A stretch of 64,000 bases of DNA, from assembly GCA_021838715.1 (NCBI GenBank), contig JAKCCX010000001.1, forward strand, positions 1 to 64,000. The letters are read 5' to 3'. The notes under the pieces are model-generated. The model searched no databases. It was given only the letters and a program-made list of their open reading frames with translations, and was not told the DNA's origin. The stretch comes from Pseudomonadota bacterium (lineage in GTDB: Bacteria; Pseudomonadota; Gammaproteobacteria; Burkholderiales; Burkholderiaceae_F). Numbering within the stretch: the first letter of the stretch is position 1; every line of letters starts with the position of its first letter. Shown here in pieces: positions 1 through 64,000 of this stretch. The position numbers and the translations under genes are program-made.

Positions 1-2
1 GG

Positions 3-92
3 GGAAGCCTGCGGGTGCTGGATGCGACGCAGGCGCTCTGTGCGCGGCTGGCGCGGATTCGCGAAGCGTCGATGGTTTCTCGCGATCGCTGA
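3..92 (+). CDS. C-terminal end of an unidentified protein, cut by the window edge
   Basis: An open frame enters from the left edge and stops at the TGA at 90-92. It gives 29 residues ending REASMVSRDR, with a helix-like run (VLDATQALCARLARIREA) that looks like genuine coding sequence rather than a chance frame. Too little is left to name a family. The stretch after it (93-619) has no convincing gene, which supports this being a real gene end, but it could also be spurious. Confidence 0.3.
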   Translation, partial: GSLRVLDATQALCARLARIREASMVSRDR

Positions 93-619
93 TGCGGGGA
101 TGCGGGGATGCGGGGGTGCGCAGGCACGCTGCGGCTGTACTCCGTCGGAGCCGGCTACGCGGTGGTCGCCCCTGCGGGGCGACTGCGCTGCGCTGCGCAG
201 TCCGCGGGCGTACGGCCGAACTCGCGCAGCGTCCTGCGGACGCCGCGCTCAAACATGCGGCCGTAAGTCAGAAGTGGAGGCGCGCGACCGCGCGCCGCCC
301 GCGGCCTTGTGCTGCTCGCCACCGCGTCTTATGCCGGCCCCGACGGAGTACAGCCGCAGCGTGCCGCCACGATCGGGAGCGGGCGAAGAAAACCGGGGAA
401 TTTGACTGCCACGGACGACCGGACGCGGGAATATCCGCTTTCGAGGAGAACCGACCTTCGGGGCTCCGGTGTGACGAATGTCTCTGATCGACCCTGAGCC
501 GCCGCCCACCGAAGCCGCACAGCGGCTCAAGGGGAACATCGGACTATCCGCATGTGTCAGCTAGCAGCATAGCCTTGTGTCCTTCACTAAACGGGGTCGT
601 GTCGCCGGTGGCCGGGCAC
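93..619. other. Structured intergenic stretch without a convincing gene
   Basis: Open frames exist on both strands, but their translations are Arg/Ala/Pro/Cys-rich and mirror each other across an inverted repeat, as expected of structured non-coding DNA. It holds a short 9-bp tandem run (gatgcgggg, about 90-117), the inverted repeat at 123-365, and two perfect hairpins: 165-183 (8-bp stem, loop tgc) and 181-202 (8-bp stem, 6-nt loop). From about 540 the base composition becomes less GC-rich and merges into the accessory pair that follows. Confidence 0.6.
123..365. repeat. 243-bp unit bounded by 33-bp inverted repeats
   Basis: The bases at 123-155 and 333-365 are reverse complements over 33 bp with a single mismatch. 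The arms enclose about 177 bp that contain two further hairpins (165-183 and 181-202). This architecture resembles a miniature inverted-repeat element or a highly structured RNA. I see no obvious target-site duplication immediately outside the arms and no open frame resembling a transposase, so the mobile-element reading is inference only. Confidence 0.6.
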
Positions 620-1282
620 CTACTGATGGCATTCCTTCAGCATTGACAGCAACATCAGAGCAAATAAGCCTAGCGTGATGGCCCATAGATATCGGTTGGG
701 GCGCGAATTGGATCTCTGCCGAACCGGCTGCTGCGGTTCAATTACGGCTTGTCGTATTTCGAGTATTTCGTGCAAGACCGGATAGGCTCTCCGAAAGGCT
801 TCAGGACCAATCGTTCTTATGTCTTTTCGAACACAGAACTCTTTTGCCGCGCGCGCAAATTCGGCGCGCAGATCAGAAAGCGGTATCGCCATCAGTCTAC
901 GGCGCTCGATCTCCTGAAGATTTTCTACACCGGCCTCATGCTCCGCATGCTCAAACGTCTTTTGAATCTCTACGCCGACGATGCCCGCCGCCCGCTCGAT
1001 CGTTAGCATCGCGCAAGGGACTGTCAGCGTGAACCATTCACCGTTGTGTCGCGTATCCGCTACAAGCTTGTGCGCCGTCTTCTCCACATCGCCGCGTCGC
1101 TCGCTGCACCAGTAGGTCACCTCTAGAACCGGGTCATCCGGCGCGAGGGTCCCGCCGATCTGCGTTGTACGGGTTCCGGGATCTAGCGAGTGGCCGATCT
1201 TGACCTTGTCGCTGCCGGGGTACGACATGATGTAGACAAAGCCGTATCCCGCACCCGATATTGGTCCTTGAAATGGCTGCAT
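620..1282 (-). CDS. T5orf172/GIY-YIG-type domain protein with C-terminal membrane anchor
   Basis: 220 residues. Residues about 14-100 carry the pattern of the T5orf172 (MUG113-type) branch of the GIY-YIG superfamily: GFVYIMSYPG, then KVKIGHS, then a region ending NGEWFTL. Family members are often attached to phage or mobile-element proteins and may act on DNA; activity here is not established. A middle region rich in Glu and Arg is probably helical. Residues about 196-214 (LWAITLGLFALMLLSML) form one membrane segment close to the C-terminus, suggesting a tail-anchored protein, which is unusual for this domain. It lies 4 bp downstream of the lipoprotein gene on the same strand, so the two are probably co-transcribed. 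Base composition is clearly less GC-rich than the neighbouring core genes, which fits recent acquisition. Confidence 0.6.
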   Translation of the reverse strand: MQPFQGPISGAGYGFVYIMSYPGSDKVKIGHSLDPGTRTTQIGGTLAPDDPVLEVTYWCSERRGDVEKTAHKLVADTRHNGEWFTLTVPCAMLTIERAAGIVGVEIQKTFEHAEHEAGVENLQEIERRRLMAIPLSDLRAEFARAAKEFCVRKDIRTIGPEAFRRAYPVLHEILEIRQAVIEPQQPVRQRSNSRPNRYLWAITLGLFALMLLSMLKECHQ

Positions 1283-1286
1283 TCAC

Positions 1287-1718
1287 CTACCGTGCTGCTT
1301 GCACCCGCCTGGCGTACCTAGCGCAACCACCGTTATTTCCATCAACCTGATAGGACTTAATGCGATTGGCGCTGTCCACGGCCATCTGAATGGTGCAGTG
1401 GAATATTCCGGTCACGGGCCGGTACGAGTTTGACGCCGCAATGACGGTCGTTCCTCCTACTGTCCCGGTGGTCGTCGAGGAGGTCGGAAAAAGCAACGGC
1501 ACGGAGCGCGAACTGCTCCACACGTATATTGTGTCGCCAAGCATCTCCCGCTGACCATCTGGGTAGCCAAGAACGGCCACAGCAGCCTTGATGTCTTGGC
1601 CGACAAGCGGTTGCAAATCATCGCGCAGCGAACTGACGCCGGCGCACGCTGCCAACGCGGCAATCATTGCAATTGCTACGACGTTTTTAAACACGGAGCC
1701 TCCGCTAAAGCCGAGCAC
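1287..1718 (-). CDS. Small lipoprotein of unknown function
   Basis: 143 residues with a type II signal peptide: a hydrophobic stretch (VVAIAMIAALAAC) ending in a lipobox LAAC, so Cys at about residue 25 is the likely lipidation site. The following segment (LVGQDIKAAVAVLGYPDG...YVWSSS) resembles the fold pattern of SmpA/BamE-like small lipoproteins (a Gly-rich turn after a short helix, then a W-containing strand), but similarity is too weak to assign the family. The rest is Ser/Thr/Gly-rich with two Cys near the end that could form a disulfide. It is the first gene of a probable two-gene unit with the membrane-anchored T5orf172 protein. Composition is again less GC-rich than the core genes. 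Confidence 0.65.
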   Translation of the reverse strand: MLGFSGGSVFKNVVAIAMIAALAACAGVSSLRDDLQPLVGQDIKAAVAVLGYPDGQREMLGDTIYVWSSSRSVPLLFPTSSTTTGTVGGTTVIAASNSYRPVTGIFHCTIQMAVDSANRIKSYQVDGNNGGCARYARRVQAAR

Positions 1719-1905
1719 CGAAGTGATCCGCCCCGGAATTTGCGGAGGCTCCGGCGTTTGAGTTGAGACGGCTCGTTAGGTTATCCGCGAGCGACCGTAA
1801 TGTCCATGGGAACGGCCGCAATGGAGCGGATTCAGATGTAACGCCGAGCGACTCGTCCTGGCCGAACCCGGCTGTTGATCGAACCACGCAAGCGGACCGT
1901 GCAAT

Positions 1906-1929
1906 GGCCGCTGTCCGAGCGCAGCGGCC
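1906..1929 (-). terminator. Hairpin downstream of btuD
   Basis: A perfect 8-bp stem (GGCCGCTG / CAGCGGCC) with an 8-nt loop lies about 50 bp beyond the btuD stop codon on the minus strand. There is no clear T-run, so it may stabilise the transcript end or act in Rho-dependent termination. The remaining part of 1719-1977 shows no gene. Confidence 0.35.
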
Positions 1930-1977
1930 CCTTCGCATGTACCCGGCGGGCGCGGAGCGGCGCGGGGTCCGGGCTGC

Positions 1978-2754
1978 TTATTCCGCGACGACGATCCGAC
2001 GGCCTTCGGCGCAGGCTTCGATGAATCGGACTCCGAAGAGCTGCGCGAGGTTTTCCGCCGTCAGTACTTCCTGTGCGGTACCTGCGTGCCATGCGCCGTC
2101 GCCGGAGAGCAGCAATGCGTGGGTTGCGAAGCGCAGCGCGGCGTCGAGGTCGTGGAAGACGGCGATGATCGTCCGCGCGGCGTCGCCTTGCGCGGCGGCG
2201 GTCAGGCAGCGCAGCACGCTTCCGCGCTGGCGCGGATCCTGATGGGATACCGGCTCATCGAGAAACAGCAGCGGCGTCTCCTGGGCGAGCGCGGCGGCGA
2301 TCGCGACGCGCTGGCGTTCGCCGCGGGATAGTCCGCGGACGTCGCGGTCGGCGAGATGGGCGCACGCCACTTGTTCCAGAAACCGCAGCGCCGCGGCGGC
2401 GGCATCGGGATCGCCGCCGCGCAAGCGGAAGCGGCCGGCGAGCACCGTGTCCCGTGCGGTGAATCCGAACGGATCGGCCCACCGGTCGGCAACGAACGCG
2501 CGGATCGCCGCCAGCGCGTCGGCGGCGGTGCGGTCTGCCGGCAGCCCCGCCAGCGCCACCGTGCCGGCAGCGGGCCGTTGCGCTCCGGCCAGCACGCGCA
2601 GCAGCGACGATTTGCCGGCGCCGTTGGGGCCGACGACGGCCCAGCGTTCGCCGCGCCGCACATTCCATTGCAGGCCGCGGACGAGCATCCTCGCGCCATA
2701 GCGCAGGTCGAGATCGCGGCACGCCAGCAGCGGCGCCGCCGCCGGGTCGCTCAC
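1978..2754 (-). CDS. btuD: Vitamin B12 ABC transporter ATP-binding protein
   Basis: 258 residues, the usual size for a BtuD/FecE-type ATPase. Walker A is GPNGAGKSS, the signature is LSRGERQRV, Walker B is LLFLDEPVSHQD and the switch histidine follows in VFHDLD. It powers import through the BtuC permease in the inner membrane. The chosen start is GTG at 2754, overlapping the btuC stop codon (GTGA), a typical translationally coupled arrangement; a longer frame reading upstream runs antisense-free through btuC but in the wrong frame and is not a gene. Family members also serve iron-siderophore and haem import; the cobalamin assignment rests on the riboswitch ahead of btuB. Confidence 0.85.
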   Translation of the reverse strand: MSDPAAAPLLACRDLDLRYGARMLVRGLQWNVRRGERWAVVGPNGAGKSSLLRVLAGAQRPAAGTVALAGLPADRTAADALAAIRAFVADRWADPFGFTARDTVLAGRFRLRGGDPDAAAAALRFLEQVACAHLADRDVRGLSRGERQRVAIAAALAQETPLLFLDEPVSHQDPRQRGSVLRCLTAAAQGDAARTIIAVFHDLDAALRFATHALLLSGDGAWHAGTAQEVLTAENLAQLFGVRFIEACAEGRRIVVAE

Positions 2755-3773
2755 GATGGGCTCCCCGGGCTCCGCAGCTGCCACAGAAACACCGGCACGC
2801 CGACCAGCGCCGTCAGCGCGCCCACCGGCAGCGACATCGGCGCGACCAGCGTCCGCGCCAAGGTGTCCGCCACGACCACGAGCGCCGCGCCCAGCAGCGA
2901 GGCGGCAGGCAGCACGATGCGCGCGTCGGGTCCGCAGAATCGCCGCACGAGGTGCGGCGCGACGAACCCGACGAACCCGACCGCGCCGGCGAGCGATACG
3001 GCGATTCCCGCGGCGGCGGCGGCCACGCCGATCAGGCGGCGCCGCAGCGCAACCGGTTCGACCCCCTGCGTGAATGCCAGGAGGTCGCCCGCCGAGATGC
3101 GGTTCACGGCATCGGCGTCGCGCGCGGCCAGGAGCAGCAGACCGATCCACGCGCACACGGCGGCGGCACCGACCGCGATCCGGTGCGCGCCGCCGAGATC
3201 GCCCATCAGCCAGAAGACCATCGTGCGCAGGCGTCCGTCGGGCGCGAACGCGAGCGCAACCGCGATCGCCGCCGAGCACGCCGACGCCAGCATAGTCCCC
3301 GCGAGGAGGATGGTGTCGTCGCGTCCCGACTCGGCGTGCAGATCGATCGAGAACAGGGCGCGATGCGCCAGCACGAACAGCACCGCCAGGGCCGCCGTCG
3401 CGCCCGCCGCCGCCGCGAGCGCCGCCGCGACGCCGCCGAGTCCGAGCGCGAGCGCCCCCAAGGCGCCGCAGGAACCGCCGCCCGAGACGCCGAGCACGTA
3501 GGGGTCGGCCAGCGCGTTGCGCAGCAAGCCCTGCAGGATCGCCCCCGACAGCGCCAGCAGCCCGCCGACCGCCGCGCCCGCCAGCGCGCGCGCCAGGCGC
3601 AGCCCGAGGATCGCGGAGGCGAGCGAGGAACCATCGGCCGGCGGTCCGCCGGCGACCATCGCCCGCAAGGCCGCGACCGGGTTCAGCGACACGCTCCCGA
3701 CCGCCAGCGCGCCCAACACCGCGATGGCGAGTCCGCAGCCCAGAACGCCGATGACGGCGGTACGAAAACGCAT
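2751..3773 (-). CDS. btuC: Vitamin B12 ABC transporter permease (FecCD family)
   Basis: 340 residues, strongly hydrophobic with about nine to ten membrane segments, the normal topology for BtuC/FecCD permeases. Recognisable family stretches are GLRLARALAGAAVGGLLALSG, NPVAALRAM near the N-terminus, and the C-terminal VGFVGFVAPHLVRRFCGPD followed by LLGAALVVVADTLAR. It forms the inner-membrane channel with BtuD. The gap to btuB is 41 bp and contains a GC-rich stem (ccccgcccc / ggggcg) close to the ribosome-binding region ggaggag, so translation of btuC could be influenced by that structure. No periplasmic binding protein (BtuF) gene lies in the cluster; it must be encoded elsewhere or be replaced. 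Confidence 0.85.
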   Translation of the reverse strand: MRFRTAVIGVLGCGLAIAVLGALAVGSVSLNPVAALRAMVAGGPPADGSSLASAILGLRLARALAGAAVGGLLALSGAILQGLLRNALADPYVLGVSGGGSCGALGALALGLGGVAAALAAAAGATAALAVLFVLAHRALFSIDLHAESGRDDTILLAGTMLASACSAAIAVALAFAPDGRLRTMVFWLMGDLGGAHRIAVGAAAVCAWIGLLLLAARDADAVNRISAGDLLAFTQGVEPVALRRRLIGVAAAAAGIAVSLAGAVGFVGFVAPHLVRRFCGPDARIVLPAASLLGAALVVVADTLARTLVAPMSLPVGALTALVGVPVFLWQLRSPGSPS

Positions 3774-3814
3774 GCACTCCTCCGCCCCGCCGCCCCGAGA
3801 GGGGCGGGGTCATC

Positions 3815-5725
3815 TCACAGTTTCGCCTCGACGCCGGCGATGATCAGGCGGGGAAGCGTGTTGTACCCGTAGACGAGCTGGTAATGCGCGTTGAACAGGT
3901 TCTCGACGCGCAACTGCAAGCGTACATTGGGCGTGAGAACCCGCTCCACGGCAAGCCGCGCCACCGTGTAGGGCGCCAGCTGTTCGGCGACCGAGGAATA
4001 GGTCGCGGGGCTCGTGTACGTGTCGTTGCGGGCACCGGTGCGCCGGATGTCGAACTGTCCGTTCCAGAGCGGATCGGCATACGAGACGCCGAGGTTGCCG
4101 TAGTAGTCGGCACGGCGAAGCAGCGGCTGGCCGGTGATCTGATCGCGCGGCCGGTCGGCGTTGAGGTTCGCCTCGAAGCGCAATCGCCACCACGACCAGG
4201 ATCCGGCGAGTTCGGCGCCGTTGATCGCGGCGCGCCCGATGTTCGTGGCGACGAAGTTCGGCGCCAGGTAATCGATCAGGTTCGTGATGCGGGTGCGATA
4301 GACGGTCAGGCCCGCCGTCGTGCTCGCGCGCTGCCAATGCAGCCCGACTTCCTCGCTGCGCGCGCGCTCGGGCTGCAACGCGGAGTTTCCGCTATAGGGG
4401 TAATACAGGTCGTTGAAACTGGGCGCGCGAAACGCGCTCGACGCCTGCGCGGTGAGCCGCCACTCCGGCAGGAACCGCCATCCCCAGCCGAGAAGGCCGG
4501 TGGTCGCCCCGCCGAAATCGCTGTAATGGTCGTGGCGCACGTTCGCCTGCCATTGCTGCGTGCCGTGATGGCCGGAAAACCCGACCCAGGCGGAATCGAT
4601 GTGGCGCTGGAACGCGGTGACCGCGGCATTGTTTCCCGTCGGGTCGTACTGGTTCGACGATCCGGTCTGCAACTGGTGTTCGAGACCGCCGTTGAAGTCG
4701 ACCCCGGCGGTGATCGGCGTGGTGTCCTGCACGCTGGCGAGTTGATTGCTGCTGTAGAACACGCCGTTGGAAAACGAGGTCGGGACGTTCGAGACATCCA
4801 CGGAGTTGTCGCGCGTCTGCGCCACCTGCACCTGCACCACGGACGGGCCGAAACGATGCGCGTCGGACGCGCCGTACCCCTGCAGCGTGGCGTGTTCGAG
4901 GTGGATCGAGGTCGGGCCGTCGAAATAATTGTCGAAGTAGGTGTCGTTGCGATTGCCCCAGACCCAGACGTCGTATTTGTCGCTGCCGGCATCGCCGGCA
5001 AGACGCAGGCTGCCGTCGCGATGGTTGTTGCCGTCCAGGCCCGGATTGGCGCCGGGCAACTGCGCCGGGTTCTGCGCCGAGATCGCGTTCTGCCCGCTGG
5101 TGCCGGCACTCGCCGTCAGCATGGCGGACCCGAGCCTGGTGCTTACGCTGGCGTTGGCGTCGCGGGTGCCGCCCTGCCCGGCATCGGCCTGCACCTGGGC
5201 ACCGGGATGCGATGCGGCCCGCGTGAAGATCTGGATCACGCCGCCGATCGCTTCCGACCCGTACAGGCTCGACAGGTTGCCCCGCACGATCTCGATCCGC
5301 TGGATCGAATCCGTGGAGATGCCGCCCAGGCTCGGCGCGCCCGACAGGGAATTGTTCAAGGGCACGCCATCGACCAGCACCAGCACCTGGTTCGAATTGG
5401 TGCCGCGCAGGAACAGGGAGGTCTGCGAACCGAACCCGCCCGAGCGCGCGACCTCGACCCCCGCCTGCTGCGCCAGCAACGTGGTGAGATCCTGCGCCTG
5501 CGACTGATCGATTTCCGAGCGCGTGATCACGGTGGTGTCGGGGATCGCGTCGCTCGTCGACTGCGGGAGGCGGGACGCCGTGACGACGATCGTGTCGTCG
5601 ACCGGCGGCGCCTCCTGCGCATGCGCCGGCGGCCACCACGCCGCCATGGCAAGGAAACTGCATGCAACGCCCGCGCGGCGCGCGGGCGACCCTTCCCGCG
5701 CCTGCGGGAATCGTTCGCTGAACAT
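3815..5725 (-). CDS. btuB: TonB-dependent vitamin B12 outer-membrane receptor
   Basis: 636 residues from ATG at 5725. A signal peptide (hydrophobic to about AHAQ) is followed by the TonB-box-like DDTIVVTASR, a plug domain containing VLVLVDGVPLNN and the ERIEIVRG-type motif (IQRIEIVRGNLSSLYGSEAIGGVI), then a long beta-rich barrel ending LRVENLFNAHYQLVYGYN. It imports cobalamin across the outer membrane using TonB energy. The frame is open for another 117 codons upstream, but that region is the riboswitch and not protein. First gene of btuB-btuC-btuD and the one directly controlled by the riboswitch. Confidence 0.9.
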   Translation of the reverse strand: MFSERFPQAREGSPARRAGVACSFLAMAAWWPPAHAQEAPPVDDTIVVTASRLPQSTSDAIPDTTVITRSEIDQSQAQDLTTLLAQQAGVEVARSGGFGSQTSLFLRGTNSNQVLVLVDGVPLNNSLSGAPSLGGISTDSIQRIEIVRGNLSSLYGSEAIGGVIQIFTRAASHPGAQVQADAGQGGTRDANASVSTRLGSAMLTASAGTSGQNAISAQNPAQLPGANPGLDGNNHRDGSLRLAGDAGSDKYDVWVWGNRNDTYFDNYFDGPTSIHLEHATLQGYGASDAHRFGPSVVQVQVAQTRDNSVDVSNVPTSFSNGVFYSSNQLASVQDTTPITAGVDFNGGLEHQLQTGSSNQYDPTGNNAAVTAFQRHIDSAWVGFSGHHGTQQWQANVRHDHYSDFGGATTGLLGWGWRFLPEWRLTAQASSAFRAPSFNDLYYPYSGNSALQPERARSEEVGLHWQRASTTAGLTVYRTRITNLIDYLAPNFVATNIGRAAINGAELAGSWSWWRLRFEANLNADRPRDQITGQPLLRRADYYGNLGVSYADPLWNGQFDIRRTGARNDTYTSPATYSSVAEQLAPYTVARLAVERVLTPNVRLQLRVENLFNAHYQLVYGYNTLPRLIIAGVEAKL

Positions 5726-5814
5726 GTTGTGACTCCAGTTCCGGCCCTCCGCCGGAAGGAAACGCGCGACGCACGCCGCGCACGAAAGCCGCGCGCACGG
5801 GCGGCGCGCGGGCC

Positions 5815-6045
5815 CGCCTCTCGGCCGGTCTCCGGGCTGGGAGCGGGCCCGATCGCCTTCCCGCGACGCCGGGAGGCATCGCAGTGGCACTGGATCGGAC
5901 TTTCGGCGGGCCGGATGTCCGGACCGCCGATGCTCTCGTACCGTTGCGGGGGCAGCACAGGTTGGCGCACAGGGACGGCAGGCAAACCCATCGAGGGCCT
6001 GGCTCCCGTCGCCGCGCACGACTGTTTCCCGTTTCACCTTGGCCG
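5815..6045 (-). promoter_or_regulatory. Cobalamin riboswitch upstream of btuB
   Basis: Read on the minus strand, the leader has the conserved order of cobalamin aptamers: an early CGGGAA-type element, then CTGCCCCCGCAACGGTA, then GCCACTG, then GGGAAGGC, then the B12-box-like AGCCCGGAGACCGGCC. The last element lies about 90 bp before the btuB start, leaving space for an expression platform that shuts btuB off when adenosylcobalamin is present. Exact ends are approximate. Confidence 0.88.
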
Positions 6046-6156
6046 GCAGAGCCGGCCGAAGGCACCGAGGAGGCATGGTGCGAACGCGACGGTCAAAAAA
6101 CCGTACGCGGATCGCGGCGAAATTCTACCAGCGGGCGCTCTGCTACCATCCGCGCC

Positions 6157-6360
6157 ATGCTGGAACCCCTTGACGCACTTACCAACCGGGTCAATGATCT
6201 CGTCGCGCTCGTGCGCCATCTGCGGGAGGAAAATCACCAGCTCCGCACCCAGCTTGCCAATGCGCAGGCGGAGGCGGGCGCGCTGCGGGAACGCATGGCC
6301 GTTGCCAGCCAGCGGCTGGATGCCCTCCTCGAACAACTGCCGCAATCGGATGGCGCCTGA
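6157..6360 (+). CDS. Small coiled-coil protein upstream of zapA (ZapB-like/TIGR02449-type)
   Basis: 67 residues, almost entirely a predicted coiled coil: heptad-like spacing of Leu/Val in NRVNDLVALVRHLREENHQL and further Gln/Ala-rich turns. Proteins of this size and place, immediately before zapA, are commonly annotated as ZapB-like or TIGR02449 family and are thought to accompany the division machinery. The start at ATG 6157 was chosen because sequence upstream in the same frame is composition noise across the btuB leader. It ends 3 bp before zapA, so the two are co-transcribed. Function is inferred from shape and neighbour only. Confidence 0.7.
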   Translation: MLEPLDALTNRVNDLVALVRHLREENHQLRTQLANAQAEAGALRERMAVASQRLDALLEQLPQSDGA

Positions 6361-6363
6361 CGC

Positions 6364-6663
6364 ATGGAACAGATCAGTCTCACCATCCTCGGCCGCGAGT
6401 ATCGCGTTGCCTGCCGCCCGGAAGAGCGCAGCGAGCTGCTGGCCTGCGCGCATTACGTCGACCAGAAGATGTCGGCGATCCGCGAAGGTGGAAAAGTGCT
6501 CGGGCTCGACCGGATCGCCGTGTTGGCCGCCCTGCAGATCGCGCAGGAGCTGTTCAGCGCCAAAGGAACCGACGGCGCATCGATGGCGGACGTCCGGCAG
6601 CGCCTGCGCGAACTGACCGCGCTCGCGGACGAAGTGCTCGCGCCGCAGGAAAAACTGTTCTGA
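6364..6663 (+). CDS. zapA: Cell division protein ZapA
   Basis: 99 residues, the usual length. The N-terminal ISLTILGREYRVACRPEERSEL is the classic ZapA head with the ILGR/K-x-Y motif, followed by VDQKM and a C-terminal coiled-coil helix (RIAVLAALQIAQEL...VRQRLRELTALADEVL). ZapA binds and bundles FtsZ filaments at the Z-ring in the cytoplasm. It is directly followed by 6S RNA, the arrangement widely conserved in Proteobacteria, which corroborates both calls. Confidence 0.92.
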   Translation: MEQISLTILGREYRVACRPEERSELLACAHYVDQKMSAIREGGKVLGLDRIAVLAALQIAQELFSAKGTDGASMADVRQRLRELTALADEVLAPQEKLF

Positions 6664-6699
6664 ATCGCCGCCGCGGCCGCGGCAATCGGTACAATTGCA

Positions 6700-6878
6700 T
6701 TTCCCTGCGGTGCGCGCGCAAAGGCTGTTATGTTCCTTGAACCAATGCGCTTTGCGCTCGGTCACCGGGCTCGCGTCGCGGTGCGATCGGCACGCGTTTG
6801 CTGAACCTAAACGGCGCGGACGGCGACCACCCTGAACCCTCGGTTCAGGATGAGCAGCCGGGCGGCACGCGCGGGGCC
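6700..6878 (+). ncRNA. ssrS: 6S RNA
   Basis: A well-placed -10 box TACAAT (6690-6695) precedes an RNA beginning about atttccctgcggtgcg whose 5' end can pair with gggcggcacgcgcgggg near 6860-6875, closing a long rod. The 3' half holds CCCTGAACCC followed by GGTTCAGG, the hairpin typical of 6S RNA. Length (about 180 nt) and location right after zapA match the family. 6S RNA binds the sigma-70 holoenzyme as a promoter mimic in stationary phase. End points are approximate. Confidence 0.85.
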
Positions 6879-6886
6879 CTCTGATC

Positions 6887-7387
6887 ATGCGGTACTGGTT
6901 GATGAAATCCGAACCCGGCGAGTGCTCGATCGACGATGCGCTCGCCGCGCCCGGCGCAACGGTCCCCTGGACCGGCGTGCGCAACTACCAGGCTCGCAAC
7001 TTCATGCGCGACGAGATGCGCCCCGGAGACGGGGTGCTCTTTTATCACTCGGGCTGCACCCCGCCGGGCATCGCCGGCATTGCGGAAATTGCCGGCCCGC
7101 CCTACGCCGACCCGACCCAGTTCGATCCGGCCAGCAAATATTCCGATCCGGGCTCCCGGCCGGAATCGCCGCGCTGGATCCTCGTCGACGTGCGCGCCCT
7201 GCGCAAGACCCGCCTCATTTCGATCGGCGAATTGCGCTCCCACCCCGAGCTGGCGCAGATGCGCCTGCTGCAGCGGGGGAACCGGCTTTCCATCACCCCG
7301 GTCACGGCGGAAGAATGGCGGGTCGTGCAAGGCCTGATCGACGACGGCGCGCCGCCGACCGCGGGCGGGGACGCCTGTCAGCCCTGA
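6887..7387 (+). CDS. EVE domain protein
   Basis: 166 residues. It begins MRYWLMKSEPGECSIDD, continues with WTGVRNYQARNFMRDEMRPGD and LFYHSGCTPPGIAG, then PRWILVDVRA: this is the standard bacterial single-domain EVE (thymocyte nuclear protein 1-like) signature. EVE domains belong to the PUA-like fold and bind modified bases in DNA or RNA; the cellular role of stand-alone bacterial copies is not settled. It lies about 10 bp after the 6S RNA, and this order (zapA, 6S RNA, EVE) is a common one. Confidence 0.88.
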   Translation: MRYWLMKSEPGECSIDDALAAPGATVPWTGVRNYQARNFMRDEMRPGDGVLFYHSGCTPPGIAGIAEIAGPPYADPTQFDPASKYSDPGSRPESPRWILVDVRALRKTRLISIGELRSHPELAQMRLLQRGNRLSITPVTAEEWRVVQGLIDDGAPPTAGGDACQP

Positions 7388-7493
7388 CAGCGGCGGTTCC
7401 CGCCGTCCCGACGCATCCGTAACCTGATCGCCCGGCGCGAAACGCCCTGCGCAGCAGCCTGTCCGGCGCTCCCCGCCGGGACGATCGGAAACC

Positions 7494-8168
7494 ATGCCCT
7501 GCCCACCGGAACGCACGCTCGACGCCCTCTCCGACCCCATCGTCCGGGATCTCGCCGCGCGAGGCCGCATCCGCGACTTTGCCGCCAGCGCCGTACTGCA
7601 TCGCGAGGGCGACCCGGCCGAATCGCTGTTCGTGATCCTGGACGGCGAGATCCAGGGAACCGTCTCCGATTCGCAAGGGCGCGAGATGGTCCTGCATCGC
7701 TACGGTCCGGCGGAGTTCGTCGGCGAGATGGCGCTGGGCGCGGCCCTGGGGATGGCGGGCTGCGATCGCCACCGATACTCCGCCTGCGCGCGCACGGCCG
7801 CGGTCTGCGCGATCATCGACCGGAATCCGCTCGACGCCGCCCTGCGCGCACACCCCGGGATCCTGCGGCGGATGATCGGCATCCTGACGCTGCGCCACGG
7901 CGACATCGTCGACAGCGTGCGGCGGCTCGCGCTGGTCGACGTCTATGGGCGGGTGCGCCAGCTGCTGGTCAACCTCGAAGCCGCCGCCGGCACCGCCGAC
8001 GCCCCCCATGCGCCCCGGGAACGGTTGACGCACCAGGACATCGCCAACCGGGTCGGCGCGTCGCGCGACATGGTCGGACGGGTATTGCGGGATCTGCTGG
8101 CCGGCGGCTACATCGCCGTCGACGACCGACGGTTCCGGATCCTGCGCCCGCTGCCTACGCGCTGGTGA
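7494..8168 (+). CDS. Crp/Fnr-family transcriptional regulator
   Basis: 224 residues. An N-terminal cyclic-nucleotide-binding-like beta roll ([20 protein letters not shown], then [12 protein letters not shown]) leads through a dimer helix to a winged HTH with [31 protein letters not shown]. There is no N-terminal cysteine cluster of the FNR type, so it does not look like an oxygen sensor; the effector is unknown. It ends convergent to lgt and overlaps its 3' end by 14 bp. Confidence 0.85.
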
Positions 8169-8991
8169 CGCCGCGTTCCGCGTCCGACAACGGAATGGGG
8201 GGCTCGTTGACCCGCAGCCGCCACACCAGCAGCAGCAGGCCGACGGCGAGCACCGGCAGCGACAGCCATTGCCCCATCGAAAGGTGGAACGCCAGGAATC
8301 CGAGGAAATCGTCGGGCTCCCGCGCGAATTCCGCCACGAACCGCAAGACGGCATACCCGATCAGGAACGCGGCGGAAACGACGCCGGTCGGGCGCGGCTT
8401 GCGCGAGAACAGCCACAGGAACACGAACAAGGTCATCCCTTCGAGCGCAAACTGGTAGAGCTGCGACGGATGGCGCGGAATGTTGTCATGGGCCCGGGGG
8501 AACACCATCGCCCACGGCCAGACGTGCGGATCGGCCGGCCGCCCCCACAACTCGCCGTTGATGAAGTTCCCGAGGCGCCCGAACGCCAGCCCCAGCGGAA
8601 TCATCGGCACCGCGAAATCGGCGATCTGGAACAGGCTCCGGCCCCGCGAGCGCGCGAAGAGCCACAGCACCAGGGTCACGCCGATGATGCCGCCGTGCGA
8701 GGCCATGCCGCCCTTCCAGGGTTCGAAGATCTCGATCGGGTTGGCGAAGTAGTAGCTCGGCCGATAAAAGAGCACGTAACCGAGGCGGCCGCCGAGAATG
8801 ACGCCGAACACGCCCCAGAACAGCAGATCCTCGACATCGCGCTCCGACATGCCCCGCCACGTTTCGCGGGCGCGCAGGCGGCCCAGCGTGAGAAACGCGA
8901 TGAAGCCCAGCAGATACATCAGCCCGTACCAGCGCACCGGCAGCGGGCCGATATGAAAGGCGACGGGATCGAATTGGGGGGCGACGAGCAT
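8155..8991 (-). CDS. lgt: Prolipoprotein diacylglyceryl transferase
   Basis: 278 residues, about seven membrane segments. Conserved family segments are [13 protein letters not shown], the [11 protein letters not shown] loop with the essential His, the signature [15 protein letters not shown], and HPSQLYQ. The enzyme attaches diacylglycerol to the lipobox cysteine of lipoproteins in the inner membrane, the first step of lipoprotein maturation. Start ATG 8991 matches the family N-terminus; in-frame sequence upstream is low-complexity and includes a tandem duplication. Confidence 0.93.
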
Positions 8992-9003
8992 GGCGGGGTG
9001 CCT

Positions 9004-9033
9004 GGGAAGTGGCGACGAGGGAAGTGGCGACGA
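9004..9033. repeat. Perfect 15-bp tandem duplication
   Basis: gggaagtggcgacga occurs twice in immediate succession, just upstream of the lgt start codon in the divergent region between lgt and the flavoprotein gene. It is inside the probable lgt 5' untranslated region. Confidence 0.85.
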
Positions 9034-9171
9034 CAACCGGCGGATTGTAGTGGTTCGCCGCCGGCGCACCGGAGCGCCGCCGCGCAGCCCGCTCGCACGG
9101 CATCACGCCGCCCGGAGTAAGGTTTCGTCTGGCGCGAATTTCGCCAATTGCCAACCGGAGTGCATGCCAAG

Positions 9172-10305
9172 ATGAAACCATCCCGTATCGCGGTGCTGGG
9201 AGCCGGATTCGCCGGGCTTTCGGTGATCCGCGCCCTGCGACGCCACGACCCGCAGGTCCCGATCACGCTGGTGGCGCCGCGCGCCGAACTGCATTACCTG
9301 CCCGGCACCATCTGGATCCCGAGCGGACTGCGGCGGCGCGAGGACCTCATCGTTCCGCTCGCGCCCTTCCTGCAGCGCATGCGGGTCGAGTTCATCGCGG
9401 CCGAGGCGACGGGGCTGCGCGAGGGCGGCCGGATCGTCGAAACCACGGGCGGGGACGTGCCGAACGAGGCGCTCGTCATCGCCACCGGGGGGCGCTTTCT
9501 CAAGAAACTGCCCGGGATCGAGCACGCGATCACTCCCTGCGAAGGCATCGCCGCCGCCGAGCGCATCCGCGATCGCCTGCGCGAAATGACCGGCGGCACG
9601 ATCGCGGTCGGCTTCGCCGGAAACCCGAACGAGCCGAGCGCCGTGCGCGGCGGGCCGATGTTCGAGTTTCTCTTCGGCATCGATCGCCAGCTCCGCCGCG
9701 AAGGACGTCGGGAGCGATTCGATCTCGTGTTCTTCAATCCGTCGAACGAGCCGGGAAACCGGCTCGGCCCCGCCGCCGTCCGCCGACTGCTTGCCGAAAT
9801 GGCCCGGCGCGGCATCCGCACGCATCTCGGGCACAAGATGGTGCGCTTCGAGCCGGACCGCGTGGTGACCGAGAAGGAATCGTTCGCCGCCGACCTGATC
9901 CTCTTCATGCCCGGCATGACCGGCAACACCTGGTTCGACGCGACGGATCTGCCCCGCTCTCCGGGCGGCCTGATCCGGGCCGACGCCCACTGCCGGGTGC
10001 CGGGACACGAGGGCGTGTACGTCGTCGGCGATTCCGGCAGCTACCCCGGGCCCGACTGGATGCCCAAGCAGGCCCATATGGCGGACCTCCAGGCCGCCGC
10101 CTGCGCGCGGAATCTGCTCGCCGATCGCAGCGGCGCGCCGGCCGACGCGGGCTTCCGGGTGGAACTGATCTGCATCGTCGACGCGCTCGACCAGGGCATG
10201 CTGGTGTACCGCAGTCCGACGCGCAACATCCTGCTGCCGCCGATGCGCGCGCTCCATTGGGCCAAGCGGGCCTTCGAACGCCGGTACCTGCGCCAATATC
10301 GATAG
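9172..10305 (+). CDS. FAD-dependent oxidoreductase, sulfide:quinone reductase-like
   Basis: 377 residues from ATG 9172 (an alternative TTG lies 24 bp upstream; GGAG at 9157-9160 favours the ATG). The N-terminal dinucleotide-binding motif VLGAGFAGL is followed by HYLPGTIWIPSG, VIATGGRFLKKLPG, a second nucleotide-type region, and the FAD-binding GVYVVGDSGSYPGPDWMPKQAHMADLQAA. This is the layout of SQR and type II NADH dehydrogenase-like proteins. The catalytic Cys pattern of canonical SQR is not evident, so the substrate is uncertain (sulfide, or another quinone-linked donor). Transcribed divergently from lgt. Confidence 0.75.
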   Translation: MKPSRIAVLGAGFAGLSVIRALRRHDPQVPITLVAPRAELHYLPGTIWIPSGLRRREDLIVPLAPFLQRMRVEFIAAEATGLREGGRIVETTGGDVPNEALVIATGGRFLKKLPGIEHAITPCEGIAAAERIRDRLREMTGGTIAVGFAGNPNEPSAVRGGPMFEFLFGIDRQLRREGRRERFDLVFFNPSNEPGNRLGPAAVRRLLAEMARRGIRTHLGHKMVRFEPDRVVTEKESFAADLILFMPGMTGNTWFDATDLPRSPGGLIRADAHCRVPGHEGVYVVGDSGSYPGPDWMPKQAHMADLQAAACARNLLADRSGAPADAGFRVELICIVDALDQGMLVYRSPTRNILLPPMRALHWAKRAFERRYLRQYR

Positions 10306-10356
10306 GAGCAACCGGCATCACCGGAAAAGCGCCGGGAAATATCCGGCGACGGGGTG

Positions 10357-10403
10357 TTGACGCATTCTCGTTTGCCCAATAAGATGCATCCGTCATACCT
10401 CTC
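10357..10403 (+). promoter_or_regulatory. Promoter with overlapping NsrR-like operator
   Basis: TTGACG (10357-10362), a 17-bp spacer and TAAGAT (10380-10385) make a near-consensus sigma-70 promoter. Overlapping the -10 is AAGATGCAT, a 5-bp gap, then ATACCTCTC (10381-10403). The left half is identical to the known NsrR half-site and the right half matches 7 of 9 positions of its partner (ATACATCTT) at the correct spacing. NsrR is a nitric-oxide-responsive repressor, so NO induction of the globin is the likely consequence. Confidence 0.6.
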
Positions 10404-10494
10404 TTGAGGTGTGGCCGGCAATGCGAAGAAGTCGCAATTCGACATACCCCGGGGAATTCCCGGGTTCCCAAAATTTCTCAACGAGGAGAACGGA

Positions 10495-10860
10495 ATGAGC
10501 AGTCTGTACGAGCAGTTGGGCGGCGAAGCGGCGGTGAATGCGGCGGTCGACATTTTTTATCGCAAGGTTCTTAAAGATGACCGCATTAAGCAGTTTTTCG
10601 ACGGCGTCGACATGGACCGTCAGGCAGCCAAGCAGAAGGCCTTCCTCACGATGGCGTTCGGCGGCCCCAACAACTACACCGGCGAAGACATGCGCAAGGG
10701 GCATGCGCACCTGGTCGCCCGCGGCTTGAACGACTCGCACTTCGACGCCGTGGTCGAAGACCTCGGTGCGACCCTGAAGGAACTGAACGTTCCGGCCGAA
10801 CTGATCGCGAAGGTGGCGGCCATCGCCGAGACCACGCGCAACGACATCCTCGGTCGCTAA
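10495..10860 (+). CDS. Truncated haemoglobin, group I type
   Basis: 121 residues from ATG 10495, with ribosome-binding site gaggag 8 bp upstream. The sequence MSSLYEQLGGEAAVNAAVDIFYRKVLKD matches the short-globin N-terminus; KAFLTMAFGGPNNYTGEDM is the family's E-helix/loop, and KGHAHLVARGL contains the proximal His of the F helix. Such 2-on-2 globins bind O2 and NO and typically detoxify NO by dioxygenation. Its promoter carries an NsrR-like site, and an iron-sulfur flavin reductase follows 16 bp downstream, giving a split version of a flavohaemoglobin. Confidence 0.9.
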   Translation: MSSLYEQLGGEAAVNAAVDIFYRKVLKDDRIKQFFDGVDMDRQAAKQKAFLTMAFGGPNNYTGEDMRKGHAHLVARGLNDSHFDAVVEDLGATLKELNVPAELIAKVAAIAETTRNDILGR

Positions 10861-10876
10861 ACGGCGGTCCGCAACG

Positions 10877-11842
10877 ATGCCTACGATCGTTGTCGGCGGG
10901 CGGGCATACGAATGCCCGCCCGGAGCGACCCTCCTCGAGGGACTGGAGGCACACGGCGTCCCGATGCGTTCATCCTGCCGCGCCGGCAGTTGCCAGTCCT
11001 GCATGGTGCGCGCGGTGTCGGGGGACGTTCCCGAAGCGGCGCAGGCGGGCCTGAAGGCGACGCTGCGCGCGCGCAATTACCTGCTGGCCTGCGTTTGCCG
11101 GCCGACCGGCGACATGGAGATCGTGACCGATGACGACGCGATCACCCGCGTTCCGGCCGAAGTCGTCGAGATCGGCGAACTGACGCCCGACGTCATGTCG
11201 ATCCGGCTGCGCCCGGAAGCGCCCTACGAGTACCGCGCGGGGCAGTTCCTGCGCCTGTACCGCGACGACCAGACGTCGCGCTGCTATTCGCTCGCCAGCG
11301 TATGCGAGCTCGACCGCGATATCGAGCTGCACGTCACGCGCGTGCCGCAAGGGCAGGTCAGCAACTGGATCCACGAATCGGCCCATCTCGGTCAGACCAT
11401 GACGATCTCCGAGGCCACCGGCAACTGTTTCTACGTTCCGGGCAAGCCCGAACAGCCGATCCTGCTGGTCGGAACCGGTTCCGGGCTGGGCTCGCTGCTG
11501 GGCATCGTCCGCGATGCGCTGCGACAGGGGCACACCGGGCCGATCCGGCTCTACCACGGCACCCTGCGCCGCGACGGCCTCTACGGTGCCGATCGGATCG
11601 CGCCGCTTGCGCACGAACACCCCAACCTGCGCTACGTTCCCTGCGTCTTGCGCGAAGAGGCGCCGCCGGAAGGTTCCCAGGGCAGCGTGGTCCAGGTTGC
11701 GCTGACGCAGAACCAGGACCTCACCGGCTGGCGCGTGTTCCTCTGCGGCGACGCGAATCTCGTCGCCGGTGCCAAGCGGGAGGCATTTCTCGCCGGCGCA
11801 TCGATGGACGCGATCCACGCCGACCCGTTCCTGCCCTCCTGA
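10877..11842 (+). CDS. 2Fe-2S ferredoxin/FAD/NAD(P)H oxidoreductase
   Basis: 321 residues with three parts. Residues 1-85 are a plant-type 2Fe-2S ferredoxin domain with SSCRAGSCQSCMV and a later Cys in LLACVCRP. Residues about 95-190 form the FAD domain (RAGQFLRLYRD, RCYSLAS). Residues about 190-321 are the NAD(P)H domain (PILLVGTGSGLGSLLGI, FLCGD). This is the fold of phenol hydroxylase or benzoate dioxygenase reductases. As the partner gene of a truncated haemoglobin it most likely re-reduces the globin haem; that pairing is inference from the operon, and an unlinked oxygenase partner is possible. Confidence 0.82.
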   Translation: MPTIVVGGRAYECPPGATLLEGLEAHGVPMRSSCRAGSCQSCMVRAVSGDVPEAAQAGLKATLRARNYLLACVCRPTGDMEIVTDDDAITRVPAEVVEIGELTPDVMSIRLRPEAPYEYRAGQFLRLYRDDQTSRCYSLASVCELDRDIELHVTRVPQGQVSNWIHESAHLGQTMTISEATGNCFYVPGKPEQPILLVGTGSGLGSLLGIVRDALRQGHTGPIRLYHGTLRRDGLYGADRIAPLAHEHPNLRYVPCVLREEAPPEGSQGSVVQVALTQNQDLTGWRVFLCGDANLVAGAKREAFLAGASMDAIHADPFLPS

Positions 11843-11847
11843 CCCAT

Positions 11848-11890
11848 CGCGCTCCCGCCCGCGGGAGCGCGCGGGGCGGCTCCCCGCCCC
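11848..11890. terminator. Double hairpin between convergent genes
   Basis: Two adjacent GC-rich stems fill the gap between the reductase gene and lptG: 11848-11858 pairs with 11861-11871 (11 bp), and 11873-11879 pairs with 11884-11890 (7 bp). Neither has a T-run, but their place between convergent genes suggests bidirectional transcription termination or 3'-end protection. Confidence 0.5.
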
Positions 11891-11891
11891 C

Positions 11892-13121
11892 TCAGCGCCG
11901 CTCGACCCAGTACAACGCACCCAGCGCGATCGTGAACGCAACCATGCCGGGCAGCGCCGCCACCACCACCGGCGGCCAGGTGTTGATGATCCCCAGGTTC
12001 GAGAAGATCTTGTTGATCGCATAGAACACCACGCCGATCATGATGCCGGCGAAGATCTTCAGGCTGACCGTGCCCGCGCGCACGTGCAGATACGCGAACG
12101 GCAATGCCAGGGCCATCATGACGATGACGACCGGCGGGTAGAACACCTTCTGCCATAGCGCCAGCATGTAGCGCTCGGTGCGCTGGTGGTTCTCGTCCAG
12201 ATGCCGGATATAGCGGTACAGACTGTACCCGCTCAGCTTCTCCGGCTTCACCAGCAGGACGCCGAAAATGTCGGGCGTGAGGTCCGACTTCCACATCATC
12301 GACGGCTGGCGCAGGATGCGGGTCTGCGTCAGAACGCCCGGGGCCGCGGGCGCAGCGGCGCCATCCGGCTGCGGTGCACTCGGCGGCGCCGATCCTACCG
12401 ACGGCGGTGCCGATCCTACCGACGGCGGTGCCGATCCTACCGACCGCAGCGCCGCCACCGCCGGGTACTGCGTCTCGACCACGTCCGTGAGCATCCATCC
12501 CTGGCCGCGCAGGTACTGCCCGCGCCCGGCGGTGGTGATCGACCGCAGGCGCAATGCGCGGTCGAAGGAAAAAATCCGCCAGCCGTCGACCTCGCTGTCG
12601 TTGTGTACGGCCTGCACGTTGACGAAGCGCATCCGTTGCCCGGCCGCCGCGCCGGGAACGACGTCGCGCACCCAGATCCCCGAGCGCGATCCCTGAAACA
12701 GGTTGCCGCCGACGGCGTGCGATTTCAAGCGTTGCGCCAGTTCCTCCGCGGGCGGGGCCACCACCTCGCCGAACACGTACGTGAGCACCGCGAATCCGAC
12801 CCCGACCCAGAACACGGCATCGACCAGCCGGCGGGTACTCATGCCCGAAACCCGCATGATCGTGAACTCGGAGTTCGACGCCAGCTTGGACAGCGCGTAG
12901 ATCGTCCCGATGAGCGCGGCGATCGGCATGAGATCGTATGCGTGGGCGGGCACCAGCAGCACGACGTGCAGGACGGCCGCCCCGAACCGGTACGCCGAAC
13001 GCCCGAGGTCGCCGAGTTCGTTGATCAGATCGAACAACGAAAAGATGCCGACCAGCGCCGCGAGGACGAACAGCGTGGCGTTGGCGATCTCCCGCCCCAG
13101 ATACCGGCGCAGCGTGCGCAC
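11892..13121 (-). CDS. lptG: LPS export permease LptG
   Basis: 409 residues from GTG 13121. Three N-terminal membrane segments (ATLFVLAALVGIFSLFDLINE; VLHVVLLVPAHAYDLMPIAALIGTIYAL; LVDAVFWVGVGFAVLTYVF) and three near the C-terminus flank a periplasmic beta domain, the YjgP/YjgQ plan. With LptF and LptB it extracts lipopolysaccharide from the inner membrane. The GTG overlaps the lptF stop (TAGTG), so the two are coupled. The periplasmic domain contains an unusual Ser/Gly/Pro repeat (SVGSAPP three times) followed by a Pro/Ala-rich run, encoded by a 21-bp tandem repeat. Confidence 0.92.
   Translation of the reverse strand: MRTLRRYLGREIANATLFVLAALVGIFSLFDLINELGDLGRSAYRFGAAVLHVVLLVPAHAYDLMPIAALIGTIYALSKLASNSEFTIMRVSGMSTRRLVDAVFWVGVGFAVLTYVFGEVVAPPAEELAQRLKSHAVGGNLFQGSRSGIWVRDVVPGAAAGQRMRFVNVQAVHNDSEVDGWRIFSFDRALRLRSITTAGRGQYLRGQGWMLTDVVETQYPAVAALRSVGSAPPSVGSAPPSVGSAPPSAPQPDGAAAPAAPGVLTQTRILRQPSMMWKSDLTPDIFGVLLVKPEKLSGYSLYRYIRHLDENHQRTERYMLALWQKVFYPPVVIVMMALALPFAYLHVRAGTVSLKIFAGIMIGVVFYAINKIFSNLGIINTWPPVVVAALPGMVAFTIALGALYWVERR
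12388..12450. repeat. 21-bp tandem repeat inside lptG
   Basis: gccgatcctaccgacggcggt is repeated perfectly at 12388-12408 and 12409-12429, with a third, diverged copy at 12430-12450. On the minus strand it encodes repeated VGSAPPS units. Being a multiple of three, copy-number change would keep the lptG frame. Confidence 0.9.
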
Positions 13122-14224
13122 TACTTCCCCCCCGATTCGCGTCGCAAGGCCGCCCGCAGCATGCGCGGCGAATAGACCCGGCGTACGAACAGGATCGCCG
13201 CCAGCGATGCGGCAACGCCGTGGGCCAGCCATACGGCGATCCAGAACCGCATCCGTTCGCGATCGACCCATGCCTGCATGATCTGCACCGAATTCAGATA
13301 GATCAGCGCGAGCAGCGTCGCGGCGATCAGGTTCGCCGACCGGCCGACCCGCGGATTGACGTAGGCCAGGGGGATCGCCAGCAAGGCCAGCACCACGCCG
13401 ACGACCGGCAGCGCGATGCGGCTGAGCAGCTCCCCCTGGTTGCGCGGCGTGAAATCGGTCAGCAGCAGCCGGGTCGGGATGGTCCGCGTCTGCGCATTGG
13501 TCAGCGGCGCCTCGGGCTGGGCATCCAGGCGGATCGCATAGCGGTCGAATTCCAGCACCCGGTACTTGGGCACGCCCGCGTCGCCCTCGTAGCGCCGCCC
13601 GTTGCGCAGAACGAGGAAGCGCGCGCCGTCGGCATGGGTTTCCATCACGCCGCTCGAGGCGACGATCACGCTCTCCCGGTCGCCGCGCCGCTGCGCTGCG
13701 AACACGCTCTGCACCCGCCCGCCTTCCGGGTCGAGGTTTTCGACGAAGAACACGCGATTCGATCCGGCGGATTCGATGAACTGCCCCGGCGTGACCTTGC
13801 TGACGTCGTCCCGATGCTGAAACCGGGTGCGGGCTTCGGCGATCAGGCGCTCGGCCCACGGCGACACGAAAAACGCCAGCATCGCGATCACGGCTGCCAC
13901 CGGCAGCGTGAAACGCAGCACCGGCCGCACCCAGGTGAACAGGCTCTGTCCGGCGGCAAACCAGACGACCATCTCCGAATCGCGGAATGCCCGGGACAAG
14001 GCGATGAGCACCGCGATGAATACGGTGAGGACCAGGATCAGCGGGATGTTGGTCAGCGTCTCGAGCGCGACGATCGACACCAGGTCCTTCGGGTCGACCT
14101 TGCCGTTGGACGCGTCGCCCAGCAGATGGACGAGGACCTGCGTGAAGACGATGAAGAACAGCACGGAAAACACCGCCCCCGCGTTATTCGAAATCTCGGA
14201 GACGATGGCGCGGCGGAAGATCAC
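13121..14224 (-). CDS. lptF: LPS export permease LptF
   Basis: 367 residues from GTG 14224. The opening VIFRRAIVSEISNNAGAVFSVLFFIVF and the segments TNIPLILVLTVFIAVLIALSRAFRDSEMVVWFAAG and LRFTLPVAAVIAMLAFFVSPWA are characteristic of LptF, with a periplasmic beta-jellyroll and three C-terminal membrane helices (IALPVVGVVLALLAIPLAYVNPRVGRS). It pairs with LptG in the LptB2FG transporter. Frames continuing upstream on this strand run antisense through pepA and are not coding. Divergent from pepA with an 87-bp shared promoter region, the order conserved in most Proteobacteria. Confidence 0.92.
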   Translation of the reverse strand: MIFRRAIVSEISNNAGAVFSVLFFIVFTQVLVHLLGDASNGKVDPKDLVSIVALETLTNIPLILVLTVFIAVLIALSRAFRDSEMVVWFAAGQSLFTWVRPVLRFTLPVAAVIAMLAFFVSPWAERLIAEARTRFQHRDDVSKVTPGQFIESAGSNRVFFVENLDPEGGRVQSVFAAQRRGDRESVIVASSGVMETHADGARFLVLRNGRRYEGDAGVPKYRVLEFDRYAIRLDAQPEAPLTNAQTRTIPTRLLLTDFTPRNQGELLSRIALPVVGVVLALLAIPLAYVNPRVGRSANLIAATLLALIYLNSVQIMQAWVDRERMRFWIAVWLAHGVAASLAAILFVRRVYSPRMLRAALRRESGGK

Positions 14225-14311
14225 GTTGGGAAAACCCCGGCGGGGGGCGGCGATAGGTTCCGGCTTTTTCCGGGCTATATACTCAGAGCCTTTCGAGCGC
14301 GGAAGACCCCG

Positions 14312-15811
14312 ATGGACTGTACCACGAAGACCGCAAACCCCGAGTCGTGCAAGGCCGACTGCATCGCCGTCGGCATATTCGAAGATCTCGGCCCCACCGA
14401 CAGCGCGAAGCGCATCGACGAGGCGTCCGGCGGCGCCGTGCGCGCAGCCCTGCGCAGCGGCGACATGACCGGCAAGCGCGGCACGCTGATCGTGCTGCGG
14501 TCGCTGGCGAAGGTCACGAGCCCGCGGATTGCCCTGGTCGGGCTGGGCAAGTCGACCGATTTCGGCGACAAGGCATACGCCGAGGCGATCGCCGCCACCG
14601 TGCGCGGCTGCGGCGCCGGCGTCGCGACGCTGGCGATCGCGGCGTCCGAGTGGGCGGTCCGCGACCGCGGCCTGCCGTGGGCGGCGCGTGCGCTGGTGCT
14701 CGCGGCCCGCGCCGCGCGCTTCCGCACCGACGAACTCAAGTCGCGCGCCGGCAACGGCAAGGGCGACGACGCCAAGAACCCGGCGCGGATCCATTGGCTG
14801 CACGCCAAGGCCGACCGCGCGATCGATCGCGCCCTGCGGGAGGGTGCGGCGATCGCCGACGGCATGGAACTCGCCAAGCGCCTGGGCAACCTGCCCGGCA
14901 ACGTCTGCACGCCCGACTACCTGGCCGGCGAAGCGCGCAAGATCGCGCGCCAGGGCGGGATGACGGCGCAGATCCTCGACCGGCGGGGCATCGAGCGCCT
15001 GGGAATGGGGTCGTTCCTGTCCGTGACCCGCGGCTCCGAGCAGCCGCCGCGCCTGATCGTCCTGCGCTACCACGGCGACGGCAAGCCCGGCTTCGCCAAT
15101 CCCATCGCCCTGGTCGGCAAGGGGATCACCTTCGATTCGGGCGGCATTTCGCTCAAGCCCGGCGCGGCCATGGACGAAATGAAGTTCGACATGTGCGGCG
15201 CGGCGTCCGTCCTGGGCACGATGCGCGCGATCGCCGAACTCAAGCCGAAGATCAACGTGGTGGCGATCGTGCCGGCCTGCGAGAACCTGCCCTCGGGCAA
15301 GGCCAGCAAGCCCGGCGACATCGTGACCTCGATGTCGGGGCAGACGATCGAGATCCTCAACACCGACGCCGAGGGACGGCTGATCCTGTGCGATGCGCTC
15401 ACCTATGCGCAACGCTTCAAGCCCGCGGCGATCGTCGACGTCGCGACGCTCACCGGCGCCTGCGTGGTCGCCCTGGGCAATATCCACTCGGGCCTGTTCA
15501 GCAAGGACGAAGAGCTGGCCGGCGAACTGCTCGCCGCCGGCCGCGAGGCCGCCGATTCGGCGTGGCGCATGCCGCTGGACGACGACTACCAGGAACAGCT
15601 GAAGTCGAATTTCGCGGATATCGCCAACATCGGCCAACCCGGCAACGCCGGCTCGGTCACCGCCGCATGTTTCCTGGCCCGATTCACCAAGGGACAGCGC
15701 TGGGCCCACCTGGACATCGCCGGCACGGCCTATCGGGGCGGTGCCGCGAAAGGCGCAACCGGGCGGCCGGTGCCCTTGCTGACCCAATTCCTGCTCGCCC
15801 GGGCGGGCTGA
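14312..15811 (+). CDS. pepA: Leucyl aminopeptidase
   Basis: 499 residues. The M17 core is clear: ALVGKGITFDSGGISLKPG (metal/Lys site), MKFDMCGAASVLG, NTDAEGRLILCDALTYA (signature octapeptide region) and VDVATLTGACVVALG. PepA is a hexameric zinc or manganese aminopeptidase in the cytoplasm and in some species also a DNA-binding protein in Xer recombination or transcription. Start ATG 14312 was chosen on family length; the open frame extends far upstream antisense to lptF. Followed 8 bp later by holC. Confidence 0.93.
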   Translation: MDCTTKTANPESCKADCIAVGIFEDLGPTDSAKRIDEASGGAVRAALRSGDMTGKRGTLIVLRSLAKVTSPRIALVGLGKSTDFGDKAYAEAIAATVRGCGAGVATLAIAASEWAVRDRGLPWAARALVLAARAARFRTDELKSRAGNGKGDDAKNPARIHWLHAKADRAIDRALREGAAIADGMELAKRLGNLPGNVCTPDYLAGEARKIARQGGMTAQILDRRGIERLGMGSFLSVTRGSEQPPRLIVLRYHGDGKPGFANPIALVGKGITFDSGGISLKPGAAMDEMKFDMCGAASVLGTMRAIAELKPKINVVAIVPACENLPSGKASKPGDIVTSMSGQTIEILNTDAEGRLILCDALTYAQRFKPAAIVDVATLTGACVVALGNIHSGLFSKDEELAGELLAAGREAADSAWRMPLDDDYQEQLKSNFADIANIGQPGNAGSVTAACFLARFTKGQRWAHLDIAGTAYRGGAAKGATGRPVPLLTQFLLARAG

Positions 15812-15819
15812 GGACGGGC

Positions 15820-16308
15820 TTGGCCGAAGCGCAGACCCCCCGCGTTCCGGCTCCGGCGGCGCCGGAGCCGGCGGCCTCGCGCACCATCGACTTTCATTTC
15901 AACGTCGACCACCGCATCGGCTATGCCTGCCGCGTGGTGCGCAAGGCCCTCGGCGCCGGCAAGACCGTGCTCGTGTTCAGCCGCGACGCCGCGCGCCTGG
16001 CCCGCTTCGACCTCGCGCTGTGGACGTTTTCCGCGCTCGATTTCCTGCCGCACGTCGATGCCGGCTCACCGCTGGCCGATCAGACGCCGGTGTGGCTGGC
16101 GCAGACGCCGATCGAATCGGCCCGCGACGTGCTGATCCTGCTCGACGACGCGCCCGCGCCGGAGTTCGATACCTGGTTCCCGCGCTTTTCCCGGGTGATC
16201 GACATCGTTTCCGGGGATGCCGAAGATCGCGCACAGGCCCGCGTACGCTTCAAAACCTATCGCGATGCGGGGTGGTCCCCGGTCGCGCACGAGGTCGGCA
16301 CCCAATGA
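15820..16308 (+). CDS. holC: DNA polymerase III chi subunit
   Basis: 162 residues from TTG 15820, with AGGA 5 bp upstream. Characteristic chi features: IDFHFNV near the start, RVVRKALGAGKTVLVF, FDLALWTFSALDFLPHVDAGSPLADQTPVWL (the typical LW...FLPH stretch) and a C-terminal VIDIVSGDAEDRAQARVRFKTYRDAGW. Chi bridges the clamp loader to single-strand DNA-binding protein. The pepA-holC-valS order is conserved across Proteobacteria. The next gene starts inside the holC stop codon (ATGA). Confidence 0.88.
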   Translation: MAEAQTPRVPAPAAPEPAASRTIDFHFNVDHRIGYACRVVRKALGAGKTVLVFSRDAARLARFDLALWTFSALDFLPHVDAGSPLADQTPVWLAQTPIESARDVLILLDDAPAPEFDTWFPRFSRVIDIVSGDAEDRAQARVRFKTYRDAGWSPVAHEVGTQ

Positions 16309-16937
16309 TTCCGCGTCCTCCCCCCGGCGGTGCCGCGACGGCACCCCAGGATGATCCCTCGATCCCGGTGCTGACGGAGCACCTCGAATTTCCGCCGCTC
16401 GAACTCGACACCACGCTGCCCAGTCTCGCGCCATCGGACGATCCGTTCGCCGCGCTGCCCAGCCTGGTGCCGCCGGACGATCCGTTTCTGCGCGCCCCGG
16501 TCCCGCCATCGATGCCGGGACGCCGCGAGCCCGTGCTCCATTGGCCGGACACCCCGGCGCCGGCGGCGACCCGGCCGGAACCCGAGCCCACGCCGGAACC
16601 CGAGCTGGAGTGGGAGGCCGCGCCGCCCGAGGCGGCTCCGCCACCGAAGCCGGCCGCCCCGGCCCCGGCGGCGCTCCTGGACGACGCGGCCTGGGCGCAG
16701 ATCGAACACACCCTGCGCGATACGATCCTGCAGGAAGTCGCGCAACGGCTGCCGCACGAAATCGAGACGACCGTGCGCAGCCGGGCGCAGGCGGCAATCG
16801 ACCGCGCGCTTGAAAGCCTGGTCGCCGAGGCCCAGCTTGCCATCGCCACGACGCTGCGCGACGTCATCGAACGTGCCGTCCGTGCGAGCCTGGAACTGGA
16901 GCGCGAAACGCTGCGCCGCGCGGGGCGCTCCCATTGA
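16305..16937 (+). CDS. Pro/Ala-rich protein between holC and valS (DUF2486-like)
   Basis: 210 residues. The first two thirds are low-complexity, rich in Pro, Ala and acidic residues with repeated SLxPxDDPF units ([22 protein letters not shown]). The last third is helical ([32 protein letters not shown]...). I recall proteins of this design next to holC in Burkholderiales, annotated DUF2486; the function is unknown. The ATGA overlap with holC and close spacing to valS (41 bp) indicate one operon. The C-terminal helices may mediate self-association. Confidence 0.7.
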
Positions 16938-16978
16938 CCCGCCATCGACACGCCATCAACCCGGAATCTTCCCAGACC

Positions 16979-19840
16979 ATGACTGCCGCACAACGCCCCG
17001 GATCCGCTCCGGACATCGCCCTCTCCAAGAGCTTCGAGCCAGCCGAGATCGAACGCCGCTGGTATCCGCTCTGGGAGTCGCAGGGATATTTCGATGCGGG
17101 CATGCAGGACGGCAGGCCGGCGTTCGGCATCCAGCTACCGCCGCCCAACGTCACCGGCATCCTGCACATGGGGCACGCATTCAACCAGACCATCATGGAT
17201 GCGCTGGTCCGCTACCACCGCATGCGCGGGTTCAACACGATGTGGCTGCCCGGCATCGATCACGCGGGAATCGCCACCCAGATCGTGGTCGAACGCCAGA
17301 TCGAGCAGCAAGGCGTGCACCGCAAGGACATCGGGCGCGACGCCTTCATCTCCAAGGTCTGGCAATGGAAGCAATATTCCGGCGACACCATCCTGCAGCA
17401 GATGCGCCGCCTGGGGGACTCCTGCGACTGGAAGCGGGGCTACTTCACGATGGACGCGCCGCGCTCGGAGGCGGTGATCGAGGCCTTCGTCCGCCTGTAT
17501 GAACAAGGACTGATCTACCGCGGCCAACGCCTCGTCAACTGGGACCCCAAGCTCCAGACCGCGGTGTCGGATCTCGAAGTCGAATCCCAGGAAGAGGAAG
17601 GCCGCATCTGGGAGATCCGCTATCCCGCCGCCGACGGCGGCCCCGACTGCATCGTCGCCACGACCCGCCCGGAAACCCTGCTGGGGGACGTGGCCGTGGC
17701 GGTGAATCCGGACGATCCGCGCTACCGCGACGCCATCGGGCGCCGGCTGCGCCTGCCGCTGACCGACCGGACCATCCCGGTGATCGCCGACGACTACGTC
17801 GATCCCGAATTCGGCACCGGCTGCGTCAAGATCACGCCGGCCCACGACTTCAACGACTTCGCCGTCGGCCAACGGCATGCACTCGCCCCCATCGCGATCT
17901 TCACGCCGACGGCGACGGTCAACGACAACGCCCCGGCGCGGTTCCGCGGCCTCGACCGCTACGCGGCGCGCAAGGCGGTGCTCGCCGAGCTGCGGGATTC
18001 CGGCCTGCTGGTCTCGGAGCGGCCCCACCGCATGATGGTGCCCCGCTGCGCGCGCACCGGCGAAGTGGTCGAACCGATGCTCTCCGACCAATGGTACGTG
18101 GCGATGAGCAAGCCCGTTCCGGCGCCGCACGCCGACGCCGGCAAGTCGCTGGCGCAGGTCGCGCTCGATGCCGTCGAGGGCGGCGAAATCCGCATCTTCC
18201 CCGAACAGTGGCGCGGCGTGTACCGGCAATGGCTCACCAACATCCAGGACTGGTGCATCTCGCGGCAGCTCTGGTGGGGCCATCAGATTCCGGCCTGGCA
18301 CGCGCAGGATGGCCGCATCTTCGTCGCCCGCACCGCGGAGCAGGCGCAGGAGCAGGCGCGCGCGGCAGGCTGCACGGGGCCGCTCGAGCGCGACCCGGAC
18401 GTGCTCGACACCTGGTTCTCGTCGGCCCTGGTGCCGTTTTCGACCCTCGGATGGCCGGGCGATGCGGACGCCGCCTTCGATCGCTACCTGCCGTCCTCGG
18501 TTCTCGTCACCGGCCACGAGATCCTCTTCTTCTGGGTCGCCCGCATGGTCGTGATGACGACCCATTTCACCGGGCGCGTTCCCTTCCGCGACGTCTACAT
18601 CCACGGCATCGTGCGCGACGCCGAAGGCAAGAAGATGAGCAAGTCCGAGGGCAACACCATCGACCCGGTGGACCTGCTCGACGGCATCGACCTCGAAGCG
18701 CTGATCCGCAAGAACACCATGGGCCTGCGCCGGCCCGAGGACGCGCCCAAGGTCGCCAAGCGCCTGCGGCACGAATTCCCGAACGGCATGCCGGCCTACG
18801 GCGCCGACGCCCTGCGCTTCACGATGGCGGCCTACGCAACCCTGGGCCGCAACGTCAACTTCGATTTCAAGCGCTGTGAGGGGTATCGCAACTTCTGCAA
18901 CAAGCTGTGGAACGCGACGCGCTTCGTGCTGATGAACACCCAGGGCAAGGACTGCGGGATCGACGCGCCGGAGTCCGCGCTCTCGCACTCCTTCGTCGAT
19001 CGCTGGATCATCGGCGAATTGCAGCGCACCGAAGCGGAGGTCGAAAAGGGCTATGCCGACTATCGGCTGGACAACGTCGCCAACGCCATCTATCAATTCG
19101 CCTGGAACGAGTACTGCGACTGGTATCTGGAACTGGCCAAGGTCCAGCTTGCCGTCGGCGACGACGCCCGGCAGCGCGCCACCCGCCGCACCCTGGTGCG
19201 CGTGCTCGAAGCCTTGCTGCGACTCGCGCATCCGCTGCTGCCGTTCATCACCGAAGAGCTTTGGCAGCAGGTCGCGGTACTCGCGGGAAAGCGCGGCGCC
19301 GACGAAACGACCTCGATCATGGTGCAGCCCTTCCCGCGCAGCCAGGCCGGGCGCATCGACGACGCGGCTGATGCGCAGGTGCGCATGCTGAAGCAGCTGA
19401 TCGACGCCACGCGCAACCTGCGCGGCGAGATGAACCTGCCGCCGTCGCGCAAGGTGCCGCTCATCGTGTCCCCCGCCGACGATCGGGTCGGAGCGTTCGC
19501 GCCGTATCTTGCGGCGGTGGCGCGGCTGGAGGCCGTGCGGCCCGTCGCCGATCTCGCCGACGCCGCGCAGGCTGCCGGTCCCGCCCCGGTCGCGGTCGTG
19601 GAGCCCTACCGCATCATGCTGCTGGTCGAAGTCGACATCGCCCAGGAACGCGAACGCCTGGGCAAGGAAGTCGCCCGGCTCGAAGCGGAAATCGCCAAGG
19701 CCGGCGCACGCCTGTCGACCCCCAGTTTCGTCGAACGCGCGCCGGCGCATATCGTTGAGCAGGAGCGGAGCCGGATGGCGGATTTCGGAGCAACCCTGGA
19801 AAAGCTGCGGGAGCAGATGGGCCGGCTGCCGTCGGCGTAG
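16979..19840 (+). CDS. valS: Valyl-tRNA synthetase
   Basis: 953 residues. Class I motifs are present: HMGH in [17 protein letters not shown] and KMSKS in [20 protein letters not shown]. The editing domain (CP1) includes [16 protein letters not shown] and [16 protein letters not shown]. The C-terminal coiled-coil arm ([24 protein letters not shown]) that grips tRNA is intact. It charges tRNA-Val in the cytoplasm. Start ATG 16979 matches the family; 15 further in-frame codons upstream are unlikely to be used. Confidence 0.95.
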
Positions 19841-19966
19841 CCGGCTGCCGCGGACCGGCGCGCCGCCGTACGGGCCGAACCGTCGGCGCAACTCCGATCA
19901 TCCCCGGGGGCCTCCGCTCTGCGGCATATCAATCGCGCCAACGGCCACCGGAGTAGAATATTCATC

Positions 19967-20413
19967 ATGAAGCGTTCAGCCCTCCTCCGCCAAGCGATCG
20001 GACTGCTCTCGATCGTCGCCGTGCTGGTTGCGCAATCTGCTGCGGCAGCCTGCGTGTGTGCCTTCATGCAGATGGGCATGCCAGGCCCTTGTGCGACAGG
20101 GGTCGTCAATTCGACCATGCCGCCGGCGCGGGTAGCACCGACCGCGCCCGGCACGATGGCGGCGATGCAGGCACATGGCATGGAACGCGGCATGGGCAGC
20201 GCATGTGTCTGCCCGGGGCACGATGCGAGCCGGGGCACGGCGGGCGAGGCGTCGCACCCGGCGCTTACCCATGCGGTCGCTGCGACGCCGCGCTACATCG
20301 TGGCGGATGTGCAGGCGCTGCCGGCGTGGCGGGCATTCCTGATTGCCACCGCGACGCCGATCCACGCCACCCCGCCGCCCCACAGCATCCTGCACTGCGT
20401 ATTCCTGATCTGA
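19967..20413 (+). CDS. Exported Met/His/Cys-rich protein ahead of the Cus operon
   Basis: 148 residues. A strong signal peptide (LLRQAIGLLSIVAVLVAQSAAAA) is followed by a mature part with Met, His and Cys in metal-binding-like clusters: CVCAFMQMGMPGPC, MAAMQAHGMERGMGSACVCPGH, and a C-terminal HATPPPHSILHC. It is not recognisably CusF. Its position immediately before cusB-cusA-cusC suggests a periplasmic copper or silver binder or a sensor-like leader gene. A -10 box TAGAAT at 19954-19959 lies only 7 bp before the ATG, so the transcript may start at or next to the start codon (leaderless). Separated from cusB by 139 bp. Confidence 0.6.
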   Translation: MKRSALLRQAIGLLSIVAVLVAQSAAAACVCAFMQMGMPGPCATGVVNSTMPPARVAPTAPGTMAAMQAHGMERGMGSACVCPGHDASRGTAGEASHPALTHAVAATPRYIVADVQALPAWRAFLIATATPIHATPPPHSILHCVFLI

Positions 20414-20552
20414 CCTCCTGACCTTGCGAGTCCGCGTTCGCCGCTCCCCGCGGCGATGGTGCGTGCACTCGCGGTGATCCGCTGGGCCGGCGCCCCGACC
20501 GATCGGGCCGTCCGGCCGACAGCGGCTCGTTGCAATCCGGTCGGAGATCCAC

Positions 20553-21923
20553 ATGAAACGCATCACCCAGACCATCGCCCTCGCACTCCTCGCCGCGGGG
20601 CTGGGCGCCGTCATCGGCGCACACTACGCCTCCGGCAACAAGAAGGAGCCCCTGGCGGCCTCCCTTGACGGCAGGCAAACGCGAACGGCGCCCGCAACCG
20701 CCGGCACAACCGACGCGACGCGCAGGATTCTCTATTGGTGGGATCCGATGGTGGGGCCTGCGTCGATTTCGCCGAAGCCGGGCATCAGTACGATGGGCAT
20801 GGCGCTGATTCCGGTATACGCCGCTGGAAACACGGCCGCCGCTCCCGGCAGCGTCACGATCGACCCCGCCATCGAGCAGAACCTGGCGGTCGCGACCAGC
20901 ACCGTCCGATTCGGCGCCCTGCACCAGACCGTCGACACGGTCGGATATATCCGGCAGGAGACGCCGGTCGTCACCGCGGTGACGTTGCGGACGAGCGGCT
21001 GGATCGGGACACTCTACGCCACCACCGAAGGCACGGCGATCCGCAAGGGCGATCCGCTCTTCACCCTGTACAGCCCGCAGCTCCTGGCCGCAGAGGAGGA
21101 AATGCTGGCGGCGGCCCGCAACGTTGCGCTTGCGGGCCGTGCGCACGACGAGAGCGCGCTTGCCGAAGCGCGGCGGATCCTTCAGTCGATCCGCATGCGC
21201 CTCATCCATCTCGGCGTGAGCCCCAGCCAGCTCGACCGCGTCGCCGCCGACGGCAAGGCGCGGGAATATCTGACTTTTCTCAGTCCCGTTTCCGGATATC
21301 TGGCCGCGGTCGGCGTCCGGCAGCGGTCGTTCGTCAAGAGCGGCGAAACCGTGATGCGGATCGATCCGCTGAACCACGTCTGGCTCGACGCTCAGGTATA
21401 CGACAACCAGCTGCGCTGGCTGCGCCTCGGACAGGTCATGCAGGCGCACCTGGCCGCCGATCCCGGCCATGCCCTGCAAGGCCGGATCTTCTTCATCGAC
21501 TCCAATGAAGATCCGCAGACGCACACGGTGACGGTGCGCGCCCGTTTCGCGAATCCCGATGGATTCCTCCGCCCCGGGATGTACGCGCTGGTCGACATCC
21601 CGACCACGCCGATCCGGCACAGCCTGCTGGCGCCGGCATCGGCGATCATCCATACCGGAACGGACGAAGTGGCCCTGCTCGCGGAAGGAAATGGCCACTT
21701 CGTTCCCCGGAAGGTACGCACCGGCCTCGCCGGCAGCGACGACATGGTCCAGGTGCTCTCCGGCTTGCAGCCCGGGGATCGCGTCGTCACCAGCGGCCAG
21801 TTCCTGATCGACGTCGAGTCGAACATGAACGAGGTTGCCGCCAAGTTCCTTGCCAAAGCGCAGTCGCCCGGCGCTGCCATGGCGGGGATGCACACGCCCA
21901 AGCCGCCGAAGGCGGGCCACTGA
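20553..21923 (+). CDS. cusB: Cu/Ag efflux periplasmic adaptor (CusB-type)
   Basis: 456 residues. After an N-terminal membrane/signal segment comes a heavy-metal-binding domain (YWWDPMVGP, PKPGISTMGMALIPVY), then the adaptor core: barrel-sandwich hybrid around TSGWIGTLYATTEGTAIRKGDPLFTLYSPQL, a helical hairpin, and beta-barrel and membrane-proximal domains (VWLDAQVYDNQLRWLRLGQ, RPGMYALVDI, GLQPGDRVVTSGQFLIDVESNMNE). It links CusA to CusC and passes metal to the pump. Methionines in the metal domain favour Cu(I)/Ag(I). Followed 16 bp later by cusA. Confidence 0.88.
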   Translation: MKRITQTIALALLAAGLGAVIGAHYASGNKKEPLAASLDGRQTRTAPATAGTTDATRRILYWWDPMVGPASISPKPGISTMGMALIPVYAAGNTAAAPGSVTIDPAIEQNLAVATSTVRFGALHQTVDTVGYIRQETPVVTAVTLRTSGWIGTLYATTEGTAIRKGDPLFTLYSPQLLAAEEEMLAAARNVALAGRAHDESALAEARRILQSIRMRLIHLGVSPSQLDRVAADGKAREYLTFLSPVSGYLAAVGVRQRSFVKSGETVMRIDPLNHVWLDAQVYDNQLRWLRLGQVMQAHLAADPGHALQGRIFFIDSNEDPQTHTVTVRARFANPDGFLRPGMYALVDIPTTPIRHSLLAPASAIIHTGTDEVALLAEGNGHFVPRKVRTGLAGSDDMVQVLSGLQPGDRVVTSGQFLIDVESNMNEVAAKFLAKAQSPGAAMAGMHTPKPPKAGH

Positions 21924-21939
21924 CCGGACGAGGATCGCC

Positions 21940-24900
21940 ATGCTCCGGAAAACCATCGAGATTTCCATCAGGAACCGCGGGCTCGTCCTGATCCTTGCCG
22001 CGGCGATCATCGCCGTGACGGCGTGGCTGACGTTCCACAGCAAGCTCGACGCCGTTCCGGATCTCTCCGACACCCAGGTTCTGGTTCTGACCAACTACAT
22101 GGGCGAACCGCCGGACGTGGTGCAGGATCAGGTGACCTATCCACTCGAGACCGCCTTGCTGGACGTACCGAAGGTGCAGTCGATCCGCGGCGAGAGCATG
22201 TTCGACTTCTCGCTGATCCATGTGACCTTCGAGCCGGGAACGAACCTGTACTGGGCACGCAGCCGGGTGCTCGAATACCTCAATTACGCCAGCACCCAAT
22301 TGCCGCGCGGGGTCACGCCGCAACTCGGCCCGGATGCCACCGGTGTCGGCTGGGCGTATCAATACGCCCTGCTCGCCGGCTGGTACTGCGCCGACCACCC
22401 ACGCGGCATCTGGCGCGATCCGGGAACGGGGAAGTGGTACGCCTCGCCCGATGAAGCGACGGACGATTCGGTGCGTGCGCAACTCGTGCGGGTGCGAGGC
22501 TTCCGCCACGCGGGAAGCTGTCCGCTGACCGGCAAGCCCTTGGCCAAGGCCAATGTCGACCTCGCCGGGCTGCGCAGCCTGCAGGACTGGTTCGTGCGAT
22601 TCGAACTCGAATCGGTATCCGGCGTCTCCGAGGTCGCCCCGCTCGGAGGATTCGTCCGCGAATACCAGGTGATCATCGATCCGAACCGGATCCGCGCCTA
22701 TCGCCTCTCGGTCGGGCAGATCCGCAAGGCGATCGAAGACTCCAACAATGATGTCGGCGGGTCCGTCGTCGAGCGCAGCGAACTGCGCTACATGGTGCGC
22801 AGCCGCGGGTACTTCAAAAATCTCCGACAGATCGGCGAGGTGCCGGTCGGCCTGCAGCGGAACGGCACCCCGATTCTGCTCCGCGACGTGGCGACACTGC
22901 AGCGGGGCGGAGAGCAGCGTCAGGGGTTGTGCGAGTGGAGCGGCATGGGTGAAGCCGCTTGCGGCATCGTCGTCGTGCGATTTCAAGGAAACACGTACAA
23001 GGTGGTCGGGCGCATCAAGAAAAAAATCGCCGAGATCGAACCCAGCCTGCCGGCTGGCGTGCTCGTCGAGACCGGATACGACCGTACGCTGCTGATCGAC
23101 CGCGCGATCGCGACGCTCTCCGACACGCTGACCGAAGAAATGATCGTGGTGGCGCTGGTCTGCATCGCTTTCCTGCTGCACGGCCGCAGCGCCCTGATCG
23201 CCATCATCGTAATCCCGACGAGCATGCTCGCCAGCCTCGCGATCCTCAAGCTGATGGGCGTGAGCGCCAACATCATGAGCTTGAGCGGCATCGCCATCGC
23301 CATCGGGGTGGTGGTCGATTCGGCCATCATCGCGGTGGAAAACGCCCACCAGTATCTGAACGAGGACGAATTGCGCGTGCAAAACGGCGAGGCCCCGCGC
23401 GAACGCGGCGGCCTCATCCTCCAGGCCGCTGCCGAAGTGGTGCCGAGCCTCTTCTTCAGCCTGCTGATCCTTGCAGTCAGCTTCCTGCCGGTCTTCGTAC
23501 TGCCGGGGGAAAGCGGCAGGATGTTCAGCCCTCTGGCCCTGACCAGCACCTTCGCCATGGCCGCTGCGGCGCTGGGTTCCATCACGCTGATCCCGGTGCT
23601 GATGATGAACTTCATCCGCCCCAGTCTGTTTCCTCTGCGATGGCCAAAGCGCCTGCATTGTTCGCTGGCCGCCGCACTGGCAGCGGCGGCCGCACTGGCC
23701 GTGTTCATGCTGGCCGGCCATTCCGCGCTGCTGGCGCCGCACCGCTGGACCGCCGCAGTCGTGATTGCCGTATTGATGCTGCTGCTTGCCGTTCCGCAGC
23801 GCATCGTCCAGGAGGATCACAACCCGATCAACCGCGCACTCCAGGCGATGTTCGCTCCGGCGTTCCGCTTCGCCATCGCCCATCGCTGGCCGACGATCGC
23901 CATCGCCGCGGCGCTGGCCTTGTCGGTCGCCTGGCCGCTGTCGCACCTCGGCACGCAGTTCACCCCGCCGCTGTGGGAGGGCGATCTCGAATACATGCCG
24001 ACGACCTACCCCGGGTTGAGCATCACCGAGGCGCGCGCGATCGTGCAACAGACCGACAAGATCATCATGCGCTTTCCCGAGGTGGCAAGCGTGTTCGGCC
24101 AGACCGGCCGGGCGGAGACCGCGACGGACGACGCGGGTCTCAGCATGCTCGACACCATCGTGCACCTGAAGCCGCGCGATCAATGGCCGAGCGTGACGGT
24201 GCCGCGCTTTTACGCGCGCTGGCCGCAGTGGCTGCAATGGCCGTTCCGCGACACCTTCTGGCCGGACTCGCGCCGCATCCGCGTCGATGAACTGGAAAAC
24301 GGCTATCGCGACACCTCAGGCGGCCGGCACGAGGGCTTGAGTGAAGCCCTGAACATCCCCGGCCTGCCGGCGTACTGGACCATGCCGATCGCCAACCGGA
24401 CCAACATGGTCAACAGCGGCAGCAAGACCCTGATCGGAATCCGGGTGGCCGGGCCGCGCCTTTCGGTCCTGGGCAAGCTCTCCAACGACATCGCCGCCGC
24501 CATCACGCCGGTGCGCGGCACCCTGAGCGCCATCGCCAACCAGGCCTTGGGAGGCTACTACCTCGACATCACCGTCAACCGCAAGGTGGCGGCGCGCTAT
24601 GGGTTGACGGTGGGCGACGTGCAGCGCGTCATCGATGCCGCCATCGGCGGCAGCCGGGTCAGCATGATGGTGCTGGGCGTGGAACGCTACCCGATCAACC
24701 TCCGCTACCCGGTCAATCTTCGCGACCACCCCGACGAATTGCGCCAGGTACCGCTCATGCTTCCGAACGGCGGCAGCATCCCGCTGGGCATGATCGCCGA
24801 CATCCGGTACAACGACGGTCCGCCCGAAATCGACAGCTACGACACCCGCACGGTCAACTACATCAACGTGACCACACAGGTTTCCGACGTGGTCGGATAC

Positions 24901-25584
24901 GTGCGACGCGCCAATGCCGCGATCGAAAAGGCGGTCATGCTTCCGCCCGGCTACACCTACGAATGGATCGGCCAGTTCGAAGAGATCCAGGCCGCCAACC
25001 AGCGGCTCGCGGTCGCGGTGCCGCTCGTGCTGCTGGGCATCGTGGTGCTGCTCTACCTGGCGACGGGAAGCGCCGTAAGCACGGCCGGCGTGCTGCTGGC
25101 GGTGCCGTTCGGCCTGGTCGGTGCGTTCTGGGGCCTGTGGTTCATGGACTACGAGCTGTCGGTGGCGGTCTGGGTCGGCATCGTCGCGGTGGCGGGACTC
25201 AGCGCCGAAATGGGCCTGGTACTGCTCGTGTACCTGGATGTGAGCCTGCGGCAGGCGCTGGAGAGCGGCCGCCTCAACAGCCGCGCAGATCTGCTGGAAG
25301 CGGTGCACACCGGCACCGTCCGTCGCATCCGGCCAAAGACCATGACGGTCTGTGCTGCGCTGATGGGCCTGGTGCCGCTGCTCTGGGCACAGGGTTCGGG
25401 CGCGGACGTGATGCGCCACCTTGCACTACCGATGATCTGCGGCCTGATCACGAGCTTCCTGCTGGAACTGCTGGTGCTGCCGACGCTTTACTACATGGTG
25501 AAGAGCCACACGCTGCGAAGCCGGTTTGCGCCGTCCGCCACCGGCGCAGCGCATCCGGACGTCACCGCGGGGGACAGAACATGA
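21940..25584 (+). CDS. cusA: Cu/Ag efflux RND pump (CusA-type)
   Basis: 1214 residues, longer than E. coli CusA (about 1050), with extra sequence in the first porter domain including a Cys-containing segment (CADHPRGIWRDPGTGKWY) and between the two membrane halves. Twelve membrane segments are evident. Proton-relay candidates are D460 in TM4 (IAIGVVVDSAI) and E1090 (LSAEMGLV). The metal-path segment WTMPIANRTNM retains the Met-containing pattern of monovalent-metal pumps, as does SRVSMMVLGVERYPINLRYP. It exports Cu(I)/Ag(I) across the cell envelope by proton antiport. Start ATG 21940 has ggat upstream; its stop overlaps the cusC start. Confidence 0.88.
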   Translation: MLRKTIEISIRNRGLVLILAAAIIAVTAWLTFHSKLDAVPDLSDTQVLVLTNYMGEPPDVVQDQVTYPLETALLDVPKVQSIRGESMFDFSLIHVTFEPGTNLYWARSRVLEYLNYASTQLPRGVTPQLGPDATGVGWAYQYALLAGWYCADHPRGIWRDPGTGKWYASPDEATDDSVRAQLVRVRGFRHAGSCPLTGKPLAKANVDLAGLRSLQDWFVRFELESVSGVSEVAPLGGFVREYQVIIDPNRIRAYRLSVGQIRKAIEDSNNDVGGSVVERSELRYMVRSRGYFKNLRQIGEVPVGLQRNGTPILLRDVATLQRGGEQRQGLCEWSGMGEAACGIVVVRFQGNTYKVVGRIKKKIAEIEPSLPAGVLVETGYDRTLLIDRAIATLSDTLTEEMIVVALVCIAFLLHGRSALIAIIVIPTSMLASLAILKLMGVSANIMSLSGIAIAIGVVVDSAIIAVENAHQYLNEDELRVQNGEAPRERGGLILQAAAEVVPSLFFSLLILAVSFLPVFVLPGESGRMFSPLALTSTFAMAAAALGSITLIPVLMMNFIRPSLFPLRWPKRLHCSLAAALAAAAALAVFMLAGHSALLAPHRWTAAVVIAVLMLLLAVPQRIVQEDHNPINRALQAMFAPAFRFAIAHRWPTIAIAAALALSVAWPLSHLGTQFTPPLWEGDLEYMPTTYPGLSITEARAIVQQTDKIIMRFPEVASVFGQTGRAETATDDAGLSMLDTIVHLKPRDQWPSVTVPRFYARWPQWLQWPFRDTFWPDSRRIRVDELENGYRDTSGGRHEGLSEALNIPGLPAYWTMPIANRTNMVNSGSKTLIGIRVAGPRLSVLGKLSNDIAAAITPVRGTLSAIANQALGGYYLDITVNRKVAARYGLTVGDVQRVIDAAIGGSRVSMMVLGVERYPINLRYPVNLRDHPDELRQVPLMLPNGGSIPLGMIADIRYNDGPPEIDSYDTRTVNYINVTTQVSDVVGYVRRANAAIEKAVMLPPGYTYEWIGQFEEIQAANQRLAVAVPLVLLGIVVLLYLATGSAVSTAGVLLAVPFGLVGAFWGLWFMDYELSVAVWVGIVAVAGLSAEMGLVLLVYLDVSLRQALESGRLNSRADLLEAVHTGTVRRIRPKTMTVCAALMGLVPLLWAQGSGADVMRHLALPMICGLITSFLLELLVLPTLYYMVKSHTLRSRFAPSATGAAHPDVTAGDRT

Positions 25585-26993
25585 CCAGCAACGCGTTCCA
25601 CCGGACAGGAAGGCGCGGCCGCCTCACGGCCGCTGCGTCGACCGCCGCCACCGCGGTCATTGCGCTCATCGCGGCGGCCGGATGCACCTTCTCGCCCCAT
25701 GGCGAAACGGCAATACGAAGACAGGCGGACACGGCAGGCAGGCCGTTCGCGTTGCCGCCGCCACGACGTCATCCGCAACCGCTTCCGGCGGTGCCGACAC
25801 CGCGACAGCTGGTCTCCCGGGCGCTCGTCGAAAGCCCCGACGTCGAAGCGGCATACTGGCAGTGGCGCGCCGCCATCGAGGAGATTCCGCAGCAAGGGAC
25901 CGAGCCGACCGTACCGATGCTCGGAGCAACCATCGGCCTGCAGAGCGGCGCGACGAGCGCGGCGGGCACGATGCTCCAGCTCGCCAACATGTCCAGCGCA
26001 CCCATCGAGTGGCCGATCAAGCCGCTCACGCAAGCGCGTGCCGCGCTGCAAAGAGCGTACGCGGCGGGCTGGAACTACCGGCGCGCGCAATTCGCCGCGC
26101 GCCGGGACGTGCTCGACGCCTGGTACAAACTGACGGCAGACGTCAAGATGGTCGACCTCCTGCGGCAGGACGAACGCCTGCTCGGCGAACTCGAGGCCTT
26201 CGCGCGGGCGCGCATCGAGACCGGAACGACACCGGCAACGACCGCGCTGTCGGTCGAGGATGAACGAACCGCGCTGCGGGCCCGGATCATCGCCGTGTCC
26301 GCCCGATTGCCCGCCGATCGTGCGGAACTCAACCAGATCCTCGGCCGCCCCGTACGAAGCGCGCTAGGCGTCCCGGACCGGTTCCCGCGCCAGCCTGCCC
26401 GGCGGGCGGATATGGATCGCCTGTTGGCGCAGGCAGTGCGGCGCAATCCGGATCTTGCCGCGTTGCGCCGGGAGATCCGCGCCGACCGCCTCGACATCGA
26501 ACGCGCCAAGCTCGATTACCTCCCGGACTTCACCCTTTCCGTGGATAGCAGTCTGGACGGTCTCATGCAGAACCCGGGCGCCGGAATCATGCTCCCGTTC
26601 ATGGCGTACCAAGGCATCGATGCGGCCATCCGCCAGAGCCGCGACCGGCTGCGCCAGGCCCGGGCGCAGTTGCGCAGCCGACGGCTCGGCGTCACATCAG
26701 GCCTCGTGGCCGATCTGGTATTGATCGATGGCGATGTCCGTCAGATCGACCTGTATGAAAACACGCTGCTCCCCCGCCTGCGGCAGCTGGCGGATTTCGC
26801 CCGCACCGACGTCGCGCAGAGTCAGACGGCGAGCGATGCGCCGGTGCGGATCGAACGGCTGCGCGTGCGCGCGCGGGAGACGATCCTGGACCTGCGTCTC
26901 GATGCCGCCCGGCGCACCGCCGATGTCGAAGCGATCACTGCCGCACGACTCGGAAACGGCGCCGCGCTCAGCGGCGCCGCAGGTAATGAATGA
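25581..26993 (+). CDS. cusC: Outer-membrane efflux lipoprotein (CusC/TolC family)
   Basis: 470 residues. The start ATG overlaps the cusA stop (ATGA). A type II signal peptide ends in the lipobox AAAGC (Cys about residue 35). The rest is the helical OMF repeat pattern: TPRQLVSRALVESPDVEAAYWQW in the first half and NPDLAALRREIRADRLDIERAKLDYLPDFTLSVD in the second. It forms the outer-membrane channel of the Cus tripartite pump. Its N-terminal part has an unusual Met-rich stretch (GTMLQLANMSS). The 3' end overlaps the convergent tusA by 26 bp. Confidence 0.8.
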   Translation: MTSNAFHRTGRRGRLTAAASTAATAVIALIAAAGCTFSPHGETAIRRQADTAGRPFALPPPRRHPQPLPAVPTPRQLVSRALVESPDVEAAYWQWRAAIEEIPQQGTEPTVPMLGATIGLQSGATSAAGTMLQLANMSSAPIEWPIKPLTQARAALQRAYAAGWNYRRAQFAARRDVLDAWYKLTADVKMVDLLRQDERLLGELEAFARARIETGTTPATTALSVEDERTALRARIIAVSARLPADRAELNQILGRPVRSALGVPDRFPRQPARRADMDRLLAQAVRRNPDLAALRREIRADRLDIERAKLDYLPDFTLSVDSSLDGLMQNPGAGIMLPFMAYQGIDAAIRQSRDRLRQARAQLRSRRLGVTSGLVADLVLIDGDVRQIDLYENTLLPRLRQLADFARTDVAQSQTASDAPVRIERLRVRARETILDLRLDAARRTADVEAITAARLGNGAALSGAAGNE

Positions 26994-27222
26994 ATTCCTT
27001 GCCGTCCGACGTCTGTTCCACCAGCGCGTTGCCGGTCTGACGCGCGAACGCCTGGAAGTCCCGCATCGAGCCGGGATCGGTGGAAATGAGCTTGAGGGTC
27101 TCGCCGCTCTGCATTTCGGAGAGCGCCTTCTTGGCGCGCAGGATCGGCAGGGGACAGCTCAGGCCGCGCGCGTCGACTTCGCGATCGAAGTGCTGCGGGA
27201 TCGGTTCGACGACATCGTTCAT
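26968..27222 (-). CDS. tusA: TusA/SirA-family sulfurtransferase
   Basis: 84 residues, the normal size. The family signature CPxP is in REVDARGLSCPLPILRAKKAL, with the catalytic Cys at about residue 23, followed by GETLKLISTDPGSMRDFQAFARQTGN. TusA-like proteins carry persulfide sulfur for tRNA thiolation, molybdenum cofactor or sulfur oxidation. It is 21 bp downstream of alaS on the same strand and may be co-transcribed with it. It is one of several sulfur-transfer genes in the window. Confidence 0.88.
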   Translation of the reverse strand: MNDVVEPIPQHFDREVDARGLSCPLPILRAKKALSEMQSGETLKLISTDPGSMRDFQAFARQTGNALVEQTSDGKEFIHYLRRR

Positions 27223-27243
27223 GAAGATTGCTCCCGGTGAAGC

Positions 27244-29883
27244 TCAGGCGAGCTGTTTCCGCACCCAGTCCGGCACCTGCGACAGCGCCTGCGGCAGCGC
27301 CTGGGCGTTGGTGCCGCCGGCCATCGCGAGATCGGGACGGCCGCCACCCTTGCCGCCCACCTGGACGGCAACGAAGTTGACGAGTTCGCCGGCCTTGATC
27401 CGGGCGGTCGCGGCCGCGGTGACGCCGGCGACGAGTTGCACCTTGCCGTCGGCGACCGCGGCCAGCACGATGGCGGCGCGCTCGAACTTGGACTTGAGCT
27501 GGTCGACGGTGTCGCGCAACTGGCGGGCGTCGACGCCTTCGATCGTGGCCGCGAGCACCTGGATGCCGTCGATCTCGATCGCCTGCGAAACCAGGTCCGC
27601 TCCCTGGCCGGCGGCCATCTTCTGCTTCAGGCGCGCGATTTCCTTTTCCAGCGCCTTGACCTGCTCCAGAACCTGGCCGATGCGCTGCGCCGCCTCCGGC
27701 ACCGGGCTGCGGACCGCCGCCGCGATCTCGTTCAGCCGCGCGTCCATCTCCTGAACCGCTTCCAGCGCCCCGGCGCCGGTCACCGCTTCGACCCGGCGCA
27801 CGCCGGCGGCGACGCCGCTCTCGGAGACGATCTTGAAGAAACCGATCTCGCCGGTGCGGCCGACGTGGGTGCCGCCGCACAGCTCGGTGGACCGGCTCTC
27901 GGACCCGTCACCCATGGCGATCACGCGCACCCGGTCGCCGTACTTGTCGCCGAAGAATGCCAAGGCGCCGGCGCGGATCGCGTCGTCGTAGGCCATTTCG
28001 CGCGCGGACACGGCGACGTCGGCGCGGATCGCATCGTTGACGATCCGCTCGACCTGCGCGATTTCGTCCTGGGTCAGCGGCTTGTCATGCGAAAAATCGA
28101 AACGCGTGCGGCCGGCATCGACGTGCGAACCCTTCTGCTGCACGTGGGCACCCAGGACCTTGCGCAAAGCGGCGTGCATCAGGTGGGTCGCCGAATGGTT
28201 GCCGCGCGTGCGCGCGCGGCGCTCGCCGTCGATCCGCAGCCGCACGCGGTCGCCGACGCGCAGTGCGCCGCCGCGGACCGCGCCATGGTGCCCGAACACG
28301 CCGGGCTGGATGCGCTGGGTGTCCTCGATCGCCATCTGCACGGCGCCGGCCTCGATCCAGCCCCGGTCGCCGACCTGGCCGCCCGATTCGGCATAGAACG
28401 GGGTCGTGTCGAGCACTGCGATCGCGTGCTCGCCGTCGCGCACCTCGGGCACCGCCGCGCCGTCGCGATAGAGCGCGAGCACCTGTGCATCGGCGGCCGC
28501 CGCGTCGTAGCCGACGAACGTCGTAGGCCGGCCTTCGAAGTGCAGTTCCTGCGCCGACTTGAACTTGCCGTGCGCGCGCGCCTGGGCACGCTGGCGCTCC
28601 ATCGCCGCCTCGAAGCCTTCGGTGTCGACGCCGACGCCGCGCTCCCTTGCCACGTCGGCCGTGAGATCGAACGGGAAGCCGTAGGTGTCGTAGAGCAGGA
28701 AGGCCGTTTCGCCGTCGAGCTGCGCACTCGATGCCGGCAGGCGGGCGAAGGCTTCCTGGAGGATCTTCATGCCGTGCTCCAGGGTCTCGCCGAAACGCTC
28801 CTCTTCGAGGCGCAGAACGGACTCGATGCGCTCGCGCTGTTCGCCGAGTTCCGGATACGCCGCGTCCATTTCCTTCTCGAGGTCGGCGACCAGGGTCGCG
28901 AAAAAGGGCTGCCGGCAGCCCAGGCGATGGCCGTGCCGCAGCGCGCGCCGGATGATGCGGCGCAGGACATAGCCGCGCCCCTCGTTGCCGGGGATCACGC
29001 CGTCGGCGACCAGGAAGGCGCAGGCGCGGATGTGGTCGGCGATGACCTTGAGCGAGTTGTCCGCGAGGTCCGCGGTGCCGGTGGCGCGCGCCGCCGCCGC
29101 GATCAGGCTGCGGAACAGATCCGTCTCATAGTTGCTGTGCACGCCCTGGAGCACGGCGGAGAGGCGCTCCAGTCCCATCCCGGTATCGACGCAGGGGCGC
29201 GGCAAGGGCGTGAGCGTGCCCTCGGCGTCGCGGTCGAACTGCATGAACACGAGGTTCCAGATCTCGATGTAGCGGTCGCCGTCGGCGTCGGCCGATCCCG
29301 GGAGGCCGCCCGCAACCCCGGGGCCATGGTCGTAGAAGATCTCGGAACAGGGACCGCAGGGGCCGGTGTCGGCCATCTGCCAGAAGTTGTCGGAGACGTA
29401 GCGCCCGGCGCCGGGCTTGTCGCCGATGCGGATGCAGCGCTCCGGCGCCACCCCGATCTCCTTGGTCCAGATGTCGAAGGCCTCGTCGTCGTCCTGGTAG
29501 ACCGTGACCCACAGCCGATCCACCGGCAGCTTGTAGACGGCCGTCAGCAACTCCCAGGCGTAGGCGATGGCGTCGCGCTTGAAATAGTCGCCGAAGCTGA
29601 AGTTGCCCAGCATCTCGAAGAACGTGTGGTGGCGCGCGGTGTAGCCGACGTTCTCCAGGTCATTGTGCTTGCCGCCCGCCCGCAGCGACTTCTGCGAGGA
29701 GGTCGCGCGGGTGTAGGGACGGGTTTCCCGGCCGGTGAAAACGTCCTTGAACTGCACCATGCCGGAGTTGGTGAACAACAGCGTGGGGTCGTTGGCGGGG
29801 ATCAGCGAGGCGGCGCGAACGCGGGTATGCCCCTTCGAGACGAAGAATTGCAGGAAGCGTTCGCGGATTTCGGAGCTTTTCAT
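27244..29883 (-). CDS. alaS: Alanyl-tRNA synthetase
   Basis: 879 residues from ATG 29883. The class II catalytic domain begins [20 protein letters not shown] and includes [12 protein letters not shown] and [23 protein letters not shown]. The editing domain has the zinc ligands [16 protein letters not shown] and [15 protein letters not shown]-terminal coiled coil and C-Ala domain ([15 protein letters not shown]) are complete. It charges tRNA-Ala and hydrolyses mischarged Ser/Gly. In-frame sequence upstream of 29883 overlaps the intergenic hairpin and is not used. Confidence 0.95.
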
Positions 29884-29973
29884 CGCAGGTGCGGCCGGAT
29901 GGGTCGGAAATTGCTGCGGATGATAGCGGGAATACGTGCGGACCCGGAGGCCGACATGCCCGGCATCGGCACC

Positions 29974-30010
29974 GCTGCCACGGGCGGACCTCGGGTCCGC
30001 CCGTGGCAGC
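29974..30010 (-). terminator. 17-bp perfect hairpin between hemN and alaS
   Basis: 29974-29990 and 29994-30010 are exact reverse complements over 17 bp with a tcg loop. It begins 19 bp downstream of the hemN stop codon. No T-run follows on the minus strand, so it is probably a hairpin-assisted transcript end for hemN (or a repeat element) rather than a textbook intrinsic terminator. It also insulates the alaS promoter region. Confidence 0.65.
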
Positions 30011-30028
30011 GCCTTGGCCTTGACGCTG

Positions 30029-31486
30029 CTACACGATCTTCGAGTACGGCCGGGCCCGCTGGTCGTGGCGAAGGTATTTGTCGAACACCATCGCCAGGGC
30101 ACGCACGAGCAGCTTGCCCTTGGGCGTGACGCTCACCCATTCCTTCGTGTTCTCGACCAGCCCGGCATCCTGATAGGGGGTGAGATCCCGCAACTCGGCG
30201 GCGAAATACTCGTTGAAATCGATCAGGTGCGCCGCCGCGATCGCCTCCTTGGAGACCTCGAACTGGCACATCAGCGCCATGATCACGGCCCGCCGCACCA
30301 GATCATCGGAGTCGAGCTGGATACCGCGCTGCACCGGCAGCACTCCCGCACGCAGGGACTCGTAATACTCGTCGAGCGTCCGGACGTTCTGGACGTAGGT
30401 CGGGCCCACCTTGCCGATCGCCGACACCCCGAAGCCGATCAGGTCGCAATCCGGGCGGGTGCTGTAGCCCTGGAAATTGCGATGCAGGCAGCCGTGGCGC
30501 TGGGCGCGGGCGAGATCGTCATCCGCGCGCGCGAAATGGTCCATGCCGATGTATTCGTATCCGGCGGCACCGAGCCGGCGGATCGCGTCGATCATGATCG
30601 TGAGCTTTTCCTGCGACGACGGCAGGTCCTCGGCCGCGATGCGCCGCTGCGGCTTGAAGCGGGTCGGAAGGTGCGCGTAGTGGTAGAGCGCGATGCGGTC
30701 GGGGCCGACCTCGAGGACCCGGTCCAGCGTCTTCGAGAACCGTGCGTTCGACTGGTGGGGCAGGCCGTAGATCAGATCGAGGTTGATCGATTTGAACCCC
30801 GAGGCGCGCGCCGCATCGACGCTCTCCTTCGTGATCTCGAAGCTCTGCTCCCGGTTCACCGCCTGCTGCACGACCGGATCGAAATCCTGGACTCCGACCG
30901 ACATGCGGTTGAAGCCGAGTCCGGCCAGCGTGCGGATCTTGTCGCCGGGCGCGCTGCGCGGATCGATCTCGATGCTGAATTCGCCGCGGTCGGCGAGGTC
31001 GAAGCGGGCGCGCAGCATGTCGCGCACCTGCTCGAGCTGCTCGTTGCTCAGGTAGGTCGGCGTCCCGCCGCCCAGATGCAGCTGCTCGATGCGCGCCCGC
31101 CCCTTGATCTCGGACGCGACCAGATCGATTTCCCGCTCGAGGAACTCGAGGTACTCGGCCGCCTTGGCGCGATCCTTGGTGGCGATCTTGTTGCAGGCGC
31201 AGTAGTAGCAGACCGTGTCGCAGAAGGGGATATGGATGTAGACGGAGATCGGCCGCTGCGCGCCGGCCGTGCGCACGCCGAGCCAATGCCGGTAGGTGTC
31301 GGCATCGAACGACTCGACGAACCGGTCCGCCGTGGGGTATGAGGTGTACCGCGGCCCCGGTTGGTCGAACCGGCTTATCGTGGCCCGGTCCGGGAGGTCC
31401 ACCAGCTTGCGACGCCCCGACCGGCCTGCCGTGCAGGCGCCCGCATCTATGACTCGATCATCCACTTTCTGCTTCCCGTTTTCCAT
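30029..31486 (-). CDS. hemN: Oxygen-independent coproporphyrinogen III oxidase
   Basis: 485 residues. The radical-SAM cluster motif CxxxCxxC is in [16 protein letters not shown], and the HemN-specific features [42 protein letters not shown] and [11 protein letters not shown] are all present. It performs the anaerobic route from coproporphyrinogen III to protoporphyrinogen IX in haem synthesis. The first about 30 residues are a variable extension. It is divergent from fnr with an FNR box between them; a -10-like TATTAC (31524-31529, minus strand) puts the box about 42 bp upstream of the likely start site, the classic position for FNR activation. Confidence 0.94.
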
Positions 31487-31552
31487 GCCGATGACATGGA
31501 TTATTTGTTCTCGTTCAGGACGGGTAATATGTCAGCCATGTGGCGATGTGGT

Positions 31553-31566
31553 TTGATCGCCGTCAA
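31553..31566. promoter_or_regulatory. FNR box between hemN and fnr
   Basis: TTGAT-CGCC-GTCAA matches the FNR consensus TTGAT-N4-ATCAA in 9 of 10 defined positions. It lies midway between the divergent hemN and fnr start codons. For hemN it would sit near -42; on the fnr side it lies close to the promoter of fnr itself (TAAGAT at 31579-31584), allowing autoregulation. Confidence 0.75.
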
Positions 31567-31643
31567 CCGTCCCCAATGTAAGATGTGAGGCTTGGGGGCG
31601 CGGTTGCACAGGATGCAAGTCCTCCATCAAGGAATTGGAGAAG

Positions 31644-32387
31644 ATGGCCGTTCCCTCCACGTGTCTGGCGAGCCTGCGCGTTGCATGCTCGAACTGCAAC
31701 CTGCGCGAACTGTGCCTTCCCGTCGGGCTTTCCGGCACCGAACTGGGACAGGTCGAGCAGATCGTGGCCACGCGCCGCAAGATCCGCCGCGGCGAGGCGC
31801 TCTTCCGCGCCGGCGATCGATTCGAATCGCTGTACGCGGTGCGACTGGGATTCCTCAAGAGCACGCTCATGTCGCCCGACGGCCACGAACAGGTGACCGG
31901 CTTTCACATGGCAGGCGAAGTGGTCGGTCTCGACGGGATCTCCGCCGAAGCCCACACCTGCGACACCGTTGCGCTCGAGGACACGGAAGTCTGCGTCCTC
32001 CCATATGAACGGCTCGAGGAGATCGCGGCTGCGGTGCCTTCGCTGCAGAACAATCTGCGCAAGGTGATGAGCCGCGAGATCGTGCGCGAGCACGGCGTCA
32101 TGCTGCTGCTGGGCAGCATGCGGGCGGAAGAGCGCCTGGCGGCGTTCCTGCTCAACCTATCGCAGCGTTTCGAAGCCCGCGGCTATTCCCGCACGGAGTT
32201 CGTCCTGCGCATGACGCGGGCGGAAATCGGCAGCTTCCTCGGTTTGAAACTCGAGACCGTCAGCCGGGCCCTTTCCCACTTCGCGCAGGATGGGCTCATC
32301 GAGGTCGAGCAGAAACACCTGCGGATTCTCGACTCGGATCGTCTGCGGGCGGTTCTGGGGTCGAGCGTGTCTAAAGAGGCGCACTGA
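31644..32387 (+). CDS. fnr: FNR-type oxygen-sensing transcriptional regulator
   Basis: 247 residues from ATG 31644. Iron-sulfur ligands are C15, C18, C24 (CSNCNLREL C spacing CX2CX5C) and C106 (EAHTCDTV), as in E. coli FNR. The sensor beta roll is followed by a long dimer helix and an HTH with EIGSFLGLKLETVSRALSHFAQDGLI; the E--SR recognition residues agree with a TTGAT-type site. Oxygen destroys its 4Fe-4S cluster. It likely activates hemN through the shared box. Its 3' end overlaps the convergent phosphodiesterase gene by 17 bp. Confidence 0.93.
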   Translation: MAVPSTCLASLRVACSNCNLRELCLPVGLSGTELGQVEQIVATRRKIRRGEALFRAGDRFESLYAVRLGFLKSTLMSPDGHEQVTGFHMAGEVVGLDGISAEAHTCDTVALEDTEVCVLPYERLEEIAAAVPSLQNNLRKVMSREIVREHGVMLLLGSMRAEERLAAFLLNLSQRFEARGYSRTEFVLRMTRAEIGSFLGLKLETVSRALSHFAQDGLIEVEQKHLRILDSDRLRAVLGSSVSKEAH

Positions 32388-33165
32388 CCGGCGGCTCGCG
32401 GACGGCCGCATTCGCGCGCGCCGCCTCGTCGGGAGGGATCAGATCGATGCGGTCCACGACCACCGCGTCCACCCCCCAGGACTCCAGGGTTCGCACCCGC
32501 ACCGGATCATCGACGGTGTAGCAAAGCAGATTGAAACCGGCATCCTTGACCGCGTGCGCGGTGGCCTCGTCGAGCGCGTGGTATTCGCAATGCAGGCTCG
32601 CACAGCCGCAATGCTCCAGCGTCCGGCGCCATTTCGGCCCGATGCGGGAAACCAGATATCCGCGCGGCAAATGCGGAGCCGCCCGTCGCGCCGCCTCCAG
32701 CGCAACGACGGAAAACGACGACAGCAGCGGCGCACGATCGCCGGCGATGTCGTTCTTTGCGCAAAACCGGGCAACCGTCCGGGCGACGGCCGTTCCGGTC
32801 TGCTTTTCGAAGCCCGGAACCGGTTTGATCTCGACATTGAGCCAGATGCCCCAATGCGCACAGGCCCGCAGGGCCTGCTCCAGCGTGGGAATCGGCTCGC
32901 CCAGGAACTCGGGCGCGAACCGCTCCCCCGCATCGAACCAGGTCAATTCGTCGACGCTGTAATCGCACACGCAGCCGTTGCCGTCGGTCGTCCGTTCGAG
33001 CGATGCATCGTGCAGCAGCACCGGCACTTCGTCGCGCGACAGCGCGGCATCGACTTCCGCCGCGTGGTAACCGTACCCCAGCGCGGCATTCAGGGCTGCG
33101 ATCGTGTTCTCGGGTGCCAATACGCCGCCGCCGCGGTGCGCGATTCGATTCGGATAGGGCCACAT
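32371..33165 (-). CDS. ugpQ: Glycerophosphodiester phosphodiesterase
   Basis: 264 residues from ATG 33165. Motifs of the GDPD family: RIAHRGGGVLAPENTIAAL (catalytic His, Arg and Glu), EVDAALSRDEVPVLLHDASLERTTDGNG (metal Glu/Asp and second His), and LNVEIKPVPG. The enzyme hydrolyses glycerophosphodiesters to glycerol 3-phosphate and an alcohol. No signal peptide is seen, so it is cytoplasmic and UgpQ-like rather than periplasmic GlpQ. No glycerol-phosphate transporter genes are adjacent. Confidence 0.88.
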   Translation of the reverse strand: MWPYPNRIAHRGGGVLAPENTIAALNAALGYGYHAAEVDAALSRDEVPVLLHDASLERTTDGNGCVCDYSVDELTWFDAGERFAPEFLGEPIPTLEQALRACAHWGIWLNVEIKPVPGFEKQTGTAVARTVARFCAKNDIAGDRAPLLSSFSVVALEAARRAAPHLPRGYLVSRIGPKWRRTLEHCGCASLHCEYHALDEATAHAVKDAGFNLLCYTVDDPVRVRTLESWGVDAVVVDRIDLIPPDEAARANAAVREPPVSAPL

Positions 33166-33342
33166 TCCGCATACCCTCCCGCGGCAAGGCATTCGCGGGC
33201 AGAACCGCTGCCCGATCGATTCCAGAGTAATCGCACGCCAACCGTGCCGTCAAGAGCCGGCGCGCGAAGTAAGATGCGTGGGATCAACGACGGATGACGG
33301 CGCATGGCGCCGCAACCGGCGCGCGATGCCGGAGGATCCGAA

Positions 33343-35384
<2,042 letters not shown>

Positions 35385-35385
<1 letters not shown>

Positions 35386-37211
35386 TGCAAGCCCAAGACA
35401 CCATCCCGGCGCGGATCGACGCGCTCCGCGCCCGATTGCGCGCCCATGGCCTGTCGGCCTGGATCGTCCTCTCGTCCGACCCGCACCTGTCCGAGTACCT
35501 GCCCGCACGTTGGCAAACGCGGCAATGGCTCAGCGGGTTCACCGGTTCGGCCGGCACCCTGGTGGTCACGGAGGATCGTGCCGCCTTGCTGGTCGACAGC
35601 CGGTACTGGGTCGACGCCGAACGCCAGCTCGCCGGCACCGGCATCGAAACCGTCAAGGCGGCGGGAAGCACCGGCGCCCCGCTGACGGACTGGCTCTGCG
35701 CCCACGTACCCGAGGGCACGGCGGTGGGCGTCGACGGCATGACCATCGGCCTGGCGCTCGCGCGCGCCATCGAAACGGCACTGCAGGGACGCAATGCGCG
35801 GCTGCGCACCGATCTCGACCTGACCGACGAAATCTGGCCCGACCGGCCGCCGCTGCCGGCGGACGGGGTGCACGAGCGCAACGCGCAATTCGAGTCGCGC
35901 AGCCGCGCGCACAAGCTCGCGCTGATCCGCGAACGGATGCAGACCTGCGGCGCCGACCGCCACTGGATCTCCAGCCTGGACGACATCGCCTGGCTGTTCA
36001 ACCTCCGCGGATCGGACATCCCGTTCAACCCGGTGTTTCTCGCCCACGCCCTCATCGAACGCGACGGCGCGACCCTGTTTCTCGCCCCCGGCAAGGTCGA
36101 TGCCGCCCTGGAACAGCGGCTGCGCGCCGACGGCGTCGAACTTGCCGAATACGGCCGGGCGCGATCGGCGCTCGCCGCCGTCGGTCCCGGCGAAGCGGTG
36201 CTCCTCGATCCCCGCCGGGTGACGGCGGCGATGGCGCGCGCGCTTCCCCAGGGCGTGCGCATCATCGAGCAGATCAACCCGTCGGTGCTGATCAAGTCGC
36301 GCAAGTCGACGGAAGAGCTCTGGCACGTGCGCGCCACCATGGAGCAGGACGGCGCGGCGCTCTGCGAATTCTTCGCCTGGCTGGACGATGCCGTCGCGCG
36401 GCGCGAACGCATCACGGAATGCACGATCGATGAACGGCTGTCGGCGGAACGCGCGCGCCGGCCCGGCTTCGTGTCGCTGAGCTTCGAAACCATCGCCGGA
36501 TTCAACGCCAACGGCGCCTCGCCCCACTACCGGGCGACGGCGGAGGCCCATGCCGTGATCTGCGACGGCACCGTCTGCGGCGAAGGCCTGCTGCTCATCG
36601 ACTCCGGCGGACAGTACGAAGGCGGAACGACCGACATCACCCGGGTCGTTGCCATCGGCCGGCCGACGCCGGAACAGCGGCGCGATTTCACGCTGGTGCT
36701 CAAGGGGATGATCCAGCTCTCGACCGCGCGTTTCCCGCACGGGCACCGCGCTCCCCTGCTCGACAGCCTCGCGCGCGCGCCGCTATGGGCGCATGGGTTG
36801 GACTACGGCCACGGCACCGGCCACGGCGTGGGCTACTTCCTCAACGTGCACGAGGGGCCGCAGTCGATCTCTCCGAGCGCGCCGCCCGAGCCGCATACGG
36901 CGATGGAAGTCGGGATGATCACGTCCAACGAGCCGGGGGTCTACCGGCCCGGGAAATGGGGGGTGCGGATCGAGAACCTGCTGGCGACGGTCCCCGCGCC
37001 GCAACGCGAAGACGGGGCGTTCGGCGAATTCCTGCAGTTCGAGACGCTCACCCTCTGCCCGATCGACCGGCGCTGCATCGACCGCAAGCTGCTGCGGACC
37101 GACGAGATCGCATGGCTCGACACCTACCACGCCACCGTGCGCCGGCGCCTCGAGCCGCTGGTCGGCGGTGCGGCGCGGCGGTGGCTGATCGCGGCGACGC
37201 GGCCGATTTAG
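35385..37211 (+). CDS. pepP: M24-family Xaa-Pro aminopeptidase
   Basis: 608 residues, the long two-creatinase-domain type resembling eukaryotic XPNPEP1. The N-terminal half contains SDPHLSEYLPARWQTRQWLSGFTGSAGTLVV; the C-terminal pita-bread domain carries the metal ligands in LLIDSGGQYEGGTTDITR (two Asp), YGHGTGHGVG (His), TSNEPGVY (Glu) and IENLLAT (Glu). It removes N-terminal residues before proline. It starts on the last base of the glnS stop codon and is translationally coupled to it. Gene symbol is by family only; it is longer than E. coli PepP. Confidence 0.85.
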
Positions 37212-37218
37212 TGTAGTC

Positions 37219-37248
37219 CCTGCACCGCGCCTCATGTCGCGGTGCAGG
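37219..37248. terminator. 11-bp hairpin between convergent pepP and hemerythrin genes
   Basis: CCTGCACCGCG (37219-37229) pairs perfectly with CGCGGTGCAGG (37238-37248) around an 8-nt loop. The hemerythrin stop codon falls in the loop and its last codons in one arm. No T-run; probably a shared transcript end. Confidence 0.55.
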
Positions 37249-37675
37249 CATGGGCCGCGGCCGAACCGGCGCCCCCCGTGCGCAGATGCTCCGCCAGACC
37301 CGCATCCATCGCCGCGGCATGGACCGCAAACCACTGCGGCAACTCCTCCGCCAGACGATCGGCGATGTCGGCGTCGCCGGCATCGTGCCGCCGACGGACC
37401 TCCGCCACCACGTCGAGCGCCATCTCATGTTCCCGGGCGTGGCAGGCGCAGGCCGGAAAGGCGGTCTCGCGCATCCAGTGCTCCTCCTGCGCGAAATGCC
37501 GCAGCAGATGCTCGTGCAGGGCGAGCAGGGACTGCGCGCGATCGCCGGGCCCGCGCAGCGCATCCATGCAGTCGTAGAACTCGCGGTGGATCGCGTCCAT
37601 CGGCGCATGGCCGAGTTCGATCCGGGCGCCCGATGATTCCGGGCCGGCCGCGGCAATCGCCGTCGTTTCGGTCAT
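37232..37675 (-). CDS. Hemerythrin-like oxygen/NO-binding protein
   Basis: 147 residues. Di-iron ligand candidates follow hemerythrin spacing: H30 in MDAIHREFYD, then HEHLLRHFAQEEHWM (His and Glu), then CHAREHEMALDVV (two His) and WFAVHAAAMD (His and Asp). A variable start (rich in Ala/Ser) and a His/Cys-containing tail (AHACTAT) flank the four-helix core. Such proteins bind O2 or NO or buffer iron. The start ATG overlaps the stop of the universal stress gene upstream (ATGA), so the two are made together, suggesting a role in respiratory or nitrosative stress. Confidence 0.82.
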   Translation of the reverse strand: MTETTAIAAAGPESSGARIELGHAPMDAIHREFYDCMDALRGPGDRAQSLLALHEHLLRHFAQEEHWMRETAFPACACHAREHEMALDVVAEVRRRHDAGDADIADRLAEELPQWFAVHAAAMDAGLAEHLRTGGAGSAAAHACTAT

Positions 37676-38109
37676 CAGCGGTACACGATCACCGGGATCT
37701 GGCTGTGCGTGAGCACCTTCTGGGTCTCGCTGCCGAGCAGCACCGCGCTCAGGCCGCGGCGCCCATGCGACGCCATGAAGATCGCATCGCAACCGCGCTC
37801 CTTGGCGGTCTCGATGATCGCCTCGAACGGCGAAAAGCTGCGCGCCACCACGGTCTCGACCGGCACACCGCCCTTGCGCGCCGCCGCCTCCAGCACCTCG
37901 AGACGCTCGCGCGCGGCCAGATTGGCGCGCTCTTCGTACTCGACGATGGTTTCGGGACGGTACTCGGACAGGGTGGCGTAGGCGTAGGGCTCGACCGCCG
38001 TCACGCCGACGATCGACGCGCCCAGCTTGGCCGCCAGCTCGACCGCTCCGGCGATGGCGTGCGCGGACAGTTCGGAGCCGTCGGTGGGAACCAGGATTTT
38101 CTGAAACAT
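37675..38109 (-). CDS. Universal stress protein, UspA family
   Basis: 144 residues. Starts FQKILVPTDGSELSAHAIAGAVELA, typical for the family, and ends with the ATP-binding pattern G-2x-G-9x-G-S/T in SHGRRGLSAVLLGSETQKVL. ATP-binding Usp proteins are induced by starvation, low oxygen or stress. It overlaps and precedes the hemerythrin gene. No FNR-type box is obvious in the about 100 bp upstream. Confidence 0.9.
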   Translation of the reverse strand: MFQKILVPTDGSELSAHAIAGAVELAAKLGASIVGVTAVEPYAYATLSEYRPETIVEYEERANLAARERLEVLEAAARKGGVPVETVVARSFSPFEAIIETAKERGCDAIFMASHGRRGLSAVLLGSETQKVLTHSQIPVIVYR

Positions 38110-38210
38110 CGCATGGTCCTTTCTTGGTTGGGTTCGGCCTATTCCAGGACAGCGTAGCAAAAACCGCCCCGACGGACATGGATCCTGCGCAGGATGGGCC
38201 CAATCGCCGC

Positions 38211-39047
38211 TCAAGCCCCCGCAATGCCTTCCAGCACACGCGCCGCCGCCAGCAGCCCCATCGCCGCAGTCACCGTCACCACCGAACCGTAGCCGCCGCA
38301 CGCCAGCGGACTCCCCGGCTGGGCGCCGCCCGGGGCGCAGGACGCGTCCGGGTCCGGGTACCGCACCGGCTCGTCGGAATACACCGCGGCGACGCCGAAG
38401 CGCCCGGCGCGGCCCCGCAATCCGGCCGCCGGAAACCCATGTTCGCGACGCAGGCGATGGCGCAGCTTGGCCAGCAAGGGGTCGCCCGCCGCGGCCGACA
38501 GATCCGCGACCCGGAGGCGTCCCGGATCGCGCCGCCCGCCGGCCGCGCCGCAGGACACCGCGCCGATCCCGCGTTCGCGTGCGCAGGCGATCAGGGCCGC
38601 CTTGGCGCGAACCGCATCGGTGCAATCGATCACCCAATCGACGCCGCGCAGCAGGGCCTCGGCGTTGCCGGCATCGAGAAACTCCTCGATCGCGACCGTC
38701 TCCGCCGCCGGATCGATGGCGCGGATCCGGTCGGCCATCGCCTGCACCTTGGGTTTGCCGTACTCCCCGTCGAGGGCGTGGATCTGCCGGTTGGTGTTGC
38801 TCTCCGCGACATGGTCGAGATCGACCAGCGTCAGCCGCCGCACCCCCGAGCGCGCCAGGGCTTCCGCGGCCCAGCTCCCCACGCCGCCGATGCCCACCAC
38901 CGCCACCCGCGCCCCGGCAAACCGCGCGCAGGCCTCGTCGCCGTAAAGACGCGCGATCCCGCCGAACCGCCGTTCGGATGATGCCGACGACTCCCCCCCG
39001 GACGGATCGGACTCGTACAATGGCGGTTCCGGCGCAATGTCACCCAT
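38211..39047 (-). CDS. tcdA: tRNA threonylcarbamoyladenosine dehydratase
   Basis: 278 residues. It is a ThiF/E1-like enzyme: RFGGIARLYGDEACARFAGARVAVVGIGGVGSWAAEALARSG (nucleotide site), DLDHVAESNTNRQ, and CTDAVRAKAALI. Together with LACGGYGSVVTVTAAMG near the end it matches TcdA (CsdL), which cyclises t6A37 to ct6A in tRNAs reading ANN codons. The first about 25 residues are a variable Ser/Glu-rich extension. Divergent from pdxH with only 17 bp between start codons, so promoters must overlap coding sequence or leaders. Confidence 0.85.
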   Translation of the reverse strand: MGDIAPEPPLYESDPSGGESSASSERRFGGIARLYGDEACARFAGARVAVVGIGGVGSWAAEALARSGVRRLTLVDLDHVAESNTNRQIHALDGEYGKPKVQAMADRIRAIDPAAETVAIEEFLDAGNAEALLRGVDWVIDCTDAVRAKAALIACARERGIGAVSCGAAGGRRDPGRLRVADLSAAAGDPLLAKLRHRLRREHGFPAAGLRGRAGRFGVAAVYSDEPVRYPDPDASCAPGGAQPGSPLACGGYGSVVTVTAAMGLLAAARVLEGIAGA

Positions 39048-39064
39048 TTTTCAAAACGCTCCAC

Positions 39065-39703
39065 ATGACGAACGCCAATCTTCGCACCGAATACGAGCGT
39101 TTTTCCCTGACGGAAGACGAAGCGGGGATGGACCCGCTCGCGCTGTTCGCGCGCTGGTTCCGCGAAGCCATCGACTCCGGCGGCCGCGAGCCCAATGCGA
39201 TGGCGCTGGCGACGGCCGACGCGCAGGGGCGTCCGGCGGTGCGCATCGTGCTGTGCAAAGACTTCGCAGAACAAGGGTTCACCTTCTTCACCAATTTCGA
39301 GAGCCGCAAGGGCCGCGAACTGCGCGCGAACCGGCAGGCCAGCGCCCTCTTCTTCTGGGCGGCGCTGGAACGGCAGGTGCGGATCGACGGCGTCGTGGAA
39401 GAGCTGCCGGCGGCGGCGTCCGACGAATATTTCGCCCAGCGCCCGCTCGATGCGCGGATCGGCGCCTGGGTGTCGCAGCAAAGCAGCCCGATTCCCGACC
39501 GGACGTGCCTGGAAGCCCAATTCGCGCAACTGCGCGAACGCTTCACCGAACAATCGCCGCCGCCGCGCCCGCCGCATTGGGGCGGCTACCGCCTGGTTCC
39601 GGACGCGATCGAGTTCTGGCAGGGCCGCCCGTCCCGCCTGCATGACCGGCTGCTCTTCGCCCGCGCCGGATCCGACTGGACGCGAACGCGTCTCGCGCCA
39701 TAG
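39065..39703 (+). CDS. pdxH: Pyridoxamine 5'-phosphate oxidase
   Basis: 212 residues, full length. It shows MALATADAQGRPAVRIVLCKDF, FFTNFESRKGRELRANRQASALFFWAALERQVRIDG (FMN binding) and the C-terminal PPHWGGYRLVPDAIEFWQGRPSRLHDRLLF signature. The enzyme makes pyridoxal phosphate with FMN and O2. It stands alone on the plus strand, divergent from tcdA. Confidence 0.93.
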   Translation: MTNANLRTEYERFSLTEDEAGMDPLALFARWFREAIDSGGREPNAMALATADAQGRPAVRIVLCKDFAEQGFTFFTNFESRKGRELRANRQASALFFWAALERQVRIDGVVEELPAAASDEYFAQRPLDARIGAWVSQQSSPIPDRTCLEAQFAQLRERFTEQSPPPRPPHWGGYRLVPDAIEFWQGRPSRLHDRLLFARAGSDWTRTRLAP

Positions 39704-39765
39704 ACAGCCCGGCCGGATATGAGGAGAATTCCCCGATTGACCATCGCCGGAACCCGTCGACTCCC

Positions 39766-40458
39766 ATGAGCACCGATCCCATCTCGATCATCATCATCGA
39801 AGACGAACCGGAGTTCCGTCGGCGGTTCGCCCAGATCATCGAAAGCGAACCCACCATGCGGCTCGCCGGCGTGGCCGCGAACAAGCGCGATGCCCAGGCG
39901 CTCATCGACCGCGAGCACTTCGACGTCATGCTGATCGACCTGGGACTGCCGGACGGCACCGGCATCGACCTGATCCGCAACGTGAGCCAGAAGAAGCCCG
40001 ACGTCGACATCATGGTCGTCACGGTGTTCGGAGATGAGCAGCACGTCGTCTCGTCGATCGAAGCGGGTGCGACCGGATACATCCTCAAGGACTCCACGCC
40101 GGCAGACGTGATCTCCTGCATCCGCCTGCTGCGCGCCGGCGGATCTCCGGTAAGCCCGGTCGTGGCGCGCAGCGTGCTGCGGGCGATCCGCTCGCGCATG
40201 GGCGCGGCCGGTACCGTCGGCAACGTCGGCGCCGTGTCCCGCTCGTCCAACACCGAAAGCAACCCGCTCTCCGGGCGCGAAACCGAAATCCTGCAGCTGC
40301 TGGCCAAAGGCATGAGCTTCAACGAGATCGGCGAGATCCTCGGCATCTCGCCGCATACCGTCACGGCCCACATCAAGAAGATCTACCGCAAGCTCGCGGT
40401 GCATTCGCGAGGGGAAGCCGTGTACGAAGCGAGCCAGATGGGACTACTGCGCTCTTGA
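39766..40458 (+). CDS. NarL/LuxR-type response regulator
   Basis: 230 residues. The receiver domain has the acidic pair in IIIIEDEPEFRRR, phosphoacceptor D58 in MLIDLGLPDGTG, and the conserved Lys in GYILKDSTPADV. A linker leads to a LuxR-type HTH: NPLSGRETEILQLLAKGMSFNEIGEILGISPHTVTAHIKKIYRKL. It overlaps the sensor kinase gene start by one base (TGATG), forming one two-component operon. Target genes are not apparent nearby. Confidence 0.92.
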   Translation: MSTDPISIIIIEDEPEFRRRFAQIIESEPTMRLAGVAANKRDAQALIDREHFDVMLIDLGLPDGTGIDLIRNVSQKKPDVDIMVVTVFGDEQHVVSSIEAGATGYILKDSTPADVISCIRLLRAGGSPVSPVVARSVLRAIRSRMGAAGTVGNVGAVSRSSNTESNPLSGRETEILQLLAKGMSFNEIGEILGISPHTVTAHIKKIYRKLAVHSRGEAVYEASQMGLLRS

Positions 40459-42260
40459 TGCCGTCCCGGTTGTCCCGGCGCTCGTCCTGGCCCGCGCGCG
40501 CCCGGCGGATCGCGATCGCGTTCGTCGCGCTGCTTGCCGCGACGGGCTGGCCACCGACCGCCTCGGCGGAGCCGCTGGCCATACACCGCATACGCTGGTT
40601 CTTCACCGATGCGGCCGCGGGCCGCGCCGCGCCCGGGACCGGCATTCCCTTCACCCTGCCCATGCACTGGACCTCGGGCGCGCAGAGCGGGCTGCGCGCG
40701 GTGTCCATGCAAGGGGGGTTCATCCTGACGCAGGTGCCCACCGGAACCTGGGCTGTCCTGATCTCCGGGTCGAGCGAAGGCGGAACGGTCTTCGTGAACG
40801 GCCATTTCGTCGGCGCGGTGCCGGCCGAGACGGTGATGCGCCACGTGGCATGGCACCGCCCGTGGCTCTTCGCAGTGGCGCCGTCCGACCTGATCGCCGG
40901 CGACAACCAGCTGCAGATCCGCACGCGGTACGGACCGGGCGCGCACGCCCTCGCGGGCATCACCGTCGGGCCGCTGGATCCGCTCTGGGACCGCTACACC
41001 CGTGCCGAATTTTTCGCCACGACATGGAGCTGGATCGGCGCCGCGACGGCATTGTTTGCGGCAGTCGTCGCGTTCACGATCTGGACGCAGCGGCGCGACA
41101 AGGTATCGCCCCTGCTCGCGCTGGCCAGCGGATTCTGGCTCGTGCATGCCGCAGCCCGCCTGATCGAGGTGATGCCGGCGAGTGCCCAGGCGACGGCCGA
41201 AGCCGCCTACGCGGGCGGCTATGCGGGGTTTCTCGCCGTCGCGGCGATCGCGCTGCTGCGCTGGCGCCACCCGGTTCCGCGGCGGGTCGAATGGGAGCTG
41301 GCGGCAGCGATCGCCGCCGGCACCGGCCTGCTCTGGTTCGAGAATCTGCTCGATTTCCCGTCGATCGGCGATGCGGCGCTGGTCAACCTCGCGGCGCCGA
41401 TCGCGCTCGGCGCCTGGGCCGCCGCGGCGATCCGCGGCTTCGTCCAGTCCGCCCACGACGCGGAATCGGCAAAGGAGGATCTCGAGAACCGGGTCCGCGA
41501 ACGGGAACAACTGCTCAAGCGCAACTACGAACGCCTGCGGGAGAGCGAACGCCTGCAGGCCCAGTCGCACGAGCGGCAGCGCATCATGCAGGACATGCAC
41601 GACGGCCTGGGTTCGCAATTGATGTCCTCGCTCATGCTGGTCGAGCGCGGCGGCGTCAGCCCGGACCAGTTCGCGCAGATCCTGCGGGAGTCGATCGACG
41701 ACATGCGCCTGGCCATCGACGCCCTCGCGGCCGAGGACGTGGACATGGCGGCGGCGCTGGGCAATCTGCGTTTCCGCATGGAGCCGCGGTTCCGCGCCGC
41801 CGGTGTGGCGCTCTCCTGGGATGCGCGGACGCTTCCCCCGGAAATTCCGCTCCATCCGGACATGGTGCTGCCCTTGCTGCGCATCGTGCAGGAGGCCCTT
41901 ACCAACGCCCTGAAGCACAGCCATGCGCGGGCGGTTCGCGTGACCCTGGCCGCGACCCCCGGAGAAAAGCCCGATACCGGCTGGCTCGACATCCGGGTCA
42001 CCGACAGCGGACAGGGCATCGCCCCCGACAGCAATGCCGGGCGCGGCCTGCTCAACATGCGCAACCGCGCCCAGAAGATCGGCGCCCAGTTGCGGATCGA
42101 CACCGAACCCGGGCGGGGAACGACGATCGCGCTGCGGATGCGCTTCGAGAAGGACGCAACCGCGGGGCTGCGGATGCGGACCACCGCACCGCTCAACACG
42201 CAGGCGATCATCGAACAGGTGCGCCGGGCAAACCCGCCGACGGGCTCGGGGGCCTCCTGA
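40458..42260 (+). CDS. Membrane histidine kinase (HisKA_3 type, 7TM-like sensor)
   Basis: 600 residues. A signal/first segment (FVALLAATGWPPTASA) precedes an extracytoplasmic domain with jellyroll-like strands (TGTWAVLISGSSEGGTVFVNGHFVG). About six to seven hydrophobic helices follow (for example WIGAATALFAAVVAFTIW and VEWELAAAIAAGTGLLWF), giving a 7TMR-DISM-like sensor. After a coiled coil, the HisKA_3 box RQRIMQDMHDGLGSQLMSSL contains phosphoacceptor H381, and the HATPase domain has LRIVQEALTNALKHSHA and DSGQGIAPDSNAGRGLLNMRNRA. It partners the overlapping NarL-type regulator. The extracellular domain suggests a carbohydrate or small ligand, but that is inference. Confidence 0.88.
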   Translation: MPSRLSRRSSWPARARRIAIAFVALLAATGWPPTASAEPLAIHRIRWFFTDAAAGRAAPGTGIPFTLPMHWTSGAQSGLRAVSMQGGFILTQVPTGTWAVLISGSSEGGTVFVNGHFVGAVPAETVMRHVAWHRPWLFAVAPSDLIAGDNQLQIRTRYGPGAHALAGITVGPLDPLWDRYTRAEFFATTWSWIGAATALFAAVVAFTIWTQRRDKVSPLLALASGFWLVHAAARLIEVMPASAQATAEAAYAGGYAGFLAVAAIALLRWRHPVPRRVEWELAAAIAAGTGLLWFENLLDFPSIGDAALVNLAAPIALGAWAAAAIRGFVQSAHDAESAKEDLENRVREREQLLKRNYERLRESERLQAQSHERQRIMQDMHDGLGSQLMSSLMLVERGGVSPDQFAQILRESIDDMRLAIDALAAEDVDMAAALGNLRFRMEPRFRAAGVALSWDARTLPPEIPLHPDMVLPLLRIVQEALTNALKHSHARAVRVTLAATPGEKPDTGWLDIRVTDSGQGIAPDSNAGRGLLNMRNRAQKIGAQLRIDTEPGRGTTIALRMRFEKDATAGLRMRTTAPLNTQAIIEQVRRANPPTGSGAS

Positions 42261-42385
42261 TGCGAGGCCCGGGATTCGAACGGCAAACGCGCGTTTAGGC
42301 CGTTTCGGCCCCGGTATTTCGCACTTCAGCGCAGCGCCCCGGCGGAGACAATCGGCGCAAGACCAATCCCCCGACGGGGCGCGCC

Positions 42386-42796
42386 ATGACGTTCATCAAG
42401 CCATACCTGATCCGGTTGACCCACTGCGATCCGACAGGACAGGTGTTCTATCCGAACTACTTCCACCTCTTCAATGCGCTGGTGGAAGACTGGTTCTATG
42501 AGGCGATCGAAGTCCGCTACGACCAGTTCCTGATGGAGCGGCGCATGGCCCTGCCGACGGTCCGCCTGGAGACGACGTTCACCAAGCCCTGCCGGATGGG
42601 CGAAACGGTCGACTTCTGGCTGACGCTTTCCCACGTCGGACGCAGCTCCGTGCGGTTCACGATGGGCGTCGAGAAGGACGGCGAGCAGCGCGCGCGCATG
42701 AACCGCATCGCCGTCTGCGTCGACCAGAACACCCACAAGTCGACGCCGATTCCCGACGACATCCGCGAGAAGATGCTCGAATTCATGCGGGAATGA
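42386..42796 (+). CDS. Acyl-CoA thioesterase, 4-hydroxybenzoyl-CoA thioesterase family
   Basis: 136 residues, a single hotdog domain. The active-site region IRLTHCDPTGQVFYPNYFHLFNALVEDWFYEA contains the catalytic Asp of the 4HBT class, and RLETTFTKPCRMGETVDFWLTLSHVGRSSVRFTM is the core sheet. It hydrolyses acyl- or aryl-CoA thioesters; the true substrate cannot be told from sequence. No catabolic operon is attached. Confidence 0.88.
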   Translation: MTFIKPYLIRLTHCDPTGQVFYPNYFHLFNALVEDWFYEAIEVRYDQFLMERRMALPTVRLETTFTKPCRMGETVDFWLTLSHVGRSSVRFTMGVEKDGEQRARMNRIAVCVDQNTHKSTPIPDDIREKMLEFMRE

Positions 42797-42840
42797 CCGC
42801 CCGGCCGGATCGGGGCGCCGACCCGGTATCCTTTCCGGCC

Positions 42841-43098
42841 ATGCAAATCCCCGATCTGCTCGGATACGTGGCGGCGAGCCTGACCACGGCGTCCTTCGTT
42901 CCGCAGGCGCACCTGACCTGGAAGACGCGTCGGGCGCACGGCGTGTCGCTCGGGATGTACACCCTGTTCACCGCCGGCATCGCCTTCTGGCTGATCTACG
43001 GCATCGCCATCGGCGCATGGCCGGTGATCGTCGCCAATGCGATCACGCTGAGCCTGGCGGTATTCATCCTCTGGATGCGGTTGCGGTTCGGACCGTAG
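42841..43098 (+). CDS. SemiSWEET-type small transporter
   Basis: 85 residues from ATG 42841, with three membrane helices. The first, LLGYVAASLTTASFVPQAHLTWKTRRAHGVSLGMY, carries the PQ motif of the PQ-loop/SemiSWEET family. SemiSWEETs form dimers that pass sugars by facilitated diffusion. In-frame sequence upstream of 42841 is not membrane-like and is unlikely coding. Convergent with the DUF4124 gene, 24 bp away. Confidence 0.88.
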   Translation: MQIPDLLGYVAASLTTASFVPQAHLTWKTRRAHGVSLGMYTLFTAGIAFWLIYGIAIGAWPVIVANAITLSLAVFILWMRLRFGP

Positions 43099-43122
43099 CG
43101 GAGCCTTCGGTGCGGCGCCGGC

Positions 43123-43947
43123 CTATCCAACCTTGATTGCCTGGGCGGGCAGATACTGCGCCGCGATTCGCGTCAGCCGATTGGCGATCGCCTGCGCACG
43201 CCTGGCTCCCGCATCCGAAAACATATGGCCTGCAACCTGCTTCTGCAGAGTCCTGGCTTCCGCCGCGCTGACGAGGCCAATCAGCCGGTATGACGACAGC
43301 AGCATCGTTTTCAAGCCGCCAAAATCAACGCCACGTTGCCGCAGTTTTTGCATGCCCTCTTGCGCCTTTTGTGTCGAAAGCGCGGCGATCGATGCGGAAA
43401 TGGCAGGAATGCTCATCTCCGCCGCGGCTTCCTCATCCTCGAAAGCATCCAGATATTCCCGTTCATATGCTTTCGGATTCTTCTGAAACGCAGTTCCAAC
43501 GCTGCGGAGCAGGGTGCCAAGCGAAATCGCGATGTTGGGCGGGTGCTGCCCTTGCACGGACCGCTGAAAAAAGATTGCCAGCATCGCCCTGGCACGATTC
43601 GGGGCAAGAACCGACTGGAGCAGTTGCCCGTAGGCCCGGTCGGAATACCGGATGATGTGTCCCGGATTTCTCGACTGATCGCTGTTCAACTGATCCAGAT
43701 CGGCGACGTAGCCATCGAACGGATCGGCCGTGCCGCCAGGTGCGACCGACGGGCGGATTCGCCTCGGATCGACAGCGGACGGGGGTATGGTCGGCGTGCG
43801 CACCGCCTGCGTTTCGGCCGCATCGCCGCAGGGCGTATCGCTGAATGTGACCGCCCCGTCCTTCGCGGTACATCGATAGATTTCGGCCGATCCCAACGCC
43901 GGAAGCAACGCCAGAACGATCGCCATCCAGACATGGGGTCGAACCAT
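43123..43947 (-). CDS. Exported DUF4124-domain protein
   Basis: 274 residues from ATG 43947. A signal peptide (MAIVLALLPALGSA) is followed at once by the DUF4124 motif EIYRCTAKDGAVTFSDTPCG, whose two Cys probably form a disulfide. The remaining about 200 residues are helical and contain no known domain (for example YGQLLQSVLAPNRARAMLAIFFQR, then ISIPAISASIAALSTQ-like stretches). Function unknown; periplasmic. Composition is less GC-rich than the housekeeping genes, in line with the accessory character of this region. Confidence 0.75.
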   Translation of the reverse strand: MVRPHVWMAIVLALLPALGSAEIYRCTAKDGAVTFSDTPCGDAAETQAVRTPTIPPSAVDPRRIRPSVAPGGTADPFDGYVADLDQLNSDQSRNPGHIIRYSDRAYGQLLQSVLAPNRARAMLAIFFQRSVQGQHPPNIAISLGTLLRSVGTAFQKNPKAYEREYLDAFEDEEAAAEMSIPAISASIAALSTQKAQEGMQKLRQRGVDFGGLKTMLLSSYRLIGLVSAAEARTLQKQVAGHMFSDAGARRAQAIANRLTRIAAQYLPAQAIKVG

Positions 43948-44391
43948 CACGGCATCCTTGCGCTCGCCGGGGCGCAATCCCCGGAGCGGCAGTCATCCTG
44001 CTCGATACGTTTGCGTCGGCGGGCGAGAGCACGCGCGATTCCGGTCACACTGGCTCCGCCATCGATCGGGGCCTTCGCCCCGACCGGTTCGTGTCCGCCC
44101 GGTTGATTTGCTTTCCTGCGATGGTATTCCACCGGACGCATCTTGTCCGCAGGAAAACGGGTCGGCCGGATCCCGGCACGCCGATTGGTGGGCGGAGCGG
44201 ATGGCCCGGCGCAGGGAATAGGCGTGCGATTGCGGCGATGACGCCTGCACCACGCAGGCGAGCGACACACGTTGCGCCACAGGTCCTGCACAAGATCATC
44301 CGCACCGATTCGCATTTGCGTTCCAAACAGAACGAAGCACGACATCGCCATCGTATTGACACGATCGCCGACCGCCCCATAGCATCGCTGC
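43948..44391. other. Intergenic region without a supported gene
   Basis: About 440 bp between divergent genes. Overlapping open frames exist on both strands but are Arg/Pro/Ser-rich, use unusual codons and have no signal peptide or recognisable motif. One minus-strand frame contains the short run GASVTGIARALARRRKR, faintly like the start of IS66-type small transposon proteins, but too short to claim a remnant. The promoter regions of both flanking exported-protein genes must lie here. Confidence 0.5.
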
Positions 44392-44847
44392 ATGAGACGG
44401 ATATCGCCCTTGCTCCTCGCAGGCGCGTTCTTCGCAGCGTGTACGGCAGCGCAAGCGGACGGAAACGTGCAAATTCAAGTTGACGGTTCGGCCGTCAACG
44501 CGATCGCCAGACTGCGCAACCGTAATCTCGCCAACTATGCCCGACAAGTGAACGAAATCGTAGCGGCTCGGCTACGGGACGTCCGCGTCCAGCAAGAGCG
44601 CGATGCTGCGGATGCTGCCGGACATCCCGTGCCATTGCCGACCGGCAGGTGTTCGGCAGCGGTCACGATCAAGGGGGACGGCACGGTCGATCGCATCGAG
44701 ATTGCCCGATGCGCATCGCCCGAACTCGGCAACGCAGAGATGACGGCCATCCAGCAAGCGTCCCCCCTGCCGCCACCGGGCATCACGGTGAACCTCATGG
44801 TTCGAACGGTCGCACCGATTGCCACTCCGGGAATCGACGGCAAATAG
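44392..44847 (+). CDS. Exported TonB-C-terminal-like protein
   Basis: 151 residues. A signal peptide (LLLAGAFFAACTAAQA) is followed by a helical part (INAIARLRNRNLANYARQVNEIV-like) and a C-terminal domain with CSAAVTIKGDGTVDRIEIARCASPELGNAEMTAIQQASPLPPPG, the pattern of TonB/TolA C-terminal domains seen in many small exported proteins. Two Cys in that domain may form a disulfide. A FFAAC sequence could be a lipobox, so it may be a lipoprotein. Lacks the N-terminal transmembrane anchor and Pro-rich linker of true TonB, so energy transduction is not implied. Confidence 0.65.
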   Translation: MRRISPLLLAGAFFAACTAAQADGNVQIQVDGSAVNAIARLRNRNLANYARQVNEIVAARLRDVRVQQERDAADAAGHPVPLPTGRCSAAVTIKGDGTVDRIEIARCASPELGNAEMTAIQQASPLPPPGITVNLMVRTVAPIATPGIDGK

Positions 44848-44913
44848 CGAAACGCTCGTCACCACCCGCGAACACCGCCTGACCCCGATGCCTTTTCACC
44901 AGCCGGTCCGCAC

Positions 44914-44943
44914 TTGACCCGTTGAAATCAACCTTGCTACATT
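44914..44943 (+). promoter_or_regulatory. Promoter of the phzF leader
   Basis: TTGACC (44914-44919), then TACATT (44938-44943) at an 18-bp spacing (or CTACAT at 17 bp). In the spacer GTTGA-AA-TCAAC (44921-44932) forms a 5-bp inverted repeat that could bind a regulator. The start site would fall at or next to the ATG of the leader peptide at 44950, so the leader is probably translated without a 5' untranslated region. Confidence 0.55.
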
Positions 44944-44949
44944 GCGGCC

Positions 44950-45009
44950 ATGACCTCGACCCTGCGCATTGCCCGAATGATCTGCACCACCCCTACGGTG
45001 GCGGGATAG
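44950..45009 (+). CDS. Putative 19-residue leader peptide of phzF-like gene
   Basis: ATG to TAG encodes MTSTLRIARMICTTPTVAG, Thr-rich (5 of 19) with one Cys. The stop lies 21 bp before a strong intrinsic terminator, the arrangement expected of transcription attenuation by a leader peptide. Within it CCACC (about 44987) and GGTGG can pair and may act as a pause or anti-terminator element. Too short to be supported by family homology; support comes from its place between a promoter and a terminator. Confidence 0.45.
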   Translation: MTSTLRIARMICTTPTVAG

Positions 45010-45030
45010 TTCGCGCGCAACGCAGGCCGA

Positions 45031-45060
45031 CAAACCCGCCCCCGAGGCGGGTTTGTTTTT
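45031..45060 (+). terminator. Intrinsic terminator (attenuator) before phzF-like gene
   Basis: CAAACCCGCC (45031-45040) pairs perfectly with GGCGGGTTTG (45046-45055) over a 5-nt loop and is followed by TTTTT. It lies between the leader peptide and the phzF-like start codon, 30 bp away, so read-through must be regulated for the gene to be expressed from the leader promoter. Confidence 0.85.
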
Positions 45061-45090
45061 CCCGCCGGGGGCTTCTGGAAGCCGGGCCCC

Positions 45091-45873
45091 ATGCGTATTC
45101 CTCTTTACCAGGTCGACGCCTTCGCGGAGCGCGTTTTCGAAGGCAATCCCGCGGCCGTCTGCCCGCTGGACCGCTGGATCGATGACGCGGTGATGCAATC
45201 CATCGCCGCCGAAAACAACCTTTCCGAGACCGCCTTTTTCGTTCCCGGACCGGACGACAGCGCCGATCTGCGCTGGTTCACGCCGCGTGCCGAAGTCGAT
45301 CTCTGCGGCCACGCCACCCTCGCCAGTGCGCACGTCTGGTTCCGCCACCTGGGGTACACGGGGGCGGAAGTGACGTTCCGCACCCGGGGCGGCGTTCTGC
45401 GCGTGCGCCGCGCGGCGCAGGGACTACAGATGGATTTTCCGGCCCTCCCGACCGTGCCCTGCGAGGCGCCGGCCGGACTCGCCGCGGCGCTCGACGTCCA
45501 GCCGAGCGCCGTCGTTCGAGGCCGGGACCTGATCGCGGTATTCGATGAAGAGGAGCAGATCCGTACGCTGTCGCCGGACTTCGATGCGATCGCCGATCTC
45601 GATGCGCTTTGCGTCGTGATTACGGCCCCTGGCAAGGATTGCGATTTCGTCAGCCGGTGCTTCGCCCCTTCCGTCGGTGTCGACGAAGACCTCGTGACCG
45701 GATCCGCACACTGCGGCCTCGCGCCCTACTGGGCCCGGCGTCTCGGCCGCAGCCGCCTGTTCGCGCGGCAACGATCCCGCCGCGGCGGCGCCCTGTATTG
45801 CGAAGTGCGCGGCGATCGCGTCCTGCTGGAGGGAAACGCAGTCGACTATCTACGCGGCGAAATCGTTTTTTGA
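45091..45873 (+). CDS. PhzF-family isomerase/epimerase
   Basis: 260 residues. PhzF hallmarks: VDAFAERVFEGNPAAVCPL at the start, catalytic E46 in NNLSETAFFV, DLCGHATLASAHVWF, and VDEDLVTGSAHCGLAPYWA in the second repeat. The protein is the usual two-lobed diaminopimelate-epimerase fold. Family members act in phenazine synthesis and in many unknown pathways; nothing nearby belongs to phenazine synthesis. Its expression is probably controlled by the leader/terminator upstream. Confidence 0.85.
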   Translation: MRIPLYQVDAFAERVFEGNPAAVCPLDRWIDDAVMQSIAAENNLSETAFFVPGPDDSADLRWFTPRAEVDLCGHATLASAHVWFRHLGYTGAEVTFRTRGGVLRVRRAAQGLQMDFPALPTVPCEAPAGLAAALDVQPSAVVRGRDLIAVFDEEEQIRTLSPDFDAIADLDALCVVITAPGKDCDFVSRCFAPSVGVDEDLVTGSAHCGLAPYWARRLGRSRLFARQRSRRGGALYCEVRGDRVLLEGNAVDYLRGEIVF

Positions 45874-45942
45874 ACCGGAAGCGGCCATGGACATCGCGAT
45901 CGACACCATCGAAGCCAAATTCCAGCGCAGTGGGAACGAATC

Positions 45943-46653
45943 ATGCAAAGCAAGCCGCTAGGCACGCCGCTGCCGAACTGGCGTCCGCCTTCCGCACCGG
46001 AGCGTGAAGTGCGCCAAGGGCGCCTTTGCCGTCTGGAACCGCTGGATCCTGTCCGGCATGCCCGCGATCTGTTCGAAGCCTATTCCTGCGATGTCGAAGG
46101 AGCCGGTTGGACGTACCTTCCCTACGGTCCGTTTGCCGATCCCGGCGCGTACGAGGTGTGGGTGCAATCTGTCCATCTCGCCGCCGATCCGCTGTTGTTC
46201 GCCATTGTCGAGAACGCGGGCGGACGTGCGCTCGGTGTGGCGGGATACCTGCGGATCACGCCGGATGCCGGCACGATCGAGATCGGACATCTGCATTTCT
46301 CGCCGTCGCTGCAGCACACCCCGATGGCGACCGAGGCGCTGTTCCTGATGATGCGCGAGGCATTCGCCCTCGGCTACCGGCGACTGGAGTGGAAGTGCAA
46401 TTCGCTCAACCAGGCGTCACGCCGCGCTGCGCAGCGCCTCGGCTTCCGCTTCGAAGGCATCTTCCGCCAGGCAACCGTCGTCAAGGGCCGCAACCGGGAT
46501 ACCGCCTGGTTCAGCATCATCGACGGAGAATGGCCCCCGCTGCATGCCGCCATCGAACGCTGGCTGGCGCCGGAAAATTTCGATCCGGAAAGCCGGCAGC
46601 GCGTCTCGCTGACGACGCTCACGGAGGCGGCCAACGCGACGGCCGGAACGTAG
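45943..46653 (+). CDS. GNAT-family N-acetyltransferase
   Basis: 236 residues. Matches the RimJ/RimL-type GNAT group: LCRLEPLDPVRHARDLFEAY, WTYLPYGPFADPGAYEVWV, GVAGYLRITPDAGTIEIGHLHFSP, ATEALFLMMREAFALGYRRLEWKCNSLNQASRRAAQRLGFRFEGIFRQATVVKGRNRDTAWFSI. The last part is the acetyl-CoA and substrate side of the fold. Substrate unknown (protein N-termini or small amines). It follows phzF by about 70 bp and may share its transcript. Confidence 0.88.
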   Translation: MQSKPLGTPLPNWRPPSAPEREVRQGRLCRLEPLDPVRHARDLFEAYSCDVEGAGWTYLPYGPFADPGAYEVWVQSVHLAADPLLFAIVENAGGRALGVAGYLRITPDAGTIEIGHLHFSPSLQHTPMATEALFLMMREAFALGYRRLEWKCNSLNQASRRAAQRLGFRFEGIFRQATVVKGRNRDTAWFSIIDGEWPPLHAAIERWLAPENFDPESRQRVSLTTLTEAANATAGT

Positions 46654-46754
46654 CGGGAAGAGGTCGCGCGCAGCATTTCGCACGCCCGTCCCATTCCGGC
46701 TGCAGCGGCCTTCGACTTCCTGCCGCCGCGGCGCCCGAAGTTGATTTGGGTCAC

Positions 46755-46786
46755 TTGACGATTATTCAAATACTCGTTAGAGTATT
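46755..46786 (+). promoter_or_regulatory. Promoter and operator of the sulfur operon
   Basis: TTGACG (46755-46760), a 17-bp spacer and TAGAGT (46778-46783) form the promoter. Over the -10 lies a perfect inverted repeat AATACTC-GTTA-GAGTATT (46769-46786). Placement 7 bp before the ArsR-type gene suggests it is the operator for autorepression by that protein, blocking RNA polymerase. Confidence 0.8.
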
Positions 46787-46792
46787 GGCATT

Positions 46793-47455
46793 ATGAGCAG
46801 AACTACCAAGGATTTGCTCTACGAGCAGGTCGCGCGCGTCGGCAAGGCACTTGCAAGCCCCAAGCGACTGGAGTTGCTGGAACTTCTCGCGCAAGGAGAG
46901 AAGACCGTTGAAGTGCTGGCTCGTGAGGCCGACATTGGCATCAAACTCGCGAGCGCCCATCTTCGTGTGCTGAAGGAAGCGCGGCTTGTCGTCACCCAAC
47001 GCGACGGTCGCTTTATCGGCTGCCGGCTGTCCGGAGAGGACGTGGCCAGCCTATGGGCAAATCTGCATGAGGTTGCAACGGAACATCTCGTCGAACTGCG
47101 GCTTGCGCTGCAGCAACTGGTGTCCGGACCAGAGCGTCTTACCGGACAAACACGGGCGGCCCTGCTCCGCAAGGCCGCTAGCGGCGAAGTCGTCGTACTG
47201 GATGTCCGGCCTGAAGCGGAGTTCCAATCTGCGCACCTTCCGCATGCGAGGTCGATCCCTTTGTCCGAACTCAAGCGGCGGCTTGGCGAACTTCCGATGG
47301 AAAAGGAGATTGTCGCTTACTGCCGCGGACCATTCTGCATGATGTCCACCGAAGCGGTCGAACTGCTACGCAAGCGAGGGTATCGCGCAACCAAGATCGG
47401 CGATGGCGTCGCCGAGTGGGGCGCCTCCGGCCTTCCCCTTGAGCGGGCTGCCTGA
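46793..47455 (+). CDS. ArsR-type regulator fused to a rhodanese domain
   Basis: 220 residues. Residues 1-110 form an ArsR winged HTH: ASPKRLELLELLAQGEKTVEVLAREADIGIKLASAHLRVLKEARLV. It lacks the metal-binding ELCVCDL motif. Residues 115-220 form a rhodanese domain with VVVLDVRPEAEFQSAHLPHARSIPLSEL and the active loop C177-RGPF-C182. Fusions of this kind couple DNA binding to sulfur-species sensing or sulfur transfer; a reactive-sulfur-responsive repressor is the likely role. It is first in an operon with DsrE, persulfide dioxygenase and an MFS transporter, behind a perfect operator. Codon use is less GC-rich than in the core genes. Confidence 0.85.
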   Translation: MSRTTKDLLYEQVARVGKALASPKRLELLELLAQGEKTVEVLAREADIGIKLASAHLRVLKEARLVVTQRDGRFIGCRLSGEDVASLWANLHEVATEHLVELRLALQQLVSGPERLTGQTRAALLRKAASGEVVVLDVRPEAEFQSAHLPHARSIPLSELKRRLGELPMEKEIVAYCRGPFCMMSTEAVELLRKRGYRATKIGDGVAEWGASGLPLERAA

Positions 47456-47467
47456 AGGAGTTGAACC

Positions 47468-47815
47468 ATGAAGACCCTCTTTATCCTCAACGATCCGCCA
47501 TACGGTACAGAGCGGAGCTACAACGGCCTTCGCTTGGCGCGCGCGCTTTCGAAACAGCCGGGACAGGAAGTGCGTCTGTTCCTGGTAGGCGATGCGATCG
47601 CCTGCGCGAAGGCCGGTCAGATAGTTCCCCAGGGGTACTACAACATCGCCGACATGGTGAAGATGGTCGGCTCTGCGGGCCAGGTCGGCCTTTGCGGGAC
47701 ATGCATGGATGCCCGCGGAGTGACGGAGGCGGAGTTGGTTCCCGGCGCAGAACGTAGAACGCTCGGAGATCTTGCCTCCTGGACGACCGAGGCGGACAAG
47801 GTTCTCGTATTCTGA
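47468..47815 (+). CDS. DsrE-family sulfur-relay protein
   Basis: 115 residues. The start TLFILNDPPYGTERSYNGLRLARALSKQPGQEVRLFLVGDAIACAKAGQ and the later GSAGQVGLCGTCMDARG are typical of DsrE/DsrF-like proteins; the CGTC pair (about residues 77-80) is a candidate for sulfur transfer. Lies 12 bp after the ArsR-rhodanese gene and 13 bp before the persulfide dioxygenase gene, so is part of the operon. Confidence 0.85.
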   Translation: MKTLFILNDPPYGTERSYNGLRLARALSKQPGQEVRLFLVGDAIACAKAGQIVPQGYYNIADMVKMVGSAGQVGLCGTCMDARGVTEAELVPGAERRTLGDLASWTTEADKVLVF

Positions 47816-47828
47816 GGCCGAGGCTCCC

Positions 47829-48560
47829 ATGTTCTTCCGGCAGTTTGCGACCCGCGAGGCAACACTTTCGTACTTCCTTGGCTGCGGCAGCTGCCACGTC
47901 GCGGCGGCGGTCGATCCGGTTCTGGGCGATGAGGAATGGTTTCTAGAAGAGGCGAAGAGACTGAACGTGAAGATCACGCACGTGATCGACACGCACGTGC
48001 ATGCCGACCATTATTCCGGCGGTAGGACGCTCGCGCAGCGCTCCGGTGGCCTCTATTGCCTGCACGAACGAAATGAAGCCCGCGCGAGCTACCGCTTCGA
48101 GCCACTGCACGATGGTCAGACCATCGAGGTCGGAAACGTCTCCATCGAGGTCATTCATACTCCGGGGCACACGCCCGACAGCATCTGCCTGTTGGTTGCC
48201 GACAAAAAACGGAGCGCCGTGCCCTGGTTCGTGCTCACAGGCGATTCGATGTTCGTCGGCGCGATCGGCCGCCCCGATCTTGCCGGACACGAGCGCAAGA
48301 TGGCCGGGCAGCTCTATGACGGCTTGCATGCGCGCATCCTGACGCTGCCGGGCGAAGTCGAGCTGTATCCCGGACATACCGCAGGAAGTGTCTGCGGCGC
48401 GGGCATCTCCGGCAAGCCGGTCTCGACCGTGGCATTCGAACGGCGTTGCAACCCCTTGCTATCGATGGACCGGGATTCCTTCATCAATGCCCTGACGAAC
48501 GAGATTCCGCCACGTCCGGCCGATATGGATCGCATGTTGGCAGCGAACCTGAGCGATTGA
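47829..48560 (+). CDS. ETHE1-like persulfide dioxygenase (MBL fold)
   Basis: 243 residues from ATG 47829. Metallo-beta-lactamase motifs are H56-V-H58-A-D60-H61 (DTHVHADHYSGG), HTPGHTPDSICL, LTGDSMFVGAIGRPDL and LYPGHTAGS. This set, with the DxxxGRPDL segment, is typical of ETHE1-type enzymes that oxidise glutathione persulfide to sulfite with O2. The Cys pair GCGSCHV near residues 19-22 is unusual and could accept sulfur from DsrE. In an operon with a rhodanese-type regulator, DsrE and an MFS transporter. Confidence 0.85.
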   Translation: MFFRQFATREATLSYFLGCGSCHVAAAVDPVLGDEEWFLEEAKRLNVKITHVIDTHVHADHYSGGRTLAQRSGGLYCLHERNEARASYRFEPLHDGQTIEVGNVSIEVIHTPGHTPDSICLLVADKKRSAVPWFVLTGDSMFVGAIGRPDLAGHERKMAGQLYDGLHARILTLPGEVELYPGHTAGSVCGAGISGKPVSTVAFERRCNPLLSMDRDSFINALTNEIPPRPADMDRMLAANLSD

Positions 48561-48584
48561 GGCTGGCTCACAACGCCGGCACCC

Positions 48585-49934
48585 ATGACCGATCGATCCG
48601 CCATAGGAGCCGTGCAACCCATCGACCGGGGCGTCAAGGGCGAGGCCGCGTACGCGCACGGGATTCGTGCGAACCTGGGGCAATTTGCCCAGCAGATGGT
48701 CCAGGTCTTCTTCGTAGGCCTAATGGTCGGCATGGAACGCAATGTACTACCAGTAGTCGCTAGCCGAGACTTCGGCGTCCCCAAGAGTTCCTTCGTCTAC
48801 CTGATGTCTTTCGTGCTGTCCTTCGGTTTCGTCAAGGGGATTCTCAACTTCGCGGCGGGCCGGCTTTCGGAGCGTATCGGCAGAAAGCGGGTTTTGCTGC
48901 TCGGATGGCTCGCAGGGGCGCCGATCCCGTTCCTGATTTACTTCGCGCCATCCTGGGGCTGGATCGTCGCAGCCAACGCCTTCTTGGGGGTCAACCAGGC
49001 CTTTGCCTGGACGATGACCGTTACGAGCAAGATCGACATCACCAACCCGGAGCAACGCGGCCTTGCGACGGGAATCAATGAGTTTTCGGGCTACGCAGCA
49101 GTCGCGTTCGCAGGCGTCACGACGGGATACCTCAGCAACCGATACGGGCCCCGCACATCGTTGCTCGGTTTCGCGCTATCCGTCATTGTGGTCGCGTCGC
49201 TCGCGGCAATGCTCTTTGTCCGCGAAACGCTGCCCTGGGCCCGCGCTGAAGCCCTTCGGCATGCGCGCGGAGTTCACCCCGGGATTCGTCCACGCTTCGC
49301 CGAAGGGTTATCCGGGCGGCCCCGCGCGCGGGAGGTGTTCGCGTTCGTGTCGTTTCGCCACGCGACATTCTCGGCGCTGTGCCAAGCCGGCGTCGCGAAT
49401 AAGATCGCAGACGCCTTGCTCTGGGTTCTGTTCCCGTTGTTCCTGAGTCAGCAAGGACTTTCCGTCGTGCAGACGGGCTGGATAACCGGAATCTATGGAA
49501 TCGTCTGGGGGGCGTCGCAGCTGTGGACAGGACCGTTATCCGACGTGGTCGGCAGGAAAAGGCCCATCGTCGCGGGGCTCTGGATCCTGAGTATCGGCAT
49601 CGCAATGGTTCCCGCGGCCCGTGGAGGCGCTGCGTGGGCCGCGGCCGCGGCAATCATGGGCTTGGGCATGGCGCTGCTCTATCCAACCCTCATTGCCTCG
49701 GTCGCCGACATCTCGCACCCTGAGTGGCGCAGCTCCGCTCTGGGAACGTACCGCTACTGGCGCGACACCGGCTATGCCATCGGTGCGTTGGCGCTCGGCT
49801 TGGTCGCCCAATGGACCCAACGACTTGAAGCGGCATTTTGGTTTTCATCCTTGGTTCTGGCGATCTCGGGGACGTGGGTAGCGCTGCGCGCCGCAGAAAC
49901 CCACCCTCGCCTTCAGCCTCCGCCCAAGTCCTAG
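48585..49934 (+). CDS. Major facilitator superfamily transporter
   Basis: 449 residues with about 12 membrane segments. Loop motif GRLSERIGRKRVLLLGWLAG between helices 2 and 3 and the repeated GPLSDVVGRKRPIVAGLWIL in the second half are MFS A motifs. Located in the sulfur operon, 24 bp after the persulfide dioxygenase, so it may export sulfite, thiosulfate or a related anion, but substrate cannot be read from sequence. Confidence 0.85.
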   Translation: MTDRSAIGAVQPIDRGVKGEAAYAHGIRANLGQFAQQMVQVFFVGLMVGMERNVLPVVASRDFGVPKSSFVYLMSFVLSFGFVKGILNFAAGRLSERIGRKRVLLLGWLAGAPIPFLIYFAPSWGWIVAANAFLGVNQAFAWTMTVTSKIDITNPEQRGLATGINEFSGYAAVAFAGVTTGYLSNRYGPRTSLLGFALSVIVVASLAAMLFVRETLPWARAEALRHARGVHPGIRPRFAEGLSGRPRAREVFAFVSFRHATFSALCQAGVANKIADALLWVLFPLFLSQQGLSVVQTGWITGIYGIVWGASQLWTGPLSDVVGRKRPIVAGLWILSIGIAMVPAARGGAAWAAAAAIMGLGMALLYPTLIASVADISHPEWRSSALGTYRYWRDTGYAIGALALGLVAQWTQRLEAAFWFSSLVLAISGTWVALRAAETHPRLQPPPKS

Positions 49935-49966
49935 GGAAGCCGGAGGAACTGATTGAGACGGCCTGC

Positions 49967-50305
49967 TCAGGAGATCGGGATTCGGTCGATCTTCGCGGCG
50001 CAGATGAAGTCGTTCTCGGACAGGCCCTTGATGGCGTGCGTAGTGTACTGCACGCGACAGTAGTTGTAGCCGACCTCGAGGTCCGGATGATGGTCCTCGA
50101 TGTTGGCGATGTGCGCGAGCGCGTTGACGAAACTCATGGTGCGGTAGAAATCCCGGAAACGGAATTCGCGTCGCAGGAAAAGCCCGTCTTCCGAGACAAC
50201 CCATCCGGATGCAAGCCCGCGGGCCAGGGCCTCGGCCGCTTCGCGCCCCAGGGGCACGACCCCGCCCTCGCAGGGCTTGCATTTGCGTTCCGTCAGTTCG
50301 CTCAT
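49967..50305 (-). CDS. phhB: 4a-hydroxytetrahydrobiopterin dehydratase
   Basis: 112 residues from ATG 50305. The pterin carbinolamine dehydratase core is ANIEDHHPDLEVGYNYCRVQYTTHAIKGLSENDFICAAKID with the catalytic His residues. It recycles the pterin cofactor of phenylalanine hydroxylase and may act as a dimerisation factor. The N-terminus has a Cys pair in RKCKPCEGG. No phhA is near. Transcribed opposite to the MFS gene, 32 bp apart. Confidence 0.88.
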   Translation of the reverse strand: MSELTERKCKPCEGGVVPLGREAAEALARGLASGWVVSEDGLFLRREFRFRDFYRTMSFVNALAHIANIEDHHPDLEVGYNYCRVQYTTHAIKGLSENDFICAAKIDRIPIS

Positions 50306-50569
50306 CGCAGCACCTCTCGTTCCTGTCGTCTGATGCGGCGCGCGCATCCACCGGCCATGCCGCATTACCGGGAGTGTCCCGGCGGGATCCTCCGCGACAT
50401 CCTATCCCTTTTGCAGCGACTTTCGGGCATTCCCGCGGACCTCTCCCTTGGTCGGTGCGTTGACCCCGTGCATTGGCCGGCGGGCGGTCGTTGACAGCGG
50501 CGGCCGGCGGCGACTACCGTCGTGTCAGGCGGGACTGCCCTGGGGAGTCCCGAACCAAAACCATGCCGG

Positions 50570-50965
50570 ATGGGCGCGATGGGACAGCCAGAGCTATACG
50601 TCGCCGTGATGGCCGGAGTCGTGCTGTCGCTGTTTCTCGGCGTCAGCGAAATCGTGGCGTTGCGCAAACCGGCCTCCCGGCTTTACGGCCGCTGGAAGGG
50701 ACTTTCCCAATCCGGAAAGACGTTGCGCGTTGCCGTGGAGTTGTGCGCGATTGGCGTGGTCTTCGCGGTGCAGACGGTCATCATCGCGGTACTGGTGGCG
50801 CTGGCCTTGGGCGCGCTGAATCCACGCTTCCCGCACAATGTTTCCCGGCAGATCCGGCTGGACACGATGCGCCAACGGCAGTCCGGGACGCCGTTGGCGC
50901 ATCGTGTCCCGGAAGGACTACCGGGAACCGGCGGCAGCGACGTGGTCTTGACGCCGGCACCTTGA
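50570..50965 (+). CDS. Small two-helix membrane protein, uncertain 3' end
   Basis: 131 residues if the ATG at 50570 is used (a second ATG is at 50579; no strong ribosome-binding site for either). Two hydrophobic helices are evident: LYVAVMAGVVLSLFLGVSEIVAL and VAVELCAIGVVFAVQTVIIAVLVALALG. The last about 40 codons lie within a large inverted repeat, so the natural C-terminus may have been altered or the gene may end in non-coding structure. Unknown function; possibly not a functional gene. Confidence 0.4.
   Translation: MGAMGQPELYVAVMAGVVLSLFLGVSEIVALRKPASRLYGRWKGLSQSGKTLRVAVELCAIGVVFAVQTVIIAVLVALALGALNPRFPHNVSRQIRLDTMRQRQSGTPLAHRVPEGLPGTGGSDVVLTPAP
50842..50927. repeat. Large inverted repeat with perfect 20-bp arms
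   Basis: 50860-50879 and 50890-50909 are exact reverse complements over 20 bp with a 10-nt loop; after an imperfect stretch the flanks pair again through TTCCCGG and CCGGGAA. It overlaps the 3' part of the small membrane protein frame. Could be a terminator without a T-run, a REP-like element or a miniature mobile insertion. Confidence 0.75.
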
Positions 50966-51034
50966 CGGCCCGGGCGCCGCAGCCTATATCTGTGCCGGCA
51001 TGCTTCATCCACTCCGACCGATGGAGGATCGAAG

Positions 51035-51403
51035 ATGATACCCACCACCGCAGAGATCATGGGCGCAACCCGGGATCGCGATATCGCCGCGGCGTTCCCG
51101 CATGCGCCGTTCGACTGGTCGCCAAGTCAGGCCGAAGCGCTGGCCAAAACGGAAGGGTTGGCGCTCACCGACGACCACTGGAAGGCGATCCGGAGTTTGC
51201 AATCCTATTTCGCCCGGCATGAAGACCAGCCCGTCAACATGCGCGAACTGCATGATGCGCTCGACGAGCAATTTCACCCCAGCGGCGGAATCCGGATGCT
51301 GTACCAGCTCTTCCCGGGCGGCCCCATCGCCCAGGGTTGCCGCCTGGCCGGCCTCAAAGCGCCGTATCTTGCGACGGACCCGAGCTTCGGAAGCGTTTCC
51401 TGA
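51035..51403 (+). CDS. DsrC/TusE-family protein lacking the penultimate cysteine
   Basis: 122 residues. The family core is clear: FDWSPSQAEALAKTEGLALTDDHWKAIRSLQSYF, then HDALDEQFHPSGGIRMLYQLFPGGPIAQGCRLAGLKAP. C102 occupies the place of the upstream cysteine of DsrC, but the C-terminal arm ends YLATDPSFGSVS without the near-terminal Cys that DsrC and TusE use to carry sulfur. In known family schemes TusE keeps only the penultimate Cys and DsrC both, so this pattern is atypical. It may be a regulatory or alternative sulfur-carrier variant. No dsr or tus genes are adjacent. Confidence 0.8.
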   Translation: MIPTTAEIMGATRDRDIAAAFPHAPFDWSPSQAEALAKTEGLALTDDHWKAIRSLQSYFARHEDQPVNMRELHDALDEQFHPSGGIRMLYQLFPGGPIAQGCRLAGLKAPYLATDPSFGSVS

Positions 51404-51490
51404 ACGCCGGATGGAGACGGCGCAGCGTCGCACAATGCCATTGCGCATGCCGCTGTGCACATGCCGACCCGGCGGGCCCTCCGCCGCGAA

Positions 51491-53353
51491 TCAGACGGCG
51501 GCGCCCGGAGTCGACGCGCGCTGCGCGCGCGCCTCGAGCTCGGACCAGCGCTCGAACCACTGCGCGAGTTCGCGGTCGATCCGCTCACAGCGGTCGCGGT
51601 CGGCGCGCATCTGTTCCGCACCGGCCCGGTAGTATTCCGGGTCGGCGCTGCGCGCGTGGATCTGGGCCAGTTCCGCTTCCAGGGCTTCGATCCTGCCCGG
51701 CGCCGCTTCCAGTTCCCGCTGCTCCTTGAAGCTCAGCTTTTCCTGCGGCTCCCGCCTGGCCGGCCGCGCGGGTTTCGCCGGCCGGGGTGGAGCCTGCACG
51801 GAACCGGCGTCCGGCGCCGCGGGCTGGCGGGACGCCCGGAATGCCCCTTGCGCGGCGGCGTCCGAATACCCACCCGGGAATTCCTGCCAGGCGCCGTCGC
51901 CCATCGCCACCAGGGTCTGGGTGGCGACGTTGTCGACGAACGCGCGATCGTGGGATACGAACAGCAGCGTCCCGGAATACTCCGCCAGGGTGGACTCGAG
52001 CAGTTCCAGCGATTCCATGTCCAGATCGTTGGTGGGCTCGTCGAGCACCAGCAGATTGGCGGGCCGCGCGAACAGGCGCGCCAGCAGCAGACGATTGCGC
52101 TCGCCGCCGGAGAGCGTGCGGACCGGCGCATCGGCCCGGCGCGGCGAGAACAGGAAGTCGCCCAGGTAACTCATGACGTGCTTGCGCGTCGCCCCGATCT
52201 CGATCCATTCCGATCCCGGTGAGATGGTCTCGACCACCGTGCGTTCGGGATCGAGCTGCTCGCGCAGCTGATCGAAATAGGCGATCTCGAGCTGGGTGCC
52301 CAGGCGCACCGAGCCGCGGTCGGGCGCCAGTTTGCCCAGCAGCATCTGGATCAAGGTGCTCTTGCCCACGCCGTTGGGGCCGATCAGGGCGAGGCGGTCG
52401 CCGCGCATCAGGCGCAGGTTCAGGTCATCGACGATCCGCCGGCCGCCGAAATCCTTGCCGGCCCGTTCCAGTTCCGCCACCAGTTTGCCCGAACGGTTGC
52501 CGGCGTCGATCTGCAGGCGCACCGAGCCCAGCCGCTCGCGCCGCTCGCTGCGTTCGACCCGGAGACGCTCCAGGCGCCGCACGCGGCCCTCGTTGCGCGT
52601 GCGGCGGGCCTCGACGCCTTTGCGGATCCACACTTCTTCCTGCGCCCAGAAGCGGTCGAACTTGCGCCGCACGACGTCTTCGGCCGCGAGTTGTTCGGCC
52701 TTGCGCTCCTCGTAGGCGGAAAAGTTCCCGGGGAACGAGCGCAACTGGCCACGATCGAGTTCGACGATGCGCGTGGCGACGCGATCGAGAAAGCGCCGGT
52801 CATGGGTGATGACGATGGCCGCCCGGCTTGCGCGCTGCTCTTCGATGAGGAAGTCTTCGAGCTGCTCGATCGCGCCCACGTCCAGATGGTTGGTCGGCTC
52901 GTCGAGCATCAGCAGTTCGGGTTCGAGCGCGAAGGCCAGCGCCAGCGCGGCACGCTTGCGTTCGCCGCCCGAGGCCCGCGCCGGATCGGCACCTTCATCG
53001 AGCCCGAAGCGATGCAAGGCCTCGATCAGGCGCGCGCGCAGTCGCCACCCTTCGCGTTCGTCCTGCATGGCATCCCAGCCGGCACGCTGCCCGAGGGAGT
53101 CCAGGAAGGTTGGTGCCGCCGGCAGCACGGGCTCCTGCTCCACGCACACCACGCGCAGGCCTTCGCGCCGGCGCACCTCGCCGTCATCGAGGGCCAGGCG
53201 GCCGTCGAACGCCGCCAGAAGGGAGGACTTGCCGGTGCCGTTGCGGCCGATCAGTCCGACCCGCTCGCCCTCCTGCAAGACAAAGTGCGCGCGGTCCAGC
53301 AAAGGGGTCATGCCGAAGGCAAGTTCGCCTTCGAGCAGGGTCAGCAGGGTCAT
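51491..53353 (-). CDS. uup: ABC-F family ATPase (Uup-type)
   Basis: 620 residues from ATG 53353, two ABC domains with no membrane part. Walker A motifs are GRNGTGKSS and GPNGVGKST; signatures SGGERKRAALALA and SGGERNRLLLARL; Walker B LLMLDEPTNHLD and LLVLDEPTNDLD. The interdomain linker ([24 protein letters not shown]-like) and a C-terminal coiled coil following a Pro/Ala-rich spacer are typical of Uup. ABC-F proteins act on ribosomes or DNA; Uup has been tied to recombination intermediates and ribosome function. Confidence 0.9.
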   Translation of the reverse strand: MTLLTLLEGELAFGMTPLLDRAHFVLQEGERVGLIGRNGTGKSSLLAAFDGRLALDDGEVRRREGLRVVCVEQEPVLPAAPTFLDSLGQRAGWDAMQDEREGWRLRARLIEALHRFGLDEGADPARASGGERKRAALALAFALEPELLMLDEPTNHLDVGAIEQLEDFLIEEQRASRAAIVITHDRRFLDRVATRIVELDRGQLRSFPGNFSAYEERKAEQLAAEDVVRRKFDRFWAQEEVWIRKGVEARRTRNEGRVRRLERLRVERSERRERLGSVRLQIDAGNRSGKLVAELERAGKDFGGRRIVDDLNLRLMRGDRLALIGPNGVGKSTLIQMLLGKLAPDRGSVRLGTQLEIAYFDQLREQLDPERTVVETISPGSEWIEIGATRKHVMSYLGDFLFSPRRADAPVRTLSGGERNRLLLARLFARPANLLVLDEPTNDLDMESLELLESTLAEYSGTLLFVSHDRAFVDNVATQTLVAMGDGAWQEFPGGYSDAAAQGAFRASRQPAAPDAGSVQAPPRPAKPARPARREPQEKLSFKEQRELEAAPGRIEALEAELAQIHARSADPEYYRAGAEQMRADRDRCERIDRELAQWFERWSELEARAQRASTPGAAV

Positions 53354-53633
53354 GCCGTACTGTAGCAGGGCGGCGATCCCGGCACGGCTGGCACGGCCGG
53401 TACGCCGGGGGCGGCGCCATGGCGTCCCCACGACGGGGTTGGATCAGGACGCCGCGCGATGCCGCGCCGCGTGCGTCGAAGCGTTGATCGCGGGAGCTTG
53501 CGCGCACCCACCGCACGAAGTATCTTGAGGCTGCGGTCCCGGGAAGACGCCTTCTGCTCCGGCGGCACGATCTTCGCGGAGCGGCGTTTTCCGGTGCGGA
53601 ACAGCGGTTGAACGGGAACAAATGGAGATAACC

Positions 53634-53960
53634 ATGGCCATCGATGCCGGCATACAAGCTTCGGCGAAAGCCGCCGAAGCGCTTGCGCAGGACTTCCGCA
53701 ATGTCGTCGCGGATGCCGAGGAACTGCTTGCAGCACTGGGCAGCGACGGGGACACCAAGATCAAGGAAATGAAGGGCCGCGTGCAGGAATCGCTGAACCA
53801 GGCGCGCGGGCGGCTGAACGAATTTCAGGCGAGTGCGGTCGGCGGCGCGAAGGCGGCGGCCAGCGCAACCGACGAGTACGTTCACCAGAATCCATGGCAG
53901 GCGGTCGGGGTCAGCGCGGTGATCGGCGGCCTGCTCGGCTATCTGATCGGCCGCCGCTAG
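53634..53960 (+). CDS. YqjD/ElaB-like inner-membrane protein
   Basis: 108 residues from ATG 53634 (GGAG 6 bp upstream; an ATG at 53622 is in frame). It follows the ElaB/YqjD plan: a helical amphipathic domain (AQDFRNVVADAEELLAALGS...RGRLNEFQASAVGGAK), the VHQNPWQAVGVSAVIGGLLGYLIGRR C-terminus with its single membrane helix. These proteins bind ribosomes at the membrane in stationary phase. First of a three-gene yqjD-yqjE-yqjK-like set. Confidence 0.88.
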   Translation: MAIDAGIQASAKAAEALAQDFRNVVADAEELLAALGSDGDTKIKEMKGRVQESLNQARGRLNEFQASAVGGAKAAASATDEYVHQNPWQAVGVSAVIGGLLGYLIGRR

Positions 53961-53970
53961 AGCGCCCGCG

Positions 53971-54366
53971 ATGGCGGGCGATCCGGGCAGGCTGGTGGGC
54001 CGGGCGCGCGGTCTCGTGGCGACATCCATCCGGGCCGTACGGACCCGGATGGAGCTCCTCGCGGTCGAAATCCAGGAGACCGGCACCCGCGCGGTCCGCG
54101 ATCTGTTGATCGCGGGAATGGCGCTGAACCTCGTACTGTTCGGCCTGCTGCTGGGTGCAGTCTGGATCGTGCTGGCGGTGCCGGCGGAACTGCGCCGATT
54201 GCTGCTGGGCTTCTTTTCCCTGGCATTCCTGATTGGCGGCGCGGGGGCGTTGTTGTGGCTGCGTTCGGAGGTCGCCGGGCGCAAGCCGTTCCTGCACGCG
54301 ACGCTCACCATCCTCAAGGATGACGAACAGGCGCTGGACAAGAAGCATCGTGATGAGCAAACTTGA
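53971..54366 (+). CDS. YqjE-like membrane protein (phage holin superfamily)
   Basis: 131 residues with two membrane helices (LLIAGMALNLVLFGLLLGAVWIVLAVP and LLLGFFSLAFLIGGAGALLWL) between a helical N-terminal region and a charged tail. This matches the YqjE family. Its start lies 10 bp after the yqjD-like stop and its end overlaps the next gene by 14 bp, so they are translated together. Biochemical role unknown. Confidence 0.82.
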   Translation: MAGDPGRLVGRARGLVATSIRAVRTRMELLAVEIQETGTRAVRDLLIAGMALNLVLFGLLLGAVWIVLAVPAELRRLLLGFFSLAFLIGGAGALLWLRSEVAGRKPFLHATLTILKDDEQALDKKHRDEQT

Positions 54367-54586
54367 GCTGCTGGGACGGCGTCGCGAGTTGCTGGTTCTG
54401 TCGGCGCGGCTGCAACGCGCCAACCTCGAAACGCGTCTCGACCGATTGGAGGCCCATCCGGAGCGGGCGTTGTTCGATTTCGCGATTCATCAGCTATCGC
54501 GGCAGGCGATGCGCGGTGCATTGCTGACCGCGGTGATCAAGGCCCTGGCGCAGGGCTGGCGCCGCGCGCGAAGCCACGACCGGTGA
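54353..54586 (+). CDS. YqjK-like small protein
   Basis: 77 residues from ATG 54353, overlapping the yqjE-like gene. A heavily charged, helical protein: KLELLGRRRELLVLSARLQRANLETRLDRLE. Size, composition and place after yqjD and yqjE support the YqjK assignment. Function unknown. Confidence 0.7.
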   Translation: MSKLELLGRRRELLVLSARLQRANLETRLDRLEAHPERALFDFAIHQLSRQAMRGALLTAVIKALAQGWRRARSHDR

Positions 54587-54646
54587 TTCCGCGGTGATTC
54601 CGATGCCGCCTGCGCATCGGGTCCGCTGGCGCCTCGGAGGAGTCTT

Positions 54647-55231
54647 TTGCTGCAGGCATTTCTCGTCTCGACCAGCGTCGTCGCCCTGGCGGAAATCGGC
54701 GACAAGACCCAGCTGCTTTCCCTGCTCCTGGCGGCGCGCTACCGCAAGCCGGCCCCGGTCGTCCTGGGCGTGCTCGCGGCGACCCTCGCCAATCACACCG
54801 GAGCGGGGGCGATCGGCCTCTGGCTGTCGCGGATATTGAACCCGGCCATTCTCAACTGGGCCATCGTTGCGTCCTTCCTCTTCATGGCCGGGTGGATCCT
54901 CGTTCCCGACCGGCTCGAGGAGGACGAGGTCACCACACCCAGGAACGGTTTCGGCGTCTTCGGTACGACCGCCGTTGCATTCTTTCTCGCCGAAATGGGG
55001 GACAAGACCCAGGTTGCAACGATCGCGCTCGCAGCCCGCTTCCACGCGCTGGTCGCCGTCGTCGGGGGAACGACCCTCGGCATGCTGCTCGCCAACGTGC
55101 CGGTCATCTACCTCGGGCATCGGTTTGCGGACCGGCTGCCCGCCAAGGCGGTGCATGCCGTCGCCTGTCTGCTCTTCGTGATCCTCGGCGGACTGGCGCT
55201 GCGCAACGCGCTGACGCAGACGCCGATCTGA
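54647..55231 (+). CDS. UPF0016/GDT1-family cation exporter
   Basis: 194 residues from TTG 54647 with GGAGGAG 4 bp upstream. Six membrane helices with two copies of the family signature E-x-G-D-K-T: AEIGDKTQLLSLLLAARY and AEMGDKTQVATIALAARF. Bacterial members of this two-repeat family (MneA, MntX) export Mn2+; Ca2+ is also a substrate for eukaryotic relatives. No yybP-ykoY type riboswitch fits in the 60-bp upstream gap. Confidence 0.88.
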   Translation: MLQAFLVSTSVVALAEIGDKTQLLSLLLAARYRKPAPVVLGVLAATLANHTGAGAIGLWLSRILNPAILNWAIVASFLFMAGWILVPDRLEEDEVTTPRNGFGVFGTTAVAFFLAEMGDKTQVATIALAARFHALVAVVGGTTLGMLLANVPVIYLGHRFADRLPAKAVHAVACLLFVILGGLALRNALTQTPI

Positions 55232-55277
55232 GCCGCGCGCCGGGCCGGCGGGAACCGCCGCGCTGCGGAGGCTCCCC

Positions 55278-56336
55278 TCAATCGGCGCCGGCGTCGCTGC
55301 CGGCTTGCGCGCGGCGCAGCCGGTCATGGATCGCATCCCATTGCGCGCCGGCCGGCGGCACGGCGACGAGCAGGCGGTCGGCACCGCTGGCATCCATCGC
55401 CCGGAGGTGGTCATACAAGGTGCGCGCGTAGGCATCGGCATCGTCCGGTGCCGGCAGGCACAAGGCCAGGTCGGGCGCGCGCACGGAGCCGGCCATGGCC
55501 GCTTCGGGCGCCAGCACGGCGAGGCGGGCCGGGCGCAGCGCGGCGATGCGGGGGCCGAGATCGGCCGGCGCGACGAGTTCGAGCGGCTTGCGCGGGGCGT
55601 AGTGGCCTTTCAGGCGGCCGGAGGCGCGCGGCGCCTCCTCGTCGTCGGATGCCACGGTGACCGCCACGCCGGTCGACGCGACCGCGGCCGCGATCTCGTC
55701 GGGACGGATGAACCCGGGGCGCAGCACGCGCAGCGCCCCGCCGGTGCAATCGACGATGGTCGATTCGATGCCGACGATGCTGGCGCCGCCGTCGAGGATG
55801 ACATCGACGGCGCCCTGGGGCTTTTCGCCGAGATCGGCGCGCACGTGCGCGGCCCGGGTGGGGCTGATGCGGCCGAAGCGGTTGGCGCTGGGCGCGGCGA
55901 TCGCCGCCGCCGGGTCGTTCCTGCCGGCGCACAGGCCGTGAATCAACGCCAGGGCCCAAGGGTTCGCGGGTACCCGCAGGCCGACGCTGTCCTGGCCGCC
56001 CGTGACCGCATCCGAAGCGCGCGCGGAACGCGGCAGGATCAGCGTCAGGGGGCCCGGCCAGAACCGCTCCATGAGGACGCGCGCATGCGGCGGGACATCG
56101 CGCGCCCAGACCTGGGCCGCGGCGATGCCGGCGACATGGACGATCAACGGATGGCCGCGGGGCCGACCCTTGACGTCGAAGATCCGCGCCACGGCGTCGG
56201 CTTGCGCGGCATCGGCGCCGAGGCCGTAGACGGTCTCGGTCGGAAACGCGACCAGGCCGCCCTGCAGCAAAGCGTCGACCGCACGCGCGATCTGTACGCC
56301 GTCGACGGGCGCAGGCTCGCGCAAGGCGCCCTGCAT
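55278..56336 (-). CDS. tsaC: L-threonylcarbamoyladenylate synthase, Sua5 type
   Basis: 352 residues from ATG 56336, so the two-domain Sua5 form rather than short TsaC. The N-terminal YrdC domain includes ALLQGGLVAFPTETVYGLGADA, KGRPRGHPLIVHV, FWPGPLTLIL and IAAPSANRFGRISPT, and the C-terminal Sua5 domain follows a linker with GRLKGHYAPRKPLELV. It makes threonylcarbamoyl-AMP for t6A in tRNA. A TTG overlapping the purK stop 57 bp upstream is an alternative start. Last gene of the dgkA-pur chain. Confidence 0.88.
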   Translation of the reverse strand: MQGALREPAPVDGVQIARAVDALLQGGLVAFPTETVYGLGADAAQADAVARIFDVKGRPRGHPLIVHVAGIAAAQVWARDVPPHARVLMERFWPGPLTLILPRSARASDAVTGGQDSVGLRVPANPWALALIHGLCAGRNDPAAAIAAPSANRFGRISPTRAAHVRADLGEKPQGAVDVILDGGASIVGIESTIVDCTGGALRVLRPGFIRPDEIAAAVASTGVAVTVASDDEEAPRASGRLKGHYAPRKPLELVAPADLGPRIAALRPARLAVLAPEAAMAGSVRAPDLALCLPAPDDADAYARTLYDHLRAMDASGADRLLVAVPPAGAQWDAIHDRLRRAQAGSDAGAD

Positions 56337-56389
56337 GCCGGACAATCCGACGGGCTGTCCGGCAGACTGCCCCACGGGCGGCTGCCCGG

Positions 56390-57607
56390 TCAACGCGGCT
56401 CTTCCAGGCCGAGGATCGCCGCCACCAGGCGCGCGCGCGCCAGGGCCTCGTCGACGCTGGCCCCCAGCACCGTGACGTGCCCCATCTTGCGGCCGGGACG
56501 CGCTTCGGTCTTGCCGTAGAGATGCAGCCGCGCGCCGGGGATCGCGAGCACGGCGTCGAACGGCGGCGTACGCGGGGCGCCGTCCGGGCCGAACCAGACA
56601 TCGCCGAGCAGGTTGCACATCACGGACGGCCGCATCGCCGTCGGATCCCCCAGGGGCAGACCTGCCAGGCTGCGCACCTGCTGGTCGAACTGGCTGTTGA
56701 TGCAGGCATCGATGGTGGCGTGGCCGCTGTTGTGCGGGCGCGGCGCGATTTCGTTGACGAGCAGGGTGCCGTCGGTGCGCTCGAAGAGTTCGACGCAGAG
56801 CACGCCGGTGTATTGCAGTCCTTCGGCAATCTGGGTCGCGATCTCGCGGGCGCGGTCCGCCGTTTCGGCCGGGATGCGCGCCGGCGCGATCGACACCGCG
56901 AGGATGCCGCCGCGATGTTCGTTTTCGTGGACCGCGAAGACCGCGACGGCGCCGTCGTGGCCGCGCGCCAGGACGACGGAGAGTTCGCGCCGCAGATCGA
57001 TCCGCTGCTCGACGACGCAGGGCACTCCGCCCAGCGCCCGCCAGGCCTGCGGCAGGTCCTGCGGCGCGGCGACGGCAATCTGCCCCTTGCCGTCGTAGCC
57101 CAGCCGGGCGGTCTTGCAGATCGCCGGAAACAGCTCCGGGGCGACCGCCGCGCCCTCGGCAGCGGTGGCGATCGCCGCGTAGGCTCCCACCGGCACGCCG
57201 CAGGACCGCAGGAATGCCTTTTCGGCGATCCGGTCCTGCGCAACGGATACCGCGGAGGCGGCGGGACGCACGGTGCAGTGCTGCGCCAGGCGCTCGAGGC
57301 TTTGGGCGGGGACGTTCTCGAATTCGGTGGTGACGGCGGCGCACAGGGATGCGAGCGCATCGATCGCCTGGGGGTCGTCATACGCGGCGACGATCTGGCG
57401 GTCCGCGACCGATCCCGCCGGCCCATCGGGCATGGGATCGAGCACGCAGACGCGATATCCCATCGCCTGCGCGGCCATGCAGAACATGCGGCCCAACTGG
57501 CCGCCGCCCAGCACGCCGAGCCAGGAACCGGGGGGGCAGTGCTGCGCCTCGCCCCCCGCACGGAGTTCCCGCCCCGCGGGAGGGAGAGGGGATGACAGAC
57601 CGCTCAC
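56390..57607 (-). CDS. purK: N5-carboxyaminoimidazole ribonucleotide synthase
   Basis: 405 residues from GTG 57607. ATP-grasp enzyme with LGVLGGGQLGRMFCMAAQAMGY, TTEFENVP, AICKTARLGYDGKGQ, EQRIDLRRELSVVLARG, NEIAPRPHNSGHATIDA and MGHVTVLG, all standard for PurK. It converts AIR to N5-CAIR in purine synthesis. It has an extra about 25-residue N-terminal extension. Starts 5 bp after purE. Confidence 0.93.
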   Translation of the reverse strand: MSGLSSPLPPAGRELRAGGEAQHCPPGSWLGVLGGGQLGRMFCMAAQAMGYRVCVLDPMPDGPAGSVADRQIVAAYDDPQAIDALASLCAAVTTEFENVPAQSLERLAQHCTVRPAASAVSVAQDRIAEKAFLRSCGVPVGAYAAIATAAEGAAVAPELFPAICKTARLGYDGKGQIAVAAPQDLPQAWRALGGVPCVVEQRIDLRRELSVVLARGHDGAVAVFAVHENEHRGGILAVSIAPARIPAETADRAREIATQIAEGLQYTGVLCVELFERTDGTLLVNEIAPRPHNSGHATIDACINSQFDQQVRSLAGLPLGDPTAMRPSVMCNLLGDVWFGPDGAPRTPPFDAVLAIPGARLHLYGKTEARPGRKMGHVTVLGASVDEALARARLVAAILGLEEPR

Positions 57608-57612
57608 GCCCG

Positions 57613-58119
57613 CTACTCCGGCGGCAGCGTCATGTCCCGCGCCTTTTGCGTCTGGGCGGCGCGGAAGGCCGCCAGGCGCGCGGCGAGATCGGCATCGTCG
57701 AGCGCCAGCATGGCGATGGCGAACAAGGCCGCGTTGGCGGCGCCCGCTTCGCCGATGGCGAAGGTGGCCACGGGGATGCCGCGCGGCATCTGCACGATCG
57801 AGAGCAGGCTGTCCTTGCCGCCGAGGTGCCGCGTCGCGACCGGTACGCCCAGCACCGGAACCGCGGTCTTGGCGGCGAGCATTCCCGGCAGATGCGCGGC
57901 CCCGCCCGCGCCGGCGATGATGGCGCGCAGGCCGCGCCCGGTTGCCGCTTCGGCATAGGCGAACAGGTCGTCGGGCATCCGGTGCGCCGACACCACGCGC
58001 GCCTCGTAGGGGATGGCGAACTCGCCCAGCAGCGCGCAGGCATGCTTCATCGTCTCCCAGTCGGACTGCGATCCCATGACGACTCCGACGCGGGCGTTGC
58101 GCGGTGCGTGATCCATCAT
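57613..58119 (-). CDS. purE: N5-carboxyaminoimidazole ribonucleotide mutase
   Basis: 168 residues. Class I PurE pattern: [96 protein letters not shown]. It converts N5-CAIR to CAIR. Starts inside the purC stop codon (ATGA) and is followed closely by purK. Confidence 0.94.
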
Positions 58120-59018
58120 GCGAGTTCTCCCGTCAGGCGATCCAGCGCCTCGCGATAGCGCGCTGCGGTTTTTTCCACGATGTCCCGCGGCAAGGCGGGC
58201 GGTGGCGGCGTCTTGCTCCACGGCTGCGTCTGCAGCCAGTCGCGCAGGAACTGCTTGTCGAAGCTGGGCGGCGAGATTCCGGTGCGGTACTGGTCGGCAG
58301 GCCAGAATCGCGACGAGTCCGGCGTCAGCACCTCGTCCATCAGCCGCAGGGTGCCGTCATGGTCCAGCCCGAACTCGAATTTCGTGTCGGCGATGATGAT
58401 TCCCCGCGCCGCCGCATGTTCGGTGGCGCGGTGGTACAACTGCAGGGAGAAATCGCGCATGCGCTCGGCGAGCGGCGAGCCGATCCGCTCGCAGACCTGC
58501 GCGAACGAGATGTTTTCGTCGTGCTCGCCGATGGGCGCCTTGTGCGCGGGCGTGAAGATCGGCTCGGGAAGCTGCTGCGCCTGCCGCAGTCCGGCCGGCA
58601 ACGCGATGCCGCATACCGCGCCGGAGTCGCAGTAGTCCTTCCACCCCGATCCGATGAGGTAGCCGCGGACGACCGCTTCGACCGGCAGCGGAATCAGCCG
58701 CCGCGCCACGACGGCGCGCCCGGCGACCTGGTCCCGTTCCTCGGGCCGCACGACGCTCTCGGGCGCAATGTCGAGGAGGTGATTGGGGCCGAGGTCCGCC
58801 AGCAGCGCAAACCAGAAATTCGACATGGCGTTGAGGACGGCGCCCTTGCCCGGTATGGGTTCGTCCATCACGACGTCGAACGCGGAAATGCGGTCGGTCG
58901 TCACGATCAGGAGCCGGTCTTCGCCGACGGCGTAGGTGTCGCGCACCTTCCCCCGATGCAGCAGCGGCAGGGAACGGATGCGTGATTCCAGCATCGGGGT
59001 TTGGGGGTCGGGATGCAT
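58116..59018 (-). CDS. purC: Phosphoribosylaminoimidazole-succinocarboxamide synthase
   Basis: 300 residues from ATG 59018. SAICAR synthetase motifs: [96 protein letters not shown]. Longer than E. coli PurC, in line with the betaproteobacterial and yeast-like form. Its start overlaps the dgkA stop (ATGA), so four genes dgkA-purC-purE-purK form one transcript. Confidence 0.94.
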
Positions 59019-59434
59019 CACAGCTTGCCTCCGAATCGGTGCCACAGGACCGCAGCCCAGGTTCCGCCGCTCAGCAACAGGGCAAGAAGCACCGCGGAAC
59101 TGCCGAGGTCCTTGGCGCGCTTTGCAAGCGGATTGATTTCATAGCCTTGGCGGTCGATGGCCGCCTCGATCGCCGAGTTCAGGATCTCGACGATGAGCAC
59201 GAGGACCACCGATGCAACGAGGACAATGCGTTCCACGAAGGATACCGGCAGAAGGACCGCAACCGGACCCAGAAACGCCGCGAGGATGCATTCCTGGCGG
59301 AACGCATCCTCGCCATGCCAGGCAAAACGCAGGCCCTCGATGGAGTAGCCGATGGCGTTCCATACCCGCCGCAGCCCGCGTTTGCCCTTCAACGCCCGGC
59401 CGTCTCCGCCGGGCAGCGGGGTCTCTCCCGTCAC
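59018..59434 (-). CDS. dgkA: Diacylglycerol kinase
   Basis: 138 residues from GTG 59434. Three membrane helices with family residues in [73 protein letters not shown] (catalytic Glu and the AIDR/AKD region). It phosphorylates diacylglycerol in the inner membrane. Its location at the head of the purine chain, between fba and purC, is unusual in my recollection of related genomes. Confidence 0.92.
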
Positions 59435-59462
59435 AGGAAACCCCCGCCGCTTCCGCGTTTCC

Positions 59463-60527
59463 TTAGCGCACCTGTTGCGCCAGGCCTCCGGCGCGATAGC
59501 GCTGGGCCATCTTGTCGAGCGGCACCGGAACGATCTTCGAGGCCATTCCGGCGCAGCCGAATTCGATGTAGCGCTGCTTGCACAGGTTCTTGGCGGCTTC
59601 GCGCGAGGGCTTCAGGAACTCGCGCGGGTCGAACTTCGAGGGGTTCTCGGCCAGGAACTTGCGCGTCGCGGCGGTCATCGCCAGACGGATGTCGGTGTCG
59701 ATGTTGACCTTGCGCACGCCGTGCTTGATCGCCTCCTGGATCTCTTCGACCGGGACGCCGTAGGTTTCCTTCATCTGTCCGCCGAACTGGCGGATGATTT
59801 CCAGCAGGTCCTGCGGAACGCTCGACGAGCCGTGCATCACCAGGTGGGTGTTGGGAATGCGCGCGTGGATTTCCTTGATGCGGCTGATCGCCAGGATGTC
59901 GCCGGTCGGCTTGCGCGAGAACTTGTAGGCGCCATGCGAGGTGCCGATGGCGATCGCCAGGGCGTCGAGCTGGGTGCGCTGCACGAAATCGGCCGCCTGA
60001 TTCGGGTCGGTCAGCAGCATGTCGCGGGTCATCTTGCCTTCCGCGCCGTGGCCGTCTTCCTTGTCGCCTTCCATGGTTTCCAGCGACCCCAGGCAGCCGA
60101 GTTCGCCTTCGACGCTCACGCCCTTGGCGTGCGCCTCGTCGACGACCTTCTTCGTGACCTGCCAGTTGTATTCGTAGTCGGCGACGGTCTTGCCGTCTTC
60201 CTTGAGCGAGCCGTCCATCATCACCGACGAAAAGCCCAGGTTCATCGCGCCTTCGCAGACGGCCGGCGACTGGCCGTGGTCCTGGTGCATCACGATCGGG
60301 ATGTTCGGGTACGACTCGACCGCCGCTTCGATCAGGTGGCGCAGGAAGTGCTCGCCCGCGTATTTGCGCGCGCCGGCGGAGGCTTGCATGATGACCGGCG
60401 CGTCGACTTCGGCGGCGGCTTCCATGATCGCCTGAACCTGTTCCAGGTTGTTGACGTTGAACGCCGGCACCCCGTAGGTGTGCTCCGCAGCGTGGTCGAG
60501 CATCTGACGCAACGAAATCAAGGCCAT
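59463..60527 (-). CDS. fba: Class II fructose-bisphosphate aldolase
   Basis: 354 residues. Conserved zinc and active-site stretches: [87 protein letters not shown] and [11 protein letters not shown]. It cleaves fructose 1,6-bisphosphate in glycolysis and runs in reverse for gluconeogenesis or carbon fixation. Follows pgk by 30 bp, the same strand. Confidence 0.95.
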
Positions 60528-60557
60528 TTGATGTCTCCTATCGACTTTCTTGGGAAA

Positions 60558-61760
60558 TCAGCCTGCCGCGCGATCTTGCAGCACGGCCACCGCCGGCAGA
60601 GGCTTTCCTTCCAGGAATTCCAGGAACGCCCCGCCTCCGGTCGAGATGTAGCTCACCTTGTCCGCAATCCGGTATTTGGCGATCGCCGCCAGCGTATCTC
60701 CTCCGCCGGCAATCGAAAAGGCTCCCGCGGACGTCGCCGCGGCGATTGCCTTGGCCAATTCTTCCGTTCCTTGCGCAAACGCATCGAACTCGAACACGCC
60801 CAGCGGGCCGTTCCAGATGATCGTTCCGGCTTCCTGCACGATCTTCGCCAGCTGGGCGGAGGTCTGCGGGCCGACGTCCAGGATCAGGTCGTCGGCTTCG
60901 ACCGCGTTCGCGGCCCGCACCTGCGCCGGCGCATCCGCGGCGAAGCGCTGGGCGACCGTGACGTCGACCGGCAGCGGCAGCGTCGCGCCCTTGCGCTGCA
61001 GGGTCTCGATGACCTTGCGGCACTCGGGGATGAGATCGGGCTCGGCCAGCGACTTGCCGATCGGCAGGCCTGCCGCCAGCAGGAAGGTGTTGGCGATGCC
61101 GCCGCCGACGATGAGCCGGTCGACCTTCTGCGCCAGATTGTTCAGGATGGTGAGCTTGGTGGAAACCTTCGAGCCGGCGACGATCGCCACGAGCGGCCGC
61201 TTGGGCTCGCCCAGGGCACGGCCCAGGGCCTCGATTTCGGCCGCAAGCAGCGGGCCGGCGCAGGCGACGGGCGCGAAGCGCGCGATGCCGTGGGTGGTGG
61301 CTTCGGCGCGGTGGGCGGTGCCGAACGCGTCGTTGACATAGACGTCGCACAGCGCCGCCATCTTGCGGGCCAGTTCTTCGCTGTCCTTCTTCTCGCCCTT
61401 GTTGACGCGGCAGTTCTCCAGCAGCACGACCTCCCCCGGAGCGACCGTCACACCGTCGACCCAATTCGCGACCAGGCGCACCGGCCGGCCGAGCAGCTCG
61501 GCCATCCGCACGGCGATCGGCGCCAGCGAGTCGGCAGCGGTCAGCGTGCCTTCCGTCGGGCGGCCGAGGTGGGACGTGACCATCACGGCCGCGCCGGCAT
61601 CCAGAGCCATGCGCACGGCGGGGATCGACGCGCGGACGCGCGTGTCCTCGGTGATGTTGCCGGCATCATCCTGCGGAACGTTGAGGTCCGAGCGGATGAA
61701 TACCCGTTTGCCGTTCAGGGCACCCTGCTTGCAGAGCGATTCGAGAGTCAAGACGTTCAT
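60558..61760 (-). CDS. pgk: Phosphoglycerate kinase
   Basis: 400 residues from ATG 61760. Typical motifs are [94 protein letters not shown] and the C-terminal [14 protein letters not shown]. It converts 1,3-bisphosphoglycerate to 3-phosphoglycerate with ATP formation. It lies between gap and fba; no pyruvate kinase gene is found in the set. Confidence 0.95.
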
Positions 61761-61869
61761 GGCGGAAAAGAAGGATCCTTTTGACGTTTCGGTGAACGCG
61801 CGGCAACCGTCCCGCACCCCGATCCCGCACCCTTCCGGGCACGGGGATGCGGGGCATGGGCAGTGGGCG

Positions 61870-62883
61870 TCAGGCCGAGGCCTTCATCAGCGCGACGGTG
61901 GTGTCGAGCATGCGGTTGCTGAAGCCCCACTCGTTGTCGTACCAGCTGCTCACCTTGACCAGGCGTCCCGAAACCTTGGTGAGCGTGGCGTCGAAGATCG
62001 ACGAGTGCGCATTGTGGTTGAAGTCGACCGACACGAGCGGCTCGTCGTTGTATCCGAGAATGCCGCGCAGCGAACCTTCCGAGGCGTCCTTGAGGATCCG
62101 GTTGACTTCCTCGACCGTGGTGTCGCGCGCCGCGATGAACGACAGGTCGACGATCGACACGTTGATGGTCGGGACACGGATCGCGAAGCCATCGAGGCGG
62201 CCGTTGAGTTCCGGCAGCACGAGGCCGACCGCAGCGGCGGCACCCGTCTTGGTCGGGATCATCGACTGGGTGGCGGAGCGGGCACGGCGCAGGTCCTCGT
62301 GGTACACGTCGGTGAGAACCTGATCATTGGTGTACGAGTGGATGGTCGTCATCAGGCCGTTGACCAGACCGATCTTCTCGTGCAGCGGCTTGACCAGCGG
62401 AGCCAGGCAGTTGGTGGTGCACGAGGCGTTGGAAATCACCGTGTCCGACGCCTTGAGCGTCTGATGGTTGACGCCATAGACGATCGTGGCATCGACGTCG
62501 CTGCCGCCGGGCGCGGAGATGACGACCTTCTTCGCGCCGCCGCGCAGGTGCGCGGATGCCTTTTCCTTGGTGCAGAAGAAGCCCGTGCACTCGAGCACGA
62601 CGTCGACGCCCAGTTCGCCCCACGGCAGCTGGGCCGGATCGCGGCTGGAGAGCACCTTGATGCGGTCGCCGTTGACGACGAGCGAGTCGCCATCGACCGC
62701 CACGGTTCCCGGGAACGCGCCGTGCGCGGTGTCGTGGCGGGTCAGATGCGCGTTGATCTTCGCATTGCCCAGATCGTTGATCGCAACGATGCGCACGTCA
62801 TGCTTCTTGCCGCTTTCGTAGAACGCGCGCAGAACGTTGCGCCCGATGCGGCCGTATCCGTTGATGGCGATATTGATGGTCAT
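61870..62883 (-). CDS. gap: Glyceraldehyde-3-phosphate dehydrogenase
   Basis: 337 residues. Rossmann motif [17 protein letters not shown], catalytic Cys in [77 protein letters not shown], and [14 protein letters not shown] are all standard. NAD or NADP choice is not certain from the loop. It starts the gap-pgk-fba group and is divergent from rsmE. Confidence 0.95.
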
Positions 62884-63061
62884 AGCTCCTGTCCCCCCCC
62901 ATATCCTGCGCGTGGTTTCCGCGATTGGGAATCGAAAAGAAAGGCGGGGAGTTTACCAGCAGAAGCGTCGACCGCCGGGGCGCATGCGATCGGGAGCCCT
63001 GTCGGACGCACGGGTTTTGCGGTCCGCGCAACAGTGGCGGGGAGCGGGTAGGCTATGCGCC

Positions 63062-63808
63062 ATGCTCCGCCCCCACCGACTCCCGATCGCACCCGGCACC
63101 TACGTGCCGGGTGCGATCGTCACGCTGTCCGACGGCGCATCCCGTCATGCACGGGTCCTGCGCCTCGGAACCGATGAGGCCTTCGTCCTGTTCGACGGGG
63201 CGGGGCACGAGTACGGCGCCCGCCTCGAGGCGGCGGCCGAGGCCAGGCGGCATGCCGGCCCGCTGGCCGCCCGCATCCTGAGCGCCGGACCGGTCGACCG
63301 GGAGGCCCGCGTCGAAATCACGCTGATCCAGGCGCTCGCCGCACAGGAAAAGCTCGAGTGGACGATCGAAAAGGCGGTGGAACTGGGCGTCCGGCGCATC
63401 CTGCTGGCTCCCGCGCAGCGATCGGTGGTGCGGCTCGACGGCGCGCGGCAGGAGCGGCGGGCCGAGCGGTGGCGCGAAATCGTCTGGGCGGCCTGCGCGC
63501 AGTGCGGGCGCAACCGCGTCCCGGAAGTCGCCCCGGCCGCCAGCCTGGAAGCGGCGCTGCGGACCGCGGCGGACGCGCAATGTCGCTGGATCCTCGACCC
63601 CGACGGCGCAGCGGGACTGGGCGCGGCGCCGATCGCGACGGCAAGCTGCGCGATCGGCCCCGAAGGCGGTTTCACGGACGAGGAGACCGCGCTTGCCGAA
63701 AGCCTGGGATACCGGCGGCTGCGGCTCGGACCGCGCGTGCTGCGGACGGAGACGGCGGGAATCGCGGTCGTGTCGGCGCTGCTGGCCCTGGGAGGGGAAT
63801 ATTCGTAA
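63062..63808 (+). CDS. rsmE: 16S rRNA m3U1498 methyltransferase
   Basis: 248 residues from ATG 63062. Fits RsmE: a PUA-like N-terminal domain (HARVLRLGTDEAFVLFDGAGHEYGARLEA) and a SPOUT domain with QALAAQEKLEWTIEKAVELGVRRILLAPAQRSVVRLDGARQERRAERWREIVWAACAQCGRNRVP, IGPEGGFTDEETALAESLGYRRLRLGPRVLRTETAGIAVVSAL (SAM knot). It methylates U1498 in the decoding centre of 16S rRNA. Divergent from gap. Confidence 0.9.
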   Translation: MLRPHRLPIAPGTYVPGAIVTLSDGASRHARVLRLGTDEAFVLFDGAGHEYGARLEAAAEARRHAGPLAARILSAGPVDREARVEITLIQALAAQEKLEWTIEKAVELGVRRILLAPAQRSVVRLDGARQERRAERWREIVWAACAQCGRNRVPEVAPAASLEAALRTAADAQCRWILDPDGAAGLGAAPIATASCAIGPEGGFTDEETALAESLGYRRLRLGPRVLRTETAGIAVVSALLALGGEYS

Positions 63809-63844
63809 CCCGTCCCCGCGCCCGCGCGCGGGGAACCGCGAAGT

Positions 63845-64000
63845 TCAGCCCGGCACGCGCTCGGTGAAGAACGCCATCAGCGCGTCCTTCTTCGCCATCG
63901 CGTCGCGCAGCCCGAGGTCGATCAGCGCCCGGGTGTACGGCGCCTCGAACAACAGGTAGCTCGCCAGCGCCGCGCCGTCGGCGCGATGCGCACCGATCGA
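63845..64000 (-). CDS. C-terminal end of a probable patatin-like phospholipase, cut by window edge
   Basis: 51 residues to a TGA at 63845-63847. The tail GAHRADGAALASYLLFEAPYTRALIDLGLRDAMAKKDALMAFF resembles the final helix region of bacterial patatin-like (RssA-type) proteins, where LASYLLFE followed by YTRxLIxLGxxDA is common. The catalytic Ser-Asp residues would lie to the right of the window, so the call cannot be confirmed here. Convergent with rsmE. Confidence 0.55.
   Translation of the reverse strand, partial: SIGAHRADGAALASYLLFEAPYTRALIDLGLRDAMAKKDALMAFFTERVPG

Follow-up and report, generated by a model that had tools for sequence, protein, structure and literature searches.

The stretch of DNA analyzed here (hereinafter the window) comprises the first 64,000 nucleotides of contig JAKCCX010000001.1 from a bacterium of the Burkholderiaceae_F, and carries on its plus strand a phzF-like isomerase gene and a GNAT acetyltransferase gene, preceded by a compact leader region. 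The acetyltransferase gene is probably the second gene of the controlled operon. The gene order matches that in two further genomes, G001 from the same genus and G136 from another family. In G001 the operon runs phzF, FMN_bind_2 (PaiB-like), GNAT, alpha/beta hydrolase and GNAT, with an intact gene at the place where the window has a short paiB-like remnant. The features of the locus are:

44914-44943, plus strand: sigma-70-like promoter with TTGACC (44914-44919), an 18-nt spacer and TACATT (44938-44943) with an extended -10 TG
44950-45009, plus strand: 19-codon leader peptide ORF, MTSTLRIARMICTTPTVAG, with the stop codon TAG at 45007-45009; identical in length in all five phzF leaders
44974-45055, plus strand: full-length match to RF00624 (P9), 38.9 bits, below the gathering score of 43
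44977-44988, plus strand: putative control codons 10-13, ATG ATC TGC ACC (Met-Ile-Cys-Thr), the modelled stall site, with Met-Ile invariant
44987-44991, plus strand: segment 1, CCACC, which on folding is the 5′ arm of a hairpin hiding segment 2
44997-45005, plus strand: segment 2, GGTGGCGGG, in the last ORF codons; either 44997-45001 pair with segment 1, or 45000-45005 plus 44997-44998 pair with segment 3
45029-45060, plus strand: intrinsic terminator and U tract, TTTGTTTTT, with a 12-pair stem at 45029-45057
45035-45040, plus strand: segment 3, CCCGCC, the terminator 5′ arm, which in the antiterminator pairs with segment 2
45046-45051, plus strand: segment 4, GGCGGG, the terminator 3′ arm
45068-45090, plus strand: hairpin GGGGGCTTC...GAAGCC/GGGCCCC immediately next to the start codon of phzF; retained in homologues
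45091-45873, plus strand: phzF-like isomerase gene (PF02567, E 1.5e-57; TIGR00654)
45886-45927, plus strand: remnant of a paiB-like (FMN_bind_2) gene, a short in-frame MDIAIDTIEAKFQR
45943-46653, plus strand: GNAT acetyltransferase gene

Elsewhere in the window, 46793-48560 holds a profile-checked ArsR-rhodanese fusion with DsrE-like and metallo-beta-lactamase-like ORFs after it, a gene set resembling a sulfide/persulfide response operon. A 6S RNA (6699-6881, plus strand) and a cobalamin riboswitch (5820-6069, minus strand) exceed their Rfam cut-offs.

The TTGACC/TACATT promoter is the only promoter-like site between 44500 and 45400, a region in which 0.1 such sites would be expected, and the ATG at 44950 lies 7 nt past its -10 box. 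Hence, transcription would begin at or beside the start codon, and we infer that the ORF is leaderless. The original prediction had proposed a leaderless peptide and an intrinsic terminator acting as an attenuator ahead of phzF; all the parts it named, namely the promoter, the ATG at the expected start site, the 19-codon ORF, the strong terminator and then phzF, are present. The leader folds 5.2 SD below its shuffles. The 45029-45057 stem is not listed by a mechanical terminator scan of the window, probably because the first U residues sit within the stem.

We compared five leaders, namely that of the window, the three copies from G001 (which has three phzF copies, each with a leader) and one from G136 (isolate WY1.bin91, JAKAFK010000018). 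All five immediately precede phzF, come from two families and encode the peptides MTSTLRIARMICTTPTVAG, MSPKLRIARMICTTRRVAG, MNSFLHAARMICTTAMVAG, MNATLHAIRMICTTRMVAE and MNSALRATRMIHSTLKVAG. Each ORF is exactly 19 codons long, with alignment indels confined to the sequence outside it, and the stop codon, the hairpin, the terminator and the spacing from promoter to ATG are all kept. Compared in pairs, the -35 boxes agree completely (identity 1.00) and the -10 boxes at 0.80, whereas the promoter spacers reach 0.43; within the leader, identity is 0.89 over codons 9-14, 0.97 from codon 17 to the stop and 0.94 in the terminator. Overall, the leaders are 72-86% identical, more than the third codon positions of the five phzF copies (52-67%). 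Aligning the regions upstream of phzF homologues, as had been suggested as a check, supported the idea with a constant ORF length, a retained terminator and one compensatory change, described below. Codons 2-8 vary freely, as do codons 15-16 in the loop; from this drift, most of the peptide appears to be without selection at the amino-acid level. Codons 12-13 read Cys-Thr in the window and His-Ser in the G136 homologue, and Met10-Ile11 is invariant in all five. The motif CGAATGATY, which holds the Met-Ile codons, also pairs in a long hairpin, and its conservation need not serve the peptide. Upstream of the phzF gene of G092 (75% identical) the leader is absent, as it is from more distant phzF relatives elsewhere (47-62% identity). 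A match to the 5′ part of the leader in G002 coincides with the beginning of a NUDIX-like gene that has no leader, and was rejected as chance.

The alternative pairings of the leader are mutually exclusive, with the short ORF overlapping and lying directly ahead of them: segment 2 (GGTGGCGGG) can pair with the CCCGCC of the terminator 5′ arm to form an antiterminator, and this competes with its pairing to the CCACC of segment 1. In one G001 copy, G45005 is replaced by A and its partner C45035 by U, a G-C to A-U change that keeps the antiterminator while removing one base pair from the hairpin of segments 1 and 2 and leaving a wobble in the terminator. This is a single compensatory event (n=1), and the remaining antiterminator pairs are invariant among the five leaders. 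The antiterminator duplex (-16.6 kcal/mol) is stronger than 99.2% of shuffles (p 0.008), and the full switch was found in 0 of 500 dinucleotide shuffles. Modelling a ribosome whose A site is at codons 10-13 gives segment 3 a probability of about 1 of pairing upstream in all five leaders, and this pairing falls from codon 14 onward, again in all five; the model permits stalling anywhere between about codon 6 and codon 13. In the threonine leader thrL of Escherichia coli and in leaders of the wider family described below, the modelled pairing is lost at an equal distance from the stop. Nearly all modelled states, those of thrL included, favour the terminator at equilibrium; hence, antitermination must be kinetic. 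The proposal of an attenuator with a leaderless peptide is thus supported by the conservation, by the antiterminator with its compensatory change and by stall modelling that matches thrL.

At the gathering threshold, an Rfam scan of the window did not pick up the leader. A permissive scan matched it to RF00624, "Pseudomonas sRNA P9", over model positions 1-74 with 38.9 bits (E 3.5e-7 for 241 nt and 8.9e-7 for the genome), the sole P9-like match in the genome of the window and one that covers the full-length consensus, including the hairpin and the terminator. This score falls below the gathering score of 43, and the other four phzF leaders score 28.7-40.6; thus, we read the leader as a diverged, sub-threshold relative of P9 and not as a formal member. 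Its description as a new attenuator therefore holds in part: it is a diverged relative of a catalogued RNA, though one filed as a small-RNA gene and not as a leader. According to PMC2375449, P9 belongs to the sRNAs that Livny et al. 2006 detected in P. aeruginosa, and we found no statement of P9 as an attenuator in the literature searched. Read in frame, the P9 consensus is IIITAIPVMAG-stop. The leader of the window and P9 are alike in the codon register to the stop, the hairpin and the terminator, and differ in that the former has Met-Ile where P9 has an Ile run, and reads as a cis leader where Rfam treats P9 as the gene of an sRNA. From these features P9 itself looks like an isoleucine-sensing leader, not a free small RNA.

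A model built from the phzF leaders alone reached the ilvA leader of G214 with E 3e-6, and others, including leaders of kinase genes, weakly; a joint model (R3) recovered further leaders within the order. The family so assembled is found in the following contexts: 1) ahead of ilvA in G195, G308, G214, Cupriavidus metallidurans CH34 and Cupriavidus sp. EM10; 2) ahead of P-loop kinase genes in G190, G771, G308, Burkholderia arboris, B. pyrrocinia, Caballeronia SBC1 and Pantoea dispersa; 3) ahead of SgcJ/EcaC-like genes in G087, G251, G528 and Azotobacter chroococcum; and 4) ahead of leuS, in a leader with Leu-Leu-Leu-Leu (MNNVRAHSLLLLALVPMVG; L257 1453-1640) on a record labelled Rhizobium leguminosarum TP16 plasmid, which may be misassigned. 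The ilvA locus of G214 shares 81-87% identity with Cupriavidus, which makes Burkholderiales the probable order of the window. The P9 scores of the ilvA, kinase and SgcJ leaders go up to 65.9. Most family peptides end in Ile-Ile-x-[TIAS]-[ITAV]-x-x-[MVPS]-[VAS]-G/E, with the phzF branch having Met-Ile in the first two places; the Ile run is slightly shifted or longer in G087, Pantoea and G528, and Ile at the control position is nearly universal. The control residue tracks the gene, with Ile before ilvA and Leu before leuS, the latter in a single instance. Over 21 leaders, a count that leaves out G528 because of its different register, segment 2 occupies stop-7 to stop-2 and 92% of cells pair, versus 38-61% when the segment is slid. 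The stall window obtained by modelling differs little between leaders, and a same-strand gene lies directly downstream in every leader inspected except one, a gene-less Ile-type relic with a weak terminator in G308 (MNSGLVNCHESRIALIIRTFPGMVG; L229 1420-1560), a genome that also has intact ilvA and kinase copies. No leader of the phzF type was found at ilvA of G000, G001, G092 and G136 or at their ilvB and hisG, and no relative was found in plasmids (by a distant DNA search with the leader of the window), in phages, or in viral contigs (by pattern). Weak model matches at terminators of ribosomal-protein and tRNA genes (L157, L193-L198, L048, L055, L056) were rejected, their resemblance being as terminators only.

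The P9-type ilvA leaders, exemplified by that of Cupriavidus metallidurans CH34 (MSSFAIRIAAIIRTIPRMVG), share with the leader of the window a promoter beside the ATG, segment 2 at stop-7 to stop-2, a peptide that ends 10 codons past the start of the control pair and a terminator of the form AACCCGCC..GGCGGG; they differ in combining tandem AUU Ile codons with a biosynthetic gene, whereas the window pairs one AUC Ile codon with an accessory operon. With thrL (RF00506) it shares an antiterminator formed by the terminal codons of the ORF and the terminator 5′ arm, and the loss of pairing equally far from the stop; unlike it, thrL contains Thr and Ile codons in runs, and the window scores 22.4 bits against a Thr_leader gathering score of 55. 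The trpL leader of Sinorhizobium meliloti (rnTrpL/peTrpL) offers a precedent for a leaderless leader ORF, a trait predicted for the window, and after termination its RNA shows up as an sRNA (PMC7298713). It differs in having Trp codons and in serving the trpE(G) operon.

The promoter, the ORF, the alternative pairings with their conservation and the kinship with P9 can all be read from the DNA itself, and attenuation by the phzF leader is, at this level, well supported. We propose, with a probability of roughly 0.72, that it is a ribosome-mediated transcription attenuator that senses the decoding of Ile, or of Met-Ile, and controls the phzF/acetyltransferase operon. RNA polymerase would start at or beside the ATG, and a ribosome would translate the 19-codon peptide directly behind it. 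Were translation to run to the stop, the ribosome would sit over segment 2, so that the CCCGCC/GGCGGG terminator with its U tract would form and a short RNA would be released. After release of the ribosome, or if translation did not occur, the CCACC of segment 1 would hold segment 2, with the same outcome. A pause at codons 10-13 (Met-Ile-Cys-Thr) would instead mask segment 1 and let segment 2 take the terminator 5′ arm, whereupon phzF would be transcribed. Most likely, the leader would respond to Ile11 being decoded slowly upon a shortage of isoleucyl-tRNA, possibly together with Met10, as suggested by the position of Ile11 at the place of the second Ile of the family and by the invariance of Met10-Ile11. 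Threonine and cysteine, which had been entertained as signals, fit poorly, given that Cys12-Thr13 is His-Ser in G136, whereas Met10-Ile11 does not change and the Ile is near-universal in the family. Counting against an Ile attenuator, the phzF leaders do not repeat any one control codon, and the several codons for a regulating amino acid typical of the control position of such attenuators are represented by Met-Ile only, where relatives carry Ile-Ile.

That missing repeat also lends itself to another reading, by which the same switch is a general sensor of translation trouble, with any ribosome block around codons 9-13, from antibiotics or stress, inducing the operon. This remains a serious rival, even if we deem it unlikely: the phzF, PaiB-like, acetyltransferase and hydrolase genes of the G001 operon look like small-molecule modifying enzymes, and the modelling tolerates stalls across about codons 6-13, but tandem Ile at the exact control place across the family and Leu before leuS speak for amino-acid sensing, as does the retention of Met-Ile in all five phzF leaders. 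One might alternatively suppose that the leader has decayed, an Ile-type element having arrived with the operon and the phzF branch having lost its regulation, with the terminator merely lowering expression. The change of the first Ile to Met and of AUU to the common AUC, the existence of phzF copies that lack a leader and the relic in G308 would agree with such a course. Nevertheless, the compensatory change in the antiterminator and the retention of every segment and of Met-Ile in five copies, at a leader identity exceeding that of phzF third codon positions, make decay improbable in our view.

We consider it quite improbable that the element is untranslated, either a P9-type sRNA acting in trans or a structured terminator with an incidental ORF, as the Rfam classification of P9 as an sRNA gene, its place among the P. 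aeruginosa sRNAs that PMC2375449 attributes to Livny et al. 2006 and the free variation of codons 2-8 and 15-16 might imply. A terminated leader would resemble an sRNA in any case; moreover, the start, stop, frame and length of the ORF are constant with indels outside it, the spacing from promoter to ATG is conserved, the P9 consensus is itself in frame, a same-strand gene follows immediately in all inspected leaders save the relic, and the control residue suits the gene, Ile for ilvA and Leu for leuS.

The preferred reading, an attenuator responding to Ile or Met-Ile decoding, also offers a proposed mechanism for P9, an RNA long catalogued as an sRNA of unknown function. More tentatively, and at somewhat short of even odds, P9 might be a widespread, codon-swappable leaderless attenuator, tuned to Ile at ilvA, SgcJ-like and kinase genes and to Leu at leuS, and not a trans-acting RNA; the phzF branch would have been re-tuned to Met-Ile or to general stalling, switching on an operon for small-molecule modification. 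Which signal is sensed seems to depend on the codon at a single fixed position. The reading also suggests that accessory genes such as those for isomerases, acetyltransferases, kinases and SgcJ-like proteins have borrowed amino-acid attenuators that link them to tRNA charging or translation stress.

Two further observations concern the surroundings of these leaders. In G190, a fluoride riboswitch (L059 942-1005) lies about 500 nt upstream of the P9-type leader. One of the three phzF operons of G001 (L069 2065-5061) adjoins genes for TrbF-, TrbG- and TrbI-like conjugative transfer proteins, as judged by eye; hence, this operon may travel on an integrative element.
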